Shown here in pieces: positions 1 to 64,000 of a stretch of DNA of 64,000 nucleotides (positions within the stretch are counted from its first letter, which is position 1; each line of letters opens with the position of its first letter). The DNA comes from Stachybotrys elegans (Eukaryota > Ascomycota > Sordariomycetes > Hypocreales > Stachybotryaceae). Made by a program: the position numbers and the translations under genes. Below the pieces are notes generated by a model. The model saw only the letters and a list, made by a program, of their open reading frames with translations, made no database searches and had not been told where the DNA came from. The DNA lies in contig JAGPNK010000007.1 in assembly GCA_020746835.1 (NCBI GenBank), forward strand, positions 930,001-994,000. Direction: 5' to 3'.

Positions 1-507
1 CGTCGGGATCGGGTACCGCGTCCTCGACGCCGTCAAGCAGGTTCTCCCCCACCATCAGGCCTTCCTGCTCCTCTGCCGCGACGGACCTGGGAGCAGATTG
101 GCCCTGGGTGGAAAAGGGCCATGCGCGCACCAGATCGCTGCGCAGTCCCCGGATGCCGGACCTGGCGAGGTACTTGATGAACTCGGGAAGCAGCGAGATG
201 GCAAATACGGAGGTGTTTAGATAGACGAGAAAGAACGGTTTGTCATATGTTTGGTCAGCAAAGATAGTCTGTAGGTTGTGAAAGGTCAGCCATGAAGCAG
301 CACGGCGAGCGGCATGAAGCGTACGCTGGCGAGGAAGTTGCAGAGAGTCCAGAGGAAAACCGTCACGAGAAGCAGGGCGATGCCCATGGTCCTCCTCGCG
401 ATGCCGCCGACGCCCATGGTTGTCCGGCTCGGTATATCACTGGCGATGGAGAGAGAAAGTCCCGTGGCCTCAGCTCGCATCGAAGGGACCCTATTGGTAG
501 CGTCCAT
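1..507 (-). CDS. DMT/EamA-family membrane transporter (THI74/YML018C-like), 3' part beyond the window
   Basis: Partial gene: exon 1 is 325-507 and exon 2 runs from 268 off the left edge; the 56-nt intron (269-324) has a GTACGC donor and a CTACAG acceptor. The joined reading gives a first membrane segment (IALLLVTVFLWTLCNFLAS), then TIFADQTYDKPFF and a second hydrophobic stretch (VYLNTSVFAISLLPEF), followed by a hydrophilic loop. This order is typical of the fungal SLC35F5-like group that includes yeast THI74/YML018C, which are vacuolar or mitochondrial membrane proteins. I chose the ATG at 507 because it has a near-ideal context (ACCATGG); in-frame ATGs at 552 and 633 would lengthen the N-terminus. 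The substrate is unknown. Confidence 0.72.
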
Positions 508-1295
508 GGTCGCGGTTCCTGGGTCAGAAAGAAGCTCAGGATAAGAGGACATCAGACGAGCTGGTGAATCGACGAAAGCATCCGTTCCCGCCGCCGGGCG
601 GTCTCTTATCGTCGCTTGCGTAAGTTTGCGCAATGGGCGTCCGGGGCGCGACCTGGTGCGACAGGGGCTCAGACGGTCTCGGAAGGGAATTAATTACATG
701 AGCGACGGACGATGACTTGTTTTATTCGCAATAGAAGATCAAGATCAGACTTTCGGTCACAAAGGGAGCTGACGACAGCTTGTCTCATTGTCCTGTGGCT
801 GTGGCTAATAATAAAATGGTGGGAAATGCAGGAACGGGAAAGTGGGCGACAAATGACGGAATCTCGAGGGCAGCATAAGGCAGAGAGAGAGCCCGAGGCT
901 GGCAGGGACTGTGGGCGGCTGACGCCCTTGCACGAGGGATGGAGGGTCACGCAGCTAAGCTCCGAGCCGCTTAGGCCCCCTTGCCGTGGCCTACCAGGGG
1001 GGGTGTTATAGCGGGGAAGCCACTGGACATGCATGCCCGAAGGTAGGGGTCCCCGCCATCACCAGGATGGATGGGCGACAGACAGAATGGCGATCATGAT
1101 CATTTTACAGATTGGCTCTGACAGCAGTAAGGTGATTTATGAACATGCGTGCTGGATTTCAGGTCCGCTGACCGTAGACGTGAGGATATTTCAGCTCTGT
1201 CGGCACAATGCGACCTTCCTAGTTCACGCACCGACCCTCTGCTCAAGCCGTCCAGCTGAACTTCTCTCCCTACTCCGTACGGGTCGGCAGGCAGA
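508..1295. other. gene-free stretch
   Basis: Lies between the 5' end of the DMT transporter and the 3' end of the PBP2-like gene. Short open frames here have no family-like features. No tRNA, repeat or clear promoter motif was recognised. Confidence 0.5.
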
Positions 1296-2260
1296 TCACG
1301 CACGATACACCATGTCCTGGGGCTGTATTCCCTTGCCCTCGACCAAGACATTCGCCTTGCGCAGCGTGCTCACGCACCCATCCACCACCTCCTGCTTCAC
1401 GCCCTCCGTCTTGGCCGCGAACCTGACCGTCTTGAGCCACTCGCGCGCGTCCGCCTCAGTGTAGCCCAGGTGGTTGGAGATGTACTCGACAGCCTCCTCC
1501 TGGTTCTCCTCAAAGTGCCGGACGCCCTCGTCGATCTTGCCCAGCATGTCCTTGACGCGGGGGTCCAGCCCGCCCTGCGTCAGCCTCGTCGACGCGACAA
1601 TCTTCCAGCTGCTCCACGGCGTGTAGATGTCCCCCAGGCGCTGCAGCTCCCCCGAGTCGAAGTGCTTCTTGCTAGTGAAGTGCTCCCACATGAAGAAGTC
1701 GGCCGAGCCGTCCACCACGGCCGCCCGCAGCTTCTCGAACGTGTGGCACACGACCGTGTCGGAGAAGGGCTTGCCCTCGGCCAGCCAGCCCTGCTCGTCG
1801 GCCAGCACGAAGCCCATGATGTAGCTGCCGGACCCGATGCGCGACACGCCGATCTTGCCGCCCGCGAGCGAGTTGATGCTCACAACGTCCGAGCGGTTGG
1901 GGCCCGAGGATATCGCCCAGCCTGCATGCAATGCCAATTCAGCACAGCATGTCACAAATAATGAAGGCAGGGGAAGGGGGGTCACATACAGAGGGGAGTC
2001 TCGACATATGTCCCGATGAGACGGTAGCCGCCGTCACCTTCAACATTCTCATTGCCAAGTCCCGCGATCCAGCCCTCGGTCAGGCCAACGGCCACATCAA
2101 TCTCGCCCGCGCGGATGGCAGTGATCATGTGGCCTGTGCCCGAGGGGAAGGGAATGAGGATGGCATGCAAGCCGTAGTGCTTCTGGGCAAAGGACAGAGG
2201 CGTGCAAAAGTGCTCGGGCACGAAGCCGATGCGCAGCGGCGAATCCTTGCTGTCGGCCAT
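1296..2260 (-). CDS. PBP2-fold substrate-binding-like protein (Ca3427 type)
   Basis: Exon 1 is 1990-2260 and exon 2 is 1296-1921; the 68-nt intron (1922-1989) has a GTATGTG donor and an ATGCAG acceptor. The protein is 298 aa, the usual size of this family. It begins MADSKDSPLRIGFVPEHF and continues with GTGHMITAIRAGEIDVAVGL and, in exon 2, GGKIGVSRIGSGSYIMGFVL and a DFFMWEHFTSKKH segment, the pattern of a type-2 periplasmic-binding-protein fold as in Candida Ca3427 and fungal relatives. There is no signal peptide, so it is probably cytosolic rather than a transporter subunit. Relatives resemble bacterial NMT1/ABC solute-binding proteins, and the ligand is unknown. The exon junction gives Cys (T|GC), in frame. 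Confidence 0.8.
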
Positions 2261-2627
2261 GATGGTTCGTTCAAGTGAGTTAAGTTGATGAGGTCTGAAT
2301 CCAAGGTGCGGAAGTGCGTCATTTAGCGAGGTTAAATGGGCTACGCACCGATTATTCATTCCATCCATCCATCCATCTCTATCTCCAGTATCCATCCGTC
2401 CACCAACATTTTCCCATGCGTATATACATACCAGCTTACGAGTTATTAGGCCATCGCAACACGGGCTCGACTTGTTCATGTTGCATAATTGATTTACTGT
2501 CAGCCGTCTCTCCATGCTATCGCCGTGTCAACAGGCAATTGAGACCAACAACTATTGAACAATGAGAAGCCACCGATTATTCCCAACCGACACCAGATAC
2601 CCCAAGTTGGATTCATCCCAGAAACAT
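2261..2627. repeat. intergenic stretch with a (CCAT)n microsatellite
   Basis: A short run of about five CCAT units lies at 2358-2377, upstream of the PBP2-like gene. Nothing else is recognised here. Confidence 0.6.
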
Positions 2628-3023
2628 TCAGTATGCAGCATACCACTCCTCAATATCCTCCACGGGGATCCAGTCGCCCTCATCCTCCGAATCTTCCTCC
2701 ATCATGTCGATCGGTTGCGCCTCGCCCTCGCCCTCATCCTCCATCTCCGTATCCTCATCCTCGTCCTTCATCTCGTGTTCATGGTCAGAATCAGTTTCTT
2801 GCCCATCCTCGGTGCATTCGCCGCTGGCCTCAGCCTTCATCTCAGCTTCCTCCCGCTTCTTGCATCGGTTGCAGATCTCGCCGTCGGCAAGCAAAACCTC
2901 CTTGACGTACTTCATCGGGCAGGGAGTACCCGACGGGCAGGCGTCTACCTGCTGCAGCCCTTCACGCGCCCACCGCATCTCGCAGTCGGGGCACCAGCTG
3001 ATCCACTTCGCGTAGTAGCACAT
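2628..3023 (-). CDS. small CxxC protein with acidic C-terminus
   Basis: A single-exon frame of 131 aa. The N-terminal half has paired cysteines (CPDC, CPSGTPCP, CNRC) that could bind a metal, and the C-terminal half is almost entirely Glu/Asp with a few Met and Ser. I chose MCYYAKWISWCPDC at 3023 because it sits immediately before the first conserved-looking block; an in-frame ATG at 3116 would add 31 unremarkable residues. Short fungal proteins of this build are often annotated as hypothetical. I do not recognise a named family and assign no function. Confidence 0.6.
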   Translation of the reverse strand: MCYYAKWISWCPDCEMRWAREGLQQVDACPSGTPCPMKYVKEVLLADGEICNRCKKREEAEMKAEASGECTEDGQETDSDHEHEMKDEDEDTEMEDEGEGEAQPIDMMEEDSEDEGDWIPVEDIEEWYAAY

Positions 3024-3447
3024 ATCGAGTGTCTGTCGAGTGTCTTGTCGCGGCTCTCGCTTATTGTATGTTGTAAAGTTGTAAAGTTGTATGTGAGGGA
3101 TGTTGGTTGGATTCACGTCTTGGCTATGATAGGATTTGTGTTGTCAAGCAGAAAGAAGAAACAGTTAATGTTCAGGTTAAGATGTTATTCCAAGACTGAG
3201 ATTTTGTAGGTAGGCACGCGTGGACTGATCTTGGCCGAGAATTTCATCCCATCTCTCAGCGTAGTGTGAAAGCCCGTGCCAGCTGCTACAAGCAAATGGA
3301 GCAGAGAGTGAAACGACAGTTCTTGTCAGTTGGTTGACAGAAAGAACTGCTAAAACAAAACGAAATCTACCAATCTATCCGGCAACCCGCAGTGCTGTTC
3401 CTTGGACAGCCCCCTGAACATGCCCCGAATCTAATAACCCAAGTCTT
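3024..3447. other. gene-free stretch
   Basis: Lies between the 5' end of the small CxxC gene and the 3' end of the MFS gene. No recognisable feature was found. Confidence 0.5.
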
Positions 3448-5072
3448 TTACATGGAATGTACATGGCTCCGTGCGGCATCCTTCCTTGGAGGACGAACAA
3501 ACATGAGCGCCACTAGGGAAATGCAGCACAGGACACCAATATAAAAGTACGGCAGTCCGATCCAGATGCCCTTGTGTTGCAGGCCCTTGTCGAAGAGCCA
3601 CGCCAGCACAGGGCTGCCGATGAAACTGCCCAGAATCTCAACCATGGAGATGAGTCCATACAGCCGCGAAATGTACTGCGGCTCCACGTAGTGCGATACC
3701 GTCGCCCTCGCGAGCGGGCTGTCCGCCGCGCCTAGGGTTCCAATCACCAGCCCAAAGACGAAGAGCACGACGTTGTGGCTGAAGGCCTCGATGAAGGCCC
3801 CGATCACGATGAGAACCGTCGATACCTGTGTAAGGAGCAGGTCCTTCCCGAACGTGGTGTATCCCATCCGCGACATGAGCATCTTGGATACCGTCGGGAG
3901 CACCGCCAGCAGCGCGAGGTTGAGCAGCCCCAGGGGCGACAGCAAGAGGCTCGTATCCGCGAGCCGCCACAGGAAATGCTTGCTCATGTACTGCGCTAGC
4001 AAGCTCACGTACGCAGCGAACCGTGCGTTCTGCACGAGGAACGTGACGAGGACGAGCAAGATGCTGGGGTTCTTGAGCATCGTGAGCGAGGCCGCCAGAT
4101 CACGGAGCCCCTCAGCCACCTGCTGCCTCACGGTGGGGGCCCGGCCGCCCTCCTCGGCGTCGTCGTCCGAGGACTTGCCGTGCTTGGCGAGCGTCTCCGG
4201 GATGAAGAAGAAGAGGCAGAAGAGGAAGGGCGTGATGGCGAGGACGACAATGATGGGAACCCACGGGCCGTAGCGCTTCATGAGGATGCCCGCGAGGACA
4301 GGCCCGATGAGACCACCCGCCGTGGCGCCAAAGGTGAGATAGAGAAAGCTGGAAGCCCTGGAATGAAACATCAGCATCGAGCATTCCCATGGTTTGAAGC
4401 AGCGTGTTTGGCTTACTGGTCCTTCTCGTCACTCACGTCCGCCGCAATGGCATACAGCGTCGCCAGGAGAACCTGGACACCTCCACCCAGGACCAGGAAG
4501 AGCGAGCCCGTCATGATGAGGTAGGGGTTCCGCCGGAAAGACTCATTGTACGCCGACAACATTAACGGTCCAAACGCAAAGGACAGCGACAAGCCGAAAT
4601 ACGACATGAGCGCCATGGGCTTGCGGCCAATCCGATCAGCGAGCATGCCAAAGGGGTACGCCAGCAGAAACGCTGCACGACACGGTCAGCCCAGCTCTCG
4701 CGCGCCGAGATATGAGGGGTACATACTGATGACTGAGTTGAGGAGGTTCACCCACCCCAGGAGGTACGCAAGCCGCGACTGCACCGCGTCCACCTTGCAC
4801 TGCATCTCGTCAATGGGGTCCGACGACTCGTCGCCGTAGTAGACGTGGCAGATGGCGTCCTCGATCAGGCGGTAGATGGGCACCAGCAGGAGCATCCCGC
4901 TCGCCGTGACGGCGAACTTGATGAGCGCCACGAGCAGCACAATCGTCGTCGGCGACTTGGCCTGCCATCGTCCGGCGATGTAGCGCGGCTTGGAGCCGAT
5001 GGGCGAGTCGGCGCGCTCGCCGGCGGAGAGGAGGGGGTCGTCCTCCTGGGGACCGAGGTTTTCGCGCGACAT
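3448..5072 (-). CDS. MFS transporter
   Basis: Three exons: 4727-5072, 4417-4672 and 3448-4357. The introns are 54 nt (GTATGT donor, GTGCAG acceptor) and 59 nt (GTAAGC donor, TTCCAG acceptor). The product is 503 aa. The first hydrophobic helix follows a short acidic N-terminus (DDPLLS). The first splice creates the loop-2 region LLAYPFGMLADRIGRKP, which holds the MFS motif A signature (D-R-x-G-R-K). The second splice gives VSDEKDQASSFLYLTFG, then GGLIGPVLAG. A hydrophilic central loop (about residues 260-290) separates two six-helix halves. It resembles fungal proton-coupled efflux MFS proteins of unknown substrate. No cluster genes adjoin it. Confidence 0.85.
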
Positions 5073-5517
5073 TTTCCCCCTCTTTCCTTCTTTCTTCTGT
5101 ATGACCTGCTCTCTTTTGGTGATGTTATTGCGTGTTGTAGGAAACGAATGGTTGAGCTTGGATGCCTGCGAGGTTCAGCGCTGCTTAGTTTTTGCCAGGG
5201 TCCCATCTTCAATTATTGCCTCATTGGGCATGATATAAGAGACTAGGCGTCTCCCTTGGCTTCAGCCGCCCAAGGCAGACTCTCACATGCGAGTTACTAC
5301 ATCGGGTCGCAAGGATCAGAAGTGGATGGTGTGTCATTGTTCATTTACATTAATGGTACTGGGTAGTTTACGTGATAAAGGCCCCCTCATGCTCATTATA
5401 TCCAACCGCCCTGCCAAGCCGGCCTCAAAGTTAGGTTGTGGGCTTGATCGCCACTCTATAGCTCCTTTCCAAAAGCTATCGAGTGGTTATAATAGTTCCT
5501 AGATTGTGCAATCCCGC
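5073..5517. other. gene-free stretch
   Basis: Lies between the MFS gene 5' end and the 699-aa gene 3' end. It must hold the MFS promoter, but no specific site was recognised. Confidence 0.5.
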
Positions 5518-7617
5518 CTACCGTAGCATATATGTGAGGTCTGGTATGTTTCCTAGCACCTCGGCAACGGTTCTGGCAGCGTCCTCCTCACTCAACTCAG
5601 CCGGATGCGCTTCGACTTGAGTTAAGCTCAGGGGTTCAGCTTGAACGGGAATAGGTTGTTGCACAGGCTCTTCAAATGCTGATTTTGACAGCGTCGCTGT
5701 CGTCGATGGCTCAGGCTGAACTGCTTCTTTACCCTCCTTGACCGACTCAAACGACCCAAACTCGTCATCATTATCGTCCACACTCCCAGCGAGTGCTCCG
5801 TCGTCTTTGGACACCTTCGGGCAATCAGTGACAACCTCGGCGCTGCTTTTTGTAGGCGCCAAAGACGAGTCCAGAGGCGGGATCGGAGGCGGGATAGCAG
5901 CGTCGTCCTGCTTCTTTCGATCCGAGGATACTTCAGCTGAGCCATTGGGAAGTTTGGGATGAGTCTCTACAGAGGGCGACACCATATCTCCCCATTCATC
6001 ATCGTCCGATCCCTCATCCGGGAGCGAGACCTGGAAGCGCGACGCCCCCTGCGAGGCAGCACTCTTCTGCTGAACCCTCGACGTAATAGAAGCCGGTCTC
6101 TCAAGGCTATGCTTGAAAGCCGTTGATGGCACGGGCGGTAAGGAGAACCGCGCCTTATTCGGCGAGGCGATGGGCGGCGAAGCAACTTCCTGCGGCGCAT
6201 GCGCAGAGGACGATGCCGAAGCAGCTGGAGACGCCGGTGGAGGATTGCCCCAGCCAAACACAGGAGCAGCGGGAGAAGGCTCTGCCGTCTTGGCACCCTG
6301 AGACATGCTGCGCTCGCGCCCACTCTTCTTGGCCAGCAACTCACCAATCTCGACCTGTGGCGCCTTGGACCCCCAGTTGAACATGGAGGCTCCAACAGCG
6401 CCCGCCCGCCGTCCGAGGACGACACGGCCAGCGATGGAATCCTCTTCCATCCAGCGCCGCACAATCCGGATTGCCTTGCTCCTGACTTCAGACTGCGGCC
6501 ACGTGACGGTCACGTAGTTGTCATCGTCGCCCTGGTTGTGCTTCCTGATGGACCCGTAGCGGGATACGCGATACCATGTCCTGCGCTCAGAGATGGACGC
6601 AAAGGTGTCGTCGATGATGACGTCTGGGATAGGCTCTGGTGAGGGGAATGCGGCGTCCACGGAGGGAAAGAGGTCGTCAAGCTTGCTTAGGTCGACGCTG
6701 ATGTCTATATGTGGAAGTCTCGATGCTGTTGATGGGGGTTCGTATGATGTTGTAGTCGAGACAGCAGGTTCCAGCCTCGTCTCCTCCTCATAAGTCTCGG
6801 GTTCATCCTGTTCCGGAGCCTCGTCCTCTGCATCAGCCTCTACAGAAGAGGCAGCCGAATCCTCATCTTCCTCCACTCGCCCTTCCTCTTCCTTGCGTCC
6901 GTCTGGGGAAGATTTGGGTACAGGTACTGGAGATTCGCTTCGCCGTGAAATACCGTCGAAATGATCGACTAGGACTTGTACGCGCGATACGTGCCGTGAT
7001 GGTTGCGACCCTTCACTATACGGCGACTCCGCTGGCGGCGGTGCCTTGTCTTCCAGCTGGGTCGCGGATGTATCGGATACGAGTGTATCATCTTTGGCCA
7101 ACGTCGGTTTCTCCTCAGTCCAATCGCTGTTCATGCCGTCATCGTCTGGTGCCCCTAAACCCCCTTCGATGCTCTTCACCGGCACATCCGCATCTGCTTG
7201 ACGCGGCTCATCCCCAAAGGCTCGTTCTTCCTCTGCACCTGTAGACTTGGCATCATCCTCCACGCCAGCCCTCTCACGGTCCCTCACAGAGGGAAGATCC
7301 TCCAGCGATCCAAACGCACCCCACGGACTCGGCGAAGGCAACCTCGATGTCGCACCAGAGGCCGGCCTCAAGCTCGGACTCGCCCTCCTCCTCCATACCT
7401 CGGCGCCACCCGCGTCGTTCCAGCCGCCCCACGCGTCGTTCTCGTCATCGTCGGCACCGCCCCATGGAGACCGCGCCGGCGAGCGGCCCCCGGACGCGCG
7501 GTGGTTGATGCTGGCATTGTGGTTCTCGAGGGAGAAGTGCGCGCTGGGCGGCGGCGCTGGCAGGTCTATCTTTGGCGGCGATTCGCTGGTCCAAGGGGAG
7601 CCCCAGGGATCCTCCAT
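5518..7617 (-). CDS. 699-aa disordered protein with acidic FGxF/WGxx motifs
   Basis: A single open exon. It begins MEDPWGSPWTSESPP. Most of the chain is Ser/Pro/Glu-rich and looks disordered. One ordered-looking block lies at about residues 330-420 (ERRTWYRVSRYGSIRKHN, VTVTWPQSEVRSKAIRIVRRW). Short acidic motifs recur: DDENDAWGGWND near the N-terminus, DDDEWGDMVSP, and DDNDDEFGSFESV near the C-terminus. It ends with a conserved-looking segment (RTVAEVLGNIPDLTYMLR). Acidic FGxF/WGxx motifs are known to bind clathrin-adaptor ear domains in accessory proteins such as yeast Ent5 and aftiphilin, so a trafficking role is possible. That is inference only, and I do not recognise a named family. Confidence 0.75.
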   Translation of the reverse strand: MEDPWGSPWTSESPPKIDLPAPPPSAHFSLENHNASINHRASGGRSPARSPWGGADDDENDAWGGWNDAGGAEVWRRRASPSLRPASGATSRLPSPSPWGAFGSLEDLPSVRDRERAGVEDDAKSTGAEEERAFGDEPRQADADVPVKSIEGGLGAPDDDGMNSDWTEEKPTLAKDDTLVSDTSATQLEDKAPPPAESPYSEGSQPSRHVSRVQVLVDHFDGISRRSESPVPVPKSSPDGRKEEEGRVEEDEDSAASSVEADAEDEAPEQDEPETYEEETRLEPAVSTTTSYEPPSTASRLPHIDISVDLSKLDDLFPSVDAAFPSPEPIPDVIIDDTFASISERRTWYRVSRYGSIRKHNQGDDDNYVTVTWPQSEVRSKAIRIVRRWMEEDSIAGRVVLGRRAGAVGASMFNWGSKAPQVEIGELLAKKSGRERSMSQGAKTAEPSPAAPVFGWGNPPPASPAASASSSAHAPQEVASPPIASPNKARFSLPPVPSTAFKHSLERPASITSRVQQKSAASQGASRFQVSLPDEGSDDDEWGDMVSPSVETHPKLPNGSAEVSSDRKKQDDAAIPPPIPPLDSSLAPTKSSAEVVTDCPKVSKDDGALAGSVDDNDDEFGSFESVKEGKEAVQPEPSTTATLSKSAFEEPVQQPIPVQAEPLSLTQVEAHPAELSEEDAARTVAEVLGNIPDLTYMLR

Positions 7618-8667
7618 GCTAAGCGACCGGGCATAGCGCGCGGTCTAGAGTACGAGGGATGGCTGGAGGCTATCGTGTCGCAGACCGGATCATTGCGGAG
7701 AGGGTCGTTGTTATGGCGATGAGGGAGGGCTATCGGGCCAGTCGCGTGCGACGTGTGCGTGTTTGGTAAGAGACCAATTGGTGAGCTTGGGTTCGCGAAA
7801 GTTGTGCCCGTGTAAGTAGCGTCCGATTTTGACGTGATATGCCGTGGTAGAGAAGATGGTTGAACTATGTGTCAAATAGCTGTAGGTAGATGCAGAGGCC
7901 AACTTCTCCCCACGACACCAAACCTAAATTTAGTGGCTGATGTCTGCCAAAGCCGACCCACTGCACCCCTGGCATCAACCTCTTGTGCCTCAACCTTAAC
8001 CATTCTCTCATTCGGCATGTTATTTGGCTTCAACTCAAATCAATTGTCTTTACTCTATAGCTCTTCATTCTTACATTGCAGTGACAAATACCACCCCCCG
8101 AGGTAGATGGACACGGCAGGCTTCCTAATATGTCAAATCAGGATATATGCACCGAGGTAATATAGATCCTTTACTTGCTGTCCTCCAAGCTGTTTCTCCC
8201 CTACTCGGGAACTACTCTGACTGCAAAACACTCGATTCGTCTATACGGTATCCCTACGTAATATCGGCTACCAAGCCAGATAATGCTAGCAGCCGGTCCA
8301 TGGCCACAGATAATTTCGGCTTCATATTATGCTGGACTTCGGCATAGGTGCAGACAACTTCGAGCTGTTGACGATAAATTTCGCTATTAACTATTTCATT
8401 GCTCTTGCTTTGAGTACGACGCGTATAAATGCAGGCTTAGCGGAACGTGTAGGCCTACTTGTTCACTGGCCGTTGACCTCTTCAACACGCCGTCTAATCG
8501 TTGACCCTTCGTTGGCTTCGTCACCTGCCCCAAAGAAGCGTGGATAGGCTGCCACAAGAAAATTAACAAGCTCGTTCCCATATATTCCTCCAGTGCGCCA
8601 AGGCAGACCATGCCACGCTAGTAGTCAAATGCTCCCAAATCAAGTCCATGTTTCATGCCAGCTCGGA
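7618..8667. other. gene-free stretch
   Basis: About 1 kb between the 5' end of the 699-aa gene and the 3' end of the CAF-1 gene. It is lower in GC than the flanking genes and holds only short open frames. No RNA gene or repeat was recognised. Confidence 0.5.
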
Positions 8668-10540
8668 TCAGAGCGAAACCTCATGCCCAGCTTTCAAACA
8701 CCATTCCTTCATGCGGCCCTTGCCTGTCTTCTCAGCGACGTGCTCGATAGTATTCTTGACTTCCAGCCGCGAGGCGCTGTCCCGGAACTTTTTGTAAATG
8801 ATGTCAATGATGCCGATCTTTGACAAGTCCTTGTTGGCCACGATAGCCTGCTTGACGTCATTCATGATCTCGGCCTTCACCAGTTTTCCCGACCCTGCCA
8901 CAGCTGCTGCGTTGTTGCCGTTTAGCGCCTCGAAAGCGTTGGTAGGGGCTGGCGGGGGTGCCATTGCAGAGGCCTTATCGCTCGGCTGAGATGTGCTGGA
9001 CGCCTTGGTCTTGGTCTCCGTCTCCCAGTAGTCGGTTGACCAAGGATTGAAGCCGTGGTTTTGGTCATATGAGACTTGGAAACATTAGTATCGCGCGAGA
9101 GACCTTCTGGATGGTGAACTTACCATGCATAAACTCCATCTTGTGTCCCTGTGCCACCTCATTGATGCTGCTGTTGGGCGATTCAAAGCATACTCCCGTG
9201 CTCTCTGGCTCCATTGCATTGGCAAAAATGCGACGGGTGAGACCAGCATCCTCAGAGTCGTCAAGGAAGCCTTCCATATCGTCTTCATCGTCCAATTCTT
9301 CCTCGTCATCATCCATGTCCACATCCTCGCCCTCTTCCTCCTGCCACTCGGCTTCCGAGTCATATTCGTAATCCAACGGTAGGAGTCTGCCTTCAGGGTG
9401 GCGGGCCAGTTTTCGCATGTTCGACTGTCCAAGCACGTACGGCTTGAAGGTCACGGTTCCGTAGTATGGGGGCCGGACGTCCCGCGAGAACGCAATAACC
9501 TTGACCGGCACTCTGCTAAGCTTCGTCCGCGCTTCCGCAATGACCTTGTTCATCCTGTCCGCGTCGACATTACCAGCATTGGCGGTCTCAGAGTATGCCG
9601 TCTCCATGATGTTTTTGACAGGATAGTACAGCCGGCCTCGGGGGCGGGATGAGCTGAGGTCGAGCAGATCGGGTACATCAAGAGGACGAGACATGCCGAG
9701 TCTTATCTCTGACTCTCTTTCGCCTCCAATTGCTTTGTCCAGGAGTGCTGACTTGTCCTCACGGGTTCGCTCGTCTAGATCAGGAACCGGTCTTGCCAGC
9801 GTCGTGTGATCCTTGACGAAGAAGGGCTTGAAGATTCGTGAGTAAGCACTGTCCTTCGACCCCTTGTCTCCTGGGAGAGGACTCTTGGCCATAGGCGATC
9901 CTTGCTTGGGGTTGACCGTCAATGACTTTTTCGGCGTGCTCGCAGCTCCAAAGAAGTTGCTGAGGGTAGGCTGTGAGCGAGCTTTCTTCTCCTTCTCTTC
10001 CTGCATCTTTCGTTGCTCCTCCTCCTTCTTCAACCTCTTCTCTTCTCGTTGTTGGGCTTTTGCCTTTTCTTCCTCGTCCTTCTTCTTCCGCTTCTCGTCT
10101 CGCTCCTTGGCTCGGGTAGCCTTCTCTTCCTCCTCCTTTGCCTTTTGGGCTGCTTTGACGGCTATCCTTTCTTCTCGCTCCTTTTTCTTCTCCATGGCTT
10201 CTTTGTCGCGTGCCTCCTTCTCGGCGGCCGTCAGTCTCTTCCGTTTCGGGGCAGAGGAGGATGTATCGGTGGATTGGGTCGTAGAGATGGTCGTAGATGA
10301 CTTTGAGGAGCTGGTGTGCGCGGTTTCGGGCATATTCTTTGCTGGCTTTGGAGAAAGTGATGATGCACGTCCTGGGCTGGTGCTACCAGGCTCTGTCAAA
10401 GGAGATGAACCTGGAGAAGCTCCATTGTCGTTCTCTGTTCTTGCATCCCCGGAGAATTCGTCGTGACTCCTCTTTCTGCCTGTGTTGTCCGTCTCCTGCA
10501 CATTTGGAGACATTTCTTCGAGAGCCATGGCAGCTGGCAT
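8668..10540 (-). CDS. chromatin assembly factor 1 large subunit (p150/Rlf2-like)
   Basis: Two exons, 9124-10540 and 8668-9074, with a 49-nt intron (GTAAGT donor, ATACTAATG branch, CCAAG acceptor); the product is 607 aa. Order of features: a Ser/Thr-rich N-terminus; a long Lys/Glu/Arg-rich coiled segment (the KER region, about residues 97-190); a PIP-box-like motif QPTLSNFF just after it; the conserved block IAFSRDVRPPYYGT; an Asp/Glu-rich acidic stretch; and a helical C-terminal domain that follows QNHGFNPWST and includes MNDVKQAIVANKD. This is the layout of CAF-1 p150/Cac1, which deposits H3-H4 on newly replicated DNA through PCNA. MPAAM at 10540 and MALEE at 10528 are equally possible starts. 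Cell-cycle-type promoter sites lie about 240 bp upstream. Confidence 0.92.
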
Positions 10541-12071
10541 GTGAAGCCGATCGGTTGAACGGTAGGCGGTAGGGTGTGTGAGGAAAGCAAGCCAACTATG
10601 GGCCAGGACTGATGAAACAAGTTGGAATAGGTTAATCAATTCAACATGCCCTCCTCAGGGGATCGGTCAACATGCATTCCTCTGATGTGTGGTGTAGTTA
10701 GTTGCAAGAGAGCATCGCGGGCTGACTAGCGTCAATGGGAAGGAAGAAGGTCAAGGCGTGCCAGACGCGGCGACGCGTTAATTTGGCGCCACTCAACGCG
10801 TCCTGCCCGATAAGCATGTGGCCGATAAGAAATTCAGCTAGATCACGGCTAAGGTCCGGAGATGCCCGGTGTGGCTGTGCGAGCCACTCTTCTCATCTCC
10901 GGGTCTTTGTTGAATATCCACATTCCGCTAGCGTCAGGGTCTTCAAGGCTTGACCAGGTTGCTCCTGTGATTTCAGCCGTGGCCTGATATTTCTTACAAA
11001 TAAGTACAAGAATCGCCTAATAAGGTACGGAAGGGGTCCAGGCATTGAGTCATGTAAGAGAAAAGAGCTGTCAGCAATGTCCAGTTCCATTTTCTGACCC
11101 AAAGGGAGGAACAGCATCACCTGGGGAACTGGCACACGTCTCTCCCAGTCTTGAGGTCCTGGGACCCCCTTGAACATTCCAAGTGGTTCCTATGATGCAA
11201 TTGCTGGATGCCCGGGTCCCATCGTTTTAGCCCCTCGGGTCGGGGCGACCAGGTAAAAAGTAGGTCGCGAAAACGGCCACGGCCTCAGGTGATGAAAAAT
11301 GAGGATTCTCGGTGCCATCCGACTCCCGACCTATCCATGAGACATTCTTGCATGCGGCCCGCCTTCTACTTTGCTGTCCTCGTGTTCGCCATTCCGACGC
11401 TGACAATACTTCCACAGTTGGTATTACTCGGCGCAAAAGGTAAAACCCACCAAAGTAACGTCACGTCGAGAGGGATGATCTGGGGCCTTATGTTGATCTC
11501 CGCTATTACTAGCCGCCATGGTTAGAAAACGGTATACGAGGGTCGTCGAGGCGATCATTCGCCTCGGCGCCTACGGTTGACAACCCACGTCGTGTTTACT
11601 AGAAAGAAACTAGAAAAATTAAGGGTCAGGGTCCACGGGCACGGCATGACACGGGGCGAGGCCGAGAATGAATGCGACAGTCATCATGAATTATTCGTGT
11701 TTGCGTGTTTGCGTGTTTCATGTACTTCCTTTGCGCTACCTCCCCAGACGGGGTATCATTAAACACAGCTTTTCTCCAGGCGCCTCTTCTCAGGGTCCAT
11801 CTCGCGCGCATCCCTCCATGCAAGCCTAGGAACAGTAGCGAAGGAATATAGGAAATACAATTATAAAGGTATCCAGGTCCTCTGGGATCATCCAGCAACT
11901 CCGGCACGCCTGTGCTCCCATGGAACGCCTCCCCGTGCCGCAATAACTTCCCAGTAAAGCGCCAGTAGTACCTCTTCAACGAATGGCTGCACAGCAGAAT
12001 GGAATGTCTTGGTACAACCCACAGATCTGTCCTGTGTGCGTGGACGTAGGTGGTGGAATATCGTGGGTCCC
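10541..12071. other. intergenic region with the CAF-1 promoter
   Basis: About 1.5 kb between the CAF-1 start and the 3' end of the 338-aa gene. Apart from the MCB/E2F-like sites listed separately, no gene or repeat was recognised. Confidence 0.5.
10773..10801. promoter_or_regulatory. two MCB boxes flanking an E2F-like site
   Basis: ACGCGT at 10773-10778, TTTGGCGCC at 10782-10790 and ACGCGT at 10796-10801, all within 29 bp, about 235 bp upstream of the CAF-1 start. ACGCGT is the Mlu1 cell-cycle box bound by MBF, and TTTGGCGC is the E2F consensus. S-phase expression of CAF-1 is expected, so the fit is good, but binding is inferred. Confidence 0.6.
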
Positions 12072-13088
12072 TCAGTCAGGGTTGGCGATGTAAAGACGCT
12101 GAGAGGTAAGGGTGGCCGTTCTCTCGTCGACACTTCCCCTTCGCCTCAGTTCTTCGGGGTTCTTGACGCTCTTCTCTCGTGTGAGAGCAGAATGCTTCAG
12201 AGAGTTGCTGGCAAGTCGTGCCGCGTCGCCGAGATCGGCAACTTGGTCGGCGCGCTCAGCGCGCTCAGCATCGCTTCCACTATGGGTGCTTCGGGCGGTG
12301 AAACTGGCATTGTCCTCGGCCGTGGCGTTGGCCTCGGGCATGCCTGAGACAAGACTGCCGGTTCGCTCCGGGGTGTCCCCAGGGCTCCAGCGTCGGCTGT
12401 TCATGCTGCCGGCGCCCATGGAGGTTCGGTAGGCCAGCCCACGACGGGCGCTGCCGATGCTGCTGCGTCCGCTGCTTCCTGTTCGGCGGTGGTGTTGGGA
12501 ACGGGAGAGCTCTTCGTCCTCGCTGCTCTCAGCCTCGACCTCAGTGGCGCTAAGGCGGAGGGGCACGCCACCAACACCAACATGATTCTCTCCGGGAGAA
12601 AACCCTACAACGGGGGTCTTGCCGTGGTGACGAATCTTGTGGGCGACCTTGCCGGCACTGATGCCGGTGCTGGTCCGCTGGTTGCTGCCGACAATCTCTC
12701 GGTTGGCGCGCATCTTGGCAGCGCGCTGCTGGGCAGTTATGCGCGGATCCTCATATTGTGCGCGGTCGCACCAGACGGTGGCCTTTTGCTTGCGGAGAAG
12801 GGCAACGTAGCCACTGGGCTGGGTGCCGCCGGAGCGGCTGGAGATGGAGCGTCGGAGATCTGTAGAGGAAGACGTTCGATAGGCGGCGGGAGGCGGGATG
12901 CTGGAGGAGGTGCTGAAGGTGTTGACCGAGGGTGAGCGGCGGTTGTGGCCAGGGTGAAGTCCCTGATAGGACATCTGTAGAGGAGCAGCAGTGTGCATGT
13001 GGGCGGGGAAAACGCTGGACGACGTGGTTCGTGTACGAGAGTGGCCGTAGACGTTGCCAGGATTCGTGGGCTGCTGAGCTCCCAGCAT
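12072..13088 (-). CDS. Ser/Arg-rich 338-aa protein, function unknown
   Basis: Single exon. The first 90 residues are Ser/Thr/Pro-rich and disordered. A central block (SGYVALLRKQKATVWCDRAQ, then YEDPRITAQQRAAKMRANRE) looks folded and conserved, and FSPGENHVGVGGVPLRLSA follows. The remainder is again Ser/Arg-rich, with a small AERAERAD repeat near residues 280-290. There are no membrane segments or signal peptide. Basic, phosphorylatable stretches suggest a cytoplasmic or nuclear regulated protein. I cannot name the family. Its promoter faces the 5.8-kb gene-free stretch. Confidence 0.75.
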   Translation of the reverse strand: MLGAQQPTNPGNVYGHSRTRTTSSSVFPAHMHTAAPLQMSYQGLHPGHNRRSPSVNTFSTSSSIPPPAAYRTSSSTDLRRSISSRSGGTQPSGYVALLRKQKATVWCDRAQYEDPRITAQQRAAKMRANREIVGSNQRTSTGISAGKVAHKIRHHGKTPVVGFSPGENHVGVGGVPLRLSATEVEAESSEDEELSRSQHHRRTGSSGRSSIGSARRGLAYRTSMGAGSMNSRRWSPGDTPERTGSLVSGMPEANATAEDNASFTARSTHSGSDAERAERADQVADLGDAARLASNSLKHSALTREKSVKNPEELRRRGSVDERTATLTSQRLYIANPD

Positions 13089-16000
13089 GATGGATCGAGG
13101 AGTGGGTGGGTGGGAGGATTTGGGATTTTATCAAGTAGGCGGGAGAGACAGGCCAGTGCTGGTGCGGCTGGCCGGTGGTAGTTTAGCAGGATGCCCGATT
13201 GTTGGGAGCAAAGCGTAGCACCAGTAGGTGGTGGGATTGGCGCGCTCGACTGAGCGGAGAGTGGAGCAGCTGGTGCCGAAAGGGCCGCCGAGGCACCTTC
13301 AGGTAAGGCAGCGGCACGCTCAGTAGGTGAGCTGTTGGCAGGCAGCCTGCGCCTCAGGTGCACGCACACTGAGCTATCTTAGCTAGTGCGCGCTGTTACT
13401 CCCCGTGTTGACTCTCCGCGGCAATGGACTCGGACTGCCCCGACCGAGGAGATCATGTAACGAAGCTAAGGCAGGCACGGTCGCTGCGTCAAAGTCGTGT
13501 ATGCGTGGCCCTCGACCCTTCAAGCAGGTAGGTGAATGAGGGGAGGGGGAGGGAGGAAAGACAAGTTGAAGGTGAGAGGACGGGAGAGAGGACGTTGGGC
13601 AAAGGACGACGGTGGGCGTCGCAGCGTCAAGTACTTGGTGGACAGGCGGGCTGGACGGTGCCTGGTTGCTTTCAGTTCCAACGTTGCATGGGTCCAAAGG
13701 CTGACAGGGATGTGTCAAGCGTGGTGACTAGGTGAGTGATGATGGATGGGGCAATTGCTCAGGCTCAGGTCATCCAGGATCCGTTGTTTTGGTCTGGGCT
13801 GGTTTTGTGTGGACGAGTCGATGCGCCCGGCAAGCCGACAAGTGCCAGGAACTGGCAAGCGTGAAAGCGGTAAGCTAAGGTACATGTACATGCATGCTGT
13901 GCTAATGCTAGCCTTGGTCAACAAGGTCGGTCCAGCGGCGTCTTGCCCTTCCCACTCCCACCCGTTTGGCTGGCTGTCTTTTTGGGACGTCGGCGAGACA
14001 GCGGGAGTAGATGCACATGGATGGATTCCATCGTTCCTCATCCTTATCCTCCTTCCCCGGCCTCCTCGCCATCCTCTTTGTTTTTAGTAGTTTTGCTGCT
14101 GTTGCTCGAAGTAGGTATTGCCTGCCTTCCAAGGTATGGATGTTCTCACCCCATCGAGGGAGGTACAGCAGTGCTAAGAGGTAGGCTACAGATGCAGCTT
14201 ACAGTGGGGTCACAATGCCCATCCTGGATGCAACTGTAATCGACGTGCAATGGAAGCCCATCGATTTTCTAATGCTCTGATTCACAGCTCATCAATCATG
14301 CCGGGGAACCTCGCGTCGCACTGCAACAATGGTCACCTCCACGCCGGACCGGCTTCGCCTGCCCCTCATGTCACAAGCCCCCGAGCGTGGACGAGATACG
14401 CCTTCAAAGTTTCAGCAACGCCCGAACCTTCTCATTAGTAGCCGCCGAGGAAGAGCCTGTGGCGCTGGCCAATCAAGCGGCCAATTCGCTCACTCTGTTC
14501 TTGGGGGAACCTTGGAGGATGCCGTCCGCTCCCTCCACTTGGACGGTCTTGGCTGATTGTCAGGGCTGGGCGTGGGCGACATGCCCTCCGCTTTACCGGG
14601 CGGCGTGGCCTCCTCCTTGCCTTCTGCGGGCTTGCATTCACGGTACGCGAGGAGAGTGTGTGCGTGCACACGCTACCCATCTTAAAGTTCTCACCAGCCA
14701 AAGGAAAGAGTTCCACGGATATAATATCTGTCGACAACTTCACATGCGAGCTGAGACATTGCCGAAATGGCCAAGACACACACGGTCCCGCCTAGCCATG
14801 TATCTGTCAATTCACTACAGCTGCACTCCGCCCAGCTCCCGCAGAACCGCCCACGTACCGACCTGACCATAGTTACGGTACACCGAGGGCAAAGACGTCT
14901 TCACCTCTTGAGCGCCCTCAGATCGAGATTCAGTGGGTCTCGCTCGTCGGTGATCTGCCTCCCAATTGCCCTAGACTCCCGGCCGACTGCACGGATTCGC
15001 ACCCATTAGCAGACGGGTCTTATTGACAGTGATGGCGATCCCAGCGAGACTGTGTGATGCAATACCCTTTCTCTAGCTCTCCCTAGCTTCTCCCCCTCAA
15101 ACTGCTGGCCCGGTCGAGCCCGGTGAGGGGCAGAACCTTGGTCGTCCAGCTCCGTCATCGCCCTCCTGCGACAGGCAGTGATGTGCTGCTAATCACCTCC
15201 ACGGGACCGGCAGCAATGTCTTTTTTAGGTCTCACAGTTTCTGGAATGCAAATGCAAGCTTGGCGCACATGGCCCTACGTTGGCTCCTGTGGCGTTCTTC
15301 GTCAGGCAATCAGCCATTGGAGTCCCATCTTCTTGCCTCCTCCAAGGCCACGGGAATCAGCAGCAACACAACTTACAACCAGACCAAGTGGCGGCTCAGG
15401 TGCTTGGTGGATGAAGTCACCTCCTCTCCGATTCCACTTGCATCCCATTCGGTCCCAGGACGCGCTCCACTGTCGCGGCTGTCTGTTTCCGCCTTGGCCC
15501 GGGTAAATGCGTCTTGTCAGTCAAATCCTGACAGAGGTGCGGCATCAAACAATCATAATAAACAACACCGCGACCATGGCGCCAGCCTAATGCATGTCTA
15601 GCGAGGCCGACATGCCCTCCATCACCATGTGGCTGTGGTAGCCTGCAGAATAGCCTGGAGCGCGCCGATAGTCTCCGATGGTCTGGCACCGCTAAGGAGC
15701 TTCTGGGCAAGAGATTCGATGGAAGCTTTATTACCCTGGTGTTTTGTCAGTAGCTTTGCGTTCACCATGTCGCCATACGCTACTACCAATCGTTGCTTGT
15801 TGCTGCAGAAGGCGCCGGTCCTCTGTCACTGTGATATCGCCAACACACATTCCTCTCCAGCTGAGTAGGCGGGCTGACATGCCCGCCCCTGTCTGTTGGG
15901 CGGATATTGAGCGACTTCGCCATGTCATGATCCCATTTCACGATCCCCACTCAACGATTGCGGTAGGCAGACATGGCTATTTGGCATGGTGTTTTTGCTG

Positions 16001-17243
16001 AAGGAAGATGGTCCTGGTCTTGTTGTGGCTAACCATCATGCACTCTCAGTCAGCTACATTCTCGCCTTGCCTCATCCCAAATGCAAGCGAAGAGGACATG
16101 CCATGTCATGGCTGTGCCTAGTACCCAGCAGGCAGTAGGGGTTCACGACAGGAACAGATGGGAATTGCCGACGATGGTGCACCCTTGTCCACCTGAGCCT
16201 GGGTCGAGACCTTTCGATAAATGGCGCGCTTCTGCCCTAGACCTGGTCTGGGTCCAATCAACTGCCGCATTTTACACGTGCAGAAATGCTTGACCTGAGA
16301 TGCAATTCCCAATTCCTCCGAATGCACGTTATTTACGTCCTGAGCTTGTGCGGTGTACCTCTGACTAGTACCGCCGGCCCTGCAGGGGGCTGCTTACACC
16401 CAAAGCTATCTGGCGATAGCCTCATCAGCTGATGCAGGCCTAGTCTGAGCATAAGTATTCAAATCGGCCGACATGCAATCGGCGTGGCATGGAGTGGACA
16501 CTAACAACAAGATGTGTGCCTCGAACTCCGTTGACAGTCAAATCATGGGACCCGGGGCATTCAGACAAAATCCCTCTTGCTCTGGCGGCTGGCTCATGGG
16601 TCTTCCCTGACGGAATCACCACACAGGATCCATCCCCATCGCAGAATGATACGATTTTGACGCAACTTGAACCACAGGATTCTCTGCAGCGTCTTCCAGA
16701 AGAAAACGGCCGATCAAACGGAAATTCTCGATCTCACCAACCAATGCCTCCTACGGCGAGGCGATTTGGTGTGGTCCAATGCTACCAAATACCATGGCAT
16801 CACCCCTGCGCAACCCGATAAGAAATCTTTCTGGGGGCCAACGATATGCATAATTAATATGGGTTTACAGACTTTTACAAGTTTGACCCTGCGAGTTTCC
16901 CTCGAGCCGCGCCCTCCTTCTGTGCTCCCCGCCCAGCTTGCTTCAGGTTGGGAGGCGAATGGGTTCTTTTCCAAGGAAAGCTTGATGCCTCGAGCCTTTG
17001 AAGCTTGGTACCGTCTGGGTCCGGGCCACCCTTCAGGTCTCCCACCGTTCTGGTCCGGATGACAGATGACGCTGCATTAATAGAGACCCCTACCCTTAAT
17101 ACCAGCGCAACGCCCTCAACACCAGGGACACTGCCAAGGTTTCTCACGCTCCTGAGATCTGGTTAAAACACATCCCGCACACAATTTGATCGGGGATTTT
17201 TGCCTTTCATGCCTCTTCTGCTTGTGTGTGTCTCTATTCGTCC

Positions 17244-17281
17244 TATATATGCAGATATATATACGTTGTATATATATATAC
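17244..17281. repeat. AT dinucleotide microsatellite
   Basis: Alternating TATA tracts broken by GCAG and ACGT, in the middle of the long gene-free region. Confidence 0.8.
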
Positions 17282-18392
17282 GACCTCGGAACCATCGCCA
17301 ACTCCGGACAACTCTGATGTCATTCCCTCAAACACGCAAGACTTCTTTCCCGCTGCTGCATGTCCGAGCGGATGCAGATCAGGGTTTTCGTGCAGCTAGG
17401 GCGTATGATATGGCCGTGGTCTTTGTTAAGCCGAGCGCTCGGCCTGCTGTTCCTGCTTGCCATGGAGTCGCGACGCTTGGTTCAGCGTGAGTTAGGCGCC
17501 TCGCCCGAGGGGTATGCTCAGAGCCATCAGACTATAGCCCCGGATTCGTCGTTGGGCCCGGTGCGCGCGCACAGGGGATGTCATTGTTACATTCCCGATG
17601 ACACGGATGGGCTATGGAGCCAAGGGGTGGGTTTTGGTGTCACTCGACAAGAATGGCAAACAATTCAATCAACAAAGCCGTGATTGGATATCACAGACGG
17701 CGTCTATGACAGCATAAACCCCGAGGCTCAACAACGCTGTCCCATTTTAGCAAGGTAGGTAAAGTGGGATGCGGTTCTATTTTATGCATTGTGATTGTAC
17801 AGCCCAATCCCTAGAGCCATGTGGATTGCCCAAGATCGCCGAATTGGCATCATCGTAGAACGTCGGGGACAAAACATTGGACTTGTACACGCGATCACCA
17901 TCAGCTTCCGGACCCGCCTCACCAATGGCAGCCACTGCAGCACGAAGTAATCGGTCGATCTATGTACGAACCCCAACCGCCTAGCCAATCGCCGAGGTCC
18001 TCTTGAATGATTTCACAATTCTGTCATGGATGAGCTTTCAATCATCATTTACCCAATTGGGCGCGGTCACGGTGGAGCAAAGGGCTTCTAGCAGCCAAGG
18101 GTGCTGAGAGTAGACTGCCTGTAATGCAGCCAGATTGACCAATCCGGCCGGCATCTGCGATGAAAGAGGGGACACGGGTGCTGAAATGTCAGTCATGTTC
18201 ACCGATTGCAGATCCTCCCACCTCCCACGAGGTCTGGGCAAACTCCAAGGCGCCAACCCCAAACCACCCACGATCGCGGTCGAATGCCGCGCTTCCTGCA
18301 TCCTCATCGGCAGTCTCACGACAAACATCTCGCCAGAGTCAGTCGACAAGACAATTAAATTAACAGCCGGCTTCTGTCCCGCTTTGCAGCCG

Positions 18393-18400
18393 CACGTGGG
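18393..18400. promoter_or_regulatory. PHO-type box CACGTGGG
   Basis: CACGTGGG lies about 450 bp upstream of the SPX-EXS transporter start, and a second CACGTG lies at 18933-18938 inside its first intron. CACGTG followed by G or T is the Pho4/NUC-1 phosphate-starvation site. The match to a phosphate-transporter gene is suggestive; binding is inferred. Confidence 0.45.
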
Positions 18401-18851
18401 GTGTTTCCCGGCGCCCATTTGACGTCAATGAATGAATGGTATGTACGGCTAGCTTGAGACCACAAATTTGAGACAGGGGACGGCTAGAGCTTAATCACTT
18501 CCCCTACTATCCCTTCCAGCTTCAGACCGCCACCACGATCAAGACAGAGCAGGAAGGGGGGGCCGTTTCCGATTCACTAATTTGTCTTCAGGTTTGGCTC
18601 GCCCCAGAATCAGAATTCTTTGGTGCTGCGGACAAATTCCTCGCCTGTCTCAGCGCTCCGCCACTATCCGTCGCACCGAAACCGTCCAGATCTCTACCCG
18701 GCCGCATACATAGGCAACATCGTCATCTGAATCACCTGGAACACGGACGGCAGCGAGGCCGAGCACGAGGGGAGAATCGCACCGTCCGCCGCTGCATGGC
18801 CTTTGATCCTCCTGCGACGACGACCCTGTGGCAGCTGCGAGAGCGGCAGCC

Positions 18852-21800
18852 ATGAAGTTTGCCAAAGAGCTAGAGCGAGAGGCAGTTCCTGGTAAGCAAT
18901 CCCATAAGCTCCCGTCCCGTACCGTGGAAGCCCACGTGGCTGACTGGACCCCCCCTCAGAATGGCGCATCAAGTATCTCAACTACAAGGCCGGCAAGAAG
19001 TATGTCAAGGCCGTATCCAGGGCCATAGCCCGCGCGACAGCGACGCCGCGCAGCTTCGGCAGGAACACGCCCTCGATACTCCCGGGCGAAACGTGGCGAC
19101 CGACCTTTGAGACAGCGACGCCTAGCAAGGGCCCTGTGCGAAGCGACAACAACGGTACTGGGCCCTCGGATACTCCCGTTGCGCCGAGGTCGATCCCCAC
19201 GAAAGCACGAGACGAAGGCGAGTCGTTGACGGACGGCGGGAACAAGCTTTCCTACGGCAGCTTCGTAGCGACGCCGCCTTCGCCGAGCCCTCTGGCCCGG
19301 CAGCAAAGCCATGCCACGTTCGAACTACCCGATCCAGCGTTGACTCAACCAGAGGCTGCAAATTCATCCACGTACACTCGAGGTATCTTTGGCGGTCTGC
19401 GATCGTCGCAAAGAAGCGCCACCTTCCACGGGGAACCCCCGGTCTCTCCTGCTCTACCACGAAGACCGACCGCGGGACCCGTGGCTGGCGAAGGTCGTCT
19501 AAGGAGTCTCATATCGTACACGGGAAGAACCAGCCTCGGCGGAGGAACACCAAGATGGCCAAACAGGAACGAAGTTGCCATGCGCAGCATCGACGCTGTG
19601 CGCGACCGCGAGCGTGAGTTTTACGAATTCCTCGACTCAGAGCTGGACAAGGTCGAGTCCTTCTACCTCCTTAAGGAGAAGCAGGCCGAGAAGCGCCTCG
19701 CCCTCCTCAAGGAGCAGCTGCATGAGATGCGCAACCGACGCATCCAAGAAATCACCGCCTCCCGCCAGAGCCAACAGCACGCCAACCAACCTTCGCACGA
19801 CGGCAGCGAAAACAGCAACGGCAACGGCAACGGCCAGGACAAGCTGACGACCTGGGTTCAACCTCTCCGGGCCAAGATGTTTCCCCCAGGCCCCAACTCC
19901 AAGTCCTTCCGCTCCATGCCGCAGACGCCGCAGACCTCGGCGCTCAACAACGACGCCGAGCGCGACTACATCCGGCGCCCGGAGAAGGACGACGTGTCCT
20001 ACCGCACGGCCAAGCGCAAGCTCAAGCTCGCGCTGCAGGAGTTCTACCGCTCCCTCGAGCTGCTCAAGTCATACGCGCTCCTCAACCGCACCGCCTTCCG
20101 CAAGCTCAACAAGAAGTTCGACAAGGCCGTCAACGCGCGGCCCCCCTACCGTTACACCAACGAAAAGGTCAACAAGGCGTGGTTCGTCAACAGCGACGTG
20201 CTCGAGGGCCAGATCCGCGATGTCGAGGACCTGTACGCGCGGTACTTTGAGCGCGGCAACCACAAGCTCGCGGCGGGCAAGCTGCGCAGCCTCGCCCGCA
20301 AGCCGCACGTCGAGGCCGGCAGTGCGTTCCTCAACGGGTTCCTCATCGGCACGGGCATCGTCCTCAGCATCCAGGGCCTCATCGCCGCCGTGGGCCTCCT
20401 CGAGTCGGACGACGACGCCCTCCGCGCACGCACGAGCTTCCTGCTGCAGATTTACGGCGGCTACTTCCTCATGCTCCTCATATTCGCCCTCATCTGCGTC
20501 GACTGCTACTTTTGGATCAAGAGCAAGGTCAACTACCCCTTCATCTTCGAGTTCGACCAGCGCCACCTCGCCGACTGGCGCCGCTTGGCCGAGTTCCCGA
20601 GCTTCTTCCTCCTGCTGTTTGGCATATTTCTGTGGATGAACTTTAGCGCGTACCGATCCGAGGCCTTCTTCATATACTACCCCGTCGTGCTCATTGCCAT
20701 ATCCGTGGCCATTGTCTTCTTCCCCGCTCCTTTCGTTGAACATAAGAGTCGCAAGTGGTTCATTTCTTCTCACGTAAGTTGACAGCATTCACGATGCTCC
20801 TCCTCCATTCTTCCAAATCGCTGACATTGACCAGGGACGTCTTCTTTTGGCCGGCGCTCTTCCTGTAGAATTTCGCGATTTCTTCCTCGGAGATATATAT
20901 TGTTCCCTCACATATGCCACAGCCGTACGCAGATCCCCCTCCAACCAGTCTCAGCAACGAACCACTGACAGCAATACAGAATGGCTCACTATTCTTTTGT
21001 CTATACGCAAACCATTGGAACAACCCCTCGCAGTGCAACTCGAGCCACAGCCGCCTGATGGGTTTCCTCACGGCGCTACCGCCCATTCTTCGATTCTGTC
21101 AGTGTATTCGTCGATACAGGGACACCAAGAACATCTTCCCCCACCTCGTTAATTGCGGCAAGTACACCATGAGCATCATGGCCGCTGTCACCTTGTCCGT
21201 GTACCGCATCGACGGCTCCACCGTCAACCTAGGCGTCTTCGTGACCTTTGCCACCATCAACGCCATCTATTGCTGTAAGAAACCCCCATCCTCGTGTTTC
21301 AATCCGATACTAACCCTGACTCCGCGCCAGCCATCTGGGACCTCTTCATGGACTTCTCCCTCCTCCAGCCACAATCCCGCAACCCCCTCCTCCGTGACAT
21401 ACTCGCGCTCAAGAGCCGCTGGCCCTACTACGTCGTCATGGTCATCGACCCCATCCTGCGCTTCTCCTGGATCTTCTACGCCATCTTCGCGCACAACATC
21501 CAGCACTCCACCATCGTCTCCTTCCTCGTCGCCCTCATGGAGGTCCTCCGCCGCGGCGTCTGGACCCTCTTCCGCGTCGAGAACGAGCACTGCGCCAACG
21601 TCTCCCAGTACAAGGCCTCCCGCGACGTGCCCCTCCCCTACCGCATCGAACCCCTCATCGAGAACCTCAGCGACGAGGCCGTCCCCACGGGTCAGCAGCG
21701 GGACGTCGCAGCCGCTGCCGCGACGCCTCAGCAGCAGGGACGCCGGCCCCAGCAGCGTCCCGAGGATGAGGACACCGAGGACGCGGCGGGTAGCTCGACT

Positions 21801-22004
21801 GCCGTGGCCAGCACGCTTGGCACCCTGCGCCGCAGGCGGGATACCTCGAGCGGCATGAGCATCTCGCGGATGATCGCTGAAGCGCACACGCAGGACTTTG
21901 AGAAGAAGCGCAAGCCAGTGGACCAGGATGCCCAGGCGGTAGCCGCTCGCGATGCTAGCGATGCCAGCGATGACGACGATGAGCCAGACTCGGCTTCGCT
22001 GTAA
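18852..22004 (+). CDS. SPX-EXS phosphate exporter/sensor (SYG1/XPR1 family)
   Basis: Five exons: 18852-18891, 18960-20773, 20835-20924, 20980-21274 and 21331-22004; all junctions keep frame and give 970 aa. Exon 1 is only 40 nt and encodes MKFAKELEREAVP, the SPX start; exon 2 continues with EWRIKYLNYKAGKKYVKAVS. The SPX domain, with a low-complexity insertion, ends with LKLALQEFYRSLELLKSYAL and NRTAFRKLNKKFDKA, the Lys-rich helices that bind inositol pyrophosphates. Several membrane helices follow. The EXS domain includes FRDFFLGDIYCSLTYAT, FFCLYANHWN, IRRYRDT and WPYYVVMVIDPILRFSW. XPR1 relatives export phosphate and yeast Syg1 is a plasma-membrane relative. A PHO-type site lies upstream. 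Confidence 0.93.
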
Positions 22005-22358
22005 TGCACGTCCGAGCCGGGCCATTCATCAAACATTCATTCACATCTCCTTCATTGTCTATTATTTAGAGGTTGTCCGGCCCGTCGTGTCGCCTTTGAC
22101 ACGTCTACTGGCCTATAATAACGGATGGTTCAGCAATGATAATTCTTGTCGTAGATCGATACAATGCCACTATACTGGCCAGATAGATCACAGGTTGGGA
22201 GCGCTGTTCGGGTTGTTTTAGAGATGGTGGCTTGGAAAATTCCTCTATCTGAACCATACATATCCAATGAATTATCCTAGATACCCGCTATGTCGTACAG
22301 CCCAAATGTAGTGTAGACTCCTAAAATTCTAAAGAAAAAGCTGGCCTGGCTGCTTAAT
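22005..22358. other. convergent intergenic region
   Basis: Lies between the 3' ends of the SPX-EXS and aminopeptidase genes. It is AT-rich, and no feature beyond presumed 3' untranslated sequence was recognised. Confidence 0.5.
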
Positions 22359-23982
22359 CTAGTGCTCCCACTCCGAATCGACGCGCTCCCAGTTATCCAG
22401 GAAGGCCTTGAAGAACTTGAAGCCCAGGCCAGGGTCTAGGGAACCGGTGGTGGCGCGGATAGAGTGCATGCTGAGCTGGGCCAAGCCCGCGTCAGCAGAC
22501 TTGATACCCATGGCGCTGGACAAGCTGGGGCCGATGGTGCCGCCGCTGCGAGTGTCGTTCCTGATCTGGAAGGTCTGCAGCTCGCAGCCGGAGAGCTGGG
22601 CGACGCGGCGGAGGATGCCCGTCGACACAGCATCAGTCGTCATGTGGCCGTTGCTGTCCTCGGAGACGGAAATGCCAACGTTGAGCTTGGGAATGTGGTC
22701 TGGGAGGTATGTTCCCAGGAAGTTGGGGTTGCCGGCGTGGGTGACATCGGCGGAGACGAGAAACGACCTTGCGTACGTCTGGCCAAGAACGCCGGGGCCG
22801 TAGCTGTCAGGGTTGAGGGCCTCGACGGTACGCTCAATAGCCTGGGGCAGGAAGTTGGCTCGGGCACCCTGGCGAAGAAGAGAGCCGATCTCCTCATCAT
22901 CAAACAGGGCGACGAGCTTAATGTAACCCTCATCCTCATTCTCGCTAGCCTTCAGGAGGGCCACCAGAGCAGGCCAGGAGCAGAGCTTGTCGTCGATGCG
23001 GCCGGCGGTAATGAGCTCCTTCTCAAGACCAAGAGTCTGGGCGGGCTGAGAGTCGTAGAGCTGAAGCTCCCAGTTGAGGATGGAAGAGTAGTCGGTGATG
23101 CTGAGCTCCTTGGCGATGAGCTTGACCAGCTTGGCGGGCTGAGTCGTGACGAAGGAGCCCTTGGGGCCCAAGGCCTCGGAGTCGCTTGACGAGCCCTCGA
23201 GACCAATAATGGGGACAGCCTGGGTCTCGGGGTTGTTCTGGCCCATCATGCCCTGGCCGAAGTGAGGAGCGAGAGTTGGGATCTTGGCGATGGGCCAGTT
23301 GAGCTTAGCAAGCTTGATGGAAGTCTTGCCAGTTTCGGGGTCACGGACAATGACGCGGCCGCCGATGCTCAGGTCGCGATCCCACCAGGTCTGGTTGAGG
23401 GCGCCGGCATAGGGCGCGACACCGAGCTGGATGTAGCCGGCGCGGGAGGGCTTCGTGCTCACGGGCTTGACCTTGGCGGTGAGGGCGTCGATGTGACCGC
23501 CGATCATGCCGACTCCATCGCCAGCCTTGTATGCCTTTCCGACGGTGAAGGCGATGATGGAGCTGCCGTTTCGAGAGACCCAGTACTTGCCGCCGGGCTC
23601 AATCTTGCCGATCCAGGAATCGCGTGGAGGAAGCTGGAAAAGAAATGATTCATTAGCTCATGCTGCAATATAAATAGACTTTCCGGATGGGCGCCACGTT
23701 GGTCGGCGTGCGTACCTCCTTGAAACCCTCGTTGGCGAGGGAGTTCTTGAAGTAATCGACAGCGTGGAAGACGGTAGGGTTGTGCGTCAGGAAGTCGCAG
23801 AAGGGCTGGGTGAAGGACTCGGGCTTCTCGTCGGCCAGGATGCGCATGGGGACGCAATTGGGCTGGATCGTGACCTTGGCGAGCTCCTCCTGCAGCATCT
23901 GGACGTACTCCATGCTGGACAGTGCGGCAGGAGGGTTATTGCTGGGAGCGGAAAAGGACTGCGAAGGGCGGAGCTTGGTCAT
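22359..23982 (-). CDS. vacuolar aspartyl aminopeptidase (M18, Ape1/Lap4-like)
   Basis: Exons 23716-23982 and 22359-23633, with an 82-nt intron (GTACGC donor, TTCCAG acceptor); 513 aa, close to the 514 aa of yeast Ape1. An in-frame ATG at 24081 would add 33 residues. M18 landmarks are visible: GGHIDALTAKVKPVS (first metal ligands), GVAPYAGALNQTWWDRDLSI, IPTLAPHFG, GRIDDKLCSWPAL, LFDDEEIGSLLRQGA (metal and catalytic acids), SADVTHAGNPNF, IRNDTRSGGTIGP and MHSIRATTGS. HxDALT and APHFG place it with the vacuolar Ape1 group rather than the cytosolic DNPEP group. In yeast this enzyme reaches the vacuole by the Cvt/autophagy route and removes N-terminal residues from peptides. Confidence 0.92.
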
Positions 23983-24526
23983 GTCAACGACTTGGGGAGG
24001 AGCTGTAAGGAGCTGGAGCGAGGCGTTTGAGGAGGAGAATGAGAGGGTTGATGAGAAGGGGAGGGATGGAAAGAGGTTCAAGTTGAGGAGGGGAGCCGTG
24101 CGGGAGTTGGTGATGATGATGATGATGGAGGATGACGGGACCGGAGCTCAGGTGGGTGTCAGTCATGCAGGCCCGACAATCCCTGTACTGCGCAGCCTAG
24201 CGCTGTTCCTGGGGTAATGTCAGTGGGGCTCCGGTCAGGTACCCGCCCTTGCTGCGTCCCAGTGCTAACCTGGAAGGTCATGTGGCTGCAGCACTGATAA
24301 GGTCCGGCAAGCCTCGGCCGTGCCTACGACTGCCTAGTACTAAAGTGCCTGGGGGCTTGGCCGATGGCGGCGCCCAGCTCTCCATCTATGGAGGGCGGCT
24401 AACCTGGACCTCAGGCCGATTCTCACACTGCGTTCATCTTTGATCCGAGTTTACTCTTATTCGATTGTTGCTGCTGTTTTACCGGCTGTATTACATAGTG
24501 TGGTGAAAGCATCTATGGACACGACA
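23983..24526. other. aminopeptidase 5' region
   Basis: Lies between the aminopeptidase start and the lectin 3' end. It includes the optional N-terminal extension of the aminopeptidase (up to 24081) and a short ATC/GAT-repeat tract near 24110-24127. Nothing else was recognised. Confidence 0.5.
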
Positions 24527-26152
24527 TTATGCCGGTCCTGACCGATGCCATCTTCTCGAAAAGCTGCCGCCATCCGTAAACCACCTTCCATTTCGCCAAC
24601 TTGATCCATCGTCAATCTCCCATGTCCCATGAATGATCTCACCCTCGGGACCTATCCCAAATACCGCCACAATATCATCATCAAGACGCAGCACCAGAGG
24701 CGCAGAGTAGAAGAACCCTCCCAGGCTCTCCCAGTCGCCCCATGCGCCGTCAATCATGGCATTGTGCTTCAGTCGTCCATCTGTGCCGACTGCGACAACG
24801 TCCAGCCGCTCTCCTCCCGTCACCAGGACCGAGGGTACCGACTCAAACTCTGAGCCGATACGCCGAGGCCCGTCAAGCTCCATGGGTGTCTCGTTTACCC
24901 ACCATCCGTGGTACATGTCTCCATCGCCGTCGAGACCAAAGAAGTGCGTCTCGTCCGAGCCGACCGCCACCGCAACCGGGTCGCCCCGAAAGTCTCCTCC
25001 GTGCATCTCATAGCCTACGGGGACCGATAGACTCTCGGTGTAGTTCAGAGTGTTGGTTATGAGCTCGTACGGGCTCTGGCTCTCACCGTACGCAAGAATG
25101 TCCATCCTGCCTTCGTCGCAGGCCACGGCTGGGGAGCTGCCGAAATAAGGGCTGTCTTGTGATCGTCTCCATGACGCCTCTGGTTCTGGTTCCCAGCTGC
25201 CGTTGAGAAAGGACTTGTAGGCCAGTTCTTGGCTGCCAGATAGGGTCCAGACATGGAGAAGCGCGTCCCCCCGGCGGCACAGGACTGGTGGCGAATAACA
25301 ACGGCCCTCGAGGTTCGTCCAACCTGTGTCCCAGAAGCCCCCCCTATATGACTTGGTCCGCATTCTCAAGTCGCCGTCTACTCCAAAGACCTCAACTCGC
25401 CCCGAAATGACTGATATGGCTGCAGGCTGGCTCCGGAAGTCTCCTCCCATCGATTCCCAATCGCCAGCCCATCTTTCTCCGTCTGTCTCACGGACCCAGT
25501 ACTCGCCATTGTCACCCAGCCCAAAGAGCAGCACTGTCGAGCGATTCTCGTCCGGCTGCGCTGCCGCCAGTACTGAGGGGCATATGGTTCCATAGCAGGC
25601 AGAGTCCGACGCCGTTGGCGCTTCAGGAAACGATGTCGGCGTGCCAAATATATCACTGCTGGACGTTGTAGCAGGTCTGTCATCCCCACCGGGGGCAGTG
25701 CTCGGCGCATCCGAACCATTATTTTGTGTATCGTCGCTACTCGAGGAGCTGTAGAAGAGGTGGTTAGCTTGAGAGGATAGGCCGCGAATCAGCTGCATTG
25801 TGGTTGCATCATTCGTCAATACATACCTGCTGCCACCGACAACTACGCCCACCGAGACGCCGACGGCAATCGCGATGACGATGAACGCCACGACTCCTGC
25901 AACAATCCAGGTTTTCCTTCTTGACCAGCCAAACAAACCCTTTCGGCGCCCATCAGCCAAAATCTTTTCCTCGCGATCCCCTCCTTTGTCAGGTAGGTTT
26001 TTCTGGTCTGACCCGACGCGCGGCTCGACGACGTGAAGCCCCTCATCCGGTTCCATCATGGCCGAGTGAATGCCTTGGGGTATCGCGACCTCTGGCCCAG
26101 TCGAGGGTACCACCTCTGGCAGACCGTCGCCAAAGGAGTGCGGTCGTGCCAT
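24527..26152 (-). CDS. membrane-anchored beta-propeller lectin-like protein
   Basis: The frame is open over the whole span (541 aa), but a convincing 78-nt intron lies at 25749-25826 (GTATGT donor, GCTAAC branch, CTACAG acceptor). Spliced exons 25827-26152 and 24527-25748 give 515 aa. Residues 1-80 are hydrophilic. One strong membrane helix follows (WIVAGVVAFIVIAIAVGV), then a Ser/Asp-rich stalk, then repeated blades of the form GG(D/F)F..P..V......F(G)xDG(D/E)(M/I). These include GGDFRSQPAAISVISGRVEV, GGDFRGDPVAVAV, GSEFESVPSVLV and GGFFYSAPLVLRL. This is the fucose-specific-lectin/PLL-type propeller arrangement, type II and with the lectin outside. The sugar specificity cannot be read from the sequence. 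Confidence 0.8.
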   Translation of the reverse strand: MARPHSFGDGLPEVVPSTGPEVAIPQGIHSAMMEPDEGLHVVEPRVGSDQKNLPDKGGDREEKILADGRRKGLFGWSRRKTWIVAGVVAFIVIAIAVGVSVGVVVGGSRYVLTNDATTMQLIRGLSSQANHLFYSSSSSDDTQNNGSDAPSTAPGGDDRPATTSSSDIFGTPTSFPEAPTASDSACYGTICPSVLAAAQPDENRSTVLLFGLGDNGEYWVRETDGERWAGDWESMGGDFRSQPAAISVISGRVEVFGVDGDLRMRTKSYRGGFWDTGWTNLEGRCYSPPVLCRRGDALLHVWTLSGSQELAYKSFLNGSWEPEPEASWRRSQDSPYFGSSPAVACDEGRMDILAYGESQSPYELITNTLNYTESLSVPVGYEMHGGDFRGDPVAVAVGSDETHFFGLDGDGDMYHGWWVNETPMELDGPRRIGSEFESVPSVLVTGGERLDVVAVGTDGRLKHNAMIDGAWGDWESLGGFFYSAPLVLRLDDDIVAVFGIGPEGEIIHGTWEIDDGSSWRNGRWFTDGGSFSRRWHRSGPA

Positions 26153-27226
26153 GTTTTATCCTGCACCGTAGGCAAAGAGCATTGCGATGTGTAAGGACGA
26201 GCAGGTGGCACAACGGCTGACAATGGAGACAAGAAGACGAGAACGCGAGATGAAGTTGCCTGATTGCGGCTCGTTAGGCGCTCGAGGTAACATTAGCCAC
26301 ACCGGCTATGCTCTTGGCAGATAATATCAACAGCCAATCAATCCTTGTTGTGGAAGGATGTATCCGTACAGGTCTCAAGGATCAGAAACAACACCTATGC
26401 AGTGACAGCCTGGGCTAATCATATGATAGATGTCTGCTCACGTAAAGGACAATGGCGAAGATCATGGCCTCTCTAGGTGTACCCGTTGTCCTTTTATCAT
26501 GGATCTTAATTGGGTACTGCTACGATCAAGCCTATAGGTACTTGGGGGCCATTTCCATGTAGAATATCCTTGTATCTTCTGCCTACTGCGGGAACGATTA
26601 GTATTTGTTGTTTCTACTTTCTGGACGTATGCATTCCACGGTCTTGTGCCCGGAATGGCCAGCACCAGATACGCCATGTCCCCGGCGAATGGTTGAATGA
26701 GTTGTTGAGGATCTCTCGTTGCTATCGATTGACCGACAAAGAAAGGCAATCTAGGTTCAATAAGCAACCCTTTGTAATGAGAAAAGAAACCGCTTAATAG
26801 ACTTAGAGGTGTGGCTAATTATTAAATGCTGGCAAAATGGTATGAGTCCCAGAGAAGAATACCATCTATTCAACTGAGTTGTCACTATTATGTGATATGA
26901 AAAAGACTCTGGATCCAATCTGTATTTCACTAAATAATTTGAACAAAACTGACAGCAAGAGGTCGCCACCTCTTTTAGCCATTATCGAATAGCCCAGAGA
27001 ATTCAGATAGCTTGTCCTACGTCTCCTTGTGCACCCACCTATTTGGGCACATATCCAGTGGGGAAGAGAAGACCCTTTGTGGTATCGTTGCTTCAGCCCG
27101 TCGTGTAGGTCGTGCGCTAATATCAACAGTCTGGGTAGTTACACGTGATTTGGCCGAAGCCGCTTGTCAATATATAATAAGCCTGAGTCACACTGACACT
27201 CATGCAGCGGGATCAAAGCATTCACG
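26153..27226. other. intergenic region with divergent promoters
   Basis: About 1.1 kb, AT-richer than the genes around it, between the divergent lectin and isochorismatase-like genes. A TATATAATAA element at 27171-27180 sits about 50 bp before the hydrolase ATG. No other feature was recognised. Confidence 0.5.
27171..27180 (+). promoter_or_regulatory. TATA-like element
   Basis: TATATAATAA, about 50 bp upstream of the isochorismatase-like start codon. Confidence 0.45.
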
Positions 27227-27874
27227 ATGTTGTCCTCCAACACAGCCGTTTTTGTGATTGATATCCAGCATGATCTCCTGGGGGACTCTCAGACGGAGAT
27301 CCCATACGCCGCCCGGATCAAAGACGCCGGAACCCAGATCCTGTCCGCCGTGCGCCAGCTGAACGCCTCGTCTCAGAAACCAAGTCTTGTTGTGTTTGTG
27401 CAACACGAAGAGCCTGCCGAGTCCGGTAGTCTCGTGCGAGGCAGCGAGGCGTGGCAACTCGTCTTCCCTCCTCAGTCGGGTCTCGACCATGAGATTCTCG
27501 TCTCCAAGACGACTCGTGGGTGGCACAAAGAAAAGAAAAAGGACTTGAATAAAAGCTAAAATCTACCACCAGGTGACACATTCGAAACGAATCCTGGCCT
27601 GGCGACGGAACTAAAGGCGCGCGGTATTGACAAGATTGTCGCCTTTGGGATCCAGAGCGAGTGCTGCGTGCAGTCTACGTGCATGGGGGCGCTGGATGCG
27701 GGATTCCAAGTCACGGTGTTGAAGGGCGCGCACTCGACGTATCATGGCAGCAAGCAGCAGGCGGAGGAGATTGAGAGGAGCGTGGAGGAGTTGCTTCGCT
27801 CTCGGGGAGCGGAGGTTGTGGAGTGGGAGGAAGAGGTGCGGTCTTGGAGTGCCGGTGTATCCGCATCGGCTTGA
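27227..27874 (+). CDS. isochorismatase-like cysteine hydrolase
   Basis: Exons 27227-27515 and 27573-27874; the intron has a GTGGGT donor and an ACCAG acceptor. The product is 196 aa, a typical single-domain length. The catalytic triad of the family is visible: Asp12 in FVIDIQHD, Lys94 in LVSKTTR, and Cys128 in GIQSECCVQST with the usual Val after it. It could act on isochorismate, nicotinamide or another small amide; the substrate is not determined by the sequence. There is no signal peptide, so it is cytosolic. Confidence 0.88.
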
Positions 27875-28692
27875 ATGTGTCTCAGAATGCTGTTGCCCTG
27901 TTTGATGTTAATACTGTTGGGTGCTGGCATGGTAGAGTCCACGATGGAACTGGTAGCTGGTAACTGGTAACTGAGTTGACTCAAGCTTGATAATAAATCA
28001 AGCAATATATCGAAAGAGAAGAGACGTTGAGTGAAAGTTGACACAACAACCAACTAATTATGCTAATCGTATTCTGCATAAGCCAGGTACAGGCTAAGAC
28101 ATCTGAAGAGTCTAGACCGGCATCGCCTCGTGGCTCGGTAATTAGAGACAACAACTAATCATCCGCAACCGAAATGACAACAGCACAGCACAGCACAGCA
28201 TAGCCCAGATACACAGTCACCTGCTACACCATCTCCTTCGTCGTCCGAACCGAGGGGCCGCTTTGATGGTGCAGCGTTTTATGAAACATGCTCGCCTCAC
28301 CATGCGGCGTCGTCCTCGGTTCCTGCACACACCCTAAAATAGTCGCCGTCTCGCGGGCTGAATAAAGCTTCCCCAAGCCCAACACACACACACACGCGTG
28401 GATACATACTTGTCATTCACACTCCATCTCAAATCATTGCACGCTTTTAAGCTTAACACGAGGAACCAACCGATTGTAGGGCACTTCAGTCCAAAGCAAG
28501 ATGAACACCGATAAGCTAATAGAAACCACTAGCTCCTTGGCGCTACAGGGGCCACGCATCGCCAAAGGCCCCCTATTGGAAGGGCCACTACTTCCCCCAG
28601 GCTCCCTCTCCCTCCCGCTCTTTGTCCTCCAAATCTTTGTCCAAAAAGTAAAATAAAATAAAAAAATAAAAAGAAGAGAGGAGGAAGCCTGG
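27875..28692. repeat. intergenic region with simple repeats
   Basis: Lies between the hydrolase and the TRP channel. It holds (ACAGC)n at 28180-28201 and a CA tract at 28382-28395. A minus-strand open frame here is the complement of the channel leader and is not convincing. Confidence 0.6.
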
Positions 28693-30912
28693 ATGGCATT
28701 ACTACCGCAGAGGGACAGCCTTGAAGAGGACAGCTCGGAGAAACAGTACCCAGCCATGGCAGCAGCAACAGCAGCAGCAGACCGAGACAGGGAGCGCTTC
28801 GTCGTCGACGAGGACCAAGAAGAAGAGACGGGCCTCTGCCTCGACGACCTCACCGGCCATGAGCCTCATACGCCCGCCAGCAGTCTCGCCGTCTTTGACA
28901 ATATACACCGGTACATACACCTCGTTCACATCTTTCACATTCGTCATCCAATCTCTCCGTGTTGAAAAAAAAAAAGCAAAGCTCACACGGGATTCCAGCG
29001 TGCGTCTATACATCCTTGCAAGCATCGGTGAGATACCTACCTACACATGCTGCCATGTCTTTCACGTCTTTTCAAGACCCTTATACTGAAGCTTGCAATG
29101 GACCTAAACAGATGATCCATACACCATTGAGCAATTGACGAGTCCCCGGATGACCACCATGGTCGTCCGCCCGCTCGCGCAGCGCCTCTACAGCCCCAAC
29201 GACATCTCCATGGGTATGTCCCTCCCTCCCTCCCTCACTCACTTACTCACTCATCAGTGTACTGCCTCATGGCCAACCGCGTCCAGTTCCTCCGCGAGCG
29301 CGCCACGATGGTCCATCAGAGCGTCAACATTGCCCGCGCCACCCTCTGCGAGCTCGTCGCCGCCCGCGTCCTCCGCCGCTTCCACGAGGACAACGTCGGC
29401 GTCGCCGGCCTGCCCGTCCTGGCCAGCATCCTCGTCGAGGGCTTCGACCCCTTCCAGGGCGCCCCCGTTCACGTCGAGCGGCCCCAGCGCCAGTTCAGCG
29501 GTGCGTGGTTCCGCCCGCGCTCCGGCGACGAGAGGAAGCTCACGGCGCTCGAGCTTGCCATCCTCTCCGAGGCCAAGACCTTCATCAGCTCCACCGGCTG
29601 CCAGCGTGTTGTCGACGCCGTGTACCACGGGAGGATCGTCTACACGCCCGTCTCCATGGTGGACATCCTCCCGGACCACTATGTTCACCAGCCCGTCTCT
29701 CTCTACAACCCCAGCAAAGCCCCCCTCCTGAACCATCACCGCCTCATCGTCCCCCGTCTACGAAACTTTATCGGCATTGCCCAGTTTCTCGTCCTCACGA
29801 CCCTCTACGTCCTCACCCTCTTGCACCGCAACAGCGACACCCTCGTCATCTACGAAACAATCTTCGTCATCTACACCGCCGGCTGGGTCGTCGAGGAGTT
29901 CGCCGACATTGTCGAGCACGGCTGGGACCTGCACGCCCACAGTCTCTGGTCCTTCCTCGACATCACCTTCACTTCCATCTTCTTTGTCTACCTTGTCGCC
30001 CGCGTCGTCGACTTTGCCTCGGGCACCATCCATGACGGCCTCGGCCTCAACATCCTCTGCGCTGCCGCCCCCATCCTCCTGACCCGCGTCGCCTTCAACC
30101 TCATGCCCGACAGCATCCTCTTCATCTCTCTCCACGCCATGATGAGAGACTTCATGATGCTGACCTTTGTCGCCATGTGGTGCTTTGCCGGCTTCATCGT
30201 CGCCCTGCAGTGGATGATCACCACTGACGGCACCGACAACGCGCCCTCCTGGGCTACCATTGGCAAGTGGCTGCTCTGGATCTGGTTCGGTCTCGACGGT
30301 ACCGGAATCGAGGAATCCGTCCACTTCCACCTTGTCCTGGGCCCGACGCTCATGATTGCCTTTGCCTTCCTTGGAAACACGCTCTTCCTTACCATCCTTG
30401 TCGCCATGCTCACAAACACCTTTTCCAAGATCATCGCCCACGAGACCGCCGAGGTTCACTTCCGAAGGGCCGTCTTGACCTTTGCCGGCGTCAAAAGTGA
30501 TGCAATCTTTGCGTACCCGCCACCCTTCAACATCCTCGCCCTCCTGATCATGGTGCCCCTGAAGACAGCCGTGTCGGACAAGACGTTTCACGAGGTTCAC
30601 GTCGCGCTGGTCCGAATTCTCAACTACCCCGTCCTATTGCTCATTGGTCTATACGAGCGTCAGCGGGCGTGGTCGGGCGAGGGGAGACATACCCGATGGA
30701 GCGCGAGCAGGCTGTCGCCACACAGCGACCTTCAGATCATCTTCAGCTCCGACCCACCACCAGGCATACGAGAGGAGGTCGGATCTCTGGATAAGCTGAG
30801 CGATGTGGATATCGGCGTCCATGAAATGGAGGTTGTCGCAGAGACCTCTTCCATCAGTTTCGCAGGGGGGCCCGAAAGCCACACGCGCGCCGTGAGACGG
30901 GCACATGCATAG
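28693..30912 (+). CDS. Yvc1-type vacuolar TRP cation channel
   Basis: Four exons: 28693-28910, 28999-29027 (a 29-nt microexon), 29112-29213 and 29258-30912; all junctions keep frame and give 667 aa (yeast Yvc1 has 675). The joined N-terminus reads SLAVFDNIHRVRLYILASID, then DPYTIEQLTSPRM, MVVRPLAQRLYSPND and VYCLMANRVQFL. Six or more membrane helices follow from about residue 280, with the pore-loop region IWFGLDGTGIEESVHFH followed by a final helix (FLGNTLFLTILVAMLTNTFS). Yvc1 releases calcium from the vacuole under osmotic or redox stress. The C-terminal tail (DLQIIFSSDPPP, acidic) is typical. The introns are short with good donors, and intron 1 contains an A11 run. Confidence 0.92.
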
Positions 30913-31201
30913 AATGCTGTGCAGGTCCTTGGGTATGTAGTTTGTCAGTTTTTATGGGACGGAGTCTTGTGGGAATAGCCAGTACATTTATTACACATAG
31001 AAGATAGATTCATTCTGTATCAAGCATAATCTGAGCCGCATTTTCATTCATGGTCAATTCAAAAAGAGGCCGAAAAGTCATGTACGAGTGTGTATTATGA
31101 TGATACTGGTAATTTATCTATTGGGTGCGCATGGGCCCTGTGCCGATGCTCTAAAGACGCCGTGAAAGTGAAGAAGGAGGATCCGTGGTGACATGCTGCT
31201 T
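30913..31201. other. convergent intergenic region
   Basis: Lies between the 3' ends of the channel and the DUF7907-like gene. AT-rich; no feature was recognised. Confidence 0.5.
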
Positions 31202-31915
31202 TCACATATCTTCCTTGGCCCATCTGATCTGGGAAACGTCGTCGTAGCAATTTGCCTCGAAGGCGAACTCGTGGCTCGAATGGGAGCCGGGGGCCAAGTC
31301 GCCGAGCATGGTGCACTGAGGGACGAGGCGTATACGGATGCATCCGGGAGGGATGTTGTAGTCGACGTCTTGCTCGTAGATACTGTAGTTGGCTTGCTTG
31401 ATCACGACAAATTGTCGATCTCCGTAGTATGGAACCACCTCGTTACAGGCAACAAAAGACTCGGGCTGCAGGCTAACGTAGGTCTGGGGAAAGTCGGAAA
31501 GAAAGACGCCACGAGTGCCGGCTCCAGCATTGAGATAGACGTGCGAGAGTGTGTCGGACTCTTGTACCGGCTCGATGACAATGCCCGACGGGAAAGCAGG
31601 GAGTCCGCTGTCGCTGAGAATGTTGGAGCGATACGTATCTGCCTCTGTCTCGGTGCCATTCTGGTAGAAGATTCGACCATTGGCCGAGGTGATGCCAGCA
31701 ACGGCGGTGCCTGCGCCTGCATGGATGCCGGAAAGGTAGAAACCGTGGATTGGAGGATAAAAGTCGTTGGCACGATCGATGACATTAACCACAAGGGTGA
31801 ATCCCCGAGACTTGAGGACCGGAGGGTAGTAAGGTCGGCCATCGCTGGGCTGTTGAGGCAGAGCCACAGCAAGGCCGAGGAGACCAGAGACTGAGAGAGC
31901 TGTCGAAAATCTCAT
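31202..31915 (-). CDS. secreted DUF7907-like protein
   Basis: A single-exon protein of 237 aa. It begins with a clear signal peptide (MRFSTALSVSGLLGLAVALP) and, after a short propeptide-like stretch, has SRGFTLVVNVIDRANDF, AGAGTAVAG, GRIFYQNGTE with a glycosylation sequon, a second sequon (ANYSIYEQD), and a C-terminus with several cysteines. This matches the small secreted proteins of ascomycetes grouped as DUF7907, whose function is unknown. The ATG at 31915 was chosen over a longer in-frame start at 31972 because it places the signal peptide at the N-terminus. Confidence 0.8.
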   Translation of the reverse strand: MRFSTALSVSGLLGLAVALPQQPSDGRPYYPPVLKSRGFTLVVNVIDRANDFYPPIHGFYLSGIHAGAGTAVAGITSANGRIFYQNGTETEADTYRSNILSDSGLPAFPSGIVIEPVQESDTLSHVYLNAGAGTRGVFLSDFPQTYVSLQPESFVACNEVVPYYGDRQFVVIKQANYSIYEQDVDYNIPPGCIRIRLVPQCTMLGDLAPGSHSSHEFAFEANCYDDVSQIRWAKEDM

Positions 31916-33728
31916 GTTTGTGGCCGGACCAAGCACTGGGATAGATGAGCACTGTGTGTAAGAGAGGAACAACGGGATGTAAGATATAACCAGGAGGGGG
32001 CCTTGCTGGCTTGGTTAGTCATTTAGTCTGATAGTCCTATGGGCTAGGTACTGCCTACCTTGAACTAGGGGAGCAAGTAGGAGTTGGGAAAGAGAGAGGC
32101 ATGCAACGGAAAGGGCGAAGGCCTTCTTGTGCGCATCTTTCGAACTCTATTCTAGGGCTGTGCCTTGCGCCAGATCACGCATTCCTGGCCCAGCGCGGCC
32201 ACGGCACCATCCGCAGCCACAGCCGTCACATGCCCACGCAGTCTGAGGACTTTCGCCAGCATCGCGGTACACGGCAGACCCGACTGCCAAAGCCTCATCG
32301 CCCGACTGCATCACGGCAGAAGCTCCCAACCAATTGCGGTGGCTGGAAAACTTGACACCAGCCGCAGCCACAAGCTTTTCTCAGTCGAATTTTCTAACCA
32401 ATTGTCATGTATTGATCTGATATCGTCTTTATCGTCAGAGGGGGCCTCCTCGAAGTCGCTGGTCTGTATACCATTGGGGCACGCAAACGGGAAAGGTAGT
32501 GTGGATTCGTGGGGAACCTGGAGAGGGAGAACCTACTAGGTAGCCCGTCAATTGGTAGCCGCCGAGGACAAACATGTGTCATGGAGACCTTGGACCACGA
32601 TTGGATCTTGTATTCCAATCCCACAGAGCAGATGCCGTCCGCCCAAGACAACAGGGAGTCGCAGACAACTTCTTATTGATGGCTCGTTTCGCAGGGTTGC
32701 TCCGCCACCAAAGCGCTCGACAATCGGCCATCGTTGGACGAGGAGAAGGAGGCGGCTATTCGTCAGCATGTCAGCATGCTGCGACGCGACCTCCACAGGC
32801 CCAGCAGGAAGCCGTCCCAGGCGGAGAGCGGGTTCGAGGACATTGTGGAGAGACGCCCTGTCCAAAGTTGGTTAAATCTTGTCAAATGATGCATTGTTGC
32901 CACGCGGCGGGCATACCTTTGGTTGTTGGCCCAGCACAGTAGGAGCGGCGAGCTGGAAGGATTCCTTTTCTCTCATCATGGGAAAGAGACAGTCCTCGCG
33001 CGCCATCAGCTCGCGCCATGCCGACGACTTTGCCTTTATCCCCCCCATACAGTCGTCTTGTCACGGTGCCAGCGTCTCCCACTCGGAGTTGCTCGGGAAT
33101 CATTGGTGGTTGGCGGTTCGATGATGCGCACAAGAGAGGGGCATTTGTTCCCCACTCGTCTACATGTTCCACGTCAAACAAAGATCTAGGCCCCCCTTGC
33201 AGCCAGGTGGGAGGCAAGGAGGCTTGGGAGGATAGAGGGGGATGCATGGCGCATGCACTATGCCTGCACCGCATGCCCCCAACCGCCCCGGAGGAGCAAT
33301 TGATTGTCCATGACGGCCTACCCCCACATTGGCTTGACGCAACCCCGAACGCCGAGATATTTCCCACCGCACGCAGCATCTCCTGTTCTGTTACACATAG
33401 CGCCGGACATGGGACACGGGAGACGCACGTCGTACATGGCGCATAGTACCTGCGCTATCCATTTGGAGAGGGGTCGCATAGCTCAGAGAGGGGTAGCAGG
33501 TTATGGTTCGAGGTTCGGCATGTCGCGAGCAAAAGGCACAGAGAGCCAGCCAGCGTACGCAGGTATATAACTGCTCTGTCCGTGGCGTCTCGACCTCGAC
33601 TCTCCTTCCAACCTCATTCCTCCTCGTCCGAAGCTTGAACATCCAGCTGCTTCCCTTCCCTTCCTTCCTGCACATATATCCCATCTTCAACCGAACTGGT
33701 TTTCGACACGAATCAACTCTTATTCACA
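31916..33728. other. intergenic region containing repeat copy 1
   Basis: About 1.8 kb between the divergent secreted-protein and formate-dehydrogenase genes. Repeat copy 1 is at about 32332-32493. The last 150 bp before the formate dehydrogenase ATG are pyrimidine-rich. No gene was recognised; a tRNA-like string at 33478-33525 was rejected. Confidence 0.5.
32332..32493. repeat. dispersed short repeat, copy 1
   Basis: About 160 bp, roughly 90% identical to 38609-38774. It runs from CAATTGCGGTGG through TGATCTGATATCGTC to CATTGGGGCACGCAAACGGG. It lacks the last few bases (TCCCAC) shared by copies 2 and 3, and has a one-base deletion near its left end relative to copy 2. No direct repeat flanks were seen. 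Confidence 0.8.
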
Positions 33729-35561
33729 ATGGTATCTTTCCGCCCCCTCTCTCGTTCCGTGCCTTCGATGCAGCGGGCGGCTTGCTTGTCTACCTTGTCC
33801 TCTTCTTCGTGTGCCCGCTTCCCGCGAACTTCACCCTCGGCCGCCCTCAAGCCGCTGCTGTCTTGCTCCTCCTCGGCCGCCCCGCGCTCGTCGCTTTTTT
33901 CACAGACGCGCTCGCTAACAACTACCCGCGAAAAGGTCAAGGTTCTGCTCGTCCTCTACGACGGTGGCCAGCATGCCAAGGATGTGAGTCCTATTCCCTT
34001 TTCTTCTTCCCCTCTCCCTTCCTTCTCTTGACACATCTCTATCGCCACGGTGGTGTCATCGACCGATCTGTCTCATCAAATCATGTCATCTCTCCCTCTC
34101 TCTCCCTTCCGTCCGAATCCACTCTTCCCGAAGAGAGCTCCTCCAAAGCCCCGACCAGGTCGTCTGTGAGACCCGCTCTTGCCGTCGTGCTAAAACGCGG
34201 GGAAGCCTGAGCCTGGCCTTTGCTTGGCCTTTGCTTGTGGGTGGGGGAACCGTCCAGTGGATCGATCTCCTTGGCACACAGCCAGGGGGCGCATCCTAGC
34301 CAAAGCTCCCATAAACACATCTCGCATACCGAATACACAGCCAGCCATCTTGTTCTGGACACGTCTAATAATGCTGCGAAATAGGTCCCTGAGCTGCTCG
34401 GAACCACCGAGAACGAGCTGGGCATCCGAAAATGGCTCGAGGACCAGGGCCACACCCTCGTCACCACTTCAGACAAGGAGGGCGAGAACTCCAAGTTTGA
34501 CCAGGAGCTCGTCGACGCCGAAGTCATCATCACCACCCCGTGCGTCTCTCCCTTCCTCCGCCCAATCACCAAAAATACAGCGGATCGCTAACCTTTCTAC
34601 AGCTTCCACCCCGGTTACCTCACCGCTGAGCGCCTCGCCAAGGCCAAGAACCTCAAGATCGCCGTCACCGCCGGCATCGGCTCCGACCACGTCGACCTCA
34701 ACGCCGCCAACAAGACCAACGGCGGCATCACCGTCGCCGAGGTCACGGGTAGCAATGTCGTCTCCGTCGCCGAGCACGTCCTCATGACCATCCTCGTCCT
34801 CATCCGCAACTTCGTCCCCGCCCACGAGATGATCGAGGCCGGCGAGTGGGACGTCGCCGGCGCCGCTAAGCAGGAGTACGATCTCGAGGGCAAGGTCGTC
34901 GGCACTGTTGCCGTCGGCCGCATCGGCGAGCGTGTCCTCCGCCGCCTCAAGCCCTTTGACTGCAAGGAGCTGCTGTACTACGACTACCAGCCCCTGTCTC
35001 CCGAGAAGGAGAAGGAGATTGGCTGCCGCCGCGTCGATAACCTCGAGGAGATGCTGGCTCAGTGTGACGTCGTCACCATCAACTGCCCTCTGCACGAGAA
35101 GACCTGGGGACTCTTTAACAAGGACCTCATCAGCAAGATGAAGAAGGGTATGCTTCTAAACATCACATCCCCTCCCCTCGTACATGATTCAATCTGACCC
35201 CCTCCCCTTTTTAGGCTCTTACCTCGTCAACACGGCACGCGGCGCCATCGTCGTCAAGGAGGACGTCGCCGAGGCTCTCAAGTCGGGTCACCTGGCCGGC
35301 TACGGCGGTGACGTCTGGTACCCGCAGCCCGCGCCCGCCGACCACGTCCTGCGCACCGCCAAGAACCCCTTCGGCGGCGGCAACGCCATGGTCCCCCACA
35401 TGTCCGGCACCTCGCTCGACGCCCAGAAGCGCTACGCCGAGGGCGTCAAGTCCATCCTCACCAGCTACTTCTCCGGCAAGCACGACTACCGCCCCGAGGA
35501 CCTCATCGTCCACGGCGGCGACTACGCCACCAAGGCCTACGGCCAGCGCAACAAGGCATAG
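33729..35561 (+). CDS. NAD-dependent formate dehydrogenase
   Basis: Exons 33729-33983, 34385-34539, 34603-35147 and 35215-35561; all phases fit and give 433 aa. The first 70 residues are Ser/Arg-rich and acid-poor, a likely mitochondrial presequence. The mature enzyme begins [17 protein letters not shown]. Family landmarks: [13 protein letters not shown], the NAD fold at [38 protein letters not shown] with the substrate Arg, [16 protein letters not shown], and [12 protein letters not shown] with the catalytic His. It oxidises formate to CO2 with NAD+. Intron 1 is 401 nt, long for this genome. Fungal formate dehydrogenases are often induced by one-carbon compounds, but no specific site was recognised. 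Confidence 0.95.
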
Positions 35562-35990
35562 GCCGCTGCATCGTATCATCATGACTAGTTCAGGATAGTT
35601 GGTGGACTATTCCTTTTTTATCATTGTACATAAAATGGACAAAGGGCGGAGGTTGTGTTTTGCGCCTGCTCACGGACTTGTGAGCGGGATCTTACGATAG
35701 CTATGTCGAAGTATGAATGAAATTGACGAATCAACTCACCCACACTGCCCTTTCAAGTCAAGTCAAGTGCAAGACGCCGACGTGTCCACAATAACTAAGT
35801 ATTATTCGTATTATTCGTGACGCAGGCGCTGTCAACCCAGGAACAAAGGCAAGCGTCTAGATTACGATATCGCTATACAGTAATTCCCAACCGTTCTGAT
35901 CATACGGCCACAACGCTCCGATAAATAATGCTGTTCTCTTTTTTTTTTATCCCGCTCGTACCCAATGCAGAAAGCCCAACAACGGGTGCC
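35562..35990. other. convergent intergenic region
   Basis: Lies between the formate dehydrogenase and permease 3' ends. It has a T-rich run near 35940-35948 just past the permease stop. Nothing else was recognised. Confidence 0.5.
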
Positions 35991-37850
35991 CTACCCCCAA
36001 AACCGCCACCAGGGCCGCTCGTCGTCGGCTTCCCTCTTGGTGACCTGGTCCCGGCCGCGGATGCGCCAAAAGTACACGGGGATGCCGGCGATGACAAAGG
36101 CGACGACAATCAGCGTCTGCAGGGGCTGCGCAAAGACTGCCCTGCTGAGGAGGAATAGGCTTACGCAGCAGAAGATGATGGGCGTGGTGATCCATGTCTT
36201 GTAGGGGCGCTCTAGCTGCGGTTCCTTGACGCGGAGGATGATGAGACCCAGCACCGTCACGAAGTAGAAGGTGTAGCCTGCGACACCGTAAAAGGTCACC
36301 AACGTGCCAAACTCTCCCACGATACAGTACCCGATGGTGAAGACGCAGTTGAGGACCAGGGCATAGATGGGGGTGTAAAAGAGGCCCAGCTCGTCGTCAC
36401 CAATAGCGGCGTGCAGCCTCTTGGAGAACCAGTTGCGCGTGCGTTGGGAGGAGAGACCGTGGTCCTCGTTGCCAAGGCCAATGCGGCCGAATAGAGCGGG
36501 GATATAGCCCTCCTTGCCGGCGACGTAGACGAGGCGGCTGGAGGTAAAAGTGGAGGAGTTGAGGGCGCCAAAGCAGCTGGCGCTGACGATGAGGGCGAAG
36601 ACGAGCGAGCCAATGGGGCCGAAGACCTTGGAGCCGAACTTGACGGCCACAGTGTTGGAGACGTTAATGGTGGAGAGGGGGAGGACGAGGAAGTAGGCGA
36701 CGTTGGCGAGGACGTAGGAGAGGATGACTAGCGGCATTGCCGTGTGGATGACTCGTGGTAGATCTCGACCTGGGCGTCGGAATTCTCCCACCACATAGTT
36801 TGTCTGCCGACACACGTTAGCCAAGCGTAATAGAAATGGGATCCGCGTTCAACTTACGTTGTCCCAGCCGTCAAAGGCCCACAGGCCCGCGTAGAGTGCC
36901 AGAGCCCAGCCTGACATGTCAAAGGAAGTGCCCTCGAACCAGCCCTTGGTCTTCCATTCAGTATTGGCATCGCCGTTATACGAGAGGCCCGTCACCGCCA
37001 CTACGATGCCGATGATTGTGACACCCAGCAGCGCCACAAACTTGAGAAACATGAGCGCATCATTGACCCGTGTGCCCAGCCGGGTGGACACGCAGTTCAA
37101 AAAAGTAACCACCAGGATGCCCACGATAGCCACCGCCTTGTTGACCCAGGGGTTGACGGTCTCAGCATCGGCGCCGATGATGGCCCGCACAAAGTATTCG
37201 CCCATGATGATGGCTATGATGGCCGCGCTGCCGGGCTTGAGCACCAGCAGAGCCACCCACGTGAACAGAAACCCTGTCAGCTCGCCAAACGTCTTGGCCA
37301 GGTAGACCTGCGATCCTCCGTTGAGGGGGATCGCGCCGCCCAACTCAGCGTACGAGGCGGCGCCCGTCCAGGCGAGGATGCCAGCGACGACCCAGACGAT
37401 GAGCGCGGCGCCGGGAGAGCCCACGCGCGAGCTCACCTGGCTGGGCGACGAGAAGATACCTGAGCCAATGATGAGGCCCACGATCAACGATAGGCCATTC
37501 ATGTACGTCAACGTCTTGTGCTTCTCTAGGGACCCGCCTCCCAGCCCGCCGCTCGGTCTCGCGGCTGAAGTCGGTGCGCCGATGGGCGCGTATCCGCCGG
37601 CGCCCGTCGTGGAGCTCAGGGGGAAGAGATTGGCGGCAAAGTCGAACGTCGAGTTGACCGAGTAGGAGCGATCGCGCAGCGCACTCCGCGCGGGATTGAC
37701 GTCGTCTAGGGGGTCCTCCTCTATCAACGACAGCCTGCGGGACGAGGAAACGCTCGGGCGAGAAGATATGTCGTCCTGGCCGTCATCGTGGATGTGGCTG
37801 GAGCTCGCGAGCGAGGCCAGCTCGAGCGAATCCCGCGAGTGCGAATGCAT
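35991..37850 (-). CDS. LAT-type amino-acid permease (APC superfamily)
   Basis: Exons 36858-37850 and 35991-36803, with a 54-nt intron (GTAAGT donor, GGCAG acceptor); 601 aa. A Ser-rich cytosolic N-terminus of about 140 residues precedes about 12 membrane helices. The first helix carries IVGLIIGSGIFSSPSQVSSR, the APC substrate-binding GSG motif. Later landmarks are SYAELGGAIPLNGGSQVYL, WAFDGWDN joined to TNYVVGEFRRPGRDLPRV across the splice, and SFGALNSSTF-like ASCFGALNSSTFTSSRL. This fits fungal relatives of LAT/Mup1 permeases for neutral amino acids, including methionine. The ATG at 37850 was chosen; one at 37958 would add 36 basic residues. Confidence 0.9.
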
Positions 37851-39411
37851 GGCAGACGGTCGCAGCTCCCAGACTCTGGTTTCTCCCTTTTTGGCCCTCT
37901 TTTCCTTTGCTTCTCTTTGTCCCTCGTAGCCGAGTCCAGTCGCCGCTTTCCAGTACACAATCGATATAGCAAGAACTAGCGGCTTCGTCCCATAGCGGCA
38001 GGGTTGAGCGACAACTGCCGAGCAAGGAGGAAGGGGGGGTCGTAGGATTCTGTTGCCAGACGTCGAAGGGGCCTCGTGCGTCGATGAGTTTTTGGTTGGG
38101 AAAAGGCAAATTCGGTCTCGAGCTCGGTGAGTTCCGTCCCGGGAATAGAGCTATCGAAGGCAATTGTCCGCGAGGTTGTTGGGAGGAAAAGGAAAGGAGA
38201 AGATGGGGAAGGGGAAACTAAAAAGCCTGGATGTTCTGGTCGTGCCTTAGTCTAAGACCAAAGCGTGACCTGTTTCCATTCCCCGTATTTCGTAGTCAAT
38301 CGGTTGGCATTGGATTGCCGTGCACCTTACCAAATTAGGGCTACCCTGTACCTGGCATCGAAAATAGAGTCATCACCTCCTCGACCTGGTTTCAAAACCA
38401 GGGGGGTTTCCCATCTAACACGCCCCATGTTGGAGCAGTTTCTTTTACTTTGAATCCAAAATATCTCGATGGAAGCAACCGAAGCCTCTGCTTAGATGCA
38501 TTTTGAGTATTGTTTCTATGGGCTGCAGAACATGCTCATAAAATACTGGCCCTGTTTCCCTGTCATTTTTTTAACATGTTGTAGAGAATATTCAAGACGA
38601 TGGTCTAGGCAATTGCGATGGCTGGAAAACTTTGACATCCGCCGCAGCCACAAGCTTTTCTCAATCGAATTTTCTAACCAATTGTTATCTATTGATCTGA
38701 TATCGTCTTTATCGTCAGAGGGGGCCTCCTCGAAGTGACTGGTCTGTATCCCATTGGGGCACACGAACGGGAAATCCCACATATTCAAGACGATGAAATT
38801 ATAGACATTCACTAGCACTGCCTGCATGTCTGCTGCTCAAGGCTGATTTATTTATCACGCCAATCTTCACTACGCCCGGTTCTCTGAACAAGCGGCATAC
38901 ACAGTGGTCTTTATCCTTATTACGGCTGTTGAGCAATGTAACCAGGAATGACTTCCAGCCATAAATTACTTTTGGAGCCGTCTCGGATATGCCGTGGCGG
39001 ATAAACTCTTGGACGCCGGCGGCATCGTAAGCGGTCAGCAGAAGTATTCTCTATTTCTGATATGACCATAGAGAGCCTTACTCTGTATCATCACCAAGGC
39101 GCACATCGGCATGCGTATTGGCGCCTGCTTCGGTGTCGCGGATGGAAAGCGACGCAAGTATCATTACTTCCAATGTACAAAATGAACAATTCCCCTAGGC
39201 CAAAACCGCAATACCTTACATGAACAAGCCAAGATGCCTACCTGAGTCGCCAGTGTTGTACAACACTATCAGACTCTCCAAGACAAAGCCACGAGGTCCT
39301 AGACGCGAACCCAGTCCAACTCCGTACCGTATCCCGTCGTCGCGCTGACCAACTGGATATGAACACTGTCAGGCCGGAGGAGAAGGCAAAACCAGCAAGA
39401 CGGCCTCGGGG
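37851..39411. other. intergenic region containing repeat copy 2
   Basis: About 1.56 kb between the permease 5' end and the Myb-like gene 3' end, with repeat copy 2 at 38588-38795. Otherwise only short open frames are present. Confidence 0.5.
38588..38795. repeat. dispersed short repeat, copy 2, with 15-bp flanking direct repeats
   Basis: A 178-bp body at 38603-38780 is bounded by a perfect direct repeat, ATATTCAAGACGATG, at 38588-38602 and 38781-38795. The body is about 90% identical to copy 1 and ends ...GGGAAATCCCAC, exactly where copy 3 ends. On the minus strand it is open together with its flanks (103 codons), but no known protein is recognised. Confidence 0.85.
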
Positions 39412-40244
39412 TCACTGCCTGTACCCCATAGGCAGCATCCGAGCAGAACATTCTGCCGGTGCCAACATGTACGGCGCAAACACTGCCGGTGCGAAGCTGT
39501 AGTTCTGGGCAAAGGGTTCCATATCCTGCCCCTCGATATCCCCCATCGATGCACTTGAGATAGAGGACGCGCGCAGGGAGGGCACTTCCGAGGGCGAGGC
39601 AGTCTGCGGAAGACGCACCGTCTGCTCGAAGGACGGCTGGCGGTAGAAGGTCGCCGAAGGAACCATGCGGCCGGTGTCCGGCACCTCCTTCGCGGCCGGA
39701 GCCGTGATTGGTGCCAAAACTGCTGGCGGTGCCGCAGTCCGTGGCGGCGACTCTTCGGCACGAGCTCTCCGGGATTTCGCCTTCTTTGCGCGGCGAGCTG
39801 TCCTTTTGACTGGCCGAGACCTGGCCCTGTCGTCGAGGGGTTCGCCCGCCAGCTTTCGCCGCTCGGTCTCAGCCTCTGCCAAGGGGTTAGTTACGGTCGA
39901 GATGAATCTTGACGAATATGTGCCTTACCAATGTCCTGCTTATGCTGCTGGACAAATCTTCCAGCCTTTGGGGACCTGTGCCCGACCTTCATGTTCTGAA
40001 AGTAGTGCTCGACTAGATCAAGATGTTAGTAAGTAGTCAAGATATCACCGGTATGGCATGCCCTACAGAGGAGGTTATGGTTATATTCCCTCCGAGAACC
40101 CCTTCCCATGCCCTTTTGCATCATCTTGGCACACTGATGCCAGTCGAGCTCACGTTGCTCGACCTTGACGGCCTTTGGGGACCGCGGTATAACCGCCGTC
40201 CAAAAGTACTTTTCCTCCTCGACGGACCAAGTCTTGCCACCCAT
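39412..40244 (-). CDS. Myb/SANT-like DNA-binding protein
   Basis: Exons 40067-40244, 39929-40012 and 39412-39875; the 54-nt and 53-nt introns have GTAGGG and GTAAGG donors, and phases fit. The product is 241 aa. The N-terminus, GGKTWSVEEEKYFWTAVIP, then ELDWHQCAKMMQK and EYNHNLLFEHYFQNM, has the Trp-spaced helices of a Myb/SANT-like domain found in small fungal proteins. After the domain comes a basic stretch rich in Arg and Lys (RTARRAKKAKSRRARAEE), likely a nuclear signal, then a Pro/Ala/Ser-rich tail. A nuclear role is likely; targets are unknown. Confidence 0.72.
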
Positions 40245-40800
40245 GGTACACAGTGGTATTTCAAAGACAACAACGAAGAAAGAAATGGCGAAAAAGCTCA
40301 GCAACGAGTTGGACCAAGAAAACCAAAACTCAAATTGACTGCTGGTGCAAGGATGGGAGAGGAACGAAGACGTGAGGAAATTGTAAGCATGGGAGAAACG
40401 AATATTTATACCTCTTGGGGGTGGGTTCGGCTGAAAGTGAAGGACCATAATCACTACAACAGGTTTGCCAGAAAGAGAGGCGCAACAAGGAATAGGTGGA
40501 GGGGAAAGATGCTTGTAGCTGAATCGTGATTCACGTCACTTGGCTGCTAAGCGAGTTGCTATGCCATCAACCCCACAGGGTGACATAAGGATAAGAGAGA
40601 TTCGATGTTTGGTAAAGAGAGCGAATTGGCAGGGTGGTTGGAAGGACAACAATCGGTGAGTAAGTTTCTGGGAGACTCACTGGCTTCCCATTTGCGCTAT
40701 CATGTTTGTTAACAGCAGACTATAGTACAGATGATATATTACAACGGCTGCTGATGTAGCCCCTTTTAGTGCCATTTGAGCTTGACAATAGGAGTTGGCT
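40245..40800. other. gene-free stretch
   Basis: Lies between the Myb-like gene 5' end and the GEP4 3' end. Open frames here are shadows or too short; no feature was recognised. Confidence 0.5.
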
Positions 40801-41574
40801 CTATTCAAAGGGGCTCACAGGCTCCGGAGGCTCAAAGCCTCTTGCAAGGAGAAATGAAGCGAGATGGCGCTCCATCCGAGAAAACTGAAAAAAAGAGAAA
40901 AGGTTAGAACTCTGCAAACAGGAGCAAATATATCAAAAATAATGGAGTCTTCGGAACTTACCACGCTCTTCTGCTGAAGCGGCACGACTCCATCCTTGAC
41001 CCAGAAACCCCATCCGCCCATCATGTTGGCCAGCATCATATCCGTGCTCAGCCTATCACCGACGACGGCAACCTGCGAGGGATCCGTCACGCCTGTTTCC
41101 GGGTGTCTTCGGAAGTACTCCATGATCTCAGGACCACACCCTGGCTTCTTGGCCGAGTGAGGCAGGACGTAGACACCCGTGCTCTTATGCAGTTCGTCAG
41201 CTAGCTTCAGGCCCTTATCCCAACTTGCGGCACCGGCAGTGTTTGACACAACCAGAAGCTTCCGCCCGGGGTACGCTGCCTTTAGCGCCTCGAATTTCTC
41301 CTAGCATTCCCGTCAGTGCACGATCCATGGGGCCGGGGAGCGTCTTTGCTACCTTGTACGGCTTGTGCACGTCGTTGGTATCCGGTATGGCAAAGCAGTC
41401 ATCCTTGTCCAGGACTACGGCCTTGATGCTGGCATTGCGGCCGTCCTTCTGGAGTCCCCTGTCCAGAGGGATCGGCAGGTCATTGAATGTGGGCACGGTA
41501 TGGTGAGGGAGGCATAGGCCTGGCTTTAACAGGAGCTTGTAGATGTTGAGTGACGCGGAGAGGTTGAGATTCAT
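40801..41574 (-). CDS. GEP4: mitochondrial phosphatidylglycerophosphatase (GEP4 family)
   Basis: Exons 41353-41574, 40962-41300 and 40801-40884; introns of 52 and 77 nt; 214 aa, the family's usual length. After a short N-terminus (SLNIYKLLLKPGLCLPHHT) comes the HAD-phosphatase motif VVLDKDDCF (DxD), then KLLVVSNTAGAAS (motif II Ser), KKPGCGPEI (motif III Lys) and VAVVGDRLSTDMMLAN (motif IV Asp). The tiny last exon encodes FSRMERHLASFLLARGFEPP. GEP4 dephosphorylates phosphatidylglycerophosphate on the matrix side of the inner mitochondrial membrane, an essential step to cardiolipin. It is divergent from ORC2 and shares a 370-bp promoter region with it. Confidence 0.9.
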
Positions 41575-41944
41575 GGTTTTCACGGAAGACGGGGGACAAA
41601 GGGGAGAGGTATTGAAAGGCAGAATAAAGAAGCACAAGGGAATAAAACAGAATGGGGGTATCTTGGAATGGCTTAACAAGAAAAGGAGATGGTGCTTTTT
41701 TCACCCATTTGCATTCGAGGTTTGTCGTTGAAAGTCTGACAATTTGCTGGATGGATCCTCCACCTTAACCTTGCAGGGGTGCCTTCGGCCGGTACGTACC
41801 CCCCGGCTGGACCCATTAACCAGCCCGAGGCGCGTCAACGCGCAGGAGAATATTGGGCCTTGCAGGTGGAAGCTTCAGCCGAGCTCAACCACCATCCCAG
41901 CATTCTCCCCTGATACCAAAAATCCTCTGCATCAACAACCCGCT
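41575..41944. promoter_or_regulatory. divergent GEP4/ORC2 promoter with ACGCG cores
   Basis: A 370-bp region between two start codons. GGCGCGTCAACGCGC at 41829-41843 contains two inverted ACGCG cores, about 100 bp before the ORC2 ATG. It resembles degenerate MBF sites, but is not the full ACGCGT box. A role in S-phase expression is inferred. Confidence 0.4.
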
Positions 41945-43732
41945 ATGTCCGCTCCCGGGCCCGGGGATGACCTCCATGTCGAGACGTCGCCATCGCTGCG
42001 CAAACGCCTCCACCACGAAGTCGAGGCTTCCGATCTAGAATCGACACCAACAAAACGACATCGGAGCGCGGGCCGGCCAACGTCGACGAGAGACGCCTTC
42101 GACACGGATGAGGCACCCGTCTCGCCCATCACCACCAAGCTCCAGCTCGACGACAGCCTGGACGACACAGACGAGCCTCGCCCAAGCAACGACGACGATG
42201 AGACGCCCAAGCCAGCACCTCGCCGCCGCGGCCGCCCTCCCAAGTCGGCCTCCAAGGGCAACACGCCAACCCCAAGAGCCAATCGCACCGCCCTCCTAAA
42301 GACACCGACAAAGACCCTCGCCGCCGAGGACGGAACCCCGAGGAGACTCGCCGCCGACCGCTCCGCTCGCAAGAAGAGCGTCAAGGCCCTCCTCGCCCAG
42401 GTCCGCAACGGCGCCAGCGACTCGGACTCGGACGAGGGCGGCCGCCTCGTCCGCGAAATCTACGACTCGAGCGCCGACGAGGACGCCGACGCCGACGAAC
42501 CACTACCATCAGCAGCAGCAGCAGCAGCAACGGCGGCCGACCCCTCCACGCCCTCCAAGACGCCCCGGCGCGGTCGTCCTCCCAAGAAGGCGCGCTCGCC
42601 CACCCCGCCGAGGGATCTCCCCCCCCACGAGCAGTACTTCCTGCACAACAAGCCCGGCCGGCCCAAGACGTCGGACAACCACCTCGGCGCGCTCGCCCTG
42701 CTGACGCACGAGGAGTACTTCGACGTCCTGCGCTCGCGCCGGGACCGCCACGCCGCCGACATCGAGTACCTCGAGTCGCTGCACGCGCAGTCCTTCCCTC
42801 AGTGGACCTTTGAGGCCTCGCAGGGCTTCAGCCTGTGCCTCTACGGCTTCGGCTCCAAGCGCGCCCTGCTGCACAAGTTTGCGCGGCACCTGCACCGCTC
42901 CAAGGCGCACCGCTCCGCCCACAAGGTTGTCGTCGTCAATGGGTACGCCGAGACGACGTCGGCGCGCGAGGTCCTCGGCATCATCGGCGCCGCCGTGCAG
43001 CCCACCAACGGCAGGGTGCCGCTCTCGCAGCCTGCCGTCATGGTGCAGGCCATTGCCGCCCACCTCGCCTCACGCGACGTTCATCTGACGCTTCTTGTCA
43101 ACTCCATAGACGCCCCTCCCATGCGCAAGCCTGGCATGCAGGCCGCCCTCGCGCAGCTGGCCGCCCTGCCGCGTGTGACGCTCGTCTGCTCGGCCGACAC
43201 ACCCGACTTCTCTCTGTTGTGGGACATTGGCGTGCGTACCGCCTTCAACTTCGTCTTTCACGATTGCACCACGTTTGTCCCCCTCACGGTCGAGGTCGAC
43301 GTTGTCGATAGCGTTCACGAGCTTCTCGGCCGCAAGGCCCACCGAGTCAATGGCAGGGAGGGCGTCGCCTTTGTCCTGCGCAGTCTTCCCGAGAACGCAA
43401 AGAACCTCTTCCGCCTACTCCTCGGCGAGCTGCTCATCACCATGGAGGAGGAGGGCAGCATGGGCGATGACGGCGTCGGCGTGGAGTACAGGATGTTGTA
43501 CAACAAGGCTGTCGAAGAATTCATCTGCACTTCGGAGATGGCGTTCCGCACATTACTGAAGGAGTATGTTGTTTGCCTTGTTCGTTTCTGAGAAAGAGAT
43601 AAGCTAACAGTATCCAGATTTCACGACCATCAAATCATCACCAGTCATAAAGATGCTCTGGGAACGGAGCTGCTGAGCGTGCCTTTTGGCAAGGACGAAC
43701 TCGAAGCCATTCTAGAGGATCTAATGGAGTAA
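41945..43732 (+). CDS. ORC2: origin recognition complex subunit 2
   Basis: Exons 41945-43563 and 43618-43732, with a 54-nt intron (GTATGT donor, TATCCAG acceptor); 577 aa. The N-terminal 240 residues are disordered and carry two AT-hook-like motifs (RRRGRPPK, RRGRPPKKA) and a short poly-Ala run. The ORC2 domain follows: QYFLHNKPGRPKTSDN, then FSLCLYGFGSKRALLHKFA (the degenerate P-loop typical of ORC2), then VVNGYAETTSAREVLG and WDIGVRTAFNFVFHDCTTF. The last exon supplies FHDHQIITSHKDALGTE and VPFGKDELEAILEDLME, the winged-helix C-terminus. It is part of the six-subunit complex that marks replication origins. The ATG at 41945 begins MSAPGPGDDL; an upstream frame is also open but lacks features. 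Confidence 0.93.
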
Positions 43733-44028
43733 CGACAATGGGAACGGAGTCAAGGAGCATTCATCGTAGAACCAGGGATAGAGCCATTTTAGATCAAAAA
43801 AATCATAAGCCTTCTACGTGACATTCATTACGGCGGTAGTGCCTCTCATGCCCATACCAAGGAGGCTGATCTTGCTCTCTGGCCCAAGTCCCCGAGTTGG
43901 GATGTCGCCCAGAGCGATGCCATCCAGGCATTGTCCCCTATGCATAGACCGTACCGCCCAATCCTATCTAAATGCAATTTTCCCCTGTCGCCAAAAGCAG
44001 TCCCCAACGCCTCTATGATGCCATGGAG
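43733..44028. other. convergent intergenic region
   Basis: Lies between the ORC2 and dolichol kinase 3' ends; no feature was recognised. Confidence 0.5.
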
Positions 44029-46764
44029 CTATACTCCAAGGCTTTTGACACATGTCCAGAGTGCTACTGGCACGATCACATTATCATTACCTCCCGTCAG
44101 CACCGCCTCCGTCAGGCTTGCGATGGAGGCGCACACGGCTGCGTTCCGGGCACTCGTCGTGTGGCTCATTTGCTCGACGACAGGCCACCTTCCGAGGCGG
44201 ACCCAAGCGCTGGCCGCCATTAACCCGGCAAACACAGCCGCTGCAAACGCCACGCTTCCTTCTAGACTTTTGCCGCCACCCCAGAGCCACTTGCGATGGC
44301 CGAAACGCCGACCAATAAGTGAAGCCGCGGCATCGCCCAGGCCAACGCAGATAACACCCGACACCATGCTGACCTCTCTCGTCGGAACCTCCCATCCGGC
44401 CCAGTATCCTGATCCCGTACGTGGCAATGACGCGAGCGCCAGCCACAATGGGATGGCACACCCAATAAGCAGGAATATGTGCGAAATGACGACAGGTCCT
44501 CGGAAGTCTCTGCCGTCTACATACGGTGCGAGAAACGAAGCGATGGGTTTCGATAGAGGTGGTTGCTGGCTAGCCCGAAGCAGGTCGAGCAGCAGAAAGA
44601 GGCCTAGCACTACAGCCAAGGCGAAGGCGGCATATGCAGGATCGACAAACGTTCCTGGAAGAAACATGCCAACCATCATGAAATGAAACACTTTTCGCCT
44701 CGTATCAACCTCGACGAAATTCTTCAGCTGGAAAACGATCATGAGGCCGACAATCAGAATCGTAAACCAGTATCCCGTCAGGAAAAGTCGAGTATTGGCC
44801 TCGCCAAAGTCGTGAAGACGGACATGTTGAACCCACCCCATATGGCATACACCATCGCTTGTCGGCTCCGGTCGTGGCGGAAGGCATATCCAATTTTCCA
44901 AATTTGCCTGGATGACTTGGAGTCGGAACCACGATATGTGGCCGAAGGCATATCCCAGGCCCCAGCCCAGGGGTTCATGCCCGTTCAGGGCGAACTTCTG
45001 AATGTACAGCCGAATGCCGCCAAAGATGACGATGATGACGCATGCGTATACGTATCCAGCGTAAATCCATTTCCGAAACGCGGCCTGCTCTTGAGTCAAT
45101 CTCAGAAAAGGCCGTGCCGACTCGGATATGGCACGTTTTCTTCGGCCAGAGGGCGTATATGAAGGGTCCTTCCGTGGCGAAGCTGCTAGGTAAGGCAAGG
45201 TATGCCTTCGGACCACCGACTCAAATCTGTCCTTCCCTGCTATAGGTGAGGAGTGGTTGCTGTCTGGGTCGGGGGGTATTCCACGGTAGCGCCAAACGTC
45301 TGGACCCGTTGAAGTCCTTTCACGCCCAGTCCCGCCGATGCGTCTTCTCCTTCCGAAGATGGAGGGGTGTCGTAGATGTCATCGAAGCCCGGCCCCAGGA
45401 GTCCATGAGTGATCTTATGCCATGACACAATTTTAGCCAGCAAATTTCGAAAGTGGTGCGCTTGATAGGTCCGTGTCCTTGAGAATCGCCATTTTGGAAC
45501 TCTCGCCAGCGCAATGCCCCACGATATGACTGACCCGCACGAGATGAGTAGACCCAACCCTCCTCCCCACAACACAGCCTTAAGTATCTGAGCCTGCGGC
45601 GATGATGCGAGAAGCAGGACATTGATGAGGGCCACAGACAGAAGCTGAAGCTCTGCCAAGAGAAGGCTTGTGGTGGTAAGATGGTGTAGAACGAGACAAA
45701 GAGTGATATGCAAGGGGTAAAGTAAGACAAGGGTCTCCTCTGGCACGAAGGGCATATTGGAGGGTGTCAAAGCATTCGGTCTCGTGGACGTCCATACCAG
45801 TGGCAAGCTTGTCAAAAACCAGTGTGCGGCGTTGTATGGCGCATTGGCATCGGTAAATGGCACGGCCTGGTTGGGCAATGTGCATAGGCTGAGCACGATG
45901 TTGGGCAGAACCACCGCCGGGTTGTTTGGTGAGACCAAGAGTGCCACCAGCACTGTAATGGCCGGAGGGTAGATCAACGGCGCAGGGTCAAAGTGGGAGT
46001 CGAGTTTTAGTTGACTCAAGCTCCATTTCCCGACAGTACTTCGAGCCAGGATACGTATAGGATATAAAGCGAGTAGCGTGCCGTACACCATGCCGAGAAA
46101 GCGCATGTCTGCAGCTGGATTAGAATATGGGTATGAAGAGTGGCGGGACGCACGTACCTTGGGACCAGTGAATCATCGTCTGCGCCACCTGACTGTTGCG
46201 CAAGGCCATTGCACCGAGGACTGCGACGATGCCTGCCTCCACGAGTCGTCGTACCAACACCCTGTGTCTTCGCAAGAGGTCCAGGACAGATTGATGGGCC
46301 GGGTCATGCTGAGTGGAAGCAGACGCCCCTGGAGGCGGAACGCCATCCCGTTCGTATGGAAAAGCCGATTGCAGAGGTGTAGAGGTTCCGGACAGGGGCT
46401 CATTGCGACCTCGGAGACCTTTGTGCAGCTTTACCCTCGGAGCGGGCAGACCCTTGAGGAAATGTTCATCGTCGGCTTCAGTCCCGCTGTCGCTAGCATG
46501 GGAGGATTCCTTGGAGAAGGAGGAGAAGCTGATGTGCGGCGGCTGAGAGGCCTGGGATGGCGGCGAGGGCTGCGAGGAGTGTGGGAATTGTTGAAAAGCC
46601 CCGCGGGCCTCGGTGGCAGCTTCGTCGTCACGAAGGGCAAAGCGAGTGTGGAGCGACGGCAGGTCGAAGCTCGGATGGTGATAGGGATGTGGCGTCCGGT
46701 TCAGGAGCCGCAAGGCGTCTTCTTCGCCTGGATCGAGCCCATTCGACGACTCGGTGCTGGGCAT
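44029..46764 (-). CDS. SEC59: dolichol kinase (SEC59 family) with an apparent one-base frame break
   Basis: Exon 1 is 46158-46764; a 49-nt intron (GTACGT donor, CTGCAG acceptor) leads to exon 2 from 46108. Exon 1 has a disordered N-terminus and then RRLVEAGIVAVLGAMALR, and the splice gives WSQDMRFLGMVYGTLL. Multiple membrane helices follow. The 3' half, from 45239 to 44029, holds VDTRRKVFHFMMVGMFLP, YVDGRDFRGPVVISHIF, GVICVGLGDAAASLIGRRFG and GGGKSLEGSVAF, the CTP-binding signature of SEC59. The exon-2 frame stops at 45240, while the downstream frame is offset by one base. Both are bridged if the six-base G run at 45271-45276 had one more base. Total length would then be 895 aa. The kinase makes dolichyl phosphate for N-glycosylation in the ER. 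See findings. Confidence 0.85.
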
Positions 46765-49700
46765 GGCGTGTTCCTCGTGGGCGGGTGGTGAAGCATCGAA
46801 GGGCCTGAAAGCTGAAGGGCTCGGCGGTGGATGGATGGCTCGAAGTGCTTACGCGCGTGGGCTGTACTCTGTACCTAAAGGAAAAAGGTGGGTTGATTGC
46901 TGGGAGGGACAGGGTCCCGCAACGACAGCCGATGCCCTAGGATTGGCTGGTGGCAGTTCAACAAGCTGATTCGATGCTGTCTTGGGGTTTCTGGCAACGT
47001 AATGCAGGATGCGCATGGGGGAATTTTTGAGGACCAAGGGATGGATGGACAACCTGTCCAAAAGTCGGTTCACCTCCTGGGCTGCGGCTGGGTCGATAAT
47101 ATTAATAAGTGAGACGGACAAGCGGGCCACTGTCAAACCACACAGCACACGAATGCATTCGCGTTCTTGGCCCTGGACTGTCACATGAAAATGATGCAAG
47201 ACGAGAGCAGCAGATGGAGTCAATTGTTGGGGCGCTTCTCGAAGGTACCTCGAGGCCCACGTCACACGGCGCACGACCAAAGTACCCCCCATGCTTGCCC
47301 GACGGAAATGGCATCCACTACGAGAAAATGGGAGAAAATGGTCGGGAAGGGGCGCCTCGGCAGTACCTGGCAATTGAAGTCAGGAACTCAGAGCTACTTA
47401 CCTACATACCTAGGCAGGCACTGCCTCTGACCTAGTTAGCAGGTACCTAAATATCTGCTTCGAGATCTATCCATATGTAAATTAAAAGGTCCGATGCATG
47501 GGAGATGGCTTGAGCAAACACAGAACCCATCCTCCCCACAGCGCCTGTGCGAGCTTCATGACAAGGATCGCCTTCTGTTATAATAATGATGGCAACATGT
47601 GACATCACTATTTTCTCAAGGTGAAGAAACCAGCATAACGATGTCGTACAGTACTAGGTGGTAATGTCCAAATTTAGACGAGGTTTGGACGGGTAGAGAG
47701 TAAGGGCAAGTTTAATGGCATACAAGGGGTTAATTGCACTGCTATCTCTGTTTTACACAGAAAGATGGCCAAGGCCAAGTTGGGCAGCCATTGAAACCCT
47801 GATATTATTTCATTCCCTTGACCGTTGCAGAAGCTTTGTACATAGATGCAGACTTCAGTTCTTGATGGTTGGCGCACAGTAGCTTCCGAACCATTGGCTG
47901 CAGAAAGATCTGTATTCCAAGTTACAAATTATAGTTACAACCGTAACTCTTTTGGGCGCATTACTCTGGACGGCTTCTACTGTTTCTTATTTGTTAATTT
48001 AGTATTATCTCTATGGCCACAGAGTGCCCTTCTTGAAGCCTCCAATATCTATTTATGGAACATAGGATCAGGAGATTGCTATATTTCTAATTTTACCACA
48101 ACCCATATCTTACACTATAAATGATTACATTGCTCTATACACCTTGTCTTTACATTTCAGCCTAAGATAGAGGCGTTGGAAATTATGGCGAGACATTTCT
48201 TACGCGAACTTTTCTGCTGTTCATGTGGTTGCTGTTATTTCTGCCACTTGGGAAACACTGAACAGCTTAGCCGCTCCAAGGATTTGGACCTCTGGCGAGC
48301 TTGATGATCACATTTGCTGGCAAGGGACACGAGGATGGCTCGACCCCAAAGACGTAAATGGCTGACCCTGCATTGTTGTACCATAGATGGATGAAACCAG
48401 CACTCCGCGGTACACTGAATGCCATTTGTTGGCTGTGATGTGGGCGTGGACCTCTTCAGGGACTGCGACTCAGTATGTATTCTGTGGCCTCACCGACGGC
48501 GTTAACCAATGATGCAACGCGGCCAGTCTCGTCTGCTTCGGCTATTTCGACATCATTGGCTTTGGGTGACCGAACACATGGTTGGGTGAGTCTTTCCGTC
48601 TTCTTGGATACCACAGTTTCTAATGTATGTATAAGCGATCTTGTGGATGACGCCAATAACACCATGGTCCAAAAAAGCTCTGTTCATGTTGTCCAGGTCT
48701 GCTGACGGAGAGCACTGGTCCAACATGGCTAACTTGGTCGGAACACGGTGTCTACTATCAGTACAACTTCCATGGTACGTTCAAAATCTTGGCCGGAATG
48801 ATTCAAAGCGAATCGCCTCACCACCAACTGCCACCGCCCCGCCCCCGATGTTGGACGTTGGGCCCGGACATGCCCAATCCACTCAAGGGAAGCTAGGCGA
48901 GGTGCCAATTACGCTACTGATACGGTCATCAAGAAATGCGAATGGTGAACATGTGCTAGTACCTTGGCCTCGACTGCTTGGACGAACTATGGATCTACGA
49001 GCTGATGCCGAGAGAGCCGGTCCGTTTTGACGAGAACTGGGAGGATAACACGGCCCAGTTCCGCCACAACGCCGGGTGGGGAGCATCGAGATGAAGCTGG
49101 AGCTGCAGGTTTTTGAGGACTGGGCGTGGGACTTCGAGTTTGACGAGTGGATTCGCCATCTCGAGGTGCCGCCCGACGCCTGCAACTACGGGGGGAAAGC
49201 AACAAGCAGGACGCATTGTCAGGAGCAATTGCCTGCGGTAGAGGTGAATATCTACTAGGAAACACTTGAGTGCCCGAGTCTGTTGATATCATGGCCAGAA
49301 TGGAAAGATGCCGGCTAGGCTTGGACATTAAATGATCAAGTCGGGATAAGAATAGACACTGGTGGAGGTCCAAGAGGTGCCCAGAAACACCTACATATGC
49401 ACCATGTCAGACCCAAGGCATTCGATCAGGCTTTCGTATCGTAGAGGGTGTCCCCAGGAGACAGAAACCGCCAAGCCCAGCCTAGATCGGCATCGGTATC
49501 GATGACATGGCATGGCATGGCACGGCATGGCATCCCGGCACCCGGCAGGACGGAGACTGGGAACGGGGAGAGATGGTAGACCATACGATGTGTCCTTTCT
49601 TCCAATATTAAAGCGGCATAGCCTCTGCTGCTAGGTGCGGTTGCGCCGTGCAAAGGGGGAAACACGAGTGGCAGCAGCCACGCTTGACGAGTCAGCGAGG

Positions 49701-52099
49701 GTCGAGGCTTGCTCAGCCCTGCCGCGTCACCCTGTCTCGTGTTACGCAGCCGAATGGTTCGACGGTGCGTGCATGTGACTGACTTGACGGCGCGTCTGAG
49801 GCACATTGAGCCTTTGATGGTGATGAATCGTGACGAGGGCTAGGCCATCCATCCATCATCTCACGGAGCAGTTGGGCGTAGTGTCAAACCGTCGGTCGCT
49901 CCGGGTTATTATTGAGGGGAAAGGGAGGGTTGAACGACTTCAATCTCCCGCAGGAAGACAATCGCTCATAGCTCCGAGCGTGGCCTGGGAGTCGCTTATT
50001 CCATTGCCAGCAACTGGGAATAGCCTCATCCAAGATGGACAGCAAGCAACGCAACGGCAGCAAATGGACAAGGTCTGGCCTGCTCGCGCTAGCCTTGTTT
50101 CCTCAAACAGACCAGGGGCACGTAGCCGTAGGTTAGCCTTAAGCCACTTGGATCTTGTGCTCCGGCCTGCATGCTTTTCTCGTGCAATCCAAGGAAACGA
50201 ACCACGGTCGATTGTTGGTGCGCGAATAGGAAACCAGATGCCCCCCGCCGTCGCCAACAAGCAAGGAAACAAACTGCATTTTGTTGTCAGTCACATCGAT
50301 GCTTGCGACCGTCTCACCGCTGAATCTGCCTCTGTGGCTCTGTGCCTCGGAGGGCTTGACATCTCTGCTCAGCTCAGCTCAGCCCAGGTACTAGTAGAGC
50401 AAACTGGTACCACGAGCAGCAGCAAGCCGACGCCACGTCTCACAGTCCGATCATGCTAGCGGGTTAGACCGGTTAGTGGTGTGTTGACAGTGAGGAATAC
50501 GAGCAAGGACCTGAAGACCAAACAATGGCTCTGCCAATCCCCAGCTGAAACCCGCCCACTTGTCACTCTCGGATGCTGGCGGTGGCCCTCTCCACCCGGG
50601 AAACAGTGAGGAAACCTCCAAGGGCGTTTTCGTCCCGAGCAAATGGTGATGTCACCTGGTGCCATTTCCAACCCTGCCACACACCTTTTTAAATCTTGGC
50701 GATGCCGAGATGCTTTGCTGGGCCGATTGCGAAAACGAGAGGGAGGGTAATGATGAAGCAAAATAAAAATAAAAAGAGGCTGGAAACAAACCCGGACCAT
50801 GTGCTCGTAAGCCCTGTGGTTGGTGCTTGCTGGTGGTGCGAGAGAATCCCTGCCTGTCTGACCCGATACACAAGCAGTCCCATCAAGAGCACCTTGTTGG
50901 AGGCTCTGGTATCATCCCGTCACCTTGCGCGCATCCCCATCCCCAGCCCCCCGCCTGGGCCTCTCCGTCTTGCGATACCCTGTCAGCTTTGTCGGCGCAC
51001 CGCCGCACGCGCATCTCGCCCCCCCCCGGCCATGACCCTCTCTGGGTTGCTTTTTCTCGCCCTTTTGGGCTTGTGAAATGTCCTATCTCTCTCTATCTCT
51101 TGTCTGTGCAGACTGGCGCTGGCTGAAAAGAGGGTCAGGTCGAGACGGGTGGGTGGATGTCAGGTTCAGTTTTCACTTTTCCTTGCTGAGAGAACTCCGT
51201 CCATATATGTATGTACGTCGAGGGAGCTGCTAGATGGAATAAATATAGCTGCGTTGGGTGTCACCACCTCCACAACCGTGCTCTGAATCTTTTTCCTCCT
51301 GTCTCTCTCTGTGCCTGGGCTTACGTGGGAGGCACCGCTGCGCTGAGCTGAGCTGAACTGAACTGTAGATCAAGTCGGGTGCCAACTGAACCGAACCTAC
51401 CTGGCTGGTGACAGCTCCCGCCTTTATCTTTCTCATCACCATCTTCTTCCTCTTCCTTCTTCCTCCGCCGCCACCGCCTCCTCTTTTCCTTCTTGGCCTC
51501 TCCCATTTTCTGGAACCCTTCTCCATTGATCTTCTATCAGCCTCCATCCTGCTGCAGCTTGGGATCGACTGTGCCCTTTTTTCTTTTTTTCGCACCCGCC
51601 CTCTGCACATCCTCCATTGGCGCTGGAATTCAATACGCCAAGTATTGGCCACCCTCCACTGCTGAGTCGAGGATCAACGGACCTCCTCAGCCCTCCATAA
51701 ATGACAGAGAGCTCCGACCATCAATTTCCATCAAGACCCTGCTGTCCAAGCTTTCTTTGAGGTAGAGTGGCTCTGGGGTTTCTCGGGTTTTTCTTGGCGG
51801 ACTTTTTCTTCTTCTTCCCAAGCAACAAGATCGCCGGGTTTTAGTGGGCGTTTGGACCATCCACTTCCCCGGCTGCCGGCACCTGCCTCGTATTCGCCGT
51901 CGTTCGTATTTGCCTCGCGCTGCCTGCCTCACCCTCTTCTTATTAAGGGCAGAGGACCTCGTCAGCTTGCTTTTGTCATCATCGCCATCATCATTCCATT
52001 CGAGGCTGCACCGATCGGCTCGTCTGCACACGGCAGCATCCAGGAGCCTATCCCATTACACGTCCATTCACTACACCAAGATTACTATCGGCACACATC
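46765..52099. other. 5.3-kb gene-poor stretch
   Basis: Lies between the dolichol kinase 5' end and the mucin-like gene. It includes an AT-rich patch (about 47440-48240), a possible gene remnant (48936-49258), and CT-rich tracts (51420-51600) that probably form the leader of the downstream gene. A 209-codon plus-strand frame at 49830-50459 lacks coding character. A 15-bp inverted repeat is described in findings. Confidence 0.5.
48936..49258 (+). pseudogene. possible gene remnant
   Basis: Two adjacent frames look coding by codon use. One reads CLDELWIYELMPREPVRFDE then NTAQFRHNAGWG up to a stop at about 49091; the other, in a different frame, reads MKLELQVFEDWAWDFEFDEW then IRHLEVPPDACNYGG to 49258. 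The Trp/Asp/Glu-rich style and a GC-rich third position contrast with the surrounding sequence. No start, no full domain and no intron that would join them were found. I cannot name the family; it may be a decayed accessory gene. Confidence 0.3.
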
Positions 52100-53737
52100 A
52101 TGGATTACGCCAACGAGAAGCACCCTCAGCAGCTTGAGGCGGGGTTGCCGTTGCACAAGCAGCGCGAGGCTCGATGCCAATCCGAGACTCCCAACCGTCA
52201 GCCATCGACGTCGACATCTTCGCCTCTTCCTCGACTTATCCTGGCGATAGTCATGTGCTTCACCCTCAGCTTTGGCTTCGCTGTCATGGCGGGGTCCATG
52301 GTTACCTCGAGCTGGTCCTTTGGACAAGGGAATCTGATGCCATGTGACAGATCTGCTGCAGCTCGTCCTCGCCTCTCTTCCCCAGAGTTCCTTCGCAGGC
52401 TGCATCAGATTCAGCAGTTTCATGCCAAGGATCAGGAGCAGGACGAGGAGGAGCAGGTCGCAGTGATTGCCGTCGTCGAAACAATTGCCTCGGCTGCAAA
52501 TACTGTCGCTTTCTACAACAAGAGACAGGAAGACAACAGCAATGGCACCGTCAGCTCAACCACGGACGCCAGTGTTCCCGTCACGACCACCCAGACTACA
52601 GTCACCCAAGACACCACTACCATCGAAACCACCACCGTTCCGACTACGACTATCGTCACCACCACCACGACTACGTCCGTCGACGTCACCACCACGACTT
52701 CTTCCCTCTCCGAATCTACCACGGAGCAGTCCACCACACCCGTCTCGGAGCCCACTTCCGTCTCTACTGGTACGTCTACGTTGGAAGAAACTTCGTCTTC
52801 TCAAGATGATGCTTCCACTACTACTGCTACTGCTCCTTCTACTTCTACTTTTACTTCTGGTATGATCACGACCGAACCTGCCACGTCAACGCCACCTTCA
52901 TCTACAGAGAGTACGCAATCACCTGCCTCTGGTATGTCCACGACTGAAAACCACCCTCCACCATCTCTTTCTTCTTCAAGTGCCCAGGCCACTTCCACCC
53001 CGCCTCCCTCGGACTCTCCAACTTCATCCGTCCCAGGTACAATGATGACTTCCCCACGTCCATCCTCCCGATCCTCTTCCACAGTTCCTCGGGACACATC
53101 TGCCTCCCGATTGTCTTCTTCCATTTCCCCGTCCATGTCCATGTCCACGTCCTCGTCCTCGTCCTCGCCATCGTCATCGTCCTCGCCATCGTCATCCCTC
53201 CGGAGCTCGCTGCCTACCAGAACTCTCAGTAGGTCTTGATGCGAGACCTCAGCCTGATTTCTGTTGCCGTTGCGGCAATCTCTGCCGCCTTGTTGGATTG
53301 CCCATTTCCTGCGTCCCTTGTGTCTTACTTTGCGCTGCACTTTTCCTGAGGTCTCGGTCTCTTTGATTGCTATGTTTGCCGCTTATGATTAAATTCGTGA
53401 CTGATGTCTCTTGAATGCACACCTGCGACCATCCTTTCCCAATATCAGCTAACAATATTTGTTTATAGACGCGTCAGAGGTATCGTCAAGCACTCGACGA
53501 ACCGTCACCCACGGAGATGCAACAACTTCCAGCCCTGTTCCGACGACGATTACTAGCACTCTGTCCGATGGCGGTCTTGTTATTGTCACCACGACTTCGT
53601 GGGTAGCTGTCGTGCCCACTTCGCCATCCGAGGCAGACAACCCTGAGCTCCAGGACGCAGCTGTGCCGCGATTCCAGGGCAACATACTCGTCTACACCGC
53701 GCTCAGCGCCGTGGTTGGACTTGTGCTTGCCTTCTAA
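52100..53737 (+). CDS. mucin-like Ser/Thr-rich membrane protein
   Basis: Exons 52100-53228 and 53469-53737; the 240-nt intron has a GTAGGT donor, a GCTAAC branch and a TATAG acceptor. The product is 465 aa. Residues 46-70 form one hydrophobic helix (ILAIVMCFTLSFGFAVMAG) without a cleavable signal. The middle is about 280 residues of Thr/Ser/Pro with many TTT and SSS runs, probably O-glycosylated. The C-terminus ends in a hydrophobic tail (LVYTALSAVVGLVLAF) that resembles a GPI-attachment signal. Without splicing, translation stops at 53239, giving a shorter product. It is probably a cell-surface or wall protein; no catalytic domain is present. Confidence 0.72.
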
Positions 53738-54126
53738 GCTGTGCGTCATCGGCGGTGGAACCATCCAACATCTCGCGGTTGTACTGTATACATGGCATCC
53801 GCATGCAGCATGTCTTACGATTTACGATTTTCCTTTGTATTGTGCTTGAGCCACCCGCTCACACACCGACGGAATAGACTTTTGGGAAAGGATCGTCCCG
53901 TCCTGCATAGGGATAGAATACACGGAACGGCGTTAGATTAGCATAATGAACCTCGAGACAGGGCTTGGCACATTTCTCGTGTCCTCTTCACACGTCAACA
54001 TGAATATATAAAGAATGAACCACCCGATGCGACGAATCGCACCTGCTAATGATACAAATTCGAGGGTATATGTAAGCTATCCAACGCCGTGTCGTAATTG
54101 TAACATTCCATAGGGTACCACATAGC
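53738..54126. other. convergent intergenic region
   Basis: Lies between the mucin-like and FAM32A-like 3' ends. AT-rich; no feature was recognised. Confidence 0.5.
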
Positions 54127-54612
54127 TTAGCCGGGTCCAATCTTGGGCATGTCGTGGTGTTCGCTCAGCTTCGAGAGGTACGTATTGAACTTTTCGACTC
54201 GTTCCTTGTGCGTCATGAGCAGTTCAGGTCGGGCAGCGGAGGATTCGGCCATCTTGAGAAGCTAAATTTGGTTCCATGTCAGTAAGGATCGTTGCCAGGA
54301 TGTGCTTGGGCGCGGACTGCTTACCCTCTTCCTCTTGCGCTCCTCAAACTGCCTCTCCGACTCCGTCTTCTGGGGCGCTGGCGCATCGTCATCCCCTCTC
54401 TCATCCAACAACTCCTCGTCGTCACGGTTTCGCTTCTCGGCGGGGCTGCCGCTGCGCGCGCGGCCGCCGTCCTCCTCGCCGGCGGAGAGGTTCCTGGCCA
54501 GGTCGGACTTGTCTCGCTTCGCCTTGCTCTTCTTCTTCTTCTTTTCGATCTTGGCGCCCTTTAGCTTGAGGGCGCCACCGCCGCGGGCCGCCGAGTATTC
54601 GTCCGCTGGCAT
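54127..54612 (-). CDS. FAM32A-like protein (DUF1754)
   Basis: Exons 54325-54612 and 54127-54261; the 63-nt intron has a GTAAGC donor and an AATTTAG acceptor. The product is 140 aa. It begins [20 protein letters not shown], then a Lys-rich stretch ([15 protein letters not shown]), a variable acidic middle, QFEERKRKR and, in exon 2, [20 protein letters not shown] followed by [19 protein letters not shown] and [17 protein letters not shown] are the hallmarks of the FAM32A family, a small nuclear protein that associates with the spliceosome in animals. An in-frame ATG at 54741 would add 43 residues; the start at 54612 matches family length. Confidence 0.9.
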
Positions 54613-54927
54613 TCGGGGCGGCGAGGGGAGCGAGCCAAGAGAGCGGCTGTATTGTCTGATGGAGTGGGAGTCGTCGGTTGACGGCGGGGCGGGTTTTGGG
54701 TGGAAGAGGTGCTGTTCTTTATAGGTGCTCGGCTTAGCCACAGGTTATGGGTCTCTTGGAAGGGCCTGTGGCTGGGCCGGCCATAAGCATGTTTGTGGAG
54801 ACGACGAGGATGACCTACTTATTCCGAAGGAATGCTGCCTCGCAGGCTACAAGGAAGAATTTCTTGTGTACTGTGGCACTGGTCAGTATTCATAGTAACT
54901 GTTAGGGACTCTACAAAACATCAGCAA

Positions 54928-54999
54928 AGCAATTTGGCGCAGTGGAAGCGCGCCGGGCTCATAACCCGGAGGTCCTAGGATCGAAACCTAGAATTGCTA
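54928..54999 (+). tRNA. tRNA-Met(CAT), elongator, copy 1
   Basis: 72 nt, no intron. The acceptor AGCAATT pairs with AATTGCT; the anticodon stem is CCGGG/CCCGG with loop CTCATAA; the T arm is CTAGG/CCTAG with loop ATCGAAA. Discriminator is A. A T7 terminator follows at 55005-55011. Confidence 0.95.
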
Positions 55000-55157
55000 A
55001 CCTCTTTTTTTGCGAACCCAAGCCTTGGGTTCGTGTCCTGATTAATCATCACTCCCATCTGCGAACATGATTTTCTTTTCTTTTTTTGTAAAAATTGTTG
55101 CGCTTGGCAAAGACTTGATAGGGTAAATGGCGATCTGAAAAAGTCACGTGCCACAAA

Positions 55158-55280
55158 AGCAATTTGGCGCAGTGGAAGCGCGCCGGGCTGTAAGTTCTCC
55201 TACCAGACCCAGCGAAGTGACTCACTCTAACTATCAATAGCATAACCCGGAGGTCCTAGGATCGAAACCTAGAATTGCTA
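55158..55280 (+). tRNA. tRNA-Met(CAT), copy 2, interrupted by a 51-nt intron-like insertion
   Basis: The body is identical to copy 1 except that the loop is split: CCGGGCT, then 51 nt (55190-55240), then CATAACCCGG. The insertion starts GTAAGT, has CTCTAACTATC near its 3' end and ends CAATAG, that is, a donor, branch and acceptor of a fungal spliceosomal intron. The site is 33/34, not the usual 37/38 of nuclear tRNA introns. A T5 terminator lies at 55290-55294. An alternative reading as a Tyr(GTA) tRNA with an intron at 37/38 also leaves 72 nt, but then CATA before ACCCGG would be a coincidence and the body is Met-type. Confidence 0.85.
55190..55240 (+). other. 51-nt spliceosomal-intron-like insertion in the tRNA gene
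   Basis: GTAAGT at the start, CTAAC 6 nt before the terminal TAG, and length 51 nt, similar to the shortest introns of nearby protein genes (49-54 nt). No homology to the tRNA itself was seen. Confidence 0.75.
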
Positions 55281-56448
55281 GGCATTTCCTTTTTGCTTCC
55301 TTCATTTGGCTTTTTGATGTGGTGGATGCTCTGCGAAGGTCTATCGATTTTGCACGCCTAGCTCGTTTGGTGGGGTGTTGAGATTTCTTCAAGGGCTTTT
55401 TTCTAGCTCTTGGCTTTTTTCCCCTTCAGTATCATGGATTATGGTTGTCTGGATTTGGGCCAGATGATTTGGGTTCATCACATGGACGGTCGTCCGGCTG
55501 GCAAAATAGAGTTCTCCTGTATCCCTAGGTGGTCAGACTTGACAGAGCACAAGCGTTGTCTACGCCGTCTAAAGACTGAGCATCTTCTCAAATTATGCTT
55601 CTCCAGAAACACACCCTTTGTGCGACTGGCATGCACTTCAAGACATCCCGGATGAAATCCTTGAGTAAAGATACTTAATCCCTCCTCTTCTTCTCGACTT
55701 TCGATATAAGTCAATATGGACTTTTCCCCAACGCTCGTATCTCTGCGCAACCGCAATGCAAGCGTGATTGTATGCAGCTTCGGTGCTAGCCAGAATATTG
55801 GTATGTAAGTCTCAGTAGCGAGAAAGGCTGTTCTGGTCCCATAGCCGTCCCAACCACTGATCCAATAAAAGCCTGAGCTGTGCGAGTCTCTAGGCTACAG
55901 GGGGTTAGAGGCAGATGATCTCATTCAAGATCTGAATAAGAAGATGAATTATTTGTTGGTAATTTCCTTCTTCTCCATATGTCTTTGATAAGCCCAGTTC
56001 TCCGTTATAGACAACGCCCTAAAAATGAATCGATTGGTTTGAGTTGGTAGGACGCGGGAACTAATAAAGGACGAAGGATTGTCAAAACAAACTATGTAAA
56101 TGAGGATGCCTTGGAGCTTTCTCGCAAAATCTACAGAATAATACATGACATGCCTTATCCCACGATTGAAGAGAGTGGAATTCGATAAGGGTGTCAGTCA
56201 CAAGGGAATATGAAGAAGGAGCAACAGAAACCACCGACAGAAGATGAATTCAGTTCAGCCTTTATCGCTGATTTCGAGTTTTATGAGCACTTTCCAAGCC
56301 ACGAGATTTTGCAGTAGGAAAACAACATCGAGGCCACCAAGTTGCCTGTCTAGGGTAGCCGACTGGCCGACGGCGGCATCTTGAGTTGAGGCTCATAAGT
56401 TAGCTAGTGAAGTCGACGATCCAATCACTATTAGTCATGGTGGCGTTA

Positions 56449-56520
56449 AGCAATTTGGCGCAGTGGAAGCGCGCCGGGCTCATAACCCGGAGGTCCTAGG
56501 ATCGAAACCTAGAATTGCTA
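56449..56520 (+). tRNA. tRNA-Met(CAT), elongator, copy 3
   Basis: 72 nt, sequence identical to copy 1, no intron. The first T-run downstream is T4 at 56544-56547. Confidence 0.95.
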
Positions 56521-57365
56521 TGTGACTTGTAGAGTTCCTTACCTTTTGTTGGGTGCTCGTCTCTTTCATTTTTTTTGTAGTAGTTTACGAGCAGGGGAAT
56601 AAGATAGGAAAGCCTGACACTCGTATTGGGCTGCGCCAAGTCAACTGCTCCAGTTCGTTGGTTATTGTTGCCAATGGTCAGTTCTGTCCAACATCCTATG
56701 TTAACGTTGTTGAGAAAGCCTTCCAAAACCCGATTCCTATTGGGAAATTGGGTAAATGTTGCAATACCCGTAATTCCAATATAGTAGCATGACATAAGAG
56801 GTGTCTCATTTCTCTACAACAGATGAATCTAACCCTCTCACTGTCATTGTCACGTATGTGACCCAGAATAGGACGATATTCACCAGACACATGGAAGCTA
56901 GAAGAGGGTTCCAGATGACAGCGGAGAGGGAGACTAGCTGAGGTAGCCTGTTGGCTGCTCTGTAAACTCATCACATGCCAAGGAAGTCCCAAGTGAGGAG
57001 TTAAGAGTGCATCCGGACCAACATGCATATTCTCACAACCATGGAGGGGGCCGTATTGGGTTGCATGCATGGATATTACATGTACCAGGAAGCACGTAGC
57101 AACCATGGTAAGCAACAGGGGTGCAGTGGATGTTGGTCGCATAAATGCTCCAGACCAGTGCAGCAATCATACCACTGGAACGTTGCACGCCCTGAACTAG
57201 CTTGCAATTCCGAGCGAAAGGTACCTGCTCCTCGTTGAACCCAGCTTATTTAACAAATCCGGTGCGCGCGTCTAGGACGATTCTCAGCACCACTGCATTG
57301 CATCCAGCTTCTGCTTCTGATCCGCTCTTGAATTGTAGCCCGTGAACCGGCCTTCTATCATCAAA

Positions 57366-58922
57366 ATGTGCAATACTCTTGATGCTCAAACTCTACAGAC
57401 CCTGAAGTCAATCCTCAGCAATGACTCTATTTTGTACGAGGGCACGGAGGAGTACGAAGCAGCGAACAGCTCATATTTCAGCGCGTTCGCCAACGAGGTC
57501 AAACCTGCACTCATTCTGAAGCCTCAAACGACTGAGCAGGTCCAGCAGTTGATAAGAGCGCTTCGACAGCACCCCGATTCAGGAGACTGCGGCATCGCCA
57601 TCAGGGGTGGTGGCCACAACCCCTCTGGACGCGCTGCCAATGTCCAGGGTGGGATTACAGTTGACATGAGAGACTTCAAGGGGGTCTCACTTAACCAGGA
57701 TAAAAGCATTGTCTCGATTCGTGCCGGTGAAACGTGGTCATCGGTGTACCAGGAACTGGAAAAGTTCAATATCACGACTACAGGCGCTCGCGCTAGCCGT
57801 GTTGGTGTAACGGGATTCATTCTTGGTGGTATGCTCTGACATCCTCTTTCTAGTTTTCTTTTCCATGCTGATATTTATCAGGCGGACTGTCAATATTCTC
57901 TACACAAACGGGATTCGCGTGTGATTCCGTTACAGAGTTCGAGATAGTCATGCCATCCGGGGATATTATCTATGCCAACTCTGAGCAGCATACCGAACTC
58001 TGGACCGCTCTCAAGGGTGGACTGAACAACTTCGGCATCGTTACTTCCTTCAAAATGAAGACATTCGAGTCCAAGGATATCTGGGGAGGGGTTACATTCT
58101 ACCTGCCCACCGCATTTCCCGATCTCATGCAACGAGCCTGCGATTTTGTCTTTCAGGATATGGACCCGAATACTCACGTAATGTGTAGTGCGGGCTATGG
58201 CTACGGTCACCAAGGTGCTACTTGTGTGATGTACCACACTCTGGGCGATAGCGGTTCACCTTCGCTTCAGCCCTTTATTACTCTAGAGCCACAGATTAAA
58301 GACATGTCAACCATGCGGGTGTCTACGCATTCTTCGTTCAGTGATGAGCTCTCAAACTTCTCACAGAATGGAGTGCGGTGAGTAAGGCACCAGGCACTGA
58401 GCAAGTGATATATATTGACCATTTTGCAGGCAGTTTTGGGCCTCTATCACTATCAAACCAGATATTGCGCTCATGAAGACTTTCTACGAAATGTGGCAGC
58501 AAGCTCTTGATGCTATTCAAGATGCAAGCGGCCTCACCTTCACGCTTGGCTTCCATGCTTTAACCAAGACCCTTCTCTCAAACTCCAAGGCTGCTGGCGG
58601 CAATGCCATGAACATTCCGGCAGAAGATGGGCCGCTCTTCATTGTCCTCATCAATCCCACATGGTCCATGCCCTCGGACGACCAGCGCATCCTGGCCAGA
58701 GTCCACGAGCTGGTAGACGAGTTAAAGCGTACCGCAAGTGCTGAAGGTCTTCTGCACCGCTACATCTTCACCAACTACGCTCGCGAGGGTGATGAAGTCA
58801 TCCATGGCTATGGGGAAGAGAGCACATCAAAGCTGCGCGAGATAACCAAAAGATATGACCCTGAAGGGTGGTGGCAGAGACAAGTTTCTGGCGCCTTTAA
58901 GCTGCCAAGTGAGGGTATCTAG
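57366..58922 (+). CDS. FAD-linked oxidase (FAD_binding_4/BBE type)
   Basis: Exons 57366-57828, 57882-58377 and 58430-58922; introns of 53 and 52 nt; 483 aa. The FAD-binding region has ALILKPQTTEQVQQLIRAL, then IAIRGGGHNPSGRAANV with His84, the residue that carries the covalent flavin in this group, and GARASRVGVTGFILGGGLS joined across the splice. The C-terminal BBE-like part has HRYIFTNYAREGDEVIHGYG and TKRYDPEGWW. There is no signal peptide, so it is probably intracellular, as in 6-hydroxynicotine-oxidase-like fungal enzymes. Such enzymes often serve secondary metabolism. A GTG-start frame from 57342 was rejected in favour of ATG 57366. Confidence 0.88.
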
Positions 58923-60060
58923 GCCACTCTGTTCATACCGTTTATTACCACTGATGCTACATCACTTGATAGGTGGAAATTGGATGCCCGTATATCACAC
59001 TAGCTGAGTCTCGTCGGCATGATGGCTTTCATAGAAGTTCATGATTATTCCATGCTTGCTTCACCAACCTAAATCGATCTCGAATGTAAAGTGATACTGA
59101 AGAATAAATATTGCAGCCTGATAGATGATGAGGCGCCATAGCTATGTGCCAATATGGCTATTTTACTAGATAGTCTTTGTGGCTATGCCTATGGTAAGAT
59201 GGCATTGTGAGAAGTACAGGCCGAACGAGTAAAATGTGCAGTGACGACACCTGTATTGGTTCGACAAGAGTGAAATAGCGATGTAGTTCGTGGTCATGTA
59301 ATAGCAGTGAAAGAGAGGTCCTCGATTGTCATACTGGATAAATTGGACGTAATTGTGGCGGGACGAGGAGCACTGTACGAAAGTCCCTTCCCTCTAAGCC
59401 AAAGGAGGCAGCCAAGACGGTGGGTACATTGGATGACTGTTGGTGATAATCGAAGGACTTCGAACATCATGGACCGTCGAATGTATGGACCGGTTACATT
59501 GCGGGGGACGTGGCTGTTGTTGCTACCGATACCATGGAACCCTTGCTCTACATCCCCACCTCGTTGTACGACCGTAATCCACACATCTAACCTACTTACG
59601 GATACAACATCGCAGAACCAACACCACAACTAACATCACAAGCAATCGAGCTTGGAGACACACACTCTGCCGATATTGGGTGACCTTTAACCAACTGCAT
59701 ATGCCCAGGCTTATCATCGTACGAGAGATGCAGACGACCCGACTGGGTACGTAATGCGCTGTTCCTATACGAGATGACGCGTGGCTTGCAGGAGGGCAAT
59801 GCCGGAGGCGGAGGATATCAAATTGCCCGTTCCAACTGCCGACAGCCGAGTCCCCAGAGAGGGTGGTTGGCCTGCAAACGAATTACATCGCCTGCAAACG
59901 AATTACATCGCCTTCAATATACCGTAGTCATTCTTCTACCAGCTTACACTCCACTTGTGACCTATTTCAACGTGCGAGCGGCTACTTTGAGCCATCTTCC
60001 ACACCCCCAGTATCCCAGACTATTACGAACCATCTGTCATTACATTTGCCTAGCTTCACC
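58923..60060. other. intergenic region upstream of the SDR
   Basis: About 1.1 kb. A 20-bp perfect tandem duplication is at 59871-59910. No gene was recognised. Confidence 0.5.
59871..59910 (+). repeat. 20-bp perfect tandem duplication in the SDR promoter
   Basis: CCTGCAAACGAATTACATCG occurs twice in tandem, about 150 bp upstream of the SDR ATG. It could be a duplicated regulator site or a recent slippage event. Confidence 0.8.
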
Positions 60061-61023
60061 ATGCCAAGCTCTCAGTTTGTCCTCATTACCGGTTGCAGTG
60101 ATGGAGGCACTGGTTCTGCAATGGCGGTTGAGTTTCAAGAACATGGTTTCAAGGTTTTTGCCACTTCCCGCAGCCTGGCCACCATGTCGGCTCTTGAGAA
60201 TAAGCCCGGCATCACACTGCTACAGCTTGATGTCACCAATAAAGCAAGCATCACGGCTGCCGCTGATGTGGTCAGGCGAGAGACTGACGGAGCCCTTTCA
60301 TATCTCGTCAACTGCGCCGCTCGGAACCATTTCATGCCGCTGCTGGACGAAGACATCGATGAAGCCAAAGCCCTTTTTGAAACCAACGTTTGGGGCCAGC
60401 TGGCTATTACTCAAACCTTCTCACCCCTCCTGATCAAAGCCAAGGGTACTATTGTTTTCATCACCTCGCTTTCTGGCTACCTAAACGTGCCATATCAAGG
60501 TATGCCCCTTAACCACTACGAAGAACGAATACGAGCCAAGTGAATGTTAACCTGAGTCCTTAACAGGTACTTTTGCGGCCTCCAAAAGGTCTACAGAAAT
60601 CATGGCAGAGACTTTGCGCCTAGAGTTGGCGCCATTTCAGGTCAAGGTGCTTTCCATTGTGACTGGTGCTCTCAAGACCAACGGCCAGACGCACTTCAAC
60701 GACTGGGCACTACCGACAGACTCACGGTATCTCCCAGTGGAGTCTACCATTCATAACAGGGCCCGAGGACAGGAAGGCGCGCCAAGAATGGATGCGCGAG
60801 ACTATTCCCGCCGGGTGGTTGCAACAATCATTGGAGGGGCCACCGGGAAGTTCTGGTACGGTGCCAGCGCAGGCGCAGTTAAATTTGGCACCTCATATCT
60901 GCCGACGTGGCTCATGGTAGGCGGCCTAGCTCTAAGTCAACTTTCAGCCTGCTCACACTACAATAGGATAAAGGCGTGCAGATTAACACGGGGTTGGACT
61001 TGTTGGCTCAGCAGCAGCAGTGA
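60061..61023 (+). CDS. short-chain dehydrogenase/reductase with catalytic Tyr replaced by Phe
   Basis: Exons 60061-60499, 60567-60916 and 60967-61023; phases fit and give 281 aa. The cofactor motif is VLITGCSDGGTGSA, the NxAG position is VNCAARN, and the active-site Ser is in FITSLSGYLN. The usual YxxxK is GTFAASKRS: Phe149 stands where Tyr is expected, with Lys153 in place. The C-terminal part (ETLRLELAPFQVKVLSIVTG) resembles fungal AYR1-like reductases. The final splice gives MDKGVQINTGLDLLAQQQQ; reading through that intron would give an unrelated tail ending at 61186. The Phe makes normal SDR chemistry doubtful. Confidence 0.85.
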
Positions 61024-61526
61024 GATGTTGGTGTTGGTTGAACATGATGATTCGCCCACTGCTGCATACTGCACTTCTTACAATACTAGTCCCCAATCTA
61101 GTATTGATTGCTGCTGGTGGTGGGATGCGAATGGTTACATGTATGCCTGCTTACGCGTGTGTTGGCAGGCAAAGCATGATGCATAGATGCAAGGGGTTGT
61201 CACAGTCCACTGACATTTTAGGCACAGGTGGGAGCACTGCCAAGTAAAAAAATGAGTCGTACTGCATAAGGCGGTCCATTGTCTTGCATATGCTTATGCC
61301 GCTCTGCTTGACCTTTTGTCGAGCAAGGATTATCCGAGGAGGGCCTCAATGTCAAAGGCTTACTGGCTACTTTATTCCCCTGTTCATGAGACGACAACGC
61401 ACCTTCTTTAATGGTCTAGTCACTCTTATTGAGAACTGATTAGTGATGGTGATTCAAGCAGAAAGCATGTGCATATTGAACCCATCTACTGTATCCGCAT
61501 TTCCTTAACTCTCTTAGAACGCCATT

Positions 61527-61646
61527 ATCTAATGGCTTGTCTGTTGATCTGATATCGTTTTATCGTCGGGGGGGGGGGGGCTCCTCGAAGTCGTTGGCCT
61601 GTATCCCATTGGGGCACACGAACGGGAAATCCCACATCTAATGGCT
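61527..61646. repeat. dispersed short repeat, copy 3, truncated, with 11-bp flanking direct repeats
   Basis: The body at 61538-61635 (98 bp) matches the right part of copy 2, from TTGATCTGATATCG to ...GGGAAATCCCAC. It is bounded by ATCTAATGGCT at 61527-61537 and 61636-61646. It contains a G12 run where copies 1 and 2 have a shorter G tract within CAGAGGGGGCC, so it is decayed. Confidence 0.8.
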
Positions 61647-62871
61647 CGTCAACACATGCCCCAAGTCTAAGCAGTGGACACCACCCAGAATGGCTTTTGA
61701 GGTTATGTATCTGGTTTGGGTCTGGGCAAAGCCTCGCTACTGTTGGTCGACGCATGACTCTGACTCCATGTTCCTGTACTAATATGCCACGAATATTGAT
61801 TGACCTTTGTCGTTCATCATATTTGTGACCATCCCGAATACACTGCTCCACTTCACAACGATGTCTAAGGCTCTGCTGGTGACCAGCTTCTCAGTCCAGG
61901 GGAAGGTCTTCCGCTCATGGATAACTTCTTGAAAGAGTGTTGGCGCTGGACCCCAGTCGAGCCTGGTCAGTTAATCTCGGTTACTTCCTGCATCCCCATC
62001 TTCGTCCATCTTTCTTGTAACAAATACTAAGTTTCCGATAGTCATGGCGCCGCGCTGTGCACTGGCGGACTCTACCTTCTCCAGAGCAACTCGGGTACAT
62101 CGAGGTGAATGGGTGGGCATTCCTGTCCCCGATGTTTCGTGATGCTTCAAGGTACACCCGGCCCGATATTTTTAACTGCTTCCAGTCCGTGGAGCCAGTG
62201 TCATTGTCCTAAATGAATCGATTCAGCCAGAAGGGCTATACAAACTCACGGACGTTTCGGATTCATGGCATGTTTGGGCACAGGCAAGTTGGTTATCATC
62301 ACCTAGATGAAATTGGCTCCCGCAGCTGTAGTGGTAGGAAAGAGTGTCAGGAGAATCGTTTTGAAGAGCATATTGGGTGGAAAGTAAAAGCAGCCAATAG
62401 CACTAAGTACAGTGAAGAGGAGATGGTCTTTGCAGTGGGCCGTGCGGGCTTTTATCGACTGCAGTGCGCCACAGCTGAAGATTATTGATTTGAGATGGTG
62501 ACAATACTGTGATCAAGGTTAGCGCCTCGATTTATTTTCCGATCTGGCCGCTGAAACGGCTCACAGCCCCAGGGATTCTCAGCTCATCACACAAAGGGGC
62601 TAATGGATTCCTGCCCTACCACGTTCTCAAGCGAGTTATACAGCTTGCTTGTGGCGTTGCGAATGTCCAATAGCTCAAGCCCCTATAACCAGAAGGGGTA
62701 ACGCACTACTTAAGCGATTCCATGAAGTGAGCTGGAGAACATGGTCTTGGGATTATAGGTGAACTAATGAAATGGAAGGCTACGTAGACTACTCGCTTCC
62801 TTCTTTCATTCAGGTCTCGATAGTTAGCCAGCTGCGTTAAGCACGGTGAATTGGAGATTGGAAATCATAAG

Positions 62872-62879
62872 TATATATA
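62872..62879 (+). promoter_or_regulatory. TATA-like element
   Basis: TATATATA, 55 bp upstream of the glycosyltransferase ATG. Confidence 0.45.
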
Positions 62880-62933
62880 CACTTGGCAGAAATGAAGTAA
62901 TTATGAATACCAAACCAAGAAGCCCACCCCAAC

Positions 62934-64000
62934 ATGCCTTCATCATTGCCATCCTCAACCTCTGACGGCATAGATAGTGGCATCAACGCTGCAAAACTAG
63001 AAGCAGCCAACCGCTATGTCCGCTGGAACCTATTGTTTCTGGTAATAATCTTCGCCTTTCTCCTATTCCCACTATGGATGCCTTTTATTCCCTATGTCAA
63101 CCAAGCAACAAATATCGTTATCATAATCATAATCGGCCTTTTCCAACTTATCTGGCTGATAGCCACCGTTTGCGCCATTCGTCGAACACTAGCCATTAAC
63201 AGTCGAAACAAGCTCAAGACCACAAAAGCCCAAGATGTCGAATCGGCTGACGCCACGGCCGACGACTACTCAACCATCCGTCACATAGTTGCCATGACCT
63301 TGTACAAGGAACCCATGAGCGTGCTGCAAACCACTTTGGACTCTCTCGTGCAGCAAAAAGATGCCAAATCCCGCCTCTCCGTCATTATTGGCATGGAATG
63401 CCGCACACCTGACAAGGAGGCCAAACGCGATCAAGTCTACGCAAAGTACGAGAGCAAATTCCTCCGCCTCATCGTCACCTTCCACCCTTCGGGCGTTCCT
63501 GGCGAAATCAGCGGCAAGTGCTCCAACATGAACTACGCCTGTCGCCAAGGCCTCCAGATCCTCCGTCAAGACGTCGACTACAACTATGAGAAGTACGAAC
63601 ACATCTTTACCAACTGCGACTGCGACGCTGTTTTCGATCCCGAGTACATGCTGGAGCTGGAATCCGAGTACTCCAAGCTAGATTTCGCCGACCGCCACTC
63701 CTCCATCTGGCAATCCATCATCATCTACAAGCGCGATTCTATGCCATTCTTTGTCGACATTACCGGCGTTTTGCGCACCTTTTTCTTCATGGGTGTTTTG
63801 ATTCCCTGGAATATCAACCCCATGTCTCACTACTCGCTCAGCGTCAAGTTGTTGGAGGAGGGCGCGTTTACCCACCCGGCGTATCAGATGGAGGACATCA
63901 TTGCCTTAATTCGCTACACCATTATCACACGACGAGAGATCCGCATCCGGCCGTTGAACCTCATTACCATCAATGGTCCGACTTCTGGCCTCAACTACGC
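62934..64000 (+). CDS. family-2 glycosyltransferase, 3' end beyond the window
   Basis: The frame is open from ATG 62934 to the right edge (355 codons seen). Two N-terminal membrane helices (WNLLFLVIIFAFLLFPLWM and IVIIIIIGLFQLIWLIATV) are followed by a cytosolic domain. That domain includes STIRHIVAMTLYKEPMSVLQ, ISGKCSNMNYACRQGL and FTNCDCDAVFDPEYM, in which the DCDA string is the DxD metal site of GT2 enzymes. Then come TGVLRTFFFMGVLIPWNI and YQMEDIIALIRYTI. The arrangement is that of a processive or membrane GT2 related to chitin synthase-like and hyaluronan synthase-like enzymes, but no class is fixed, and the catalytic QxxRW end is not in view. Confidence 0.82.
   Translation, partial: MPSSLPSSTSDGIDSGINAAKLEAANRYVRWNLLFLVIIFAFLLFPLWMPFIPYVNQATNIVIIIIIGLFQLIWLIATVCAIRRTLAINSRNKLKTTKAQDVESADATADDYSTIRHIVAMTLYKEPMSVLQTTLDSLVQQKDAKSRLSVIIGMECRTPDKEAKRDQVYAKYESKFLRLIVTFHPSGVPGEISGKCSNMNYACRQGLQILRQDVDYNYEKYEHIFTNCDCDAVFDPEYMLELESEYSKLDFADRHSSIWQSIIIYKRDSMPFFVDITGVLRTFFFMGVLIPWNINPMSHYSLSVKLLEEGAFTHPAYQMEDIIALIRYTIITRREIRIRPLNLITINGPTSGLNY

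Follow-up and report, generated by a model that had tools for sequence, protein, structure and literature searches.

Spliceosomal introns have been described in several kinds of structured RNA. The U6 snRNA gene carries one in fission yeast and in other fungi (Tani & Ohshima, 1989; Canzler et al., 2016, both cited in PMC5832005), and fungal U3 snoRNA genes contain spliceosomal introns with canonical splice and branch sites (PMC5832005). In the account given there, U3 and U6 stand alone among small structured RNAs in being known as frequent hosts of an intron. In ascomycetes, spliceosomal introns are also found in the nuclear rDNA (Cubero et al., 2000; Bhattacharya et al., 2000, both cited in PMC11889510), typically in highly conserved regions of the 18S gene (PMC11889510). 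Introner-like elements of fungi are spliceosomal introns of recent gain (van der Burgt et al., 2012, cited in PMC11889510).

The introns of nuclear tRNA genes are located at position 37/38 and are cut by the SEN endonuclease (PMC3978253). Ectopic tRNA introns occur in red algae and in the Guillardia nucleomorph; these are related to the bulge-helix-bulge type, and many of the Guillardia ones have no defined motif (PMC3978253). In excerpts of PMC5832005, PMC11889510, PMC3978253, PMC8450103, PMC11782384, PMC4494063 and PMC6461891, the introns mentioned for tRNA genes are of the group I and archaeal kinds, and none is spliceosomal. Likewise, among the titles and abstracts retrieved from the open-licence literature, none describes a nuclear tRNA gene that has a spliceosomal intron, although this leaves its absence from print unproven.

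The locus described here is in the window, by which I mean the whole stretch of 64,000 nucleotides that was analysed, part of a contig (C59) of the Stachybotrys elegans genome (43.4 Mb, 61 contigs). The original prediction noted three tRNA-Met(CAT) genes with the same body within 1.6 kb, of which the middle one alone is split, and this is confirmed (Table 1). The two intact genes are the same 72-mer, without differences, and the body of the split gene, minus its insert, matches the intact copies at 72 of 72 nucleotides. An A1-U72 pair and three G-C pairs beside the anticodon loop are marks of initiator tRNAs. Both are present, together with the CAT anticodon and an A54-U-C-G T-loop, in the sequence and in the RF00005 alignment. 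A54-U55-C56 is another initiator mark (PMC3978253). Judged by these marks, the tRNA encoded at 55158–55280 is of the initiator type, a refinement of the earlier tRNA-Met assignment.

Table 1. Features of the split initiator tRNA-Met gene and of its intact copies. Positions are those of the window, except for copy 4.
Feature	Position	Strand	Basis
Intact initiator tRNA-Met(CAT), copy 1	54928..54999	+	ARAGORN; Rfam RF00005, 67 bits
Split initiator tRNA-Met, copy 2	55158..55280	+	Rfam RF00005, 52.8 bits
5' exon of the split copy, tRNA positions 1–33	55158..55189	+	same as nt 1–32 of copies 1 and 3
Presumed A-box region, unbroken, TGGCGCAGTGG	55165..55175	+	same in the intact copies
Insert of 51 nt between U33 and C34, an intron of the spliceosomal type	55190..55240	+	alignment with the intact copies; signature
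5' splice site, GTAAGT	55190..55195	+	sequence
Branch-site motif CTAAC, branch A to intron end 10	55227..55231	+	pattern scan
3' splice site, TAG	55238..55240	+	sequence
3' exon of the split copy, starting with the CAT anticodon	55241..55280	+	same as nt 33–72 (40 nt) of copies 1 and 3
Presumed B box, unbroken, GGATCGAAACC	55259..55269	+	sequence; same in the intact copies
T5 run, likely Pol III terminator, +10 past the gene	55290..55294	+	sequence
Intact initiator tRNA-Met(CAT), copy 3	56449..56520	+	ARAGORN; Rfam RF00005, 67 bits
Intact initiator tRNA-Met, copy 4	C23:1963845-1963916 (other contig)		same sequence as copies 1 and 3

The flanks of the four initiator copies (150–300 nt per side) show a likeness within the range of shuffled sequence, with 28 to 200 of 200 shuffles reaching the real score in 12 comparisons. 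Two segments of the split gene are labeled in the table as what I take to be the A box (internal Pol III promoter) and the B box, and no TTTT is found within 55158–55280. The motif TCACGTG is present upstream of the split copy, at 55144–55150. The open reading frame at 52100–53239 had no match in a protein search at E 0.001, and none in Pfam.

In the intact tRNA, as predicted by ARAGORN, the CAT anticodon is at linear position 33, which puts the insert between tRNA positions 33 and 34. Because the shared exon parts add up exactly (32 + 40 = 72), there is only one possible placement for it, and the claim that it sits precisely between U33 and C34, in an alignment that cannot slide, is borne out. 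The sequence also has the GTAAGT start that had been noted, and the CTAAC 6 nt before the terminal TAG. No target-site duplication is seen around the insert in the alignment with copies 1 and 3, and its excision yields the intact initiator tRNA, letter for letter. It thus combines the features of a fungal U2-type intron, namely a GTRNGY start with GT..AG ends, a CTRAC near the 3' end, and exact restoration of the product.

Among the 127,898 51-mers of the window, counted on both strands, 497 have GT..AG ends and 6 have a CTRAC near the end in addition, while GTRNGY, CTRAC and YAG come together in a single one, the insert itself. Across the window, the pattern GTAAGT..CTAAC..YAG has 3 occurrences, where 20 dinucleotide shuffles average 0.05, and GTRNGT..CTRAC..YAG has 15, where they average 5.45; a looser intron pattern showed no enrichment there (73 observed, 68.65 in shuffles). 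The branch-to-end distance of 10 recurs in 2 other window matches, and is 11 in 2 more, out of 15 rows of which some are nested. The exon bases flanking the insert, CT/C, are unlike the usual AG/G.

Two introns of protein genes serve for comparison. The M18 peptidase gene of the window, with an ORF that is 100% identical to a protein of S. elegans, has an 82-nt intron (GTACGC..CAG), whose splice is exact against the database protein P0002; in FAM32A, removal of a candidate intron of 63 nt (GTAAGC..CTGAC..TAG) leaves the exons in frame. Their 5' ends are GTACGC and GTAAGC, with branch sites of the CTAAT or CTGAC type. By sequence the insert is nearer to the consensus than both, and so is no copy of their style. 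As a side observation, protein P0094, an M18 aminopeptidase assigned to the MAG of a Methanophagales archaeon, is 72% identical to the fungal query, and may represent fungal contamination of that MAG.

Putative introns with similar signals are found in two other small RNA genes of this genome. One U6 snRNA gene was identified among the 47 of 2,485 candidates scored in the Rfam search (C1:4175725-4175821, minus strand; L039, about 1501–1680). It contains a 71-nt intron, GTAAGT...GCTAACTATCCTACAG, between AACGATA and CAGAGAAG, inside the ACAGAGA box, and the gene reads ...TCAAACGATA / GTAAGTGC...AAGTTCGAATGCTAACTATCCTACAG / CAGAGAAGATTAGCATGGCCCC... across it. The Rfam match aligns the 3' end of the intron as the 5' part of U6, and in this way conceals the intron. 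A B-box-like GTTCGAAT lies within the intron, which recalls the arrangement of fission-yeast U6, where the B box is inside the intron. The U3 snoRNA gene (L055, about 1430–1766, on C45; RF01846, 145 bits) has a 74-nt intron in its 5' part (L055 1444–1517), GTATGT...TTGCTAACAGCCTTTGCAG before GAGAATCATTTC. By my reading of the sequence, both are introns of the spliceosomal type.

Since U6 is essential, and its ACAGAGA box would be whole only after splicing, the U6 intron is presumably removed by the spliceosome, unless there is a second U6 copy. Transcription of U6 by Pol III is expected, and the B-box-like motif agrees with this. As the sole U6 gene found has an intron, a presumed Pol III transcript would have to be spliced here, suggesting that Pol III transcripts can probably be spliced by the spliceosome in S. 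elegans.

I then compared the split gene with other tRNA genes in a partial survey of the genome. A genome search with RF00005, in which 63 of 992 candidates were scored, missed the split gene. Three B-box patterns matched 32, 77 and 278 places, with higher counts for the reversed controls of the first and third (53 and 453). The first two lists, minus 3 and 19 places respectively that were known from RF00005, gave 85 regions, which include 2 RF00005-known places; the 278-place list is outside the survey. ARAGORN identified a tRNA in 32 of the 85 regions. The survey total is 82 tRNA predictions after removal of sequence duplicates, a partial set of which some may be false.

An intron is predicted in 37 of the 82, and in 33 of these it starts 3–5 nt after the first anticodon base; the remaining 4 introns are away from the anticodon, so some predictions may be false. 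Among the 33 predictions with an intron near 37/38, the split copy is the only one with CTRAC in its intron. Sliding of the introns kept the product given by ARAGORN, and for this reason GT-AG ends were obtained in none of the 38 rows, including the two rows of the split gene. All seven tRNA-Ala(AGC) predictions of this partial survey (L088, L100, L101, L105, L121, L126, L128) have introns of 25–40 nt near 37/38, and very short introns of 8–13 nt are present in 7 of 8 tRNA-Glu(CTC) and in 2 of 9 tRNA-Gly(GCC). The genome's own tRNA-Tyr is located at L131 63–148, on the minus strand; CGGGCTGTAA, within it, is also present in the alternative reading of the split gene.

From these sequence comparisons, I consider it fairly probable that the gene at 55158–55280 is an initiator tRNA-Met that gained a 51-nt U2-type intron in its anticodon loop, an intron most likely spliced by the spliceosome. 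Pol III would transcribe the gene, using the A and B boxes, which are both intact, and ending at the T5 run; GTAAGT and CTAAC would be recognized in the nucleus by U1 and U2; the spliceosome would excise the intron as a lariat; and the joined exons would fold and have their ends processed, to give an initiator tRNA exactly like that made from copies 1, 3 and 4. It is in this sense that I infer the transcription, splicing and function of the split copy, as well as its origin at the RNA level. That the spliceosome indeed makes an initiator tRNA in S. elegans, from a Pol III precursor spliced at 33/34, is a proposition that I would regard as evenly balanced. If true, part of the supply of start tRNA would depend on the spliceosome, and not on the tRNA endonuclease and ligase.

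The main rival is that the insert is a real spliceosomal-type intron in a dead copy, brought in by reverse splicing or repair, with Pol III transcripts that are left unspliced and a redundancy that makes this harmless. Nothing forces the split copy to work, since the three intact ones could meet the demand by themselves, and Pol III transcripts do not have the cap and the Pol II tail that help splicing. The precursor is also predicted to misfold: its minimum free energy is −32.5 kcal/mol, against −27.2 kcal/mol with the cloverleaf enforced, and in this fold the 5' strand of the anticodon stem is paired with the intron, the cloverleaf is hidden and the 5' splice site is in or beside a helix. 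The exon bases CT/C at the junctions, which differ from the usual AG/G, also count against a working copy. Against a dead copy are the perfect exons, in a gene whose flanks resemble those of the other copies no more than shuffled sequence does, the lack of a recent intron donor at up to 3 mismatches, and the U6 gene, the only one found, which would need splicing even though its expected polymerase is Pol III. The exon identity helps little on the question of function, as the exons would also have stayed unchanged under gene conversion or after a young insertion. I regard a dead copy as unlikely, although it has to be taken seriously. A further possibility is that Pol II reads the locus, as a non-coding or UTR transcript from which the intron is spliced. 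Pol II transcripts are the usual home of spliceosomal introns, and TCACGTG is found just upstream of the split copy. This motif is however not specific to the split gene, as it is present within 40 nt upstream of 3 of the 82 tRNA predictions, the other two being an intact initiator copy (copy 4, L004) and a tRNA-Thr (L011), and the A box, B box and T5 run are all intact; transcription by Pol II seems improbable. The U6 and U3 introns tilt the choice between a spliced Pol III transcript, a Pol II locus and a dead gene towards the spliced Pol III transcript. It is also hardly credible that the insert is a random piece of DNA, such as filler from end joining, that is intron-like by chance: it has no target-site duplication, and no second copy was found in the genome, as might be so for such a fragment, but the exactly bounded combination of signals is found in no other 51-mer of the window.

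The remaining alternative was already raised in the original prediction, namely that the gene encodes tRNA-Tyr(GTA) and has a 37/38 intron of the ordinary kind, a substrate of the SEN tRNA-splicing endonuclease. When introns are allowed, ARAGORN does label the split gene as tRNA-Tyr(gta) and predicts an intron of 51 nt. The intron can be slid to 37/38, and the call looks convincing, which CGGGCTGTAA, common to the split gene and to an arm of the real tRNA-Tyr, may help explain. However, a 37/38 placement needs the Tyr reading to begin with, while identity with the three intact copies puts the insert at 33/34, and the body is that of an initiator Met, as in these copies. The first pair is A1-U72, whereas the genome's real tRNA-Tyr, which carries a short intron of its own, has C1-G72, a pair that matters for TyrRS. 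The 32/I(−3) pair is present in 26 of 27 tRNA introns placeable at 37/38, the split copy apart (27 of 32 when the 5 non-placeable ones are counted); the split copy has C/A there, and no pair. In favour of the Tyr reading, five other ordinary introns also are without this pair as ARAGORN places them; 4 of these cannot be slid to 37/38, the real tRNA-Tyr included, and the fifth belongs to a placeable tRNA-Leu. In the predicted precursor, the anticodon stem of the cloverleaf has a probability of about 0.001, although the minimum-energy folds of several ordinary intron-bearing tRNA precursors also depart from the cloverleaf, so that the fold alone is a weak argument. The Tyr reading leaves GTAAGT, CTAAC, TAG and the exact restoration of a Met gene as coincidences. 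I therefore reject it as very improbable, on the grounds of the body, the absent 32/I(−3) pair and the existence of a proper tRNA-Tyr, with weak support from the precursor fold. In contrast, the claim of a spliceosomal-type intron at 33/34 that is not a normal tRNA intron survives the tests made on the sequence, that is the exact boundaries, the signature, the pair and the survey.

As for where the intron came from, a genome-wide search at up to 3 mismatches located the 51-mer, and likewise its 28-nt core, in one place only, though more diverged copies are possible. An introner-like element, which would have many similar copies, or another recent donor is rejected on this basis. Descent from the U6 or the U3 intron is also rejected: the tRNA insert and the U6 intron have GTAAGT and CTAACTATC in common, but no homology was detected, as 419 of 500 shuffles (U6) and 120 of 500 (U3), made by keeping the intron ends and shuffling the middle, score as high. 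The exon-intron junction pattern had no exact match in viral contigs or in bacterial and archaeal genome contigs, a result that is uninformative on other Stachybotrys. The perfect exons, the dissimilar flanks and the lack of a near-identical donor give no sign of a brand-new insertion; with a single assembly, the absence of a donor leaves the age of the insertion undated, and the identical exons could equally stem from recent insertion or from gene conversion. An RNA-level insertion fits better than a transposon, because of the exact boundaries and the lack of a target-site duplication. The intron would have entered the exposed anticodon loop by reverse splicing, followed by reverse transcription and recombination.

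Nuclear tRNA introns and mRNA introns are held to be separate, in their enzymes, compartments and origins, and an mRNA-type intron in a tRNA would cross this line. The tRNA would join U6 and U3 as a third small structured RNA that has been subject to intron gain. With one split copy and three intact controls of identical exon sequence, the locus is a clean case in which to ask whether Pol III transcripts are spliced without the privileged position of U6, and whether exposed RNA loops acquire introns through reverse splicing. Genes of this kind can be concealed by tRNA finders, as illustrated by the tRNA-Tyr label that ARAGORN gives to the split copy.

Compared with the known systems, the U6 introns are similar to the tRNA insert in being of the mRNA type, in a short and highly structured RNA for which Pol III is expected, and S. 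elegans has one of its own; U6 is however part of the spliceosome itself, while the host here is a tRNA, in one of four copies. The U3 introns, also found in S. elegans, have the same canonical signals in a small structured RNA, a snoRNA in that case. The rDNA introns of ascomycetes share with the insert an mRNA-type intron in a structured RNA of translation, but their hosts are rRNA genes, which are transcribed by Pol I. The SEN-type and ectopic tRNA introns, like the insert, are in the anticodon loop or outside 37/38; unlike them, the insert has GT-AG ends and a branch site, and is without the 32/I(−3) pair. Introners are multi-copy, in contrast to an insert with no second copy at up to 3 mismatches. 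What would be new is therefore the tRNA as a host of a spliceosomal intron, U6, U3 and rRNA being hosts that are already known.
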